Below, piece after piece: positions 1-64,000 of a stretch of 64,000 bases of DNA. The notes under the pieces are model-generated. The model ran no database searches. It had not been told where the DNA came from and was given only the letters and a program-made list of their open reading frames with translations. Numbering within the stretch: the first letter of the stretch is position 1; each line of letters opens with the position of its first letter. The stretch comes from Diadema setosum (Eukaryota; Echinodermata; Echinoidea; Diadematoida; Diadematidae), in assembly GCA_033980235.1 (NCBI GenBank), contig CM067067.1, positions 8,392,047 through 8,456,046 of the forward strand, written 5' to 3'. The translations under genes were made by a program, and so were the position numbers.

Positions 1-429
1 GATATGCAGCCCCCAGTGTTCCCTTTTTTTATAGGTTCAAAGGTCATATTGTTGGTAGATCGTTTGTGTACGCTCTATTATCTACACTTCTTTTCGGATT
101 TTGTTCAAATTTGTTATGAAGGTCTACCATGATAGGAAGTACAAGTCGACAGATTTTGAATGTGTCCATATTTAATGTAATGCTCTTATGGATCAACTTT
201 TTTACAGGGGCAAATATTGCATTTTGAATTTTGTCTTGCTCCCTCCCCGGCAATCACCTTTTTTCAGCTGATTCTATTCAGATTTGTAAGGAGTACCATA
301 CATGTACTTTACTCTACCTAATTTTATTCTGATGCTGCCCCAGTGTTCCATCTTTTACAGGTCACATGTCGCATATTGGTTGCTGTCTAGCATGCACTTG
401 ACAGTCAAATTTTAGACTGACTTCTCCCT

Positions 430-577
430 GGGGCCCGTTTCATAAAACTTGTCGTCAGTGACGAGTTGTCATAGATGTGACAAGCTACTGAAATCCTTGC
501 ATCTGATTGGCTGAGAGCAAATTTGTCATAGAAATGTGGCAGTTGTCACTGATAACAAGTTTTATGAAACAGGCCCC
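430..577. mobile_element. 148-bp MITE, copy 1 (GGGGCCCGTTTCATAAAA family)
   Basis: Short element with terminal inverted repeats: the left end reads GGGGCCCGTTTCATAAAACT and the right end is its reverse complement with one or two mismatches. The inverted match continues inward through GTCAGTGAC / GTCACTGA. It has no coding capacity. A near-identical copy lies at 51,446-51,597, which shows that this is a dispersed family. No clear target-site duplication was seen at either copy, so the superfamily is left open. Confidence 0.85.
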
Positions 578-2650
578 AGATTACATATAGTTTTACTCTT
601 CCACAGTTTTTGATGCTCTTCCTGATGTTCCTTATACATGGTCAAATATCACATTTTAAGCAGTCACACAGTCACTCAAACAATCCTCTGTGTCCAATGT
701 TGCGTCCAAAATGTCCATTTAGAGATTACACTTTTTACTATGCAACGTCAGACCCACAGCGTCGTTTGAGCATCTGCGTTAAACTGGGGCATTAGTGGCT
801 ATCCTGTAGCCACTCTGCGTGCATATGACATATCTTCAGATAGTACTTTGGATTTTTTTTTTATACACGTGCATTATACTCTAATCTATATACATAAATA
901 TTGTTTTGTGAAGCTGCGCCTAGTCTTCGTAATATTCACCTTTATGTTTGAAGAAGGGAAAAGGATCTTTATCCCTCGCTCAAACGTGAAGATGAAGCAA
1001 TTGCTACTGCTAGTGCCGGGGGATACAATCGCATTGCGCCGCAGTGGACATTTCTAGTAAGAATATTCAATAGGACTGGTCAAGAAATGTTTTCCAAAAA
1101 ACTCTGCAATTTCAAAAATGTCATATCTTCCTTATTTCTCACCCGATTTTTGTCATTCTTTTATCGTTCTGTACAGAATCTTTTTCTCTTTCTTTTGAAG
1201 TTTTTGCTTTTGAAGTTTATTCATTTTGGGATGGATTTCCTCTTTAAACCGTTTAGGACGGTTTGCTTTGGTGAGCAAGCACTCCTACAAAATGGACAGA
1301 TTTTTCCAAAATCATGCCCGAACCCAGGACTGTTAAGGGGTTGTGACTTACAGTCCCGCTTTACCCAATCAGAGAATTGCCGTGTCTGATGTGTGGGAAT
1401 CCACTTTCTGATTGGTAAATAACGACGGCTCATGAATAATAATGTCGCTCCACCCTCGATCTCGGTTCGCCCGCGCGGTTTGAACTTCATGCATTGTACG
1501 ATCGTCAATTTACGCAAGTTTCAATTACAGATCCTACATTTACTAACGCACGGAGGCAATCTTTTGCTGAAACTATAATCCGTTGGCCACTTACGTTTAA
1601 TGGCCAGATGCCTTCAAAGTCTTTCGATGAAAAGCAATCGAGCGAGTGATAGTACAGGCTTGTATGCTTCCATTGACACGACTATAAACAATAAAGGCAT
1701 GGCGAGTAAATCTCGTATTGTGGCGATAGCACAGGAACCCACTCTGACTCTGACAAAGTTCCTTGCCATAGTTGATCAAGGAATTTTGCACAAAATACGA
1801 AGTTCATTCATTCTATACCAAATACAACAAACCTCAATTTGTGACGCCTGGCTTGTCCCCACTTATATTCAAATATAAAACTCGCTTGCTTGTAACAGCA
1901 ACATGTGGCTTTATTTCAACACAACATGAGGTAAATCATCAATGGCGACGAAAATTATATAACTAGCATTGTTGACATTGTATTATCAAAATCGAGTTTC
2001 GCTGACCGACATCCCATGCACTAAAATTTGTTTTTGTTTAGAATATCCCCTTGGTGCTGACAAGAGTCCGGAATGTTCATTATTCAAATCAATCTTTCTA
2101 GCTATCTCTGACAACTAATGATATCTAAAACTGCATAACCCATGCTCTTGCGATACTTTGCAGCCGTACAGAGCTTTTCTGTATATGAGGAAGGGCGCTT
2201 TCTGAATTATCAATTATAACTCTTTACGGATTTTGACCGTGTGACTTAGGTTTCCATGGGATGCACAAGCTCCAGGTTAGCACATACCTCAAATATTTCC
2301 TAGTGGCGGCATCAAAAATAGGATCAAAGGGAATAACACTGTTGTTACTCCATCTCTTGAACCTCTCTGGTTTCCCAACGGTTGCGACGGTCTGAATGAC
2401 ATGGAATTTTGACTCATGTTTGCCAGTATGTTGCTTCTTTACAGACATCCGATATGAGCAATCTTGACAAATTGCATACATAGATGACAACTTTCATGTA
2501 TGTAGTCCCACAAAATATAATGTATTTCTAACATAAATATGATTTTTATTATTGGTTGTGAAATTCTGAGTTAAAGAAGTGCGTGTTCATTCCACTCTTT
2601 CATCCGAACCATACTCGGGACTAATCCACTGCCTGAAAAATGTTATCCTG
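578..2650. other. Non-coding stretch, no supported gene
   Basis: AT-rich sequence with short ORFs on both strands but no convincing splice-bounded exon. Around 1,440-1,500 the sequence is locally richer in CpG. A minus-strand frame at about 2,290-2,450 has protein-like composition and ends at a plausible donor (AG/GTATGT), but it lacks a good acceptor and is not called. Confidence 0.5.
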
Positions 2651-2670
2651 AGTGTACTCGGGACACGTCC

Positions 2671-3193
2671 TAACGTGTGGATTGAGTGAATGCAGCCATA
2701 GAAGTAGAACACATTAGAGAGAGTTTGAGGAACATTGGACAACCTGTTCAAAAGTAATGAATTTTTGAAGTTTCTGCTCAGTCTCTGCTGGATGAGCAGA
2801 CTACAGCTTGTGATGTCACATGTGTACAACTATTATAAAGAAAACAAAGGAAATTGATTAAAAGAACACTTGACTTGCCTCTTTCAGGAGCAGGGGAAAT
2901 AATATTCCCCTTCAAGATACGTCAATGACAAGGCGAGGAAATACGCACTTTTTTTTCAAAAAATAAAGATTTTCTGAAATTCTCCTGATATTTTCCTTAT
3001 ATCGTTGTATGCATGTGACATCATACACTGTGGTTGCCTTCTCATCCAGCAGTGACTGTGCAGATACTGTACTTTAAAATTCATAACTTTTTAACAGATT
3101 GTCCAATTTTCCCCAAACTTTCACTGATGTGTTTTAATGACACCGCTGCATTTCCTATATCCACATGTCTATGAAGGTGGACTTGTCCTTTAA
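2671..3193. mobile_element. Diverged TIR element, family shared with 11.8-12.3 kb
   Basis: The left part contains GTGGATTGAGTGAATGCAGC and the right part contains ACTTTCACTGATGTGTTTTA followed by CCACATGTC and AAGGTGGACTTGTCCTTTAA. The same pairs of motifs, in the same inverted arrangement, bound the element at 11,791-12,265. Both have internal segments such as ATTCATAACTTTT and a TGA(C/T)GTCA(C/T)ATGTG(T/G)-like core. No ORF is present. The outer left boundary is eroded and uncertain. Confidence 0.55.
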
Positions 3194-3246
3194 CACTCGA
3201 CAGATTAGCTTTGACAGAACACGATTCATTTTGTTTCGTCTGATAG

Positions 3247-3336
3247 GACAAGTGGAACTACGCTAGATTTGAACGACGCCCCTCTGCCCCCTCCACCCCC
3301 TCCTGATGCTGTGCAGAGCTCGATCAATGATCCTCG
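3247..3336 (+). CDS. Internal exon of an unrecognised plus-strand gene
   Basis: A 90-nt exon candidate. It is preceded by the acceptor TTTCGTCTGATAG and followed by the strong donor CG/GTAAGT. The frame that stays open gives a Ser/Thr/Asp-containing segment, a run of six prolines (residues about 14-19 of the exon), then AVQSSINDPR. It starts with one base of a split codon and ends with two (CG). The candidate terminal exon at 26,514-26,688 supplies the missing third base and continues the frame, so the two are phase compatible. The proline-rich, low-complexity character would fit a disordered or cytoplasmic tail, but I do not recognise the protein. Upstream exons would lie outside the window or be missed. 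Other exons could intervene across the 23-kb gap. Confidence 0.5.
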
Positions 3337-4900
3337 GTAAGTTTTCATTTAGCATACGGATGGCACTATTAGCGATGTCTCCATTTACAGGGCTATATTG
3401 ATGACTGTAATCGTCAAATAGTCGTTAGTTGAAACAAAATATAAAAAATCATGGCATTCTTGGTACAGGCATCCATGTAATCGCGTTCTCTCTGGAACAA
3501 TCAATAACCGTAAAACTTTTCGTAAACCTGTTCGAGACTTGAAGGGTCCCATTCTTGATCTATGGTATAGTCGTTGTTATAACAAGATCATTTGTGATAA
3601 ACGATCTCGACAGCATACGTAGAAAATAACTTTAGGTTTTCCCGGCCAATTTCGCGCCTCTTTCAGTCCAATTCCTTATATTGCAGCATTCAAATTGAAA
3701 ATAAAAAAAAAATAGCCTAAATGACATGTTCGATATTTCAATTTTATGATCTCTTCATTCCAATTCATTCTGGAGCATTCGAATTGTCTTTAACCTCATT
3801 CTAGTCAACACTTGTTCAATTGAAATTCGTAAAACAAGTACCATTTCGCCATTCGTTCATTAAATTTAGAATGATATAGTCACGTGATCACGTATGCTGC
3901 GCTCGTTCATTCGAATTAATTTTTGGGCATCCATTTAACATGGTCTGCAGTCAATTTAGCAGGCATGTCTATACTTTGATTTTTTTTCTTCTTTATTTTC
4001 TTTTATCTTGATTCCTGTTTTGTAAGCGCCATAACATTTTACAATTTGGTATTCATTTTAAAGAATTTGGCAACAGTTTTTTTTTTTCAGTGTGCTTATT
4101 GAGTCTCCCCGATCGAAGATAACGCATGTGGCCACAACTTATCTGGCCTTTGAGCGCTTTATTCCGAGTGTGTCGGCCAGTTCTAGGTAGTCAAGGTTTT
4201 GGTCGTCAAATGTTTTTATCATTCTTTCTCTGTCTTCTTGAGATATACGTCTGTATCTATACCTTGTGATGTCATGACTGTAAGAAGATGAAGTCAATCT
4301 ATAATTATATATATTAATGAAAAGGGGCGTTACAGAGCAACAGAATGGAGTTATACAGGTTCACTAATATACTTTTACTGTTTAACTGGATGAAACAAAA
4401 AGTTACATTGAAATACACGTATAAATCTGCTTACCTTTTCAAAAATAGAAATAACAAGACGTTAATGTGAATGAATATGTTTGGAATTTGACTGCCCATT
4501 CGCGAAACTGAATGACTCAAATATCCTTTTCGGCCAGTGATGGCGAATTTAAATGAACGTAGATTACCTGCCAGTTTGAATATCCTTTTTACGAATTTGA
4601 AAGCCACATGTCTAAATTCAATTGAACGAAATGGTAAACTGGACACAGAAGTTACAATTTTGAAAGACAGACTGTGCGATAACTAGGGTTTTTTTTTTTT
4701 TTCTAAACTGAATGTACCCTCTATCAAATGGACCGACAAAAGTGTGAAATTGGCCGGAAAAAAACATATTTTATTATTATTTTATAGACGAAACTAAAGA
4801 CTACAAACCAAACTCAAGTTCTGCTCAGTTGTAATTGTTTTACAAGGTGCAAGAATCAGAAGAATCATAAGAAGATGCCTATCTTAATATGGTATAGGGG
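3337..4900. other. Putative intron sequence, no gene seen
   Basis: Follows the donor at 3,337. It contains a motif block (ATCCATGTAATCGC near 3,470 and CTTGATCTATGG near 3,553) that recurs near 30,238 and 30,617-30,704, so part of this stretch belongs to a duplicated or repeated sequence. The remainder is AT-rich with poly-T and poly-A tracts and no coding signal. Confidence 0.4.
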
Positions 4901-4912
4901 TGGACGTCACGG

Positions 4913-5592
4913 GATGGACACCCGCGAGTCATACAGCTTACGAGTTATACTGCCCAAAAGTCATACAGCCCACGAGTCATACAGCTCACAAGTCATACAG
5001 CCTTCTAGCTATACAGCCTTCTAGCTATACAGCCCACGAGTTCGAAACTAAGTAAATAAAGCCTACGAGTTCAACATCAAGTAAAATAAGCCCACTTATA
5101 AAGCCCATGAGTTCGACACAACGCCCAAAACACTCAAAAGACTGACTCTACACTTAAAAAACTCACGAGACTGGCACAACGCAAACAAAGTTCACGAAAC
5201 TGACACTACGCAAAAGAGACCGATACTCGGCAAAGCAGTCCCACGAGACCAACAGGATGAACAACGCCACCTATAGACCAATTAATTGCGTAGGGTGTCC
5301 CGCGATTTTTTTTTCCGTAACCCTAACGCGTCGAAATTGCCAATTGTGTCACTTGAGCAAAGACTATCAGTGTACTTGGCTGGTTTTGTACGCATGCGCT
5401 TGGACTAACTACTGTACAGTATGTACACATATACCAGTGGCATGGTCGTCTGCTAACACAGAATCAGATTCGAATGTGAATGGCACGCCCTTCAGACATA
5501 ACAACGGGTTTGTGTGTAGGTGTGTGTGTGTGTGTGTGTGTAGGTGTGTATGTGTGTGTGCGTATGTGTGTGTGTGTGTGTGTTTCAAAAAA
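4913..5592 (+). repeat. Dispersed cassette: CACGAGTCATACAGCC motif array, linker and GT microsatellite
   Basis: The first module (about 4,913-5,250) is a degenerate short-period array of phrases such as ACGAGTCATACAGCC and CACGAGTTCGACA. A linker follows (GGATGAACAACGCCACCTAT, then a T9 run and CCGTAACCCTAACGCGTCG), and then a GT-rich microsatellite from about 5,511. The array module recurs at 20,946, 21,830 (inverted) and 25,975. The linker plus microsatellite recurs inverted at about 12,960-13,390. The ORF through the GT run is an artefact. Confidence 0.75.
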
Positions 5593-7411
5593 GAAGGTGA
5601 TTCAGCAGCACAAGTGTGTGCGTAAGGCAGATATGGACTGGCTTGAAGTTACTAAGTAAGAAAGCCTTTTCTGAGATATTCATGCAGAATTCTATGTCAA
5701 GTAATACGCTACGCATGGTATGATGTGTATATATAGGCCTATATTGTACTGTGTGTAAGAAAAATATGATTTAGAAGCACAAGAGATAAGAATTCAGCTG
5801 CTTATTTTTGTTCAAATTAATTTCATTGTAAACATGGGCCTGAAATATCGATGAAATTCTAATGAAGAATATCATTTCTGAATTATTCTGTTCGCACTGA
5901 ATCAACAGTAACACGTTCCCATTAATCGAAGTTCCAGAGGAAAATGAGAAGTGAGGACACAAGTCGTACATGGTAAATTGGAGCTTTATTCGAAGACGTT
6001 TCACATGAGCAAGCCATTTAGCAAGTATATCATTTTACAATACTCAGCACTCAGTATATCGTGTACAACATAAGCAGGGAGGTGACTCACCTTGCTGGTA
6101 TATGAGCAGGGAGGTGAGACTAAAATTCTCTCACCTCCCTGGTACACGGGAGGGTGCCTTTTTCAATCAAAGTTACAAATCACTAGTCACTTTCACTGAC
6201 AGCGATCACTTGTGTTCATATTATTTATGGGCTGCCTTACGCGGCAGCCTCAAAAGTGGAGTGAGCGTCAGGTGGTGTCCGTTGACAAGCCACGAATGAT
6301 TTTTTTTTTTTTGGGGGGGGGGGGTAGGATAATAGTGCTGCTTGATATAATGATGTGTACATAGGCCGTGAGGTAAAAGAAATTTCATTTCAATTCAATT
6401 CAATTCGATTTTATTGTCCGTTTCTGGAAATTTGTTTTGTTAGCATGCATACAAGTTACATCGATACATACAATATACAGAGCACACGTTTAACATGGAT
6501 ACACAGACATGATAAACGCACAAGAGATATACAGCAATACTATGTCAATGTCATTGTCAGAACGGTATGACATTAAAGAAATATTAATCTGTATAAATCA
6601 ACGTTGTGTTGGGTGTGGTGTGCATTAACATACACAAGTGTGTAAATATGTATCAGATTTATAATAACTATATAAAACTTTTAACTTATATAAATTAATA
6701 CATCTTTACGTCTAAATAAGTGATTGTATATATCTCGAAGGCTATTTACGTGCGTGTGTGTGCGTGTATATGTGTATACATGTGTGAACGTACAAAAATG
6801 TAAGTCTATGTTTTTTGAAAAAACCGTATAAATTACATCCATACGATTGTTCTTTTGTTTTTGTTTTACAACAGCTGAGATAATAGTAATTTGCTAGTCA
6901 ACTGTTAGGATGGCGTTAACAGCTGTCTGTGAAGGGTTAGTGTATAGGATCGCATTTGTATAACATACAAAATCTACGGTTTAAAGATGTAAAGCAATGA
7001 CAGTATTCAATGAAACATTGTGCCAACATCCATGTGACGTTTACATGAATGGTTAGTCCAGCGTGGCACGACATAACTACGTGCATGTATAAGGTTGAGC
7101 CAACATTGGTTCGAAACCAAGATGTTGACTCCACTAGGAATCATTAATCACCTACACAGTGTTCAAAAATTCATTCTGCCCCCCTCCCCCGCAGAAAAGT
7201 GGTGTTTTGATGTGCTCGTCACTAAATTTATGAAGAGTATTTTGATAATTTTCTCCTTCGTAGGCATTTAGATATTGAGAAATTTATTTGAAATGTATTT
7301 TCAATGATGTTTTGATGAAGTAATAGAACTGATGTCACAGAGGTTATTTGTAAAATATTTGGAGTGATTACTAAAGAGGATGAATTTAAAATGGAATACA
7401 AACATGTATTT
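5593..7411. other. Non-coding; hairpin and a minus-strand non-LTR 3' tail
   Basis: At 6,109-6,143 CAGGGAGGTGAG pairs with CTCACCTCCCTG around a short loop. A T11/G12 junction lies at about 6,300-6,324. At 6,375-6,415 the minus strand reads ACAATAAAATCGAATTGAAT followed by more GAATT-like repeats, resembling the short tandem tail of a non-LTR retroelement whose 3' UTR would extend toward about 6,560. No exon was found. Confidence 0.45.
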
Positions 7412-7768
7412 TAAAGGTCCTGTTTACCGTTGAGAACAGTGATTTAAAAAATGTTCAAGATATCACTTTTGATGCATGTGTAGGTCATTCCACATCCCAT
7501 AACCATATAAAACGTTTTCAATAAAGCATGAAATATAAGGAGAGATCACTATTTTTCTCACTAAACCATAACTGTAGACGGTTTAATCTGGAAACATTTT
7601 TATTATAACTATTGTACACATTTTGTATATCTAAAAATACATAACATCGATGATAATGGTTCAAACATTTACATTGGTTGTTTCTATCCCTAACGCACAT
7701 TTAAGAACTACTTTGAAGCACCAATGCTGCGTTTTTGTTTCATATGCAAAAGGTAAAGGATGCCTTTA
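7412..7768. mobile_element. MITE, copy 1 (TAAAGGTNNTGTTTACC family)
   Basis: About 357 bp bounded by imperfect inverted repeats, TAAAGGTCCTGTTTACC at the left and GGTAAAGGATGCCTTTA at the right. A second copy with the same ends and colinear internal motifs (GAGATATCAC, AACCATAAC, ATCCCTAAC) is at 18,341-18,674. There is no coding potential. Confidence 0.7.
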
Positions 7769-8205
7769 CGTTGGAATATGAAATTTTGCATACATGTACT
7801 TTCTTTTCTATTCTCTTGTATAGGAAGTCGCTGGAAACGTCATAGATTGCCTGATTTTCTTGATCGATTATAATTTGTTGAAAATTAGAATGATACCTTT
7901 CTTAAGAAAGTTTTCCTCAATCTTTAACCAATAATATTTTCTTATTTGCCACTTGAGTTTTTTTTTTTTTTTAGAAGTTATCTTTAGTTTGGACTTCCCC
8001 TTACTTTAGGTTTCAAATACAGACCTGTAAATTCATCTATTTCAACGTTTGACGTTGTATCTCAGATCAGCAAAAGTTGTCGATTTCTACAGCCTGGATG
8101 CATTAGGATGCGTGCAGAAAATGCACAGAAATTGGTTAGGAAAAACATACTAAAGTAGTCATATGAACGGTTGAATTGGCAGAAAGGGATGGAACAAACT
8201 TTATG

Positions 8206-10165
8206 AACATCCCAGCTAGCAGACGGAGGTCAAAAAGACGTCTCAATTTGGTCGCAACTACATGGTCAAAGTTGTCGCAAGTCTGAAAATGACAAGAAAA
8301 TGACGTGAGTTCAACGTCTCTTTGAAACGAATTTATCACGTCATGTTATGGACCTCTTGATGTGTTACGTCAGTTTTGCGACGTATTTATTACCTAATAT
8401 TGGTGACATATTGATGACGTAAAATTTACGTCAATTTTGCGACGTTTTTTTACGTCATAAACACGTATTAATGACGCAATCTACGTTGGTTTGCAACGTA
8501 TTCATATAGCGTTATTTAAATGACGTCTTAATACCGTAATATATACTTTGTTTTACAACGCATTTATAACGTCATATGAGCGACGTATTAACGTGAAATT
8601 TTCTTCAGTTTTGCAAAGTATTTATGACGTCATATTAGCGACGAACTAAAGACGTAAAATTCAAGTCAATTTTGTGACGTATTATTCATGTCGTATTTAC
8701 GACGCATAAGTGAAGTAAAATTTACGTTGCTTTGCAATGCATTTATCACGTCATATTAACGTATTATAACGTGAAATTTAGGCTACATTGTTTTGGGACG
8801 TATTTATGACGTTATATTAGCGACATGTCAACGTTATGTTCCCGTCAGTTTTGCAACGGCTTTGTGACGTCATATAATTACGGCCAACGAGTTATAATTT
8901 TATAGTTATATCAGTTTTTTTGCAACGTGTTTACACGTCATATTAATGACGTATCATAACGTTAAATTTATCTTGATTTGCGACGTATTTATGACGTTAT
9001 ATTAACGACATGTGAACGTTACGTTCACGTCAGTTTTGTGACGTCTTTATGACGTCATATGATTAGGCCTACGAATTATAGTTTTGTAGAGTTATATCAG
9101 CTTGTTTTGCAACGTATTTATCACGTCATATTAATGACGTATTATAACGTGAAATTTAGGCTACATTGTTTTGGGACGTATTTATGACGTTATATTAGCG
9201 ACAAATGAACGTTATGTTCACGTCAGTTTTGCGACGACCTTGTGACGTCATATAATTAGGCCTACGAATTATAGAGTGTTATAGTGATATCAGTTTGTTT
9301 TGCAACGTGTTTAACGGTAAATTTGCGTTGTTTTGCGACGTATCTATAACGTTGCATTAGCGACGTATTAACGTTATGTCCACGTCAATTTTGCGACGTC
9401 TTTATGACGTCATTTTATTAGGCCTACGAATAGTTTTATAGAGTTATATTGGTTTGCTTTGCAACGTATTCATCACGTCTTATTAATGACGCATTATAAC
9501 GTTAAATTTACGTTGTTTTGCGACGTATTATGACTAATATATTAACGACATATGAACGTTATGTTCACGTCAGTTTTGCGACGTCTTCATGACGTCATAT
9601 AATTAGGCCTACGACTTATAGTTTTGTAGAGTTATATCAGTTTGTTTTGCAACGCATTTATCACGTCATATCAATGACGTATTATGACGTTAAATTTACG
9701 TATTACGTATTAATGACGTTATATTAGCGACATATTAACGTTATGTTTACGTAAGTTTTTCGACGTCTTTATAACGTCATATTATAATTAGGCTTACTAA
9801 TTATAGAGTTTTATAGAGTTATATCAGTTTGCTTTGTGACATACTGTCGTCAGAATGACGACATTATCACGTCATTACTGTCGTCAGAAAGACGTCGAAA
9901 CTGTCAACAATAAGACGAAATTTTTGTCCAAATGGAAGATATAAAAATGACGTCATTATTTAGACTTCAGAAAGGCGCAATAATTGTCGTTTGTTTAACG
10001 TAAATAAGCAAAGAAAGCAGACATCATTTAGACGTCTTAAACTGACGCCAGAAAGCCGTATTTCTGCTCAAATGGATGACGTCTAAAAGACGACATATTT
10101 GTGACGTCTTTCTGACGTCTGGGTTGTTATACAAAGACGTCATAAAGACGTGTAACTTACTAATT
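8206..10165. repeat. TGACGT-rich satellite-like block with higher-order repeats
   Basis: About 2 kb made almost entirely of modules containing TGACGT/ACGTCA and GCGACGT motifs. From about 8,360 to 8,780 a core (ACGTCAGTTTTGCGACGTAT and variants) recurs every 55-65 bp. From about 8,840 to 9,830 the landmark CACGTCAGTTTTG recurs at about 8,841, 9,026, 9,219, 9,381, 9,566 and 9,748, a period of about 160-195 bp, each with an ATTAGGCCTACGAATTATA-like spacer: three short modules per higher-order unit. The block edges are loosely inverted: AACATCCCAG ... AAAAAGACGTC at 8,206 and GACGTCTTTCTGACGTCTGG at 10,103. This suggests a non-autonomous DNA element grown by internal expansion. No ORF. Confidence 0.8.
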
Positions 10166-10812
10166 TAAAGACGAGACTGACGTCAAAAAAGTTGGTTTAT
10201 CAGTATTTCAGTTTAAGATCTAATAAAGCGCTTGTGAGCACCTCAAGGTACAAATCATGATAAAAATCTAACCTACCCTACTCCTGCAAATGTCCTAAGC
10301 CTTATATCTACGTCTGCCACCTATTCATATATAGTTGCTAGCATTGTTGTATCACGTTTAAGGGGAAAAATTTGTAATGCTTTATGACATGGTTGCTAAA
10401 CTAGGTCACAGCAGGCTCAATCTTGAAATATATAAATATGTGTTCATAAAACACGCTGAAGTTTGAATAACAAACTTTTTTTTTTAACAATAGAGTGCAC
10501 AATTTCTGACCATCTCACACTTTTATGATTATAACCAGAATGTTAACCTTTTCAGATGTGAACAACGACCAGCTGTGACCTCTCATTTTCTTTCAGAATA
10601 ACTCTTAATTACGATTTTTACGTTAGCATACACGAAACTTTGCAAGTAACGATATACTGCACACCTACCACACCCACACAAACACATAAACACATAAACA
10701 CACAACACACATTGCACGCACTCGCACATACACACAAAGACACACACACAAAAGTGCATGGAAGGTGCAATCATTGCACTTTCAGGCGCCCGCCGTCGAG
10801 TTTTCGGTGCAA

Positions 10813-10849
<37 letters not shown>

Positions 10850-11790
10850 TGCAACATTGCTGATAGATTCCGTACTTTTGTCCAGGCTTGGTATGGAGCT
10901 ATATAGGACATGATGGCTAACATCGTTTAAACGTATAATCAGTTTCCTATAAATGCATACTATAAAAACGCGTAAGTAGCATCTGTGACTCTGCACAGAT
11001 GCTTGATGTTCGAACTTAATGAAAAGACCTTAAATTTGGCTAATATCGGGTAGATTAATTTTCTTTTGGTTATCCTTCACCATTAGAATAAATGAAATTA
11101 ATTTGTGCCAAATAACAACACATTATAAAACGATCGTTTCAAATCGCTTCCACAAATGTGTATTACTCATAAACTCATGAACCCACCTGGGAATCTGATT
11201 CCAGTTTATGCCAGGTGATTGTTTCTATATCTAATATATCGATCATGAAGTTTCATAAAAAGTTACGAGTATAACAAGAACTCGATTTTTGGAGCGCGCT
11301 CGGTAACCAGCTAACACGTGTGAATGCGGCTAGTGTTCTTATAAACAAACAAACAAACAAATCAGTGTTTTAATATTCAATCACTTATCTTCATCTTTTC
11401 ACTGAATCGACTTACAATAAGGGTGCTAGGCCATGTGGGCATTGAAGGGAGGGATCGAGTTGGAATATATTGATAGTCGCAATGCTTAGACTGATGAAAA
11501 TGATGAAGCTGAAAATATGCAAGAGATTTTGTGAAGTTGTTGATGGATTGGTGACATGAAAAAAAGGTATTGATAAGTGCAATATGGTGGAGGAGGATTG
11601 CTTGTGGTAATTTGTATACGATGGTAATACGAGTAGCAATTATGGTGATGATAATGATGATAAGATGATATCCAGTTGTGAAATGATAGTAATGATGTTC
11701 ATGGTCGATCCCACAGAACTCTTTTCTGTGATCGATCCCTCAGTTTTATAATCTAATTGAAGCAATGACGGTAGTGATGATTGCTTGATA
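10166..11790. other. Non-coding, with CA-rich microsatellite at 10,660-10,849
   Basis: Two CA-rich tracts (about 10,660-10,760, interrupted, and 10,817-10,849, pure) flank a short unique segment. The ORFs through them on both strands are low-complexity artefacts. The remainder is unremarkable AT-rich sequence with an (AAAC)n run near 11,345. Confidence 0.6.
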
Positions 11791-12265
11791 TTAAAGGAAA
11801 CCAAAACCCAAAAGAGCAATATGGATTGAGTGAACGCAGCAACATTAGTGAAAGTTTGAGGAAAATCCGACAATCGATGCAAAAATTATTCATTTTTATA
11901 GTTTTGGTGTTGTAATCACTGGATAAGGAGACTACTAGAGTCCATGACGTCATGTGTGGACAACAATGTAAAGAAAACATGAAGAGAATTCCACAAAGAA
12001 ATCATTTTTCATGAAAATTACACATTCCATCAACTTAATTGATACTGACATAAGTTATGTTAAAGGCAGTAATCATTCCTCCTACTTTCTGAAAGCGGTT
12101 TTTATAGTATCCCCTTATCCAGTTGTACCAACATCAAAACGTTAAAAATGCATAACTTTTGCATCTTTTACAATTGTGCGATTTTCCTTTAACTGTCACT
12201 GATGTGTTTTACTAATGTTGCTTCTTTCACTCAATCCACATTTCTCTTTGGGTTTGGGTTTCCTT
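11791..12265. mobile_element. TIR element of about 475 bp
   Basis: Long imperfect terminal inverted repeats of about 80 bp. The left end reads GAAACCAAAACCCAAAAGAG ... GGATTGAGTGAACGCAGCAA. The right end read in reverse complement gives GGAAACCCAAACCCAAAGAG ... GGATTGAGTGAAAGAAGCAA, and the match continues to the GGAAAATC(C/G) segment. A related, more eroded copy is at 2,671-3,193. Non-coding. Confidence 0.75.
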
Positions 12266-12879
12266 CACTGATGGTCGTTTTGGTAGAGGTAACGAGGCAC
12301 TTGATGAGGAGAACTATAGGGTTGGCAATGATAAAGTGAACATCAAAAAATATAGACCTATCATCTATATTGATAGATCAATTCAAACCGTACGTGATAT
12401 TAGAATGAAAAATAATTAGTTGCTGTTTGCTTTATAAATGTTGTTTCAAAATGCCTTTATAAAGCTGATTGAATTAATATATTAATATAGAGATTTTATC
12501 GATCGAAATCGATGATTACTCTCCCCCAGCTTCTCTTCCCTCCCCATCTTCATCTTGGATGTTAGTGCATGAGAATTTAATCATATATATCTTGATCTAC
12601 ATGAACCTGAACTAAAAAGGAGCCTACTACGCCTTTCTGTTACCCAATTAGACCTAATGCCCACTTCGAATCTGATTCTGCGTGGCTTAATAAACATGAT
12701 CAATGTTGACAATAGCAATTGCTGCAGTTGTACGCCTATATAGGCCTATATAATAATTATATCATAATCCATTCCAAGTTTAGATTTCCAATTTACTTTT
12801 GCAAGATATTGATGAAAACTTTGAGTTTGCATTTTAACAACAATTTGTACTCCATGACTGAATTTCTCTTTTCTAATGT

Positions 12880-12955
12880 TTTCATCGAGACGCTCAGCGC
12901 TTAGAAACATTGTAATAAGCGCTTTATAAATGATATTTATTATTATCATTGACAA
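12880..12955 (+). mobile_element. 3' end of a LINE/SINE-type retroelement
   Basis: The segment ending AAGCGCTTTATAAATGATAT then TTATTATTATCATT resembles the 3' tails of CR1/L2-type LINEs or their SINE partners, which end in AGCGC(T)ATATAAAT plus a short tandem repeat. Its 5' extent is unclear. Confidence 0.4.
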
Positions 12956-13075
12956 CGCAAGTCTTGCGAGACAAAGGAAAAGTGTCAGCAGACGGCGAAC
13001 AAAACCACAGGAATACCAGTAGTGTAAGCAGACGGCAAACCAGATCGCGATGCCGATGGCGAAGTGGAAACACGC

Positions 13076-13112
<37 letters not shown>

Positions 13113-13395
13113 GCCGTTGTTATGACAGTTCACAAGGCGGCGTGCCATTCTCACATTCTAATCTGATTCTGTGGTTAGCAGACGACCATGGTACTGTATA
13201 CAAGAAAGCAACACAAGTATCGCAACCAACTAGTACACTGATAGTCTTTGCTCAAGTGCCACAATTGGCAATTTCGACGCGTTAGGGTTACGGAAAAAAA
13301 AAATCGCGTCCCGGTAATGGCATCAGAAAGATATGAGAGATGGAACCCCGTCAGTCGCCTTCCCTTACCCCCTGAAATGCTCAAGTGTTACGACC
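12956..13395 (-). repeat. Inverted copy of the linker + CA/GT microsatellite cassette
   Basis: In reverse complement this matches 5,285-5,590: the CCGTAACCCTAACGCGTCG linker, TGCCAATTGTG, CAAAGACTATCAGTGTAC, the TCAGATT(C/A)GAATGTGA segment, and then the GT microsatellite (CA on this strand, 13,071-13,111). The shared order shows that the microsatellite is part of the mobile cassette rather than an independent expansion. Confidence 0.75.
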
Positions 13396-13439
13396 AAAAT
13401 CACTCTGAGAATGATCGCACAAAAGAAACAATCAACTAA

Positions 13440-14115
13440 TGTTCATGCGGTTTATTAACAGTTATATTGTGGGTACAGACTGGTAATCGGTTTCACATCA
13501 GTACAATAATGATCACTGAAAACAAATATAAGTCAGTAATGGAATCACCTACATATATTACAGGCAAATTTTAGTCACGATGTTCATATAGTCCGCTGGT
13601 GATGTCCAAATACGATGTTCGATGCACAGATGAATGATCCTTGACGCACCGATGAATAATTCCTCCGACGTAACTCCACAGGCGCTGGTTACAATAGTCC
13701 GCGTTATAAATCCACGGTATGGGTCCACAGCGAAACGTGTAGAATGAAACGTTATGACGACCGCGTCCAGTCGATGCGTTGAATGATAGTTCACTTGATA
13801 ATATCCAGCGAGGAGTCCAGCCCGTCACAGCTTTGCCGTAGCAATGTCCGTTGACATTAAAATATGGAGTCTATCTCCAATGAAGGCAAATTAATTATCT
13901 GCAGGCAAAATGTCTCCCAGGCCTTATCTCCACAAACATAACAGGTCAGCAGGTAACACAGGACTGACTATAACAAGTCACCTCAGAGCCAGAAGTGACG
14001 TAACTCTCACAGCAGTGGTACAGGTACTCTGCCTACTGCAGAATTTCTCCGGCCTTTATATCCATTCACTCCCCTTGTAGCACATTCTGTAACTCTCTCC
14101 AACCTGGGACCACAC
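13440..14115 (-). mobile_element. Possible solo LTR, minus strand
   Basis: On the minus strand a TATA-like box (TATAAAG, plus positions 14,054-14,060) is followed about 600 bp later by AATAAA (plus 13,451-13,456). The intervening sequence is non-repetitive and relatively balanced in base composition, unlike its surroundings. That spacing of promoter and polyadenylation signal is typical of an LTR retrotransposon LTR. I found no convincing TG...CA ends or target-site duplication and no internal coding region, so a host promoter or other repeat is also possible. Confidence 0.35.
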
Positions 14116-14124
14116 CACTGGCGT

Positions 14125-16436
14125 AGCCGGGGGGGGGGGGGGGGGGGGGAGGACCGGGGATTTGCGGGGCGAAAAAAAAAATGCGTGTATACTGTATGCA
14201 TGCACATGAAGCGGGTCTCCTTTTCAACCTTTCATCAAATAAGATCATAATTTTTTGAATATTTCACTCAAAGTGTGCACTAGATCGTTGAATTTCAATT
14301 CAAATTATGCAAAATCTCTCGTGCTTGGGAGGGGGTATCCCCCTCCCCAACCCTCTCCCTCTGTGCCTCTTTCCCTAGCCTTGGTACACTTTTTAGATTT
14401 ACACAAAATTATGAATAATTCCGAGTGCACAAGACTTATCACTTATATTCCAAAAACTCAAAGTTCCCTCGTGTACAAGGGGAATTTCCCCTTTTAATCG
14501 ACCCTTTCCTCCCTCAGTCCCCCCCCCCACATCAGTTTTTTTTTTTTATGATTTCCCAAATATGCCATCAAATATGCGTATAGGAGATATCTAAATTTCA
14601 ACCTTAAAAGGCAAAAGCTCCATCGTACTGGAAGGGTGGAGATAACACTCGCCCACGCCTTCCTCCTGCTCGCCCGCCCCTCCCCACCCCCCACCCCCAA
14701 GCATAGAAGTAGACTGTGGCTACGCTTTGAACATAAACAGTTTTCCAAATATGACACAAAATGTGTGTACCAAAACGTTTAACTGCAATCAGAAAATTAT
14801 ACAGAATCTCCTTCCACAGGCTTACTACACTTCTCTTCTGATTGAAAAATTTCCAGATATTCCAACAAAAGTGTGCGCCAGATTGTTGAATTTCAGTTCA
14901 AAAAGCTTCAGCAAAACTGAAAAAAGGCTCCCTTGAATATGGGAGAGGTATCTTACCACCCTTCCATTGCTTGTTACCCACTTTAGACTTCATACATTTA
15001 TGGGAATGACAATTTCCGAATTTTCCACAAAAAGTGTGCTCCAAATCGTTTTATTTCAATTCTTAAAACGCAAAAGCTCCGCCGAGCGAGAGGGAGAATC
15101 CCCCTTCCCCTAAGCTTTTCCTCACTAGACTTTGTACATACACAAAGATGATGTACATTCGGAATAAGAGCTAAATTCCGTGATTTTAACACTTCGATGA
15201 AAAAATATTGCACCAAAAATTTGCACCAAATCGCTGAATTTAAGGTCTGAAAATGCAAAATTACCTTCGTGTGGAAGGGGAAATGCCCCTATCTACACCC
15301 TCGTGTGCATGCTTTTTCTGTTTGATTGCTGAGCAGAAAGCGTTCATGATATTCATTGTAAGAAATAATACAAGACGTTTACTTAACTAATACCATTTTA
15401 TGGCCACAATGTTCAATAATAATCGACATGAAAACATTGATTTGGTACTTCAAACAAGTGGGACTGTTTCAAGTCGATAAAACACGCAAAAACAAGCAAA
15501 AACATGCATCAAATTGCACCATTTGCAACATCAAAATGCAAAAAGTTCTCACCGTGGGAGGGGGACACCCCCCTACCACACCCTCCCCGTCCCCTCGCTC
15601 GCTCCGCTCGCTCGGGCTCAGTGATATTCAGAGTAAGAATTAATGCAAAAAGTTTACTTAAATTATACCATTTTATGTATATCATAGGCAAATTGTGCAA
15701 TAATAATCTACACTAGAATATACTGCATACTGCAACCTTAAACAAGTGGGACTGTTTCAACTCGTTAAAACACGCAAAAACATGCATCAAATTGCACCAC
15801 TTGCAACATCAAAATGCAAAAAGATCTCACCGTGGGAGGGGGGACACACCCCTCCCACACCCTCCCCTCCCCGCTCGCTCGGGCTCAGTCGCTTCATGAT
15901 ATTCAGTGAAAAGAATTAATACAAGAAATGTATTTAAATCATACCATTTTATAGGAAAATTGTTCAATAATAATCTACATCAAAATATACTGCTGCCTTA
16001 AACAAGTTGGACTGTTTCACGTCGATAAAGCGCGCAAAACCATGCATCAAATTGCACCATTTACAACATAAAAATGCAAAAAAGTTCTCACCGTGGGAGG
16101 GGGACACCCCCCTCCCACACCCTCCCCCCTCCCACACCCTCCCCCTCCCCCCTCCTCCCCCGCTCGCTCCGCTCGCTCGGGTTCAGTCGCGTTCATGATA
16201 TTCAGTGTAAAAATTAATCCAAGACATTGATTTAAATGAAACCATATCTTATAGCCAAATTGTTCAATGATAATCGAAATGAAAATATATTGCTACCTTA
16301 AACAAGTGGGACTGTTTCAATTCGATAAAACGCGCAAAAACATGCATCAAATTGCACCATTTACAACATCAAACTGCAAAAAGTTCTTACCGTCGGAGGG
16401 GGACACCCCCCTCCAACACCCTCCCCCCCCCCCCCC
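14125..16436. repeat. Degenerate tandem array with G/C hairpins
   Basis: About nine to ten diverged units. Each has an AT-rich half (AAACACGCAAAAACATGCAT, CAAATTGCACCA) followed by a hairpin-prone GTGGGAGGGGG..CACCCCCCTCCCAC block and often CTCGCTCGCTCCGCTCGCTC. The last four units start near 15,440, 15,740, 15,995 and 16,295 (period about 255-300 bp) and are clearly alike. Earlier ones (14,266, 14,745, 14,870, 15,030, 15,215) share TGTGC..CAAATCGTTGAATTTCA and are older. A G-run at 14,130-14,149 marks the left edge. No coding sequence. Confidence 0.7.
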
Positions 16437-17338
16437 TCAAAAAAAATTGTTGCGAAAGCCTCCAAATCCAAGATGGCGTCCAAGATGGCCGCCATATTTA
16501 CAGAATTTGTTATTTAAATGATAGAATTCGATAGAAACATCAAATTTCAACAAATGTGATGTCATATGAAAGAGAATAAAATTTTCTACAAGTTGATACC
16601 ATTTTTGTGGGTTATTGTGATAATTTGATTGAGATTTTAAGGAAAAAACACTTATTTTTTGATATTTTTCTGAAAAAAAGAAAATCATGAAAATGCTTGA
16701 TTCAGCATAAATCAGAGAAAGACTAAAGGATTATCTTGAAACAATTCAAGAATTTTGTTTGACATATAATTAATATTTGAAGAAAATTAGGGGTTAGTAC
16801 CGTTTTCGGTTCAGGAGTTATAATGTCTCAAGCTTGAAAACTCACTACGTAAAAATGGCCACTTTAGTTGTGACCAAGACCTTGTTGGTCGTAAAAAAGT
16901 CTGCGCGAGCGCCAAGACTACTACACGCACCACTGGCACTGGCGCTTGTAGCAGTGCCAGTGGTGCGTGTAGTAGTCTCGACAAATGCAGACTTTTTCTT
17001 TGACAAACAAGGGTTTGTGCCTGCAAACTAACTTTTCATACCAAGTGGTAGCTCAGGTGATACTGATCGCTATTGTTTCAAAGTAAATTGTTCTGAAGCA
17101 GATGAGATGAAGCAAAAAAAAAAAATCAAATAGGGGTAGTAGCTTGAAACTTGCACCAATCTTGTTATATAGATAGTTTAAGACAGAATTTAGATCAACC
17201 GCTCAAAAAGAAAAATAAAGATGACAGCCATCAAAGTTGGCATAGTGTATTGCGCCAAATTAAATGTATTGTTTCGTTTTTGATTTAAATTTGTCTGTTG
17301 TGCTTTCTTAAACCGTCTTAAGTTTTTATGGACACATT
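16435..17338 (+). repeat. Left arm of a large inverted repeat, with palindromic core
   Basis: About 0.9 kb whose reverse complement matches 19,738-20,673 with moderate divergence, from TTGCGAAAGCCTCCAAATCC at the outer end to CTTAAGTTTTTATGG at the inner end. At its centre (16,880-17,012) is an imperfect palindrome containing two perfect 27-bp arms (16,915-16,941 and 16,952-16,978) around a 10-bp loop. The arms include ACTACACGCACCACTGGC. Non-coding. It probably represents a foldback-type or composite DNA transposon. Confidence 0.75.
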
Positions 17339-17463
17339 TTTTAAACCAGTGATATTCTACTCTCCGAAAAAGAAAAAAACAAATCGAGTGGAAGTTTTTA
17401 CTTTTGATGTGAGGAGTGAAAAACAGAAAACGGTGAATTTAGAGTGAAATTGGAGTGACTTTT

Positions 17464-17715
17464 GAGTGAAAATGTTCATTTTCACTCATTTTAGAGTGAC
17501 CTTAGGCAGAGCTCCACACTAACTTTTATTTCTGGTGGCCCGATCAGGCCGCCAAATTCTTCATTTCTGACATTCTGGTGGCCCGACGTGCGTTTTTTGT
17601 GGCCCCGGGCCACCGGACCACCGTTAGTGTCGAGCCCTGCCTTAGGGATCACTCGTCACTCTTCGAGTGATCCCGAGGTCACTCTAAAATGAATGAAAAT
17701 GAACATTTTCACTCT
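17464..17715. mobile_element. Palindromic element interrupted by a nested MITE
   Basis: A 38-bp left arm (17,464-17,501, GAGTGAAAATGTTCATTTTC onward) is inverted at 17,678-17,715 with about one mismatch. The space between the arms is largely filled by the MITE at 17,505-17,641. The palindrome consists of repeated AGTGA/TCACT motifs such as CGAGTGATCC. Confidence 0.7.
17505..17641. mobile_element. 137-bp MITE with TTA target duplication
   Basis: Begins GGCAGAGCTCCACACTAAC and ends GTTAGTGTCGAGCCCTGCC, imperfect inverted repeats of about 19 bp. It is flanked on both sides by TTA (17,502-17,504 and 17,642-17,644), a 3-bp TWA-type target duplication as used by PIF/Harbinger elements. The end motif CACACTAAC is shared with the inner element at 22,361-24,585. 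Confidence 0.7.
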
Positions 17716-17983
17716 CGAGTGATCCTGATATCTAATATAGGAAAGCATCTACCAATGGCATAAGTTCAGATCAATTGTGACACTATAACCCACATGAAAT
17801 CAGCCTAAAAACAATGTAAGAAAAATCTGATAACGGAAAATACAGTTTCAGCATGCTTATTTGTAAATGTGAATATACAGCACGAATACTCAATTTGGAC
17901 AATTTTATTCGAACAATATACTGAAAAGTAATTTCGCACAACACATTTAAGAGCAAAGTTGAGAAATTGCCGCCATGTTGAAT

Positions 17984-18209
17984 TTTTTTTTTTTTTTGGG
18001 GGGGGTCGGATCAGAAGGGCTTTCAAGGACATCTACGGATCAGACATTATTACACATATACCATCATCATTCACGTTTCTACAACAGCAGAGTAACATAC
18101 AAGTAAAAAAGCATATCTTTGATACAGAAGCATTTCTTTTTTTTATCAAAGATTGGGCCTTACCCAAACACTGGAATGAGCTCCACCCCCCCCCCCCAAA
18201 AAAAAAGGC
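17984..18209. repeat. Opposed T/G and C/A homopolymer junctions
   Basis: A T16/G8 run at 17,982-18,006 and a C11/A9 run at 18,186-18,206 are inverted with respect to each other and enclose about 180 bp. Similar T(n)G(n) or C(n)A(n) junctions recur at about 6,300, 19,190, 21,566, 33,473 and 38,466. The enclosed sequence is non-coding. Confidence 0.5.
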
Positions 18210-18340
18210 CCTCAATATGGTTTACACTAGTACAATATCGTTCGGATGTATAGAAACATGTAATAGACAGCAATATAAGAAGATTAAAAAACATATCAAA
18301 ATTATAAGTTATAAGTTGAGATAACTTTGACGCAACACAC

Positions 18341-18674
18341 TAAAGGTATTGTTTACCATTGGGAGAGATATCACATTCGATTTATATGTGCAGGTTAGTT
18401 GTATTACAAAACATTCTACCATGTAAAAAAAATCTAATAAAGCCTAAAACATACGGAGATATCATCAATTCTTTTCAGGAAACCATAACCATGATAACTG
18501 TTGACATAAAAAGACATTCTTATCAGATTTATTTAGTATATCTAACAGTATTTAGCATTAATTATACTGATTTAAATTTGTACAATAATCCCTAACTCAC
18601 AGTTTAGAACTAGTTTGAGGAATTAAGTAAAGCTGGGTTTCTGTTTTACGTGCACTAATGGTAAATAATGCCTT
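18341..18674. mobile_element. MITE, copy 2 (TAAAGGTNNTGTTTACC family)
   Basis: Ends TAAAGGTATTGTTTACCATT and AATGGTAAATAATGCCTT are inverted repeats. It is colinear with the copy at 7,412-7,768 and is located in the spacer of the large inverted repeat. Confidence 0.75.
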
Positions 18675-18689
18675 GAACGACAACCTCGA

Positions 18690-19680
18690 TTAATTACCGC
18701 CATCTTAAATTGTGTGTGGATACTATTTTTATCGCTAAATATTACACATTGGCAAAATTTGTGCCAAATTTTAAGCTCCTATCTCTTTTTGGAAAATACT
18801 TTCTGTTCAATCTTATCTGCCTCAGAACAATCTACTATGATGAAATGCTACAGTAATAGCGACCAGCGTCACCTACCACTTGGCATGAAAAGTTAGTTTG
18901 CAGGTACTTGCAAGTCACTAGACCATTACAGTATTACATGTGACCATGTAAACACGTTGTAAGCAAAATATATAATGCATAGATATAATTTTTCAAGTTT
19001 TAGATGTTAACTTGTCAACAGTGTATGATATTGCCTGTAATTTCAGAAATATGAATTATGTCTCAATCTCAGTAAATCTCAATCTCAATCGCAGGTTTCA
19101 AAATAATTCTTCAGTTCTTCTTTGATAAATACTAAATCATGCATTTTTACATTTCTTCCTTTTTTCAAAACAATATAAAAATATGGATCCCCCCCCCAAA
19201 AAAAAAGAGAAGCAAACAATCCCCCCCCCAATTTATCACAATACACAGCTAAAGTGGTATCAACTTTTAGAAAGTTTTACTCTCCTTCATATGACATCAA
19301 ATTTGTTGCAATCCAATGTCTCTATCAAATTTTATGTTTGAAATGTTATTTTCAATAAAATGGCGGCCCTGTTGGACCGCATCTGTACTTTGCAACAAAT
19401 CTACTGAGGTGTACTTACGGAACATTGCTTAGTATGCTTAATATTATGTATGGTCTTGTTTATAGAGAGAGTGGAACTCGCAAAGTAAGCACGATCTTGG
19501 ATTTGACCCTCTGTGACGTCTTTGGGAACAGATGCGTGTAAATAACATACTGTAAAATGGGATTTCAAGTTTGAGACATAATAACTCCTGAACCAAATAC
19601 AATACTGACCTCTAATTTTCTCCAAATATTGATTATGTGGGAAAGATGTTAATTTCTGCATGGTTTTCATAAACATTTTT
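18690..19680 (-). repeat. Third, rearranged copy of the 16.4/20.7-kb repeat
   Basis: Segments parallel the right arm in the same orientation: TCAGAACAATCTACT, CAGCGTCACCTACCACTTGG, AAAAGTTAGTTTGCAGG, then GTGGTATCAACTTTTAGAAA, CATATGACATCAAATTTGTT and AAAATGGCGGCC, and finally CAAGTTTGAGACATAATAAC. The palindromic core is missing and the pieces are separated, so this is an older, deleted copy. Confidence 0.55.
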
Positions 19681-19737
19681 AATTTTTACTTTTTTAATCA
19701 TTTTAGAGAAATATTCATGGTGCATTCTGAAAAATGT

Positions 19738-20673
19738 CTCCATAAAAACCTAAGATGGTTTGAAATGGCATTAAAATGTTCAGAATATATAAAAACCATA
19801 TGAATAGACAGCAAAACAGACAAAATTGTATCAAAATCAAAATGATACTTTTACTTTGGCGCAATACACTATGTCAGCTTTGATGGCCTGCAATCTTGAA
19901 TTTTTTGAGTGATTGATCCAAATTTTGTTTTAAACTTTCTATAGCAAGATTGTTTCAAGCTTCTACCTCTATTTGAAAGATATTTTTTGCTTCATCTCAT
20001 CTGCTTCAGAACAATCTACTTTGAAATAATAGCAATCAGCGTCACCTGAGCTACCACTTGGTATGAAAAGTTAGTTTGCAGGCACAAACCCTTGTTTGTC
20101 AAAGAAAAAGTCTGCGTTTGCCAAGACTACTACACGCACCACTGGCACTGCTGCAAGCGCCAGTGTGGCAGTGGTGCGTGTAGTAGTCTTGGCGCGCGCA
20201 GGCTTTTTTTTACGACCAACAAGGTCTTGTCACAACTAAAGTGGCCATTTTTACATAGTGAGTTTTCAAGTTTGAGACATTATAACTCCTGAACCGAAAA
20301 CGGTACTGACCCCTAATTTTTTTCAAATATTAATTATAATTATGTCAAACAAAATTCTTGAAACGTTTTAAGCTAAGCCTTCAGTCTTTCTCTGATTTAT
20401 GCTGAATCAAGCATTTTCATGATTTTCCTTTTTTCAGAAAAATATCAAAAAATGAGTGTTTTTTTTCCTTAAAATCTCAATCCAATTATCACAATAACCC
20501 ACAAAAATGGTATCAACTTGTAGAAAATTTTATTCTCTTTCACATGACATCAAATTTGTTGAAATCTGATTTTTTAATCAAATTCTATCTTTCAAATAAC
20601 AAATTCTGTAAATATGGCGGCCATCTTGGACGCCATCTTGGATTTGGAGGCTTTCGCAACAAATTTTTTGAGG
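19738..20673 (-). repeat. Right arm of the large inverted repeat
   Basis: Reverse complement of 16,435-17,338. Its own palindromic core has perfect 24-bp arms at 20,121-20,144 and 20,169-20,192 (CCAAGACTACTACACGCACC...), differing from the left-arm core in the loop and flanks. This shows that the hairpin is maintained in both copies despite divergence. Confidence 0.75.
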
Positions 20674-20945
20674 TAGACCAGTGGAATGTTGTTTGTTACA
20701 ATAAAAACTTGAAAATAAGCATGCTCTACATGGTCACTCGTTAAGTAAGCGACTTTTTGGGGTTTGGCCCTCCGGTTAGAAAGGGTGATGATTTTACTGA
20801 TTCACCAGTCTGTCTGACGCCCGAACACAATTCTTCATATAATTTCCTTTTTCGTATGAATTCATGTAGAAGAAATATGCTAATGAGACTTAAAAAGTGA
20901 GACGAATTCAGTTAATTTAGATATGGCTTGGTGAAAAGGGGTGCA

Positions 20946-21415
20946 TGTCATGAGACTGACACCCATGAGTCATACAGCCAACGAGTAATGCAGCTCACAA
21001 GTCATACAGCCCACGAGTCATACTGCTCACAAATCATACAGCCCTCTTGTAATGCAGCCCACGAGTTCGACACTAAGTAAATAAAGCCCACGAGTTCGAC
21101 ATTAAGTAAAATAAACCCACGAACTCGAGTTCGACACTACGACCCGACACTACGACCCGACCCTACGCTCAAAAGGCTCACAAGACCGACACTGCGCAAA
21201 TGAGTCTCACGAGGCAATTAAGATCCATCATACCTTCAGGATGAACAGCGTCACCTACGGACCAATTAATTTTAATGGGTGTCCAGACACATGTAATGGC
21301 ATGAGGAAGATATGAGAAATGGAAAAGGAGAGTTGCTTCGATGTTGCCCCGTCGCTTGCCCTCACTCATCTCGTGAAATGTTCAAGATATGTAATTTCTG
21401 TTTGTGTGTGTGTGA
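20946..21415 (+). repeat. CACGAGTCATACAGCC cassette, second copy
   Basis: Short-period array (GAGTCATACAGCC, CACGAGTTCGACA variants) followed by the AGGATGAACAGCGTCACCTA linker and the GTAATGGCATGAGGAAGATA segment, as at 4,913-5,300. The GT microsatellite is reduced to a short TGTGTGTGTGTGAG at 21,401. Confidence 0.7.
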
Positions 21416-21565
21416 GAAAAAGCGAGAAAGAAAAGGGGGAAATTTACATCATGTCCAACTTCTAGGTAGATATTGGGAAAGCCTATTAAAAATAGCACGA
21501 TGGCATTATCAAGATCTAAAATTAAACAATACACCGTTGTTGTCCTCTTTTATTGGTTTTTTCTT

Positions 21566-21590
21566 TTTTTTTTTTGGGGGGGGGGAGGTC
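21566..21590 (+). repeat. T/G homopolymer junction
   Basis: A run of about 11 T directly followed by about 11 G. It is one of several such junctions in the window and potentially polymorphic. Confidence 0.7.
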
Positions 21591-21829
21591 CAATGAAACG
21601 TATAATTTTATTTTGAAAAAAAAAAATTATCGGTGGCAATGTCGTCACAGAACTGCCCCCTAAAAGCCACACGCGTAGAAATGCATACTTGATGTCGTTG
21701 ATATGTAGATGGCACTGATCAATTGATAACAATCTCTAGCTCGATAGCGTGACGAAATTGCACCCGCCAATATATCATTTTCCCCTCCTAGAACACCCTG
21801 AAGAGGTACATAGGTCTACTTGTAATTGA

Positions 21830-22145
21830 TATGTAGTTGGCGCTGTTCATCCTGTGGGTCTCGTGAGCCTTCTTTGCATAATGTCGGTCTCGTGAGCTTT
21901 CTTTGCCCAGTGTCGGTCGACCTTGTGAGCCTGCTTTGCCTGGTGTCGGTTTCGTGAGCCTTTATTGCGTTGTGTCGGTCTCGTGGGCTTTGTTTGCCTA
22001 GTGTCGGTCTCGTAAGCCTTCTTAACCTAGTACCGGGCTGTTTGACTCGTGAGCCGTATAACTCCTGGGCTGTTTGATTCATGGACCTATTTTTGTTGTC
22101 GGTCTTGTGGACCGTATGACTCGTGGGTGAAGGTCTCATGGGATG
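21830..22145 (-). repeat. CACGAGTCATACAGCC cassette, inverted copy
   Basis: Reverse-complement phrases (TGTCGGTCTCGTGAGCC, GTATGACTCGTGGG) repeat about every 30-40 bp. The TGGCGCTGTTCATCCTGTGG linker sits at the outer edge. Together with 20,946-21,415 it forms a head-to-head pair immediately left of the 2.8-kb transposon. Confidence 0.7.
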
Positions 22146-22360
22146 ACCCCTTAATAAGGCCCAAAAAAAAAAGTGTTTGTTTGCCCTTAATTGTCAAAAC
22201 CCAAGAGGGTCGGTAGGTCGGTTTTTTTTTTTTTTTTTTTTTTTTTTTGATACAGGGTACCCTTTTTTCCATGTCAATGCACTCAAAACTCCAAGAGATT
22301 CATTCAAATTTACGTCTTGCCAGGGCCCGGTACGCGAGGCAGAAACGCTCACTGACAAAA

Positions 22361-24585
22361 AGGGCTGCACACTAACCCATTTTTTCTGCCGGTCCGACCT
22401 GTCTCTGTCGGACCGGTAAATGCCCCGTTTTACCATTTTTTTACAGGTCCGAACAGAAAATTTACCGGTCAACAACGAGAACATAAAAAAACATTAAATG
22501 ACTTGCAAACTTATTTTCTTGTTTTTTATGGATGTACCGCCCCCCCCCCATGTATATTTTACAGATTAATATTTTTTTTTTAAACTTGCATTATTTATTG
22601 CACAAGAAATTTAAAGACAGGAAAAAATTAGAATGTTTGTTTGTGAATTAGTGTAAAATGATAATGAACAAAATCAGATTGTATCAAATGCGTTTGTGAC
22701 TTTTTCTAAACATCAGCGCACGAACTTGCTGCGTAACCTGCTCTTGGTGGTCAGTTGGATTGCGATGATTTAATGAATTATTTTAGCTGTGATATTTTCT
22801 GATACAAGGGGTTCTTTATTTTTCTCCCGATAATCTCTTCGCATTTGTGCATGCGTTCTTGAAAGGTACACGACATGCAGGGCCGAATTCGCAATCCTTT
22901 TTGCGCCCATTTCCACCTCAAATATTAGCGGGATTGTGACGATTTCATAAATTACTTCGGCTGTAATATTTTACGATGCACGCGCCAAAAGGAGTTGAAA
23001 ATGCGTCCTTTATTTTTTCCCGATAAACTCTTCGAATTTCGTAAGTGCGTTCCTAAAAGATGTACCACACGGCCGAATTCATGATACTTTTTTTTGCGCC
23101 TATTTCTATCAATACCTCAACAATGTCAGCGGGATTGTGACGATTTCGTAAATTACTTCGGATGTAATCTTTTGTGATGCACGCACCAGTTAGAATGGTT
23201 GAAAATGCGTTCTTTATTTTTCTCCCCATAATCTCTTCGCATTCCGTAAATGCGTTCTTAAAAGATATACGACACGGCCAAAAATCATGATTCTTTTTGC
23301 GCCTATTGTTTCCTCAAACTTCAACGGGATTGCGATAATTTTATGAATTATTATTCGGCTGTAATCTTTATGATGCACGGGCCAAAAGGGGTTGAAAATG
23401 TGTCCTGTATTTTTCTCCCTATAATCTCTTCGCATTTGTGCATGCGTTTTCAAAACTATACACTGCATGCAGGGCCGAATTCGAGATTCTTTTTGCGCCT
23501 ATCATTGTTTACTCAAATTTCAACGGGATTGCGAAATTTTCGTGAATTACTACTCGGCTGTAATCTATGATGCAAGCGCCAAAAGGGGATGAAAATGTGT
23601 CTTTTATTTTTCTCCCGCTAATCTCTTCCCATTTCGTACATGCGTTCTTAAAAGATATACGACACGGCCGAATTCACATTCCTTTTTGCGCCGATTTCAT
23701 TAATTACTTCGGATGTAATCTTTTGTAATGCACGCACCAGAACGGTAAAAATGTGTTTTTTATTTTTCTCCCGATAATCTCGTCGCATTTGTGCATGCGT
23801 TTTGATAACCAACACGGCATGCAGGACTGCATTCAAGATCCTTTTTGCGCCTATTATTTCCTCAAATTTCAACGGGATTGCGTTGATTTCATGAATTTTT
23901 ATTAGGTTGTAATCTTTTATGATGCACCGTACATGTACCAAATGTGTCCTATTTTTTTTTCTCCTCTATATAAATCTCTTCGCATTTCTTACATTAGCTT
24001 TTGAAAGGTGTACGACGCGGCCGTCCGAATCCGTGATCCTTTTTGGGACGATTTCTACCTCAAATATGTAAGCGGGACTGCGATGATTTCATGATTTCTT
24101 TTTTCTCCCTAGAAAGATCTCTTCACATTTTGTGCATGCGTTCTTAAAAAGTACACGGAAGGGCCGATTTCGTGATCCTTTTTGCGCCCATCTTCATTGA
24201 GAGATCATTCTGAACGAATGAAAATATTCATTTGTGAAATGACTGTGTAAAATGAAACTGAACGCAATCAGATCCATTTACTGTATCGCTGAATATCGAA
24301 TTATTATGTTTTTACTTTTCTAAAAATCGACACAAGTAAATTAGTTCTAAAATGTCAACTGCCACGCTGCTGCGAAGCCGGGATCGGATCGTGAGTAAAA
24401 TGACCCACATACGTGCGCTTCTAATTCTATCAATGCTTCTTGTCTGGCATGACCGCCGATCGCAAGCAAACGAAAAGCAGTTACACTGTACATGCTTTGC
24501 ATGTATTGCATGGCATGGCCGGCAGTGCGTGAGCAGCGCCAATGCGCAAGCTAGCGCGAATAACTGGTCGCTAGTGTGCAGCCCT
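22361..24585. mobile_element. Inner TIR pair nested in the 2.8-kb element
   Basis: The left end AGGGCTGCACACTAAC and the right end CTAGTGTGCAGCCCT are inverted repeats of about 15 bp. The CACACTAAC core also ends the MITE at 17,505-17,641. Just inside the left end are CCGGTCCGACC and GTCGGACCGGT, a small palindrome. No target duplication was seen. It could be an inserted element or an inner repeat layer of the outer one. Confidence 0.6.
22750..24200. repeat. Diverged ~190-bp tandem array, about 8 units
   Basis: The landmark TTTTTCTCCCGATAATCTCTTCGCAT (variants) recurs near 22,819, 23,006, 23,219, 23,411, 23,607, 23,768, 23,960 and 24,105. Each is preceded by a CGGGATTGCGATGATTTCAT-like and GCTGTAATCTTTTATGATGC-like segment and followed by GCATGCGTTCTTAAAAGATA, CACGGCCGAATTC and CCTTTTTGCGCC. 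Spacing is about 145-215 bp with substantial divergence, so it is old. It lies entirely within the nested TIRs. Confidence 0.8.
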
Positions 24586-25409
24586 GTACTAAGTGCATAA
24601 TACATGCATTGATTGGATTTCGTGCGCGTGCACGCATGTGAGCCAAAAAGGTAGCTACATTGTAGCATGCAATGCATGCTATAAAACGTAGCCTGTGGAT
24701 CGACGCGGCCCGACCACAATTACGACGGGTCGATGAGATGAAAAAAACAAACAAACATTTTTAGACTTTTTTTTTAATTCTTTCTCCAGCTTAAAATTGA
24801 TAATTTTGGGTTTAAAACCATTCACAAATTTGTAGAAGATGAAATTTGTGGAAAAAATAAACTTGAAAGAGCAACAACAAAAAAAAAAAAAAAACGCGAC
24901 CCGAAATTTCCGTGATTTTCGGTCGGTCGCGAAGGGCAAACAAACCATTTTTTTTTTTTTTTTGGCCTAAGGAGGGTAACAGAGTAAGTGACCGAGGGAA
25001 TCACGTAATGCTACTTTTATACACATAACAATTTTGATGGTCGATTGAATGTGGAGTCTTTGCCTTAATTGCGCGTGTATATCTACTAACATTTTTGTAA
25101 GAAAATAATCTGTCAACATAAGTTTTCCTCAGACATTACTTTTATTGTACCAGACAACAGTGTGTCTATTCTCTTTCTCTTTTTTTTTTTTTTTTTGTAT
25201 CTGTTCTTCTGCTTTCATACCGGTATATGTACCCAATCCTTCGCAATGTCAATCCAGGGAGCGTTTTATCATTGCACTTACATCATGAAGTCCAGTGTGC
25301 TTGTGTCCACGATGGCGCGTGTTGTACCATAGTCTCATTTCCCCCTTTTTTCTTCTTTTTCCATTTTGTCTTTCTTTTTTCCCTTCCTAAGTTAATTTCA
25401 TGTCAGTTG

Positions 25410-25690
25410 ACATTGGTTTCTTTGATTTTGTGTATGTATTTTCCGAGGGTCCCATACCCTACAAGCTTTGCTGTTTAGTGGGACCTTCCATTTTCATTCT
25501 AATCCTTGTATTATGTATATGTATACCTTTATAAAAGAAAAGGAATTTATGTTGTTGCTCGTGATCACATGTACGTTTTCTTTGAAATTGTTACAAATAT
25601 GTTCTGTTAATACATCGTATTTACATTTCCCTGTTTATTCAATGGAAATGGAAATAAAGCTGAAAGTTGAAAGTTGAAAAGTTGAAAGTT
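25410..25690 (+). mobile_element. 3' UTR and tail of a non-LTR retrotransposon
   Basis: A UTR-like sequence with GGGTCCCATACCCTACAAGC and CTTTGCTGTTTAGTGGGACC leads to GAAATAAAGC and a tandem TGAAAGT/TTGAAAG tail. A polyadenylation-like hexamer plus a short tandem repeat is how many CR1/L2-type elements end. No open frame is attached, so it is heavily 5' truncated. Confidence 0.6.
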
Positions 25691-25974
25691 AACATCGTCG
25701 CTGTTTCGCGAAACCATTTTATATTTCGAAACTTTCGCATTGCTTTGTCCATTTCCGACAGAAGTTTTACTGATTGTGCGTTGTCTTTACACTTTTTATC
25801 CTTACAGTCAATTGAATACGGAGCTTTCACAGTTTTCCGTGAATGTTTAATCTAAGAAAACTCCAAGCTCATCAAAATAAAAAGGAAATGACCACGAAAA
25901 TATTTATTCAAGGTCCTAAGACCTTCGGCACGAGCGAAATAACTACGAAATCATACAGATGCTAGTGAGGGTCA

Positions 25975-26310
25975 TCCCAAGAGTTCGACACCCACGAGTT
26001 ATACAGCTCATGATTAATACCGCCTACGACATCGGCACTAGACAAGGCCTACTGGGTTAACACCATGCAAATAATGCTTCTGAGCTAGAAGTTCCACAAG
26101 TTAGATGACAGGCAAATGGGATCCACATGCTCGACACTAGTTATCAGTAAAATGTCGGTCATGTGGGCCTGAATTGCCTGTAGTTTTGAGGTGGTAGACC
26201 ATATTGCTCGTGAGCCTATTTGACTTGCTGTCAAGCTCACATGCCTTGTTTACTAAGCATCTAACTCGTGTGCTGTATGGCTCGTGGATGTCGGACTCGC
26301 AAAGTGCACC
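25975..26310 (+). repeat. CACGAGTCATACAGCC cassette, eroded copy
   Basis: Contains CACGAGTTATACAGCTCATG, CGACATCGGCACTAGACAA and, further on, inverted phrases (CTCGTGTGCTGTATGGCTCG). It is more diverged than the 4.9- and 20.9-kb copies and lies just upstream of the terminal exon at 26,514. Confidence 0.6.
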
Positions 26311-26513
26311 CAAAAAGTACTTGGGCTAGAGCTGGTCCACTTTATTTACAGGCGTGACAGCTACAGATGTATTCAGCTAATTTTTGCAAGGAAGATACCT
26401 TTAACTTTCTAACACTGATACCAATAGTCTTTGAATAAGTGAAAAAAACATCAGCTCTTTAAATTCAAAGATGTACTTTGTCAGAATATGATTCTTTTTG
26501 TTGTTTCTGATAG

Positions 26514-26688
26514 GTCAAGAGGAGAATCGACCGGGGATCAGCCCACTGATATGAACAGCAACCATTTGAATGCTATGTCATCTAGTTCTTTTCCTGACCC
26601 ACGGAGCTTGAATCTTAATGAAACTCAATTTTCTAATGATACGTATGATAATCAGACCGATGGTGTAAATATTAGTGTCAGAACTTAA
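26514..26688 (+). CDS. Terminal exon of an unrecognised plus-strand gene
   Basis: The acceptor TTGTTGTTTCTGATAG is followed by an open frame ending in TAA at 26,686. The sequence encodes about 57 residues rich in Ser, Asn and Asp (MNSNHLNAMSSSSFPDPRS..., ending GVNISVRT). It contains the N-x-T/S sites NET, NDT and NIS and looks like a polar, disordered C-terminus. It begins with one base that completes the split codon left by the exon at 3,247-3,336 (CG + G = Arg), so joining them keeps the frame. The two exons also look alike (AVQSSINDPR versus NAMSSSSFPDPR, both after CTGATAG), so they could instead be paralogous exons of duplicated genes. An ATTAAA at 27,110 is a possible polyadenylation signal. 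No family recognised. Confidence 0.5.
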
Positions 26689-27109
26689 AAACCGAAACGG
26701 AAACTGCATGCTGTTTAGACTTTAGATACGGTATAAACAGCTGATGTTAACATAATTATTTGTTCATGAAAAGTGAACGTGGGTAAAAAAAAATATGGCA
26801 TGTCGAAGTTAAATATCTTTCGTTTAGTGGAGCCATAACGTCATCCTTACATGTGGAATGACACAATATCCCTTTCCTTTTCGGATTTTTTTTTAAAGAA
26901 AAGTTTGACGGTTCTCTATGTTCAATTTTATTCTATTATGTATCGAAATCATCTAAAACACTGAGTGAGTATTTACTGCTGGCTATACGCTGCATTGACT
27001 ATACTGCTATTTCTGAAAAAGAAATATAACAAAATCCGAATACTATTGCTGAATCTCTTGCAGTGAGACAGCATGTGTCAAAACCAATTTCTTGTGCATA
27101 ATTCACATA

Positions 27110-27115
27110 ATTAAA
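27110..27115 (+). promoter_or_regulatory. Possible polyadenylation signal ATTAAA
   Basis: The hexamer lies about 420 bp past the stop of the terminal exon at 26,514-26,688. No AATAAA was seen closer. Hexamer match only. Confidence 0.2.
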
Positions 27116-27571
27116 GCTAGAACAAAATATGAAATGAAACATAGCACATGATAAACTGTGCATGCTCTGAAAATGCTAGTAATGTACGCGGTATTATAAT
27201 CTTAATGTATCTCAGTAATATTCAGAGACAGAGCTTATGTTTGATGTTGGGATAAGATTTCCTTATAGAAATGGAATATGCAAGATATAACAATTAATTG
27301 TTGAACCAAAGGAAAATGTCAAAACAAGCAGTGAGAAATCTATTCTGCCATTACCATGCTTTAATTTGTCTTTTGCATGGGTAATATGTTTTCCATGCAA
27401 TAATACACCATATAATATGGAACGCATCTATATTCGTTCGAAACTTTATACACTATACCCACAGATGTAATATACAAGTCACGTAATATCATGCTGATGG
27501 GTAGAAAGGCTGTCAGGTAGAGGAAGGCTTACAAGCGTGGATGCCATAGAGTAGAATATATTCTGCTTTCT

Positions 27572-29830
27572 AGCTCACCTGAGCCGAAGGCTCAAATGAG
27601 CTATAATTATCGTTCTTCGTCCAGCGTCCGTCGTGCGTAAACTTTCTACATTTTCATCTTTTTATTGAGAACCCCATGGCCGATTTCACCATACTTGGCA
27701 GGCAGCATCGCAAAGGAAATAGGATATGAATTTGTTCAAATGGGCACAATACCCCGTCTGGGGGCCCCCAGGGGGCCGTAATCCCCTAAATTTAGGAATC
27801 TTAAAAAAATCTTCTTCTCTAGAACCAGAAGTGATAGAGCTAAGTTAACCCTATAAAGCCCAAGGGGGGGGGGGGGGGGGCACATTGTGCCCCCCTACTA
27901 GATTTTCATTTGCCACTCCTTAGCCCTTTTTCCGATTTCAACCACATTTGGTGACTTTTCCTAAAATCTTATTGCAAACTTTTTGATGTATAATTTAGCT
28001 ATACTGTATTTGATATCGCTGGTTGCATGGCAACCATAAACTTACAACCATGTCAGTCAGATTTTGCATTTTTTTTTCTGTTCCCATTTCATTTAACAGC
28101 ATTAGAGTATATGAAATGGGGGTTTCTTGGCTGAAATTTGTCGAAGGAGCAAAACTTGAAGTAATTATGGTCCTGGAAAGTTTTTCTTATTATTTCCTTT
28201 GTTTTTATGTGACAAAGGCATAAAACAGTTGATATAGTAGAGATAATTGAAAACAATAATATTCCCTAAAGATTGCCCTTGTATTTGGTTTTATTTTGAT
28301 TCCTTCACTCAAGTTATGTCTCTAATATCATTAGTTTATCATATTACCAATTGGCAATCTCAAAATTCCACTATTATGCAAATATGAAATGTCATAACTA
28401 CATGTACCCATCCAAAACATTTCATCTCAGGTCTCATAATGTACTACTTTATGTGGATATGAATAGCGCCCCCATGTGGTGACCTTGAGAAATTTCAACC
28501 ATAACAAATAATAAGATTCTACTTGCTTATCATTTGTGGCAAATATGAAAATGATTGGTGTATAAGACATATCTAATGGGGATAAAGAAATTATACAGAA
28601 AAATCATGTTTTTAGCATATTTCTTATGTATTTAATTATATTTTGGTAAAAAGCGCCCTCCATGGGTGACCTTGAGAAAATTCAAATGTATGGACATGTA
28701 GAGTTTGAATTACTCTACCCATGTGCCAAATATGACGATGATACATCAAATAATAAAGAAGTTATTTAGGGGGGCACAATGTGCCCCCCCCCCCCCCCCT
28801 CCCTTGGGCATGCGAGGGGCCAAAATAGCTTGAGCTTAATAGGGTTAATACTATGAGTTGGTACATTGATAACTGTAGTTTCAGCTTTGTTCATGGTAGA
28901 ATAAAGGGTACCCCCTTGGGACCCATGGGAAGGGGGTGGGAGGGGTCCTAATGGAGCCTGAATTGTACATTTTCATCTTCTTCTTGAAAACCCCATGATA
29001 GGTAGCATCCCAAGATCTCAATTTCAGTAAACTTGTCAAAAGGGCACCATGCCCCACCTGGGGCCCCCAGGGAGGCCCAACCCATCCCCAGTAAGGAATC
29101 TTTAAAAATTTTATCTAGAAGCACAAGTGATTGAGCTAATAAAGTTAATACAACGAGTCAGTATATTGATGACTGTTGTTTCAAGTTTGTTTATGTCAGA
29201 ATCAGGGGTGCCCCCCCCCCCCCCCCCCGCCGAATTGGGATCCAGGGAAGTGGGATGGGATCGGTCCAATCAATGCACACGTTCATATTCTTCTTGAAAA
29301 ACCCTTGATAAATATTAACCAAACTTGGCAGGTAGCATGCCAGGGGGTTAAGATTTGTTGAACAGGGCATGCTCCCCTTGGAGGCCCCTAGGAGCCCAAT
29401 CCCCACCCCCCCCCCCACATTAAGGAATATTTACAATTCTTCCTTACTATAGAACCAGAAGTTATAAAGCAAAGTTACTATGAGTTTGTACATTGATGAC
29501 TGTAGTTTCAAGTTTGTTCATTGCAGATCCAGGGCTGCCCCAATCGTGGGATCCAAATGCAGACCTGAATTGCACATTTTCATCTTCTTTGTTGAAAACA
29601 ACACAAACTGATTTTCACCAAACTTGGCAAGTAGCATTCCTGGGAGATAGAACTAGAACTGATAGAACTTGTTTTGTTTTGGTTTTTTTCTTTTCCAAAG
29701 TGCATAGTTCAACATTCTATAAAGTACAGTGTACTGGGCAGGTATTTCTATCAGTGTGATGGAATATGCAAATGGTCACAATACCCCAGCTCTCAAAGCT
29801 GCTCCCCCCCCCCCCCCCCAAGTTTCCAAT
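27572..29830 (+). repeat. AGCTCACCTGAGC-type element with ~300-bp internal units
   Basis: Opens with AGCTCACCTGAGCCGAAGGC and CGTCCAGCGTCCGTCGTGCG. Diverged units then repeat CATTTTCATCTTCTTCTTGA, ACTTGGCAGGTAGCAT, GGGGGCCCCCAGGG, AGAACCAGAAGTGATAGAGC and TGATGACTGTAGTTTCAAGT. Units begin near 27,640, 28,965, 29,270 and 29,570. The first is split by the TTAA-flanked element at 27,849-28,844. Homopolymer C/G runs mark unit joints. The short ORFs are not coding. Confidence 0.7.
27849..28844. mobile_element. piggyBac-like non-autonomous element, TTAA flanked
   Basis: 996 bp bounded by CCCTAT at the left and ATAGGG at the right, with TTAA on both sides (27,845-27,848 and 28,845-28,848). TTAA target duplication with CCCT/AGGG ends is the hallmark of piggyBac transposons. 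Inside the ends a longer inverted pair, AAGCCCAAGGGGG / CCCCCTTGGGC with GCACATTGTGCCCCCC / GGGGGGCACAATGTGC, extends the TIRs. The interior has a duplicated motif (GCGCCC..CATG.GGTGACCTTGAGAAA near 28,467 and 28,650) and no transposase. Confidence 0.8.
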
Positions 29831-30061
29831 GTTCTCAGGTAAGAGTCTGCCAAAATGCCCGGAAGGGGAACTTGCGATACTCGGGTGAGCGCGCGACCCC
29901 TGCGTCTCTTGTTTATAAAATCATTGAGAACCATCAGGTCTCGTTTCCGATTCCTTTTTTTTTCGTTGTTGTTTCCGAAGAAATAAATGAAAGAGAAAAA
30001 TATTTCCAAAAGTGGCTGAATACATTCCATAATTTCGTAATATTTTATTAAACTTTGAAAA

Positions 30062-30106
30062 ATGACTCCGGGACTTTCCACATCAACTGCTCTCCTGTAT
30101 TGCTCA
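30062..30106 (+). CDS. Candidate short exon (possible first exon)
   Basis: ATG followed by 15 codons (MTPGLSTSTALLYCS) ends exactly at a strong donor, TCA/GTAAGT. The following sequence contains ATCCATGTAATCGC and related motifs also found downstream of the donor at 3,337, which suggests a paralogous intron. The peptide could be the start of a signal sequence or simply an internal exon in the same frame. With only 45 nt and no partner exon identified, support is weak. Confidence 0.22.
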
Positions 30107-30224
30107 GTAAGTATTAAGTACCTATCGCAGTGTATACTGTTGACTTGTTTCTCGACTTTAGCAAGGCTATTAGTAACCTATATCATTTTATTTTTCTTTT
30201 AAATCGGTAAAGAGTATGACATTC

Positions 30225-30840
30225 GTAGTAGTTAAGCATCCATGTAATCGCTTTCCCTGTGTTTAAGGGACCCATCATTCGTTTATGGCTATGCTTAGTA
30301 GTTATATCGAAGTAATAATTTCCTTATCAAATGTTTTACAATTAATTCTCTTTGGTTATGACACCAGTGTGTTTATATTTCTAAAAGTGATTCAGCAGTT
30401 TAGTGGACATTCAGCCATACATTCATACACCTGACTGATTGGTTGATCAGCAATAAGTTTATGCTGTGTAGTTCGAAAATACAAACTGATATTTCCGACG
30501 AGAACGTAGTCAATAATGTTATTGTTTCGTTTAATTATCAACAGAAATTATCGCACTATATTATAATCATATCTTATGTAAAATTTTAGATATGTCTATA
30601 ATGATGGCAAAGAAGTATCCATGTAATTGCTTACACTCTATCTAATCAACAAGAAATCAATTCGTAATCTTATCCGGCTGTTCAATGCTTATATTCTTGG
30701 TCTATGGTTGTGGTCATGAGTTTTTATAAATGTAGTTGTTTTCTCTTTCAAACGTTTTACAAGTTATACTCAAGTGATAACACTAGCGTGTTTATGTCCA
30801 GCATCGATTAAGCAGGTAAGTGGACATTATTTCTGACGAG
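30225..30840 (+). repeat. Two ~380-bp-spaced copies of an intron-like repeat
   Basis: The first copy is near 30,238-30,420 and the second near 30,617-30,825. Both have ATCCATGTAAT(C/T)GCTT, a TATGG.T segment, TTTTACAA(G/A)TTA, ACAC(C/T)AG(T/C)GTGTTTAT and TTAGTGGACATT-like ends. A third, earlier version is at about 3,470-3,600. The duplicated tract is non-coding. Confidence 0.5.
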
Positions 30841-33800
30841 AACGTTGTTGAAATAATTGAGGCTGTTTAGATGTCATAGAAATGTTTGTATATCATATGT
30901 AACCGTATGTGAAATATTTAATTTTACCTTATGAGATTGAATGCATGTTTTGGAAACCTAACAAGTTTTTGAACACAGAGTGCATTAAATCACGGTGGAA
31001 TTAGTGCATTATAAAATAAAAATTACCATATCCAAATCATGCAGTTAATATTGCTTTGATTCAGTGCATTAAAATCGACTGAATAACATTCTTAATGTCT
31101 CTGTAGCAGATGTGAATGTATCAGTGATTATATGGCATTTCATTCAAAATTTGACACCTCATTGATCATGGACTGGAAACCTTCTTTTTTATGCTAATGA
31201 ACTGAAATTCAATAGCTATACCTTTTGGTCAAGTATTGAAGTTATCTTCTATTGGTTTGATTTTATTTTGATAAGAATCCCGATGTGTTACACTGCAGTG
31301 AGTACAGAAAGGCGCAATCATGCAAATTAGATCTCTTGGACTTTGATCTTGCTGCTGCACATTGACTGAGTGACCAAAGAAAACAAAAAGTTGCATCCCT
31401 TGATTTTACGTTAGGACTCAAAATAGGTGAAACGGGTCAAACAAGTCAATCTTGAGTTTTTCATACTTTCTGAAATAGTTATTATTCTTCTAAATTGTTC
31501 ATAAGTTTGGGAACATTAACTGTAAAATGAATGAGAAAGTGTCTTTTCAGTTTTTCTACAGCCCTTCAAGTTCTTTCTGTAAAGTAGTGAGATCAGGTAT
31601 GTCTTACAGGCCCCTTTTCATTTCTTGTTTCAACTTAAATACTTTTTGAAAGGATAATGCTACCTCTTTGACAGTTGGCATTAATCGTGCACTGAATGTG
31701 CTAATTGAGCATATTCAATTTCAGCTTAATTTGTTAATCCCTTGTTGCTCTGGCGGTTTACATCCTGGGTTTTTTTGTTTGTTTGTTTGTTTTTTGTTTG
31801 TTTTTTTGTCCCATTCATCGCATAGCTAGTGCGGCTTGGTAAAGATTAAAGCGCTTGAATAGACTCTGTATTTCAGTGCCTCTTTTCTCAATTCACACTT
31901 TCCAGAGTAGGGGCCTATGTACCTTCTTTCCAATATTTGGACAGGTTAGGAGAGCCATTTGAATTGAGCAATACATCATTTTAAAGCTTTTTAGAGTCTG
32001 CTCTTTCAGAATCTGCCCTTAACTGAAAATCCATGTCTGGCAACTTTTTGTTAGTTTTGTGATGCAGGGTTACATTATTATGATTACATACTAGTAACAC
32101 ATTCAGCAGACATGACGTGAACATATACCAGGTTTTGACTTTTGTACACATGAAATTAAAATCTTAACTAAAGAGAGTCGTTAGTTGACTTTTGTGATAA
32201 TCATAGCAATATGATTCAGTGTAGGTAGTATCCACATTCACGTATTACATATACCATTCACACTTCTTCATAGACAAAAGAAATTGCATTAGTCTTTATG
32301 AATTCAATTCATTTGTAATTTCATCAATAATAATCGGTCCCGCACTGCAATAATGCAAAGACAAGACCCCCTGTCTTACTATTGAATTTACAGTTTTGAT
32401 TAGCGAGTGCAATATGAAGGGACTGTTTCCAATTTCTTTTTACTGAAATGTGAAAATGTATGACATTTGTGTTTGAGTTTATTTCTTGTTGACATTCGGT
32501 CATGAGAGGACAGGAGTCAAAACATCTGCTTCCTGATTATAAAAACATATTCTTAATAATTGTGGAAATGTTTTAAATGTAGCATCTGTTGCATTGATAA
32601 GTAAGGCAGTTTACATGATACTCTGACTTATTAGGTGGATGCATTCAGGTAACCAAGAAGTAGGAATTTAATTTCATTTTATCGATTTCAAGTTTTATGC
32701 TCATATCATTTTGATGCTTACTGGAGCAGAACACAATTAGTTGTTGTTTTTCAATCAAAACTGAATGATATTAATTCCCCAAGAAAGATTTTGAATTTAC
32801 ACATTAAAGAAATTGAATTTAATCCGTTAGAACAAAAAAAGGGGAGCTCCCAGCACCACAGCACCAGGTGACAGCACCATGTGTTCATTGGAACGTGACA
32901 TATTGAATAAAATGCCAAAGGATTACTGTTCTTGCAGTTTGGTTCTAAAAACAGTGAAAATATTATTCAATTGATTTTAATAAACAAAATCAAAGTAATA
33001 CTTTCAGCATGATTTCGGTACAATTTTTTATTATTATTATTACGTGCTCATTCAAACGTGAATTTATGGTTTTGTCTGCAGAAGTCGTAATTAGCGTTTC
33101 AAAACATTAACTCCATATGTGTTGGGATAAATTTACCACAGGAAACATGCCAAGACTGCCATTTTGGCAATTTTCATCCTGTGGGCACTGGTGAAATTTT
33201 GTGCGCAAGTCTCATGGTACGATAGGAAACACATAAGTTGTGCTTATTCATGCTGGAAATATGAAATTTGTTCAGATATCATTGAATGAAAGTTACAAAA
33301 TTGAGCTTGTGAAGTTGAAAAATGACCATTTCTACCTTCAGGACATACTAGGATCTACTGAATTTGACATCGAAGTTAGCTGAAAAACACACCTTTACAC
33401 CGCCGGCCCCACGTTTTCAAAAGTGTATGGGGGCCCGCTTCCGGATTTCATGAGCTAACAAGCAAGCAAGCAAAAAAAAAAAAAAAAAGGGGGGGGGGGA
33501 GGCCTTCAACGCCGCCCTGATATATATAGCTGTCTTGTATTTAGATTTCCTCAAATATTTCCTGTATCAGAAATTATAGAGTTTTGTTTCACGGGGAACT
33601 TACTTGTTGTGTTTATATCTATATCATACTTTCAAGGTACGTACTCGTCCTCTCAAATAAACACATTACCAAATGTCATCATGTTGCTATTAAGCATATA
33701 CATATTCCACGATTTTTCTACGATTTTGTTTTGCTTATGCTGTATCTAGTCCTTATGATTAAAAAAAAAACAGTAAAAGAATGAGTGTTGTTGTAAGTGT

Positions 33801-33905
33801 GTTTTTTTTAAATGGTGATGGAAATGAAATCCAAGTTAAAACCACAAAAAAGAGATTGTAATGGCAAGTAATAAAAGCATCTCAACATTATCTTTGGCGT
33901 ATGAA
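30841..33905. other. Non-coding, little structure
   Basis: Three kilobases of ordinary AT-rich sequence. I saw no exon with both a good splice boundary and a protein-like frame. An A/G homopolymer junction lies at 33,471-33,500 and a (TTTG)n-type run at about 31,772-31,808. Confidence 0.5.
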
Positions 33906-33910
33906 ACTGT

Positions 33911-33985
33911 GATTAGTCTTCAAGTTCAAGTTCAAGTTGTTTATTTCATCTCTAATAGAATATAAATACAATGAAACGTTTGTAT
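33911..33985 (-). mobile_element. 3' tail of a minus-strand non-LTR element
   Basis: On the minus strand GAGATGAAATAAACAACTTG is followed by AACTTG repeats. AATAAA plus a hexamer repeat is the usual end of a LINE. The body would lie at higher coordinates but is interrupted by the MITE at 34,105. Confidence 0.5.
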
Positions 33986-34104
33986 ACACATAATGAAGCT
34001 TAATCGGTACAACAACGTAATAAAAAACAAAGAAACTGTGAGGAGTGATGCAAATATATGTTGTAGTGGTGAATCCATGGATTCCGTGAAAGGGGGGGGG
34101 GAAC

Positions 34105-34344
34105 TATACACTCTTAAAGAACTGACCCGGAAAGGGTCCTTTGGGGTCACACCCCGTTCCGGGTCAGAAATTACAAGGAATGGGGTCAGATATGACCCCA
34201 TTCAGAGTCATGAATTGGGTCAGGGTGACCCCATTCCGGGTCTTCATGCCCAAATTCCAAGTCATTTTGACCTGGAACGGTGTGTGACCCCATCGGAACC
34301 GATTCCAGGTCAGTTCTGACCCGGATTTTCTTTTGGAGTGTATA
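34105..34344. mobile_element. 240-bp MITE with TATACACTC ends
   Basis: The left end TATACACTCTTAAAGAACTG and the right end, in reverse complement TATACACTCCAAAAGAAAAT, are imperfect inverted repeats. The interior is built from repeated GGGTCA/TGACCC motifs (GACCCGGAAAGGG, CCGTTCCGGGTCAG, GACCCCATTCCGGGTC), so the whole element can fold on itself. A TA target duplication is possible because the ends themselves begin with TATA. Confidence 0.65.
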
Positions 34345-34598
34345 TTTTTGGTGCCACTTCCGGGTTTAATCAGCTGACAAGCCAAAAAAAAAAAAAATTA
34401 GGGCTCTGCAAGAGGAAGGACATTGCAGTAATTGACCACCAGAATTGTTTTGTATACTTTTATACACAGAACAAAATGAGAGTTGATTTTGTCTCCTTTG
34501 CCTTGTCCATGCGGTGCATGCATGGCCATCATAGCAATTTCACAAAAATGTTAAACTTCCCCAAATTCTCCTTTTCGATTTCTCCATTTCTCTTTTTT

Positions 34599-35417
34599 TA
34601 TACCCCCGCCAAACTAGGAATCAGCGGACGGTCGGTCGGGCGGTCGGTCGGGCGGTCGGGCGGTCGGTCCGTTGCAAATCTTGCGTCGCGAACTACTTCC
34701 TCAGTTTTCAACCGATTCCCATAAAACTTGGCACAGATGTGTGCCTTGGGTTGTAGATGTGCAAGACGTATTTTTTGACAGTACCCAAAAGTACGTTGCC
34801 ATGGTAACGGCATATTATGGGCAAAAATGGGTACAAATCTTGCGTCGCGAACTCCTCCCACAGTTTTTGATCAATTTTTATGAAATTAGGTACAGATGTT
34901 CATCTGAATATGTTAATGTGCAAGACACATATTTCCGCAGTGGCAAAAAGTGCGTTGCCATGGTAACGGCATGTTATTGGTAAAATATAGGGCAAAATGC
35001 TTCATGGCAAAACTGCTTCATCAGTGTTCTTCTAATTCTCATGGAATTCATATTGAATGTTTGTCTTAGGATATAGGTCAGCATGACACATTTCTTGACA
35101 GTGACAAAAAGTATGTTGCCATGGTAACAGCTCACATGTTATGAGCCAAAATGATGGAAAATTTTGAGTTGCAAACTACTTCCTCAGTTTTTGCCCAATT
35201 TCCATGAAAATTGGTACAGATGTGTGCCTTTGGTTGTAGATGTGCAAGACGCATTTTTCGACAGTACCCGAAAGTACGTTGCCATGGTAACGGCATATTA
35301 ATGGCAGAAGATCAAGGAAAGATCTTGCGGATTTAACTACTTCCTCAGTTTTTTGACCAAAGCTTATCAAATGTTGTTTTGACCAAAGCTTATGAAATGT
35401 TGTTTGGCGGGGGTATA
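34599..35417. mobile_element. TIR element carrying four RFX X-box palindromes
   Basis: The ends TATACCCCCGCCAAAC (34,599) and GTTTGGCGGGGGTATA (35,402-35,417) are perfect 16-bp inverted repeats. The interior has diverged units of about 160 bp: ACTACTTCCTCAGTTTT, ATGAAA(C)TTGG.ACAGATGTG, GTAGATGTGCAAGACG, GACAGTACCCAAAAGTACG, then the perfect palindrome GTTGCCATGGTAAC (34,795; 34,954; 35,115; 35,278). The CGGTCGGTCGGGCGG run at 34,629 is a local simple repeat. No transposase. Confidence 0.8.
34795..35291. promoter_or_regulatory. Four GTTGCCATGGTAAC X-box motifs
   Basis: Identical 14-bp palindromes at 34,795-34,808, 34,954-34,967, 35,115-35,128 and 35,278-35,291. They match the consensus bound by RFX transcription factors (GTNRCC, 0-3 nt, RGYAAC), known for ciliary gene control in animals. 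All four are part of transposon units, so function is only potential. Confidence 0.6.
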
Positions 35418-35810
35418 ACCAGCGACATTTCTAGTTTAATCGTTGATTGCTGTTTGTTTGGTTTAACACCTTTGATCTTTGCAATCTAATCCAACATTTA
35501 TGTGCACACACACTGTATTTATAGTTATTCAACGTGAAACGAATACACGATAACACGATAACAACAAATCATAATATCAAGTATGCGTGTTATGTCTTTC
35601 AGAGTTTACGTATCATCAGCTTTTGCTACCTAGTTATATGATTTCCGTATCATTGTGCTTAAGATTCGGTTAATAAATGCAGCAAAATCATTGCTCGTGT
35701 TTTACAAATGTGTTTTTGAACATTATGTGTCGATGTGTTTCCTGATATGTAGATTGTCTTACATGGTTAGATCAAGTAGTGTCAAAGAAGAAGACACAAC
35801 CAGCATATCA

Positions 35811-35834
35811 AGATCTGGATCTGGATCTGGATGA
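35811..35834 (-). repeat. ATCTGG hexamer tail of the retrotransposon
   Basis: About four copies of GATCTG/CAGATC stand some 55 bp past the stop codon of the reverse-transcriptase frame, on its 3' side. Short tandem 3' tails instead of poly(A) are known for CR1/L2-type non-LTR elements. Confidence 0.6.
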
Positions 35835-35890
35835 ATACGCTGAAAAACTCTGGAGTAGAGTATCACTCAGCACTGTGGTGTGATGTGCAG

Positions 35891-38450
35891 CTAATCACAA
35901 CGGAGGTGACGCTGGAGCGCTTCTTTGAATGTGTCAAATTTATGAATCTGCTTTATGTTACTCGGCAGATTATTCCAATCCTTCGCTGTTCTATGAAAGA
36001 AGGAGTTGGCGAGAGCAGTTAAGGAACCGTATAAAGTAGAGTAAGTATCCGGATGATAACTTCGGGTTGTCATACCTCTCGGTGCTTGAGCAGGACTGAT
36101 ATAATCCTCGAGATTTAAATCAATATTGCCGTGCTTTATTTTATGAAATGTTGATAGCCTTAAAAGCTTGCGTCGTTCTGGGAGTGGATGAAGTTTGAGA
36201 TCCTTTATCATTCCGGAGACAGAAGATTGCCACTTGTAATCATTACAGATGAATCTGGCTGCTCTATTTTGTACTGCTTGAATCTTGGAGATGTTACGTT
36301 GAATGAAGGGGTCCCATACTGTACAGCAATACTCCAAGTGGGGACGCACTAGGCTCTTGTATGCTTGTAATTTAACATTTCTCGGTGCATTATGTAGATT
36401 ACGACGGAGAAAGGCAATCATGCTGCTTGCTCTGGCTGTAGTTATATCAATATGTCTATTCCATTTTAATTTGTCTGATAAGGCAACTCCTAGGTATTTG
36501 TGACTGGACACTGTTTCTATCTGGTGACCTGATAAGGTGTACGTGTGATGAATGGGTCGAGACTTCCTTGTGAAGCGCATAACGCTGCATTTGTCCAGCT
36601 TGTATTTCATTTGCCATCTTTTTCCCCAAGCCTCTAAGGTACGTAGATCTTGTTGGAGTATGACACAATCTTTATGTGTCTTAATGGGACGGTAAACTAC
36701 ACAATCGTCTGCGAATAAGCAGACGTTGGATGAAACTTGATCAGGGAGATTATTAATATATGATAACAAAAGCAATGGGCCCAGAACAGTGCCTTGGGGC
36801 ACTCCTGAAGAAACATGAACGGGTCTTGAGGATGACCCTTGGACTACGACTGTTTGTTCCCTTTCTGTGAGAAATTGTGAAATCCATGAAAGTAGTGAGC
36901 CCTGGATTCCAAGATACTTGAGGCGATGAAGGAGCCTCTGATGTGGTACGGTATCAAACGCTTTTGCAAAGTCTAACACAACAGCGTCAACTTGCTTAAT
37001 GGTTTCGACAGAGGAGAAAATATGATGAATTGTTGTAATCAGTTGGGACTCACACGACCGTCTGGATCTGAATCCATGCTGTGTGTTACTGAGGATATTG
37101 TTATCCTCCAGATGGCTCATAATGTGGCGATAAATGATATGTTCTAAGACTTTGCAGCAGGTGGATGTGAGGGATACCGGCCTGTAGTTGGCTGGGTCGG
37201 ATCTACTACCATTCTTGTACAGAGCATTTATATTAGCTTGTCTCCAATCTCGGGGTAGCGTGCCAGTCCGAAGACTTTGCGTAAATATGACTTGCAATAT
37301 AGGTGCTACTTGTGCAGCACATAACTTGAGGAATTTGGGAGAAATGCCGTCTGGGCCAGAAGCTTTATTCACATCTAAGTTCTTAAGAAGTTTCATAATA
37401 CCTTCTGTAGAAATAATCAAATCTGATATTATTGGGATTTGTCTCTGTCCCATATGAGGAATATTAATCAAATCTTCTTTAGTGAAAACTGATTGATATT
37501 GATCACTTAAGACTTCAGCTTTTTCACGAGCTGTATCGGCTAGTTTTCCCTTGGAATATAAAGCCGATATACCATTTGTGTCACGCCTCTTTTGCTTAAT
37601 AAAAGACCAAAATTTCTTGGGGTTAGAAGTGAGTGAGTCAAAAACTGTTGTTCCTAAAGAATGTTGTTCAGCTTTTCGAAGTTCTTTTTGGACTTGCTTA
37701 CGAAGCTGCCTATAACGGCACCAGTTCCGATGGGATCCATCTGTTTTGGCACTATAAAACGCCCTATTTTTCTTTCTAATTAATCGCTTGAGGGTTCCGT
37801 TTATCCAAGGAAGATTAAATCGAGTACTCTTATACCTTGAAGGAACATTTGAATCAACACTGCTATAAATAGCTTCCTTAAATGCGTTCCAGTTCTCCTC
37901 CACTGTCTTATGTGCATAATTGGCCTGGAAAACTTGAAAGAAATTTTCCATATCCTTTCGGAGATTAAATGTATCTGCTTTATCCCATAAATAAATCTTT
38001 CTACGTTTTGCTTTATGGAGAACAGGGCGTAAAGAAATTTCTGCTATCATATTAAAATGATCAGATATTCCTGCTTTTGTTACGATTGGTGCAAAACAGC
38101 CAGGGTTTGTTACGAGAAGTAGGTCCAGGATATTTCTAACATTGCCTGATCTCGTCTTCTGGTTGTGATTGGGTTCGTAAGCCAATTGAGTGAATGAGAA
38201 ATCGTGGATTAAATCGAGAAGCTCTGTGGTCAGTTCCTGAGGGTACACGCAGTGGTGTTCAGGCTTTCTACACAGATTGGACCAATCAATGTCTGGGACA
38301 TTAAAGTCACCTCCTACCCATACTATAGGGTTTTTACTGAAGAGTAGCCCTGAACTGCCTCTCTTAAAGATCAGATAGCGGGGACGACTAAAAACCACCA
38401 GTTCTGGCTCCGAGATGTTGAGGAGGAAATGAAATCCGTGAACATCACCT
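35891..38450 (-). mobile_element. 5'-truncated non-LTR retrotransposon ORF2 (endonuclease fragment + reverse transcriptase)
   Basis: An uninterrupted frame, the only long one in the window. Counting from the first in-frame Met at 38,536, genuine protein starts at about residue 30. The C-terminal part of an APE-type endonuclease follows, with GGDFN (75-79) and SDH (158-160). A linker leads to a reverse transcriptase with ANYRPVSLTS (449-458), DFAKAFD (522-528), SGVPQGTVLGP (577-587) and the catalytic FADD (608-611), then a C-terminal Cys/His-containing region ending near QRHLRCD. The endonuclease N-terminus is missing: upstream is a T-rich, G-run junction at 38,461-38,490. The architecture and the hexamer tail fit the CR1/L2/Rex-Jockey assemblage. 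I cannot name the clade. The intact frame suggests recent activity of the family, though this copy should be dead on arrival because the endonuclease lacks its first half. Confidence 0.92.
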
Positions 38451-38536
38451 GGAAAGTACCCTCCCCCTCCCCCCCCCCAAAAAAAAAAATAAATAAAAAT
38501 AAATAAACGCACAGAATGGGCAAGAATAAAAGACAT

Positions 38537-40934
38537 TCGCTGCTATCCTATATGCCAGGAGGTATAATAAGCAGTAAGTACGTAAGCAAGATAATTAGGT
38601 GGTAATTTTTGCGGATCGAAGTATCCTAACAAGAACGACAACCATTATAGATATCAATCGAGGACAACAGGGGTCTTTGTGATAGTGTGTTCTTGAAGAT
38701 CACAAAACAGACAGACAACATAAGTTAGCCAGAGGAAAAGAAAAGAACAATGAAGACAGCGGAGAAAATAGGGGAAAATAGGAATGAAAGATCCAAGAAA
38801 AATTCGAGCTCATCACTCTTCGGATTTTTTTAGTGAATCCAAGATGCAATGAAAGATCCTTGGCAAGCTGGACCATTGTCCGATGGGTAGCCAAACCAAA
38901 CGCCGTGATTCTCATCCATTTTTCACGGCATAGAAAAGCAGTGCCACGTCTTGAGTGTGAATTTCAGCCCCCGCAACTGAGGTCACGTCATTGATCATAA
39001 AATGGTTTAAGCTGCATGCCGCACCACGAGTTTACGGGTTCAGCTTCTACCTCGCTCTTTCGAGTAGTGAAGGGAATAACTATTTGTAAGATAGTGGAAT
39101 ATATCAAAGGAATAGGTTTCCATGAGCGAGCAGAGCGCAAGTGCAGGAGATAAGGATACAAAAAGAAAGATGGAGAAGAAGGGGATGAAGAATACATCAG
39201 AGATGAGGAATTATGGAAAGAGAGGCGGATTAATGCATTTACAGTATTAGAGATTCATTTTATCATTTAATTTTGTCTGTGTGTGTGTCTGTGTGTGTCT
39301 GTGTGTGTGCTTGTGCGTGTAGGTTTATTTTACAGATTCGATCTCAACACTCTTCGGATTTTTTTCAGTGAAATATATCTTGCTTCCCACTCTCTCTTCT
39401 CCCTCCCCTCATCTTTCCTTCCTTCAGTCTATCGCCTTCTATTCCTTCTTCATTTTCTCTTTCTCCTTCTTGTATTATTAATTCTGTAGGATTGATTTTG
39501 ATGGATTCGATTGCAAAACGTGTCGAACGCCTTTTTTCAAAGATTTATAATAAGTCCATAATCAAACAGACCAAAATAAAACCATTCAACTGATATTTTT
39601 TTCACTCATTACAGAATAAAGAATATTTTCTAAGTTATGATGACAAATATTCCATATTTTGTTATAATTCTCTTTGTTTTGCAAAGCAAGTTTAACTTTC
39701 AAATATCGCGAATTGATAAGAACTGAGGTAACTCGTTTTGCCATCAAATTCTTCATTTTCCTCCCACTTGTACACTTACAATGACTCTCCATTCACGACT
39801 GTCTCCCATCTGTTAATCAGAGGTTTTCTTCATTAATTTTACACTGACAATGTGTTACGTCACTCTTTATCGTGTTTTGTATTGCGTTGCATAATATGCC
39901 TTGTAATGCTCATTGAGTGTGTGTCTGACTGTGAGTTCGTTTGTTCTCTTTTTTGTTCTATCATTATTCACCAGCACGAAAAAAGCAAAATGAGACCGTC
40001 ACATAATGAATGGCAAAGAACACTCGATTTATTTTACAAGACACCTCTAGATATCAAACGACGCACATTTAGGGGAACAAAGTAATTTACAGCAAAAGGT
40101 AAAGGATATGCTGAACGAATTGCTGTGAACATGGAGATAATAATGAGGTGAAAAAGCTGCGAGAGTAAACATAAATTAGTACACAATGTCATAACTACTT
40201 GTTCCATTTCTCTTCCCAATTTCTTTCCTCTTCTTTCAAGGGTGTAAGTAAAATTACTCATCTGATTATCTTGAGCTCAGTAGTTAAAACAAGATATCAA
40301 AGTAGTTGCAGCATCTTGCGAGATCCTACAATGAACAATTTCTTGTTCTGGTTTGTTTTGGGACTGTATATGTCAGATTTTTGACAGAGAAGGCTACAGC
40401 TAGAGCAAGACACCATACTTAGGCCTAGGTATCCAAAGGTCCTAAAATGCCGCAGACTGTTCCAAATGTGACAGAAAGGTTTACAATAATTATCAATTAC
40501 TCCTTATTTAGGATGTAGCAAATACGAAGTCTCTTTTGTACGAGGTCTGACTTTAGTACAATCACATGCGACCACACAGGCAGGTTACACAGATCAAACC
40601 GTTACAAAGAGCAAATAGGAGCCAGACTAGGTGGTGCGCTCGCGTGAAAACATGACCCAGAACATGGACAAACTGCAAACAAAATGGTGACATAAAGAAA
40701 ACATCGTTTCTTCCAATATCAAGAGAACCTCTGGAGTAGCTTCCTGAGTATGGAATTAGTCCTCGCCGTTACGTCACAAACAGGGCCGCATTGAACGATG
40801 TACCCGTGACTGAAACTGGATCCTCTTACTATGGAAATGTGGCGAGTGACTGATAACATCATGTATGGAACCCGTTGACTTAATCTCGTGCGTTCAAGTT
40901 GAATTTGCCTACTGCCTTCTGTCATGCTTTTCAG
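38537..40934. other. Non-coding, no supported gene
   Basis: AT-rich sequence with a GT-rich tract at about 39,270-39,320 and scattered short ORFs without splice support. Nothing else stood out. Confidence 0.5.
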
Positions 40935-41022
40935 CGAAATTGCCAAACACCAGAGCAGGCTCATGGAAGCGTTTTTGAAGGACAACTACAACAGGGAATC
41001 GTTCTCTTACCTCGAGCAAAGG
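40935..41022 (+). CDS. Candidate internal exon, unrecognised
   Basis: An excellent polypyrimidine acceptor (CTGCCTTCTGTCATGCTTTTCAG) precedes an 88-nt open segment encoding EIAKHQSRLMEAF, LKDNYNRESFSY and LEQR, then a donor AGG/GTATTT. The peptide is amphipathic and rich in charged residues, as expected for a helix. It begins with the last base of a split codon and ends in phase 0. The exon at 43,283 needs two preceding bases, so they do not join directly. No family recognised. The helical pattern invites comparison with the first helices of DNA-binding domains, but that is speculation. Confidence 0.4.
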
Positions 41023-43282
41023 GTATTTCTTTATTCTTTATCATTTTCTTTTTTCATTGTGATTGAGATATCATTTTTAAGGGCGCTGGATAGATAGGTA
41101 TACATAAAGTCATTGAAAATATTCGTGAGAGCTTTCGTCAAGGTATAGATCTAATTGAATCTACATTTATTACTAATGCCATCTGACGTCATATGGGTCC
41201 TCTCGCTGGTTGGAGCTTCAGGTGTATGTGAGTCAAGTTTATTGCTTAACCAAGTAAAAGAATAACAAATAAATAAATAAAAAAAAAAACTACAATCGGC
41301 TATAATTTTTTTTTCAGCCAGGCTATGAAATAATAACATATACATATAGCAAAGATAATACAAAACCATTAGACAAATCATATAATGAAAGGGAATAAAA
41401 CTTAAAATATATTCAATTATCAATATAAACGAAACCACAATGAGAGAAAAAGGACGTTACTGACTAGTGTAGGTACATACATGTATAACAATAGTGTCAA
41501 ACAACATGGCAAGTGAGAGACTGTAATTACGGTCAAGGCGAAATAAAGATTGAATCGATTTGAAAAGAAAGGTGTGAAATGGGGTTTGAGAATGAGCTAC
41601 TTGAAGTTTTGGAACTTATTATTTCTTTAGACAATTAATTATATTGAGAATAATTTTGATGCTAAACGTAGAGTGTAATTGCTCGTAGCCTAGGTAACTT
41701 CAGGTTATTATGCTTGCTGAAATCATAATGACCATAAGTTATTATCTCTTCTCAATACATTTACTTAAGCTTTTATGATGAAAAGTTGTTGAGATGTAAA
41801 ATTGAACATGAGATTTTTTTCAACGATTAATTAGGCAATTCGCTTTCAATGTCTTAAGTAATGTTTGGCGAGAAAGGTTTCAAGGTGGTAACGTTTGCTA
41901 CAGCCTGTCAACTATCTTTAGTCTGATTTGGCAAGAAAAACGGTGTTCTTTTTTACGTTGCTAGCTGTTGTGCCTTTGTCCTCCATTCAAGGAGTCACTA
42001 GTAGGACCATTGAGGAGATTGTAACAACGCCCTCAAAATGAATACGATTACCACTGAAGAGACGGGGTAGAAGTGGGGGAAGGGGAGAGATTATATGTAC
42101 AGAATGATGATTGATGACCAAAAATGACAAAGTTCAAACAGTTGCTCCGCCTGCAATGATTGATGGCTTAATTACCCATGGCCGCCCGCAAATCATCCGT
42201 TTATTTGTCACCACAGATGTGACACAATTTCGTCTATGAGAATCAGAGATGGGGATCTGATTGCCCGGGCAAACAATGCATAATGAAGCAAAATTTCTTT
42301 CTTATTTCCAATTTTGTGAAAATACGCTGACAGTGATTGATTCACTTTCTAAGCTAGTCATCTCTATTTTATTTTCAGTAACTCCTCTTTAGCAGTTCCT
42401 GTCCACGTGTGGCCTTTCCTTCTCTCGTTCTTTCTATGTAGATGAATATTATCATTAGTACATCCAACATCAAATCCTCGACAATACAAATTTACGCTGC
42501 ACGGTTTTAGAATGAGCAGGTAGGAGGGAGACTAATAAAGAGGAAATAAATCGGGTTTTTATCAAGAGATGAGGCATAGAATGATTTTTTTTTTCTGTGT
42601 CATTATATGCAACTTGTGGTTTATGAACCGACAGGAAAGAGGGAGGTAGACTTTGTTGTAACAGCGAACTCCGCTCGTGTGTATTATCTCTTTGGGCGAG
42701 ATTTTGTTCTTAATATGGCTGCTGTTGACATGAATAATATAATCTCGCATGATATCAAACGTCCTAAAATCTTAAACTTGTTTTATTGAAAAATACCTTG
42801 ATGTTAATTACCAAAGAACTATAACAACTTAAACGAGATGCATATCGACTTAAACGCAGACAGGCAATCGTGTTCTAGATCTTCTGAATAAAAGGGACTT
42901 TACTGCTCGACAAGTATTAATATCTTTCCAATACGCGTTGAGGATTATGTCAGAGGATTGACATTATACTTAAAGAGATGGTACATCAGTATTGGTGGAG
43001 ATGAAGATTGAGGTTTTAACTTTTTGCGAGATACTAAGAAGCAACTTATGAAATGTTACAGAGCATACCATTTAAGAGGAATTCGAAGTTTATTCGATTA
43101 ATCCGATTAATTCGAGATTTTCAAAAGCAAAGTAAAACAAAACGATCCTAATCAATGGTCGTCCCCACCTTTTATTAGCATGACTTTGTTTTGGATATCT
43201 CAGCCATTTCAAAACCAATTTTAATTAAAATAAACGTTGAATTTGTTGAATTTGATTTACTCACTCTTTTATATTTCATTAG
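41023..43282. other. Non-coding or intronic, no supported gene
   Basis: AT-rich. A frame at 42,607-42,789 (plus) has slightly protein-like composition but no acceptor. Nothing else was supported. Confidence 0.45.
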
Positions 43283-43430
43283 CGGATTCTCATTATCTCA
43301 CCAAGAAAAGAAACCTGAAGCCAGGTCTCAACCAAATCTATACCATACCTTTAAAGATGCCGATTATCTTCTCATGGCTACTCATACTTTAGGTCGAATT
43401 GCTCTTGAAAACATTACTTCGTCATCTTAA
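43283..43430 (+). CDS. Candidate terminal exon, unrecognised
   Basis: The acceptor TCACTCTTTTATATTTCATTAG is followed by 49 codons ending in TAA (GFSLSHQEKKPEARS, QPNLYHTFKDADYLLMATH, TLGRIALENITSSS). Composition is balanced, with few rare residues, and there is no transmembrane segment or known motif. It starts with the third base of a codon. No upstream partner of matching phase was identified; 40,935-41,022 ends in phase 0. Splice signal and composition support it, but a chance frame is possible. Confidence 0.38.
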
Positions 43431-45589
43431 ATGCGTACAGCCCATAAAGCTTGAGCCCTCTGTGAGGTCTAAGATGATTTGTTCCTTGATTATGAATTAT
43501 TTGTAACACAACAGTGGGCGTAAGAACACAATGATATGTCTTTTGTGAGAGGATGGGATTAAAGTATGCGGATCTTTATTTCTACATTAAGTTTAAAAAA
43601 ATCGAGATGTTCTTAAGAAGGTCATACTTGGCACCAAGTTTACCTATGCTTTGTGACAGCACGCTACATTTCAGATACAGAAGAGAGGGAGAGAGGGAGA
43701 GAGAGAGAGAGAAAGAGAGCTGGAAATAGAGAAGGAGAAACAAAACGATATTTAAGGCCAGTGGTTTTACTACTAAATAGCAGTGGTTTTTGGCATTATA
43801 CACTGAAAAAAAAAAATCTTCGACGAGATAACAAATTTCTAATGAAAATTACTATTCTATACAATTGTGTTATGGCTTAGTTGAGGCAAATATTGTACGT
43901 CCACATGTACTTTGGTAGAGGAACCGAGAATGCCGTATCCCCCCCCCCCCGCTTTTTTTTTTAATCAATGTAGTTTAAAGGATCACGAAATACAGGAAAA
44001 GTAGTCCTTGAAAATGTACACAGGCGTGCATAAAGGTCGGGAATATATTTTATATGTTTCTGTATGGATTAGCTGAAAGAATCTTCATTCTTTGTGTGCC
44101 GAACACGAGTCATTATTGAACCGGAAGAGAATAAAAGGTTGAGAAGAAGTTAAATTAAAGATATTTTGCCCTATTCAGGCGTAGTCGTTGTCTCGAATTG
44201 CTTGAAATTTCGCCCCTATTTCAGAAGCAGTTGCTGGAAAATGGCTGATGTGATGCTGCCCTCATAGTGACGTCAGTATGATCTGAAAAAATAAATGAAA
44301 AGATACATTCAGTTGAGTTGTGTGGTTGGGACTCTCTTGCTGACACTCACGGGCATTGTTACGTGATGATATAAAACTCGAGTAATTGTGGCATAAAGAA
44401 TAAAGTTTTTGAGTGACGGAACGGAAGATCCCGAGTTCGAATCTTGCCTTGTGCTTTTGTCTATTTTGAAGATGTTTCCCTATACAACATCTTTCGTCAG
44501 CTTGTTATAAACTTGGTTCCTGACAATATTTGGGCAACGATATTGACAGAACCCTGTCTGACAGGACTTCCAGCAGTGAAGAGGCTGCCTACGTTGGTAG
44601 GATTACATCATCACATAGGATTCTATTTTACGCCTTTCGACCACGATGCGATGTTCAAAGCCTTGTGCTAGAAGTCATACAGTCAAAAGTCAGTCCTGTT
44701 ATATAAAATTCATGGCGGGTCTTTATATCAATCACTTTCACCGACTGATGGCAAAGTGACAAAGATATTTTACGTTAACCTTTTCATGAATGAGGGAGAC
44801 AGAGAGAGGTACGTTTTAGATAGGCAAAATCATACACGACAACCTTTGTCCGTTTGTGGTGTTCAGCAAAACATCTGCCAAATTTCATGAATACATCACA
44901 CGACACGTTTGAATGTAACGTGCTACCTCTTGTAGAATGCAGGTTTTCGGACACTACCGCATCCAGGTTTTGACATGACAGTGACAAATGTTTCTAACCT
45001 ATGTTTCCTTCTTGCTCTGTTTAAAGTCGTGTTTTCATTTCATTTTCTGTGAAAACGCCTATCTTGAAAGCCTGAACCAACGTTACCCGCTACGTGTCCC
45101 TTCCCTAGCACTTACGGATCCTCTAACGTGATGATGAATTGGGGCAAAGGGTGTAAAATCAAGAGGACACCCAACTTGTATGTCGTTTCAAAGTTCGCAC
45201 TGATTTTCTTTTCCGGGTATATTTCGTATGTTATTCAACTCTCCTCCACAAACTCAGTGTCGTTCTTTTTTAGCTTGTTTGAAGACATCTTGATTTTAAT
45301 AAGATTAAACTACAATAAAGTTTTTCGTTTGCAACAAGTTGATAAGTTGTACTTATTTCAGGATTAAATGCATGCTGTAAAAGGTAAAAATCAGAATTGG
45401 ACATGAACTAATCAGCAAACCGAATAAATTCAATCGTCTCAAATAGTATTACACATGATATTTGTAGATATGAAGAATGTTGGTCTAAGAATAGATTCCT
45501 TGGACAATCCATATTTCATCTATTTCTGTTCAGATTAAAAATTTTTTTATACAATTGCTTCCTATTGAATAACACAATAGGTAACTTCA
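43431..45589. other. Non-coding, with GA microsatellite
   Basis: A (GA)n-rich tract at 43,679-43,722 and a C10/T9 junction near 43,940. A frame at 44,444-44,671 lacks splice support. A B-box-like GAGTTCGAATCTT at 44,432 has no accompanying A box. Confidence 0.45.
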
Positions 45590-46057
45590 AGATATTCCTC
45601 ATACCAATGAATGACCTGCAGTAAATATACTTTCTATCAAAGACATCAACAACCTTCATATACGTATAAAGTCAAGCAAGGCATGAGATATGGAGTACCC
45701 AGCACTTCTTAATCCACCTTGATTTGGGCAATTATATATTGCACAACGTAATCCTTTATTCAATCTATTGAATAAACATTTTTCAAAAAAAAAAAACCTT
45801 TAAAACAGGAAAGATCGAAAGATATTCCTCATACCAATGAATGACCTGCAGTAAATATACTTTCTATCAAAGACATCAACAACCTTCATATACGTATAAA
45901 GTCAAGCAAGGCATGAGATATGGAGTGCCCAGCACTTCTTAATCCACCTTGATTTGGGCAATTATATATTGCACAACGTAATCCTTTATTCAATCTATTG
46001 AATAAACATTTTTCAAAAAAAAAAAACTTTGGAAAATACAGGAAAGATCGAAATATA
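45590..46057. repeat. Recent 230-bp tandem duplication
   Basis: Two copies begin AGATATTCCTCATACCAATG at 45,590 and 45,820. They are almost identical (one difference is GGAGTACCC versus GGAGTGCCC, plus changes at the 3' edge). Each ends in GAATAAACATTTTTC and an A12 run, resembling a polyadenylated 3' end. Confidence 0.9.
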
Positions 46058-46442
46058 GTTTTTTTTTTTCTTCTATTGCAAGCTTGGTACAATTTATAAT
46101 GCTGCAGTGGGAGAAAAGAAAGGAGCGCAAGCATTCTTCGATAATATCATTTTAATTCACAGGACTACTGGACTGTGATGAAAGAGAATATCTTTAGCAA
46201 TAACATTACTAATAGTTTCAGCAGATTACACACATTGATTGCAAAACCTTTTCTATGCATAGAACAATGTCAATCATTTGCATTTAGAAATTCATTCACA
46301 GTGTTCCACGTCTTCAGTATTTGTCAAAACTTTTTGTGTGTTGTTGTGTTTTGGTTTTTTTTTTCTGTAAGGCCTCTTTGTTATGATTAGCATCGTTACC
46401 TTAGGTCTTGGCTACATCCAGTCTTTAATCGGTTCTATTTTG

Positions 46443-46446
<4 letters not shown>

Positions 46447-46488
<42 letters not shown>

Positions 46489-46729
46489 GAGTTTGTTTGC
46501 AAAAACCGATAGGTCCATTTTTGAAGATTTTGAAGTACGGCCTCTGTCATAAAGTACAAAATAATACCTAATAATATATTGGTCACTACATATAAAGGTA
46601 TATTTTTGAAGTTATGATCAAAAGAAGCAAAAATTTTCTTATTATTTTCTTTATTTTTCTTGACCTTTAATCGCAAATATCTCCATTTGGCAAATATGGA
46701 CTTATCGGTTTTTTGCAAACAAACTCTTC

Positions 46730-46761
<32 letters not shown>

Positions 46762-46792
46762 ATAATATATATATATATATATATATATTATA

Positions 46793-46835
<43 letters not shown>

Positions 46836-46850
46836 ATAATTGTTTCTTTT
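46447..46850. repeat. TA microsatellite split by a MITE
   Basis: (TA)n at 46,447-46,485 and again from 46,731 to about 46,845, the latter with periodic TATTATAATATAATATA interruptions. The MITE at 46,486-46,729 separates the two parts. Confidence 0.85.
46486..46729. mobile_element. 244-bp MITE inserted in a TA microsatellite
   Basis: The left end GAAGAGTTTGTTTGCAAAAA and the right end are inverted repeats of about 36 bp (GAAGAGTTTGTTTGCAAAAA(A)CCGATA(G/A)GTCCAT). TA-rich sequence on both sides fits a TA target preference as in Tc1/mariner-like elements, although the microsatellite itself hides any duplication. No ORF. Confidence 0.8.
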
Positions 46851-46932
46851 TACGCAAATTTTTCATCACCATCATCATCATTATTGTCTTCATCAGTGGT
46901 AGCAATACCAAGTGTTATTTATTATGGGTCAA

Positions 46933-47008
46933 TTATTCACTGGGTATATACGCGTCAAATTCTCTCTCAAGTGTCTTAAACCTTTCATGTCCCTGCAAAT
47001 CGTATCCT
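46933..47008 (-). CDS. Candidate alternative or neighbouring terminal exon
   Basis: The acceptor GGCTTTTTGTGCTTTTCAG is followed by 24 codons and TAA (GYDLQGHERFKTL, EREFDAYIPSE). The peptide is compositionally convincing and acidic at the end. It needs two bases from an upstream exon, which the identified exons of the 47.3-49.2-kb gene do not provide. It may be an alternative last exon of that gene through an unseen exon. AATAAA on the minus strand (plus 46,918-46,923) is just past the stop. Confidence 0.3.
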
Positions 47009-47325
47009 CTGAAAAGCACAAAAAGCCGTAAACTTTCTATTTTGCTCACTTTTCAGTCTTCATGCTGATCCCGTGTCTCTTGAGCTAATTTCCTTTCTTG
47101 ATAAGATGTTGACTGCATGATGTATTCCAAATATCATCATTGTGTTACTATATTTATAAATAACTTAATTTTGCATGATTAAAAAATGCTATTGATGATG
47201 GTCATGATTGCGGAAAAGAAAATAGTAATAACATCAACAAATAATAGTAATAAGTGAAACGGTCATATTGAGAATGATGAAAGCATATAGGCCTAAATAT
47301 TTCAACCATCGGTTAATGAACTGAT

Positions 47326-49250
47326 TTAATTAGAAAGATAAAGCTCGTCCTCGTTAAACGGTATCCAACCTTCTGACATTTCGACAAGGTTCTGGCGAGG
47401 CCAATATGTACGGATATTGAAGTGAAAAAAAATGGTAATTGCGATTATGTGACCACGTGAACATACCTCTTCAATTTGGCGTTGTACGTCGGGCGGTAAC
47501 TGTTCAAAGAGACTATCAAGGAGACATGTCGGTCGCTTGACTGTAGATACTGAATTATGAACTGGCGCCCTCACTGGTTCGTCGTCTATGTCACTATCGG
47601 GTGCTTCAAAGAAGCTACTTCTTTTCCGCGTTGCCTGAAGAAAACAGAAAGTGATCTGAATGAATACACACAATGTATTTTTAGAAAGTGACATCATTCT
47701 AGAGTGGCATAACCACATCATGCAATGATGGAGTGAAAAACAACCAACAATACAATTTTCGAGCTGGTGCTTCATATTACTGAAAATTTCGTTTTCCGTA
47801 TACCCACAAGATCAGAAAGTCAGATCAGAGGCTAAACTCTAGTAGAAATATGTACTCAAGAAATCCTTTGGAAACGAAATGTACTATCACGATGGAAACA
47901 CATGATAAATGCACACACACAGACATACACGCACACGCACACACAACACACACACAAAAGATATACTAGTACATACACATATACATATACACATACACAA
48001 ATACATAATATACATACGTGTATACATATACATATACATATACATAATACATAATACATAATACATGCATATACATATACACATACACAAATACATAATA
48101 TACATACGTGTATACATATACATATACACATACACATATACATAATATACATACGTGTATACATATACATACATAATACATAATACATGCATATACATAT
48201 ACATATACATATACATACACATATACATATACATATACATATACATAATAAACACATACATACATACATAAATGATGGCTGTTTGTAGGTACTTACGATT
48301 CCAAAATAACACGCTTCACAAGCAGGCACCCATGTCTTGCATAATCGACAGTCTCCACAACCTGTGGTGACAAGGAAATTGATATTGAATGTATTCCTCA
48401 GTGGCATCAAGGGTCAAACTATATAAAACAGAGGAAGACTTATTGTTCATCATTACTTCAATGTTATGAGTTCGTTGTATTACACTTTGAACAAGGCGGC
48501 ACAATATCGGGAAGATGTAAAGGTTTATCATCGCTTATCCACACTCTACTTGATTCACGAAAGAAAGTTAGTTGTGGGGATATCGATTTGCCTCTTAATA
48601 TCTGGCAAACTGTCAAATGTTGTGAGCAGTAAAGAAATGTAATTGAAATGAACGACAAATGTCCTCGAAGGTGAAACTAAAATTTAGGGGGGAAATCGAT
48701 CATATAACTGTTTATGTAATATCATTTACAATATTTTGCTCCAAGTGATGCACATTGGAAAATAAACATGCATGCACATGCACAATGTTGTAATGTTGTA
48801 CATAGGCAGCAAATGATTGTGTCACTACCATTAATATTCTTGGCAGCTACCATCTGCTTTTATTTGCCCAATTTTTCTCTTCTATGTGTTTCACTGACGA
48901 CATCACTTTTCATTTCATGACACTTGGTAGCATACTGTAGTGCGACAATTCAGGGACAATAGTCTCTAAATTTGTCCGGCTATTGACACCGATTCGATTT
49001 CGTCTCGGTGTCAGCGCAGGACAAAATAAGAGAGTCAACAACCACTTCGCTCTTCTCAGTCAATGAAAGGAATCCGTCAAATATTAGAACTCGTCCGCGC
49101 CCCAGTGTGTAATTACATCAGTATTCCTTTTGTGTGATTCACAAAGAGAACAGATAGCAGAGCCATCGTCTTCACCGTGTAGTATGACGTAGCGGATGTC
49201 TCTTCCGCACTCGTACGGTATCTCACGGAAAGAATCGAGCTTAAAATAGA
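47326..49250 (-). CDS. Cys-rich multi-exon gene, partial (5 candidate exons)
   Basis: Minus-strand exons: 49,117-49,250 (ends GAT/GTAATT), 48,484-48,601, 48,297-48,361, 47,467-47,634 and 47,326-47,391 (stop TAA). Junction phases agree throughout: 0, 1, 0, 0. The split codon T+GT gives Cys. The joined C-terminal part (about 180 residues) has ICSLCES, then PPCSKCCGDCRLCK and VPACEAC, a CxxC-rich cluster likely to bind zinc, followed by a basic ATRKRSS and an acidic, polar tail (LPPDVQRQIEE, EGWIPFNEDELYLSN). The last intron is only 75 bp and open, so it may be retained. The first exon also has an in-frame TAA (49,084) if its donor is not used, and could then be the end of another gene. The N-terminus was not found. 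I do not recognise the family. The Cys spacing is not that of a canonical CXXC, RING or PHD finger. Confidence 0.5.
47910..48262. repeat. ACATATAC-type minisatellite in an intron
   Basis: Imperfect repeats of CATATACATATACA and ATACATAATATACATACGTG with a longer period of about 55-75 bp lie between two exons of the Cys-rich gene. A CA-rich start covers 47,910-47,960. The overlapping ORFs of up to 184 codons in three frames are products of the repeat. Confidence 0.9.
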
Positions 49251-51445
49251 CTGAGCAAACATTTATCTTTCTAGCGAGATTGGGAAGATCAAAATACCTT
49301 GCTGAGCAATTGTGATCCTTCGCAAATTTCTTAATGTTGACTCTTTACAATACCTAAATTTGAATAAATATATATTCGTACGTAAATGCGTTCATACTAA
49401 CAAACATACATACATACATATATGTAGGCCTATCACAGAAAATGGATGTACAGAAAGTTAAGCTATTAAGGTATCTCATTGTAACGACATAATTGACTGA
49501 AACTAGAATGATTATTCGAATGATATTATTTCTCGAACGTGACAAACGATATAACTTTTGACATTCTTCTATTGTCACTTCATTTCAATTCAGTTCGTTA
49601 ATTTTCATTATTTTTTCAAGCAAAACATAACACAGAATAAATGAGGAATTATAACATAGGCATACATTCAACTGTGCTAAGGTTAAACAGTAGTTAACAA
49701 ACTAAGATATACATGCACACCGGCAAAATACAAAGTTCTGTTTAGAGAAAAAAAAAAGAATTGAGAGGTCCACTAAAAAGCATGCTTGTAACCTGTGAAC
49801 CACTCAAAGGATTCTTATAAAAATACTTGTTTACAAGTATTAATCAAGGCAAATATGGGGACGTACAATATGTTTAAACAATTTAAAGTAACTTCAAAGT
49901 TATTGAAAGAAAGAGAAAGAGTGAGAGAAATGAAGTTACTAACATTAATAAGCGCTGTTCTCCCGAATTCACGCTCGCCTTTCAACAGAGCACCGGTACT
50001 TTTGTATAGCAATCATTAAGTTTCTTCATACAAGGCTTCGATCTGTCCTCAGAAGCAATTAGATTCAAAAGACTAAGCGATCCATCATTCAAGAAAACAT
50101 TTACTAACAATCATACAAGCGTATTATAAAAATCAGTAGTACACTGTTTGCATTAATAGGAAATCGCACACAAAGGCTCTGCCTACACTATTTGCTGGCT
50201 TATCTAAAAAAAAAAATAAAAAAAAATATTTCTTTATTGTCATTATTCATGTCCTTAGACAAAAGAAGTGTATTTTTATCATATAAAAGGATTGTTGACC
50301 TAGAAGGAAATTTCTATCTAAGTTGATATTCAAAATAAAAAAGTTCGTTATTCCGAAGGTTCGTTAATCCGAAAATTGAAATAAAGTTCGATATTCCCAT
50401 GGTTTGCTAATCCCTAAATGGAAAAAAGGGTTGTTTATCCGAAAATTGGTTGATATAAAAACAAAATAAGGCTCACTAATACACATTATTTTTTTCTTTT
50501 TTTTTCGGATTAACGAACCTGATTTCATTTTCATATTTTCAAACTTCGGAATAACGAACCTTATTTCATTTTCGGATTAACGAACCTTCGTAATAAAGAA
50601 CCATCGGCATCCGAACATTACTTATATACTTATGGGGGGGGGGGGTGACAATATTCGAAGAATACACTCTTTAATTGAAAGATACAATAGACATTTTCTG
50701 CTTGGTTCACCTACTTTCAAGTACAAAAGCAAAGTAAGCGAAATTGTACTTGGAGGTGTCCTAACGTGTTGATTCATGTTCGTTTTTTAATTTTTTTTAA
50801 ACAAATTGATTTATTTGAAACAATTCGTAATAAATATTTATTGAATGGTGACCATAACAACATCAGGGGAAAAAACTTCTCTTGTTAGCTTTTTCGACTG
50901 ATAACCTCTCAAAATCTAACGTCTTTTGTGTGGATTGCGTGTGTGCATGTGTGTGCCGATTTAGCCTAATTTGAAAAGCTGAGCACACCGGTGGGAAAAG
51001 TGATTAGCTGGTGTTTATTTTACACCGTTCGCGTATCTCCCACTTTTGCTGGTAACGTTCACACCTCTGCCCCCTAATTGAAATTCAATATGACGCTACC
51101 GCTACCACGACCCGCTTACAGGCCAAAAATAAAAGACCATGAGCTAATTTGGGTTTACGGAAACACGTGCTTTTACTGTTATGCTACAGAGGATTACCCA
51201 AAATCGATCATCTCATTCTCCCTGACTCTTTCTTTCCCTGTATAAAATTATTCTCTGATGTAACACCATAGCACTCGCTACAATCCTATCCTAAAAAAGT
51301 CATATCACTCCTGTCTTTATGTCAGGTCATATATTTGTATGATTTAAGTTTATATTTTGATTTTATGCATTCTACAAGGTAATTTTATCAAATGTCAATC
51401 ATTTTAAGCTACGATGTAGGTTTTTGCATCTTTATTATGTAAACA
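49251..51445. other. Non-coding; retroelement tail and TTCG palindromes
   Basis: A minus-strand LINE-like tail lies near 49,575-49,640 (TTTCAATTCAGTTCG and AGAATAAATG). Elsewhere no exon was supported. The palindromic repeat at 50,340-50,615 is listed separately. A G11 run is at 50,635. Confidence 0.45.
50340..50615. repeat. Palindromic TTCGTTATTCCGAA / TTCGGATTAACGAA repeat
   Basis: The left half has TTCGTTATTCCGAAGGTTCG and TTAATCCGAAAATTGAAATA. The right half has TTCGGATTAACGAACC twice and CTTCGGAATAACGAACC. The halves are inverted relative to each other and each is itself a short repeat of about 30-60 bp. The structure is foldback-like and non-coding. Confidence 0.7.
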
Positions 51446-51597
51446 GGGGCCCGTTTCATAAAACTTGTCATCAGTGACAGGTTAGTTGTCATAGATGTGA
51501 CAAGCTACAGAAATCCTTGCATCTGATTGGCTGAGAGCAAATTTGACATAGAAATGTGGCAGTTGTCACTTATAAAAAGTTTTATGAAACGGGCCCC
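51446..51597. mobile_element. 152-bp MITE, copy 2 (GGGGCCCGTTTCATAAAA family)
   Basis: Nearly identical to 430-577, including AATCCTTGCATCTGATTGGC and GAGAGCAAATTTG. It differs by a small insertion (GACAGGTTAG) and a few substitutions. Both ends are preserved. Confidence 0.9.
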
Positions 51598-54139
51598 AGG
51601 TCTCTCTAGAAGAGCATGACCTGTATACGCAGATTTTGCAGAGACTTCCCTGGTGCCGCAATAAAACTGAAATAAGTAATAACTAGATGATTAGATAAAT
51701 AAACCATCGGGAAGTGAAGAATGTAAGAATTAAGGAAGGCAACACGAGCTTTAAATAATAAAATGAGCTTAACATGTCTGTCCAGCAGAATAGCCATTGC
51801 TCAGAATGGCCTCTATAATAGCTCCTTCTTCCTGTTTGATTTGGTACAATATTATCTGCTTTATTCGCGTAGTTGTGACGATAGCAGAAGTTGCGGTGCT
51901 ACTGAAGCAAACAAAAACCAAAACAGCAGTAGAGGATGAAGGTAGTGCGGTGTGGTGACTTGTTTAATGCACTGTATCATGTTTACCTCTCACTCCACAA
52001 TTACTTCAACTATTTCTACGTAAAGCCAGTTGAATATTTTCCATTTTTTGAGTGATTTTCCAGTAATATAAATACATTTTCCCGACCACCCGACTATCAT
52101 CAATGCTTGGGGTGAAGCTTTTTTTTTTATCTGTTTCAACATTATCACGTTACTGCACTGAAAAAGATAGAGGAATTATATGTCATGATGACTTCTCTAG
52201 TTCTGTAACTCTCATTTAAAATCATTATCAGGCAATTATTCGATAATGGTAAATATCTATATCCTATGAGGCATTTTTGTTTGTGTACTTGCATTCTTGT
52301 AATGATGCAGGGGGCACCATTTTAATGCATGTAAGCCCAATGTCATCAATTTGATAAGCTGAAATAAGTGTTTGCCCTAACCTCTCAAGAGCTTCAAAGA
52401 AACAAAATTATGACGACAGACTTTCCAATTAACATAACTACAACACGGTCAAAGATGTGTAGTACGAACTCCACGAGAATTGAACATCTGTCAGGTGCCT
52501 TTGATTTCACATCGTTAGTCAAACATCTTTGTGTGTGTGTGTGTGTGTATGTGTGTGTGTGTGTGTGTGTTTGTGTGTGTGTGTTTGTGATTAAAGAGAA
52601 TTTAATATCATGTGTGCTTTATCACATAATCGATTACAAGAAGGGTGTTCTATCGATTAACCCATTTTGATTCTGTAAGGGGGCAGTTTTTTTCAAGCCA
52701 ATAAAATTATCAAAATTTGCTCGCATTGAAAATTACAAACCGACCACTATACAATCTTCTTTCTACACGCGCATTACATGGTAGTAAGATTTATTCATTG
52801 TTTTGTGTTCAAACGAAAAACGGCATTTAATTGAAAGCTGTACCTCGCAGTCCACTTACTTACTTTATGCCCGCCAGTCTTAATTCATTAGTGCAAGGTT
52901 GCACAATGTGAAATCACCCTATTTGAAGTGGCGGCGCATTCGAGAAAATGTTTGACGTCATTAGCAATGGGTCATGGTAAGGAGACAAGAGTTGATTGAA
53001 ATGGAGTTTGAGAAATATCGTTGTTATTCTTATGCCGTCTTTTTGCTGAGCTAACCATGTATGAGGCTTAAAGGACACCTCTACATGATTATCAACGTCA
53101 TGCATGGCTTTCCGTGAATCGAATTGATCTTTCTTCCGGCTCGACATTATTCCCATCGACTTGTAACTTTAATCAACAACAACAGCAAAAAAAAGATAGG
53201 TAATGATTAATCAATATGGTACCACCGTGCCATCGCAACAAGCATTGTACCCCCATGGCCTGTTTGGATGTTCATGGTACATTCATTGTAGCATATTCGT
53301 ATAACTGCTCAATAGGCTTACAATTTAAAGCTTTGGCGAGTAGAAACTAGAGATAGCATCACACTGGAGTGACAAAATAAGTCTCTTATGGTAGATAGCG
53401 ATGGATGACAAGGGTCGATGAGGCTTAAGGCTTCTTTGACGTGTTATCCATCCAAATAAGAGAGAAAGAGAGGGGTTGGGGATGATGCTTTTAGCGTCTT
53501 CAGATCTATTATCTGCTTTATCCATCTTTTGCGGTCCTAGGAAACCTAGAACAACAAGCAAATGTGACGAGGTTCCATTTTCCTAAATATTTTCTCCCGT
53601 TTCCTTCCTTTTGGTACAACATGCTCTCAGAACTCTTGTGGAGGAGTTATATTTGAATTTGGGTTGACGTTACACTTTTGTCTGGATAAACACGAAATGG
53701 ATCAAGTCGGGGCAAATTGGGCAGGATTTGACACGAGTTATTATTGTCCATAGCATCTCTCTATTGGCTAACTCTAAACAAAAACATAAAAATAACATAC
53801 AGGAAGAAAATATAAACAAGAGCCTATATTATCGTTATTGTCAGCCGGCAAAATCGGTTTCGGAAATTGATCTCGTCTATACCAAACAAGGTATCTCGTG
53901 ATGCTTTAAAATGCATGAAGATACCAATCATAATGGCCCTCACTCCCTTGACACCTTCAAACAGTCAATACCAATGATCCTTCTGATTGCCATTTCAGAA
54001 AGTCGGCCATCAAATTACAAGAATTCGTATCATTTTTTTTACCGATTTTCTCCCCTCTTCCTCTATCTCTCCCTCTCTTCCAGTTCTACTCTATCTGTCC
54101 ATGTATCTTTTCGTCTGTTTTTCTCTCTATTTTCTGTGT
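51598..54139. other. Non-coding; GT microsatellite at 52,531-52,590
   Basis: The GT tract is interrupted by single changes (GTATG, GTTTG). A minus-strand frame at 52,914-53,156 has plausible composition but no splice signals. No gene is supported. Confidence 0.5.
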
Positions 54140-54263
54140 ATGTCCCGATATGGGACTATAAAGGAGCATCAGATTGCTAAATCCATATGTAACCTAAATG
54201 ACCAAGCAGCTTTAGCACGCTTTGGGACAGAATGTCGGCAGTTTCGTAGGATGTGTCAAGGAG
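54140..54263 (+). CDS. Candidate first exon of a two-exon plus-strand gene
   Basis: ATG followed by 41 codons (MSRYGTIKEHQIAKS, ICNLNDQAALARFGTE, CRQFRRMCQG) and a donor GGAG/GTAGGC. The peptide is basic and Cys-containing with good coding composition. The final single base G joins with AC at the start of the exon at 56,401 to make Asp, so the two exons are phase compatible. Alternatively the exon begins at an internal acceptor (TATAAAG, 54,163), since upstream sequence in the same frame is pyrimidine-rich. No family recognised. Confidence 0.38.
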
Positions 54264-54532
54264 GTAGGCCTACATGCAGGTGATTTTCAGGCGATCTCAA
54301 AATTCGTAAGCAGCAATGGGGAAAAAAAAACGAATTTTGAAGAGCAGTACACAAACAATCAAATCATGTCGCGTTACACGCAGCAAATTTTTGGTTAGAA
54401 ATCAAAATGAAATATATAAAAACATACACCACGTTCTGGTTCTGTTTTTATCTCTTACAGAACGCAAAAAAATTGATTTAGCGATTCAAGTACGAGCTGC
54501 CAACGCACATGAATAATTCAGTAGGTATGTAT

Positions 54533-54680
54533 TCAATTAAATTAAATTTAATTTCATTTCATTTACATCTTTTTGAAAATGTACATATAGATATATGCAT
54601 TAAAAGTAAGACACGGAAGGATATACAAGCAATATACGAAGCACGAATAGTACCAACGACTGTTACTGTATAGGTAAACA
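54533..54680 (-). mobile_element. Probable 3' tail of a minus-strand non-LTR element
   Basis: AATT-rich short repeats (AATTAAATTAAATTTAATTT, CATTTCATTTACATC) precede UTR-like sequence with scattered TACA motifs, the same arrangement as at 6,375. Weak. Confidence 0.3.
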
Positions 54681-56400
54681 GTAAAGACAGTAAAAATGCA
54701 GCGGATATGAGAGAATGACAAAGGTCCTTGGCCTATCAGATGTCAAACCCTTGTGGCCTTCATCTTACAAATTCACATCATAAAAATTGTGTGACTTCAT
54801 TGGGTTATGACAAAATGCATGGACTTGCTGACATACAAAACAAGGAGAAAGACAGGTACGGAAACAAAAATATAAAACATGTCAGGATGAAAGTGTTGAC
54901 ATGGCAAGAATCAAACATGAAAGAAAACGGAGTACTGACAAACATTCATCGATGTTTAACTTTCAATATATGGCGTATATGTATGTATGTACGTATGTAT
55001 ATCCCAAATTAACAAATCAACCAAAAGAAAAAACATAATTCGGTGAAATTAAACAGTAATTGTGAAAGTATATGTTACGGGTTTTTTTTTTCTTTTATAT
55101 TCAAGAAGAGATCAATCATTTTGCATAACATTGGATAGGTTATTCAACATACGGCCTTAACAAGACAACTACTTGTTTCTTAAAACGTCATATTTATAGA
55201 AGGGTAAATCTGTTTTGGGTCTTTATTGTTGTTTGTGATGACAGAAGAATTGCATTTCATATACCGGTAATCCTGAATTTCAAATGGAAAAAAAAAATTA
55301 AAAGTGAGTTCACAAAGACAGCAATTTAATATTAGTATAAATATTAAAAAAAGATAATTTTAAGCTTCAAAAAAGGTGGGAGCTTGTGAGCGAGAGAGTT
55401 AACGAATTAGTAAGTTCCCTGATTGCACGCTTTTGTAATATCATTATCAAGTTTTGAAGCCTGTTAGTACAATGTCGCCATTATGCTGTAATTCCATGTG
55501 TAAAGGTGGGGTAATATGGTATAGAAAGGAGTAACCAATCTTCGAAAAGGCAGAATATTTTTTACCTTGTTTTTCACCAACAAACTTTGATAATTTGATA
55601 GTTAAGTGGTTCATATGATCTTTCCATGTGAGCTGTGATTATAATTATACCCACAAAAAAGTGCTATGAATTTTTCTAACAGACATCATTCAAATACAAA
55701 TCAATCATACTTTCATTAATGATTTTATTCTTTCTCTTAAAATCATGTAACATGAGTTCTTAGTTCTTCCTCGTAAATTAGTGTTCAGTTTAACTTCTCT
55801 TGAAAGTATATTTAAATCATTATCAAAATTCTGTTTACCCTAAAGATATTACTTCCTGCTAAAAACAGACCCGTGTTACCCGCAAGCTCATTTTCGAACA
55901 AAAGGGAAAAGAAATTGTGTGAATTATTCACATAAAGTTTGAGAAGAATTAGTTCACAGTAGATTCGAAACAGATAGACGTGAATCGTATCCAGTAATCA
56001 TTTCGTTGCGTTTTTAGCAAGTATTATCACAACTTTAGCCCTTACTGATACTAGTAGTCGGAACAACGAAAGGCAGAAGTGGAATGGTAAAGGAATCTGT
56101 GAACGAATTGTTTATTTAGGCAAGTAGTACTCACTGTGGTTTTATGAATATATTAGTCCTGGCCACTATGAAGGATTCAATTATTGTTGTTAATTTTATT
56201 TTGCACAACAAACATACCAGATAGATGGCGTAGACTTTGAAATCCGTTCTGCAGTCTTTAGATTTACGAACACAATTACTCATTACGGGATGACGATGAG
56301 CTGTGAATAATAGTTATGAAAAAAGGAAATCTGTTCTGAAGTTAAATAACGTGGTTGATGCTTTTTTTCCTCACTTTCTTTTCATAAAAGACGCTGCAGC
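54681..56400. other. Putative intron, no other gene seen
   Basis: A 94-codon ORF at 54,728-55,012 has no acceptor, donor or family signal and is not called. The remainder is AT-rich with poly-T and poly-A runs. Confidence 0.4.
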
Positions 56401-56491
56401 AGCAGCAACAACAACAACAACAAATACTACTGTTGAGAATTCTGGTCGGTCTGGATGTACCTCACAAAATCTAATCGTTGATGTGACATGA
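56401..56491 (+). CDS. Candidate terminal exon with Ala/Thr repeat
   Basis: A polypyrimidine-rich acceptor (CTCACTTTCTTTTCATAAAAG) is followed by a frame beginning with a GCA/ACA triplet run (AAAAATTTTTN) and ending NSGRSGCTSQNLIVDVT then TGA. It accepts the split codon of the exon at 54,140-54,263 (G+AC). The Ser/Thr-rich tail looks like a disordered C-terminus. The triplet run is length-variable by nature. The pairing is inferred from phase only. Confidence 0.4.
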
Positions 56492-57948
56492 ATCGGTTGC
56501 ACGTAATCCCAAGTCATGATGAGCAAGATAGTAAACATCCGGTTTTTATTTTTTACACATAAAGTAGATTTTATGCTTTATAATACTTTACGATTTTATA
56601 ACGTCAACGGAAACACCGGAAACAAGGTTAGTCAGTTTTGATCTATGGATAAAATCTTTGAAAAAAAAAAAGAAACCAAGTGTGAACAGGGAAAAAGTAT
56701 TGCCTGTAAGAGTCTAGCTACAGTTGGTTGAGCATCAGTCACCATTAGCTGATGAATTAAAAAGTTAATTAATTGCCATTTTTAGTCCGTATTATGCAGA
56801 GATCGCCAAAATTCCATTCAAAAGCCTTGGCATACGGAGAGTCGCATATTTTTCAGGTGAGGTTTAAGCGTTGATAATTCCGGCTGAGGGGGGGGGGGGG
56901 GTTTAAAACACACAAATCAATGAAATCAATGACTGTGAGGAGAAAGATTAACATCTCATGATGTGAATGTTTTACTGATATCGAATTGCGCTAAAACGCT
57001 TCCTCAATTCGTGGAAGAACACAATATGAGAAAAGCCTTTGAAAACTTCAAAACATCAATAAACGAACTGGCTCTGATTTTGAACATCACGCGTTCATAT
57101 TTTACCCTCCAAACGAGAGAGGGGGGGGGGAGATTTGGAAAAAAAAAAGATAAAAAGTTTCACTTGATTGCGAATGCTGCAATTCTATCGACTCTTGAAG
57201 CCTACTGAGGCGATCAACCCGGAATTTCAATGAGAAATGTTCGATAGTACCATGCCAACAGTCGATCGGTTGACCAGCCAACCTGCTCAATCAGGGCTGG
57301 CTGCTCGTAAGCAATGATGGATACAATCATAATTGCACGCACTTTCAGCCTCTCTCTCAACCGACTGCGTGATATCTTATTTTCTCTTTTAAAGCTTGAT
57401 ATACTTTCTCCGATTTACTCATACCTACACAAACATTCCTATTCCTGATCTCTTGAATTTGGGTTTTTCACCATTTTATTTCCTCCGGCTGTATGAAGCG
57501 ACGTTTTTTTTTTTCTCCCTTATCATTCAACAACCTATCCAATACATTCGCTCACAGACACACACACACATATACTATATCTCTCTTCTTCTTCTTCTTC
57601 TTCTTCTTCTTCTCTTTCTTTCTCTCCTATCTTCATCTTGTCGTCTCTCCATTGAGTTACAGCGCATATAATCTCATTTAATTCTTTCTTTATCAGTGAA
57701 ATGCGCAAGGATATCTAAGGCTCATGAAAAAATGCACAAAGTTGAATCCAAGGCCGAGGAAACGAGCCACATTTCTACGTTACTGCTGTTAGAGAGACCT
57801 AATCATTAATCCGCACAACTGACGTCAAAGAGTTCCCGCAGAATTGTTTTAATACTACTGGAAAATCTCACAGTTCCTCGATCTTTTCATACAAATATAC
57901 GATATATGTAGGCGGGCACACGCACGCACACACACACACACACACACA

Positions 57949-57986
<38 letters not shown>

Positions 57987-58223
57987 CTCCTTGTGTTACA
58001 TACTGTCATAAAATAAGACTTGTACTTCAGAATTGTATGAAATGCTTATTCGGGCATTTCCCGTGCATTTTTCAATGTTAATTTTGTCAATTTATCATTA
58101 TTTTACTATTAATTGTTGCGTTTGAAAGATAGAGGAGCCATTTACATTAGATTTTTGTTTGATACGAAACCAGAAGGAACGTTCCTTGTGGCTCTCTAGG
58201 TTTTGAAAATACATTCATATGTT
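56492..58223. other. Non-coding; compound microsatellites
   Basis: G-runs at 56,887 and 57,121, a (CTT)n tract at about 57,582-57,612, and a compound (CA)n(CT)n(CTAT)n tract at 57,918-57,987. The ORFs at 56,963-57,208 and 57,396-57,681 overlap these tracts and lack splice support. Confidence 0.6.
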
Positions 58224-58300
58224 TGCAACTGATTGACAAATTGCCCTTCATCGACGTAAATAAGCACTGAATTGATCAGTGTTTTAGTAGTAGCCATGAT

Positions 58301-58307
58301 AAAAAAA
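58301..58307 (-). terminator. Possible RNA polymerase III terminator (T7), unit 1
   Basis: Seven T on the minus strand, 13 nt downstream of the tRNA-like 3' end and within the loop of CCATGAT/ATCATGG. It is repeated in every unit (six T in unit 10). Confidence 0.5.
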
Positions 58308-58320
58308 TCATGGGCGTACA

Positions 58321-58392
58321 TACTCGAGCAGGATTCGAACCTACGACCTCCTGATCACCGGACAGGCGTCATCTCCACTAGACCACCGAGCT
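58321..58392 (-). ncRNA. tRNA-like gene, unit 1 of 16
   Basis: 72 nt fold as a cloverleaf. The acceptor stem AGCTCGG/TCGAGTA has six of seven pairs, including two G-T, with an A1-A72 mismatch. T8 is present, then a D arm GTC...GAC. The anticodon stem CCTGT/TCAGG has a T-T at its base, the variable loop is AGGTC, and the T arm is GTAGG-TTCGAAT-CCTGC. A box: TGGTCTAGTGG. B box: GGTTCGAATCC. A T7 run (plus 58,301-58,307) 13 nt past the 3' end could terminate RNA polymerase III. The anticodon loop CCGGTGA lacks T33 and would read GGT (Thr), so normal decoding is doubtful: a tRNA-derived RNA or SINE head is more likely. Equivalent copies start at 58,589, 58,857, 59,125, 59,393, 59,661, 59,929, 60,197, 60,465, 60,732, 61,000, 61,268, 61,536, 61,804, 62,072 and 62,340. 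Confidence 0.7.
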
Positions 58393-61300
58393 TTCGCCCG
58401 ACAGCAAGTGTTGGTTCTAATCCTTATAGCATGCAGCGGGTACTGCTTTGTTATTCAAATTTATGAAATTCTTCCGTCGAGAAGTTTTCATTGCAACTGA
58501 TTGACAAATTGCCCTACATCGACGTAAATAAGCACTGAATTGATCAGTGTTTTAGTAGTAGCCATGATAAAAAAATCATGGGCGTACATACTCGAGCAGG
58601 ATTCGAACCTACGACCTCCTGATCACCGGACAGGCGTCATCTCCACTAGACCACCGAGCTTTCGCCCGACAGCAAGTGTTGGTTCTAATCCTTATAGCAT
58701 GCAGCGGGTACTGCTTTGTTATTCAAATTTATGAAATTCTTCCGTCGAGAAGTTTTCATTGCAACTGATTGACAAATTGCCCTACATCGACGTAAATAAG
58801 CACTGAATTGATCAGTGTTTTAGTAGTAGCCATGATAAAAAAATCATGGGCGTACATACTCGAGCAGGATTCGAACCTACGACCTCCTGATCACCGGACA
58901 GGCGTCATCTCCACTAGACCACCGAGCTTTCGCCCGACAGCAAGTGTTGGTTCTAATCCTTATAGCATGCAGCGGGTACTGCTTTGTTATTCAAATTTAT
59001 GAAATTCTTCCGTCGAGAAGTTTTCATTGCAACTGATTGACAAATTGCCCTACATCGACGTAAATAAGCACTGAATTGATCAGTGTTTTAGTAGTAGCCA
59101 TGATAAAAAAATCATGGGCGTACATACTCGAGCAGGATTCGAACCTACGACCTCCTGATCACCGGACAGGCGTCATCTCCACTAGACCACCGAGCTTTCG
59201 CCCGACAGCAAGTGTTGGTTCTAATCCTTATACCATGCAGCGGGTACTGCTTTGTTATTCAAATTTATGAAATTCTTCCGTCGAGAAGTTTTCATTGCAA
59301 CTGATTGACAAATTGCCCTACATCGACGTAAATAAGCACTGAATTGATCAGTGTTTTAGTAGTAGCCATGATAAAAAAATCATGGGCGTACATACTCGAG
59401 CAGGATTCGAACCTACGACCTCCTGATCACCGGACAGGCGTCATCTCCACTAGACCACCGAGCTTTCGCCCGACAGCAAGTGTTGGTTCTAATCCTTATA
59501 GCATGCAGCGGGTACTGCTTTGTAATTCAAATTTATGAAATTCTTCCGTCGAGAAGTTTTCATTGCAACTGATTGACAAATTGCCCTACATCGACGTAAA
59601 TAAGCACTGAATTGATCAGTGTTTTAGTAGTAGCCATGATAAAAAAATCATGGGCGTACATACTCGAGCAGGATTCGAACCTACGACCTCCTGATCACCG
59701 GACAGGCGTCATCTCCACTAGACCACCGAGCTTTCGCCCGACAGCAAGTGTTGGTTCTAATCCTTATAGCATGCAGCGGGTACTGCTTTGTTATTCAAAT
59801 TTATGAAATTCTTCCGTCGAGAAGTTTTCATTGCAACTGATTGACAAATTGCCCTACATCGACGTAAATAAGCACTGAATTGATCAGTGTTTTAGTAGTA
59901 GCCATGATAAAAAAATCATGGGCGTACATACTCGAGCAGGATTCGAACCTACGACCTCCTGATCACCGGACAGGCGTCATCTCCACTAGACCACCGAGCT
60001 TTCGCCCGACAGCAAGTGTTGGTTCTAATCCTTATAGCATGCAGCGGGTACTGCTTTGTTATTCAAATTTATGAAATTCTTCCGTCGAGAAGTTTTCATT
60101 GCAACTGATTGACAAATTGCCCTACATCGACGTAAATAAGCACTGAATTGATCAGTGTTTTAGTAGTAGCCATGATAAAAAAATCATGGGCGTACATACT
60201 CGAGCAGGATTCGAACCTACGACCTCCTGATCACCGGACAGGCGTCATCTCCACTAGACCACCGAGCTTTCGCCCGACAGCAAGTGTTGGTTCTAATCCT
60301 TATAGCATGCAGCGGGTACTGCTTTGTTATTCAAATTTATGAAATTCTTCCGTCGAGAAGTTTTCATTGCAACTGATTGACAAATTGCCCTACATCGACG
60401 TAAATAAGCACTGAATTGATCAGTGTTTTAGTAGTAGCCATGATAAAAAAATCATGGGCGTACATACTCGAGCAGGATTCGAACCTACGACCTCCTGATC
60501 ACCGGACAGGCGTCATCTCCACTAGATCACCGAGCTTTCGCCCGACAGCAAGTGTTGGTTCTAATCCTTATAGCATGCAGCGGGTACTGCTTTGTTATTC
60601 AAATTTATGAAATTCTTCCGTCGAGAAGTTTTCATTGCAACTGATTGACAAATTGCCCTACATCGACGTAAATAAGCACTGAATTGATCAGTGTTTTAGT
60701 AGTAGCCATGATAAAAAATCATGGGCGTACATACTCGAGCAGGATTCGAACCTACGACCTCCTGATCACCGGACAGGCGTCATCTCCACTAGACCACCGA
60801 GCTTTCGCCCGACAGCAAGTGTTGGTTCTAATCCTTATAGCATGCAGCGGGTACTGCTTTGTTATTCAAATTTATGAAATTCTTCCGTCGAGAAGTTTTC
60901 ATTGCAACTGATTGACAAATTGCCCTACATCGACGTAAATAAGCACTGAATTGATCAGTGTTTTAGTAGTAGCCATGATAAAAAAATCATGGGCGTACAT
61001 ACTCGAGCAGGATTCGAACCTACGACCTCCTGATCACCGGACAGGCGTCATCTCCACTAGACCACCGAGCTTTCGCCCGACAGCAAGTGTTGGTTCTAAT
61101 CCTTATAGCATGCAGCGGGTACTGCTTTGTTATTCAAATTTATGAAATTCTTCCGTCGAGAAGTTTTCATTGCAACTGATTGACAAATTGCCCTACATCG
61201 ACGTAAATAAGCACTGAATTGATCAGTGTTTTAGTAGTAGCCATGATAAAAAAATCATGGGCGTACATACTCGAGCAGGATTCGAACCTACGACCTCCTG

Positions 61301-62563
61301 ATCACCGGACAGGCGTCATCTCCACTAGACCACCGAGCTTTCGCCCGACAGCAAGTGTTGGTTCTAATCCTTATAGCATGCAGCGGGTACTGCTTTGTTA
61401 TTCAAATTTATGAAATTCTTCCGTCGAGAAGTTTTCATTGCAACTGATTGACAAATTGCCCTACATCGACGTAAATAAGCACTGAATTGATCAGTGTTTT
61501 AGTAGTAGCCATGATAAAAAAATCATGGGCGTACATACTCGAGCAGGATTCGAACCTACGACCTCCTGATCACCGGACAGGCGTCATCTCCACTAGACCA
61601 CCGAGCTTTCGCCCGACAGCAAGTGTTGGTTCTAATCCTTATAGCATGCAGCGGGTACTGCTTTGTTATTCAAATTTATGAAATTCTTCCGTCGAGAAGT
61701 TTTCATTGCAACTGATTGACAAATTGCCCTACATCGACGTAAATAAGCACTGAATTGATCAGTGTTTTAGTAGTAGCCATGATAAAAAAATCATGGGCGT
61801 ACATACTCGAGCAGGATTCGAACCTACGACCTCCTGATCACCGGACAGGCGTCATCTCCACTAGATCACCGAGCTTTCGCCCGACAGCAAGTGTTGGTTC
61901 TAATCCTTATAGCATGCAGCGGGTACTGCTTTGTTATTCAAATTTATGAAATTCTTCCGTCGAGAAGTTTTCATTGCAACTGATTGACAAATTGCCCTAC
62001 ATCGACGTAAATAAGCACTGAATTGATCAGTGTTTTAGTAGTAGCCATGATAAAAAAATCATGGGCGTACATACTCGAGCAGGATTCGAACCTACGACCT
62101 CCTGATCACCGGACAGGCGTCATCTCCACTAGACCACCGAGCTTTCGCCCGACAGCAAGTGTTGGTTCTAATCCTTATAGCATGCAGCGGGTACTGCTTT
62201 GTTATTCAAATTTATGAAATTCTTCCGTCGAGAAGTTTTCATTGCAACTGATTGACAAATTGCCCTACATCGACGTAAATAAGCACTGAATTGATCAGTG
62301 TTTTAGTAGTAGCCATGATAAAAAAATCATGGGCGTACATACTCGAGCAGGATTCGAACCTACGACCTCCTGATCACCGGACAGGCGTCATCTCCACTAG
62401 ACCACCGAGCTTTCGCCCGACAGCAAGTGTTGGTTCTAATCCTTATAGCATGCAGCGGGTACTGCTTTGTTATTCAAATTTATGAAATTCTTCCGTCGAG
62501 AAGTTTTCATTGCAACTGATTGACAAATTGCCCTACATCGACGTAAATAAGCACTGAATTGAT

Positions 62564-62613
62564 CATTCCTTAAAATACTGCAACATTCATATGTTGCAGT
62601 ATTTTAAGGAATG
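62564..62613. repeat. Perfect 22-bp palindrome at the right edge of the array
   Basis: The arms 62,564-62,585 (CATTCCTTAAAATACTGCAACA) and 62,592-62,613 are exact reverse complements around the loop TTCATA. The left arm begins at the last bases of the array. The central ACATTCATATGTTGCA nearly equals ACATTCATATGTTTGCA at 58,211-58,227, just left of the array. Confidence 0.95.
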
Positions 62614-64000
62614 TCTCAGGTATAAATGATTATGGAGTAATATGGGAAAAGCAAAGACAACATAAATGGAATGAGCTGAATTTATTTGACTGTTAACATT
62701 AGTATAGTTTTTGAGGACTCGGAGAGATTTTTCCCTTTATGCCCACAGTTTGGGAGTATTTTAATAGAACTGTGATTAAAATGATGAAGATAAACTAATA
62801 TTCAAAACTTTAATGAAATAATCAATATATTGATATTAAAAATAACAATAATGATAGTAGTAGTAGAAGTAGTAGTAAGAACAAAATTGTCTCACTTGTT
62901 CGTTCATTCGAACGCTGTTCTCTCAAAGGGCCTTGGAGATCAATATCTGGGCCATAGAATTGCAAAGGTACTCTTTTTTTTACGTTTAAGTTCATAATAA
63001 TAATGATAATATGGGGATTTATAAGGCGTCAATTCCATGTAATGATTAAATGCTCTAGGCGAAACTTGTGCAAGATACGAATTACATACATAAAAGAAGG
63101 AGGCACGATTTTAAGTTACAGAGTCAAGCGTTTTATCCAGTGTGAGACGTACGGCAAATATAATTTAGCAAACTGTGAGGAAGATTAATCCATACCCCTG
63201 ATATGTATTGTTGTAATGAAACTAGCCGAAACCTCGTGACCTGATTTAGCTTTTCCCGATTGAGTCTTGCTGAGCCTACTTTTAGGTGCCTTGTAAAGCA
63301 TGTCTGTTCCCCTGCCATGGTGTATTATGTATTGGATTTCCCTGAGCCGGCAGCCTCAAGTGTATACGCGGATCAACCTGACCGGTAAGCTGGTTTAGCA
63401 TACTCTTCAAATCTCTGCAATTCACGTGATAATTGCTCACCGTTACATGACACGACCGTGATCTGGATCTTTTGTGGCATTCGTTTGCTGACTGCAGTCA
63501 TATGATGTTTGTATTTAAACTTATCTGTTTGTGTATATGTCTATGTATGTAAGCTACACACAGAAAGAGAAAAAGAGACGGAGAAAAAAAATATACCACA
63601 TAGCTATACTCATTGTTTGAAAGTGCCTTATATTTCACAATATTACCGAACCTATAACTGTTATTCAATTTATGCTTAAACAATTGCATATTTGTACATT
63701 ATAGAAAGAGCGAAAAATGGATATACATGATATTCATTTCTGGACAGTGTGCATTGTGCGAGGAGCAGTAAGAAGAAGATTTCTATGTCAAGAATCAATA
63801 GGAAACAAAATCATCAAGCCGAAAACAGAGAGAGTGAGCGGGGTAACGGGGAGGTTGCAGAAGAAGAGTTTTAATGAGGAGGAGGAAGAAGAAGAAGAAG
63901 AAGAAGAGGAGGAATGTGCTTCTTTATTTTAAAGTCAGAGCTCTGACATTGCACTTTCCGGTTGCATATCAGCAAAAGATCAGGCAGTGGGCAATTAATT
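62614..64000. other. Non-coding; GAA/GGA microsatellite at 63,866-63,914
   Basis: AT-rich flank with (TAG)n near 62,855-62,878 and a GAGGAGGAAGAAGAAGAAGA tract at 63,876 that yields a poly-Glu ORF (63,717-63,932). No splice-bounded exon was recognised. Confidence 0.5.

Follow-up and report, generated by a model that had tools for sequence, protein, structure and literature searches.

The window, that is the whole stretch of 64,000 nucleotides of Diadema setosum DNA analysed here, contains a tandem array that we read, from its sequence, as probably a young and homogeneous satellite-like array, seen at one locus, whose 268-bp monomer carries a tRNA-derived segment with what looks like an intact type-2 Pol III promoter, made up of an A box, a B box and a T-run terminator. 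Both boxes, the T run and a fold that the covariance model scores as tRNA-like make up the Pol III signals, which are genuine features of the sequence and not the product of chance; an inert satellite with an inherited tRNA-derived segment would show the same pattern of signals just as readily. The components of the array are as follows.

58223..62565, no strand assigned: tandem array of 16 units (15 of 268 bp and one of 267 bp) and a 56-bp partial unit
58301..58307, minus strand: T7 run, possible Pol III terminator, 12 nt past the 3′ end of tRNA-like sequence 1
58320..58392, minus strand: tRNA-like sequence 1, A box at 58375-58385 and B box at 58331-58341 (Rfam RF00005, 42.8 bits; ARAGORN Thr(GGT))
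58588..58660, minus strand: tRNA-like sequence 2 (Rfam, ARAGORN; boxes exact)
58856..58928, minus strand: tRNA-like sequence 3 (Rfam, ARAGORN, box scan)
59124..59196, minus strand: tRNA-like sequence 4 (Rfam, ARAGORN, box scan)
59392..59464, minus strand: tRNA-like sequence 5 (Rfam, ARAGORN, box scan)
59660..59732, minus strand: tRNA-like sequence 6 (Rfam, ARAGORN, box scan)
59928..60000, minus strand: tRNA-like sequence 7 (Rfam, ARAGORN, box scan)
60196..60268, minus strand: tRNA-like sequence 8 (Rfam, ARAGORN, box scan)
60464..60536, minus strand: tRNA-like sequence 9, with an A-box change (G10 to A, our tRNA numbering; Rfam 34.9 bits, no ARAGORN call)
60731..60803, minus strand: tRNA-like sequence 10, in the unit with T6 instead of T7 (Rfam, ARAGORN, box scan)
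60999..61071, minus strand: tRNA-like sequence 11 (Rfam, ARAGORN, box scan)
61267..61339, minus strand: tRNA-like sequence 12 (Rfam, ARAGORN, box scan)
61535..61607, minus strand: tRNA-like sequence 13 (Rfam, ARAGORN, box scan)
61803..61875, minus strand: tRNA-like sequence 14, with the same A-box change as sequence 9 (Rfam 34.9 bits, no ARAGORN call)
62071..62143, minus strand: tRNA-like sequence 15 (Rfam, ARAGORN, box scan)
62339..62411, minus strand: tRNA-like sequence 16 (Rfam, ARAGORN, box scan)

TRF reports a period of 268, 16.2 copies and 99% matches over 58223-62565, and cutting the array at TTGCAACTGATTGAC delimits the units; the copy number is the one given by the genome assembly. 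The first-pass annotation described sixteen 268-bp units, almost identical: their number and near-identity are borne out, but unit 10, which starts at 60635, is the one of 267 bp. Ten of the 16 units are identical and the remaining six carry one change apiece, namely a private substitution in each of units 1, 4 and 5, an A-box change that units 9 and 14 have in common, and a T run shorter by one base in unit 10. One of the four distinct substitution sites falls within the tRNA-like part, where it lies inside the A box, and the sole deletion among units falls in the T run. There is no sign that unit differences spare the promoter signals, and so few changes give almost no power to see it. The array ends out of phase, at unit position 1 on the left and unit position 56 on the right.

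Scoring by tRNA models against shuffled sequence was set beforehand as a test: all 16 units pass the Rfam tRNA gathering score (42.8 bits in 14, 34.9 in two), and ARAGORN calls a tRNA in 14 of the 16, leaving uncalled the two with the A-box change, against none of 3000 dinucleotide-shuffled units. The covariance model spans 73 nt, where 72 nt had been given, and its alignment contains the D-loop GG and the T-loop TTCGAAT. The earlier statement that this sequence folds as a cloverleaf is upheld by the covariance model (42.8 bits in 14 of 16) but not by free-energy folding: the optimum for the 73-mer taken alone is no cloverleaf and lacks a proper anticodon arm, with z = -0.21 and folds as good or better in 79 of 200 shuffles. 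The same alignment, with positions assigned by us, gives C33 for U33, an anticodon GGU and U31·U39 and A1·A72 mismatches. Set beside a functional nuclear tRNA, the sequence has the conserved core (in the 14 units at 42.8 bits) and lacks U33 and a well-paired anticodon stem.

The B box GGTTCGAATCC is exact in all 16 units and the A box TGGTCTAGTGG in 14, so the first-pass claim of both boxes in each unit holds for the former and has to be relaxed for the latter; the A-box base changed in units 9 and 14 is normally invariant. A T7 run is present in 15 units and T6 in one, at a distance of 12 nt from the 3′ end where 13 nt had been claimed, and the 14 units with both boxes exact comprise 13 with T7 and one with T6. 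In the one unit examined, the T7 is the only run of at least four T on the minus strand; a T7 or longer occurs within the first 20 nt of 0.15% of 20000 shuffled spacers. An inverted repeat, CCATGAT/ATCATGG, is centred on the run, but the hairpin is itself unremarkable, since 199 of 2000 shuffled units have a hairpin with arms of at least 7. A TATAA 36 nt upstream was discarded as a signal, being within chance (8.4% of shuffles).

The tRNA-like sequence shares 68-69% identity with the best-matching tRNAs among those compared, and is closest to Arg, Thr and Pro without a clear winner. Against 31 human tRNAs, Arg(UCG) and Thr(AGU) score 24 each and Pro(CGG) scores 22; no parent tRNA is assigned because none of these scores reaches 26, the 95th percentile of scores between different isotypes. 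Outside the array, no relatives of the unit were found within the window, LINE included (best matches 13-21 bp, E 0.57), nor were other tRNA matches, even with a lax Rfam scan. An exact DNA pattern search of viral contigs yielded no relatives; in genome contigs, exact patterns matched two bacterial loci over 21 bases, in which ARAGORN finds no tRNA and which are taken as chance. A search for phage relatives returned 1837 records at E ≤10, and the 10 listed of these 1837, at 74% and E 2 to 7, are on tRNA genes and reflect general tRNA similarity only. The LINE ORF of the window (35891-38542) has a 98% match to an ENA protein; the animals named among the 120 listed of its 1204 matches are Branchiostoma (43-46%) and Pinctada (42%).

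Both edges of the array can be read, and four features lie there.

58211..58223, plus strand: left copy of a 13-bp direct repeat (exact 13-mer), abutting the array; candidate target-site duplication
62564..62613, no strand assigned: perfect palindrome with 23-bp arms and a 4-nt loop, at the right array edge
62566..62582, minus strand: 17 nt from the array end to the right direct repeat, identical to the reverse complement of 62595-62611; candidate product of fold-back synthesis
62583..62595, plus strand: right copy of the 13-bp direct repeat (exact 13-mer)

These edges suggest insertion of the array as a block, and the two copies of the direct repeat enclose the array as a whole. Shuffled edges share a 13-mer in 13 of 200000 trials, a figure that is post hoc because the palindrome was already known when the edges were compared. 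The direct repeat could be a coincidence, aided by its own palindromy, or the remnant of a duplicated flank, and similar array ends would also arise by in-place growth through unequal exchange. Simple AT repeats aside, the window holds just one other palindrome with arms longer than 20 bp. The right palindrome was rejected as a microRNA precursor, giving only a weak mir-883 match of 27 bits against a gathering score of 85.

A satellite-like array of this kind could have arisen as follows. The tRNA part has probably lost its tRNA function and been kept because it was carried along with the monomer. A ready-made multimer, for example a rolled-out monomer circle, may have entered a staggered break and so produced the 13-bp duplication; the out-of-phase ends are as expected of a broken multimer. 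Before joining, the right end may have formed a fold-back on ACAT/ATGT and used the neighbouring host DNA as template, which would account for the palindrome. Pol III may read the units at some level into putative RNAs of about 90-95 nt, and any such reading most likely serves no host function.

The first appearance of such arrays at a locus has so far been mostly inferred. Since this array is nearly mutation-free and both its edges are readable, an allele that lacks it would reveal how it arrived. Should the units be transcribed, an unusual tRNA-like RNA would come from this locus; should they not be, the locus illustrates how promoter copies are amplified while inert.

Alternatively, the array might be a SINE-derived satellite in the strict sense, in which a tRNA-headed SINE became tandem as in the squamate sSats, and we consider this unlikely. 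The unit does have a tRNA-derived head, as a tRNA SINE would, and this head carries both boxes; SINE-derived tandem repeats also exist, as the available parts of PMC10702118 and PMC11121367 describe. At the edges, however, neither a simple-repeat tail nor a longer terminal unit is seen, the latter being described for most sSats in the available text of PMC10702118. Beyond the array, the best matches of the unit to the rest of the window, its LINE included, are those of 13-21 bp given above.

A fuller version of the satellite-like reading, more doubtful still, is that of a Pol III satellite seed that has only just landed: a multimer, probably made from a circle, would have been captured whole in a staggered break, leaving a fold-back scar beside a 13-bp duplication, with 14 box-intact promoters read by Pol III into a tRNA-like RNA of about 90 nt. 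Were this true, a single locus that can be dated would connect the birth of a satellite with circle formation and Pol III activity.

It is improbable that the units are the central repeats of a non-autonomous Helentron (HINE), like Cg_HINE of the oyster Crassostrea gigas, with the right palindrome as the 3′ hairpin. Like the array, Cg_HINE has a tandem core and a palindrome at one end, here directly after the core as described, and a short microsatellite (57949-57989, TRF) lies about 230 bp to the left. Subterminal inverted repeats of about 11-15 bp are nevertheless not above chance, in a wider or a narrower search, and for this the interpretation is disfavoured: between 57000-58222 and 62450-62720 there are a single exact 10-mer, as also occurs in 24 of 60 shuffled pairs, and six 11-bp matches with one mismatch (shuffle mean 3.9), which leaves room for a degenerate pair. 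At 23 bp, the palindrome arms are also longer than those of 5-10 bp reported for mite HINEs. Helentrons insert at TT and make no target-site duplication, and Cg_HINEs showed none; the edges here carry the 13-bp direct repeat.

Very improbable, on the sequence at hand, is a selected bank of Pol III genes, either an expressed cluster giving abundant tRNA-derived RNA or a TFIIIC-bound boundary: the 14 units with both boxes exact would suit it, but two units share a change at a normally invariant A-box base and the promoter signals bear no sign of sparing. Ordinary translation tRNA-Thr genes in tandem can be set aside, although ARAGORN names tRNA-Thr(GGT) and the anticodon arm aligns gap-free with human tRNA-Thr(AGU), tied best of the 31, given C33, the stem mismatches U31·U39 and A1·A72, a score against Thr(AGU) of 24 where different isotypes reach 26 at their 95th percentile, and a GGU anticodon that is not known as a nuclear threonine anticodon in animals; the first-pass view that the unusual anticodon loop argues against an ordinary translation tRNA is in this respect supported. 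A coding repeat is likewise rejected, as 268 is not divisible by 3 and searches with two plus-strand frames that cross the unit gave no homologous proteins.

The satellite-like reading has its closest parallels in amphibians. The unit of OAX, or satellite I, of Xenopus laevis is about 740 bp long, and thus longer than the 268 bp of the array. Like the array, OAX is a tandem repeat with a tRNA-derived segment (PMC10702118; PMC9659126, available parts), and it is transcribed in oocytes according to the title of the original paper (reference in PMC10702118; table of PMC9659126); the former source considers its unit to exceed the length of a proper satellite. Tandem repeats with a working-looking Pol III promoter seem to be few in print, the available text of PMC10702118 naming four amphibian families. 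That text describes PolIII/TAN of the newt Cynops pyrrhogaster as a tandem repeat of about 360 nt with a tRNA-like sequence, for which in vitro transcription is possible and the parent SINE is not known; by its title it derives from tRNA-Glu, whereas the array is closest to Arg, Thr and Pro. It also describes Rana/polIII of water frogs, a tandem repeat of about 250 nt that makes up as much as 10% of some frog genomes and is 64% similar to a tRNA over 64 nt, compared with the 268-nt unit and 68-69% identity to the best-matching tRNAs found here. In the limpet Patella caerulea, the monomer of the satellite PcH-sat contains a piece of a tRNA SINE (PMC11121367, available part), and the array differs in that its unit keeps both boxes. 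Compared by descriptions, the array fits OAX, PolIII/TAN and Rana/polIII in its tandem units of a few hundred bp and its tRNA-related segment with A and B boxes, and so looks like one more example of the tRNA-derived Pol III tandem repeats that have been described in frogs and newts.

The tandem array is real and striking. It occupies 58223-62565 with a period of 268 and 16.2 copies (TRF), and manual cutting resolves it into 16 units (268 bp in 15 of them, 267 bp in the other), followed by a terminal partial unit of 56 bp; the sixteen near-identical 268-bp units of the first-pass annotation stand, save for the one shorter unit and the additional partial copy. Ten of the 16 units, numbered from left to right, are identical in sequence. 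Each of units 1, 4 and 5 has a single substitution seen in no other unit, the T run of unit 10 is shorter by one base, and units 9 and 14 have one substitution in common, located in the A box; this is the only one of the four distinct substitution sites to fall within the tRNA-like part, a 73-nt minus-strand segment of each unit. Such near-identity indicates recent amplification or strong homogenisation, and cannot show constraint. The unit has no copy elsewhere in the window, four exact-pattern scans of viral_contigs gave no relatives, and the same type of scan in genome_contigs returned two bacterial 21-base matches only, which are chance-like. Protein searches with two plus-strand frames that run through the unit gave no homologues, and literature searches, which were not aimed at the host organism, found no report of this particular repeat.

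All 16 units exceed the gathering score of the Rfam tRNA model, with 42.8 bits (E 9.6e-6) in 14 units and 34.9 in the two A-box variants, and a lax Rfam scan of the whole window gave no tRNA match outside the array. The proposed tRNA likeness also holds against shuffled sequence: ARAGORN calls tRNA-Thr(GGT) in 14/16 units, and calls no tRNA in 3000 dinucleotide-shuffled units. The B box GGTTCGAATCC is exact throughout (16/16), but the A box TGGTCTAGTGG, likewise annotated in every unit, is exact in 14 only. With numbering assigned by hand on the alignment, the tRNA core positions U8, A14, G18, G19, the T loop and G15 with C48 are kept, the anticodon is GGU, and there are a U.U at 31-39, an A.A at 1-72 and a C in place of U33. 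The cloverleaf first described agrees with the Rfam matches but not with the fold of lowest free energy predicted for the 73-mer, in which acceptor, D and T arms are present and the anticodon arm is absent; the fold scores z -0.21, with 79 of 200 shuffles equal or better, which speaks against a stable fold.

The T7 run lies 12 nt, not 13, past the tRNA-like 3′ end, where it is the first run of at least four T on that strand in the one unit examined; it is present in 15 units and is T6 in one. Among shuffled spacers, 0.15% have a T7 or longer within 20 nt and 2.9% a T5 or longer within 25 nt. Neither the TATAA 36 nt upstream nor the hairpin (7-bp arms) that contains T7 is evidence, because shuffles give them often (8.4% for TATAA; an equally good hairpin in 199/2000 shuffled units). 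Pol III, if it reads the unit, would give an RNA of about 90-95 nt. On the opposite strand to the tRNA-like part, GGTTCTAATCC at 58681-58691 (+), in the unit at 58491, is one mismatch from a B box and could be either fortuitous or the remnant of a second, decayed tRNA; an exact B-box consensus, GGTTCGAAACC, lies outside the array at 7108-7118 (+), without a tRNA model match.

Against 31 human tRNAs, the best scores are those of Arg(UCG) and Thr(AGU), both 24, and then Pro(CGG), 22; the 95th percentile of between-isotype scores is 26. The anticodon arm aligns to Thr(AGU) gap-free, which is no more than suggestive as to parentage.

The edges of the array carry three features:
58211-58223, left copy of a 13-bp direct repeat, ACATTCATATGTT, abutting the array
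62583-62595, right copy of the 13-bp direct repeat, same sequence
62564-62613, perfect palindrome with 23-bp arms, centred on the right 13-bp copy

A shared 13-mer arose in 13 of 200000 mononucleotide shuffles of the edges (25 bp on the left side, 60 bp on the right), a test made after the match was seen. In a search of the window that allowed no more than one mismatch and no loop longer than 11, only one other palindrome that is not a simple AT repeat has arms >20 bp. Between the array end and the right copy lie 17 nt whose reverse complement is identical to 62595-62611, and the array begins at unit position 1 and stops at unit position 56.

We infer from these edges an insertion of a block of repeats with fold-back repair. 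A break with a 13-nt stagger would receive the block, and one block end would fold back via its ACAT/ATGT ends and copy adjacent DNA, so that a single account would cover both the direct repeat and the inverted 17-nt copy with its palindrome. Polymerase-theta-type end joining leaves scars of this fold-back-copy type. A broken multimer would give ends at positions 1 and 56; expansion in place, by unequal exchange starting from a short duplicate, would leave much the same ends. A Helentron or HINE, judged by the Helentron features given in PMC7492417 and PMC4067079, draws no support from inverted sequence shared by the left flank and the right edge, the latter taken with the last array unit; such matches are at chance level: one exact 10-mer, as in 24/60 shuffled pairs, and six 11-mers with one mismatch (shuffle mean 3.9). 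That its edges can be read is the chief interest of the locus.

Other repeats lie elsewhere in the window. An inverted repeat, 16435-17308 and 19806-20673 (885-bp alignment, 89% identity), may be a fold-back element; it adjoins a tandem array at 15343-16431 with a period of about 260 bp, and contains a near-perfect inverted repeat at 16913-16980 (arms about 28 bp, loop about 10 nt). A 16-bp tandem repeat, consensus CCCACGAGTCATACAG, occurs at 4921-5041 and 20962-21066 in stretches 75% alike over about 290 bp. A direct duplication of 230 bp at 45589-46057 (97% identity) has an A-rich run close to the end of each copy, and a non-LTR retrotransposon ORF of 883 codons at 35891-38542 (-), with reverse transcriptase and endonuclease domains, has 98% identity to an ENA protein. 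The named relatives of this LINE suggest an animal host.

Tandem repeats with a tRNA-related part are described in PMC10702118: newt PolIII/TAN (about 360 nt, transcribed in vitro, parent SINE not known), OAX of Xenopus, Rana/polIII (about 250 nt) and Hy/polIII, whose tRNA origin is doubted; a table in PMC9659126 includes two of the four. A parent SINE is possible for the present array. A limpet satellite of SINE origin is without boxes A and B (PMC11121367), whereas the units here have both. The array has the structural traits of tRNA-derived Pol III tandem repeats, and by this likeness in structure it is best filed with them.
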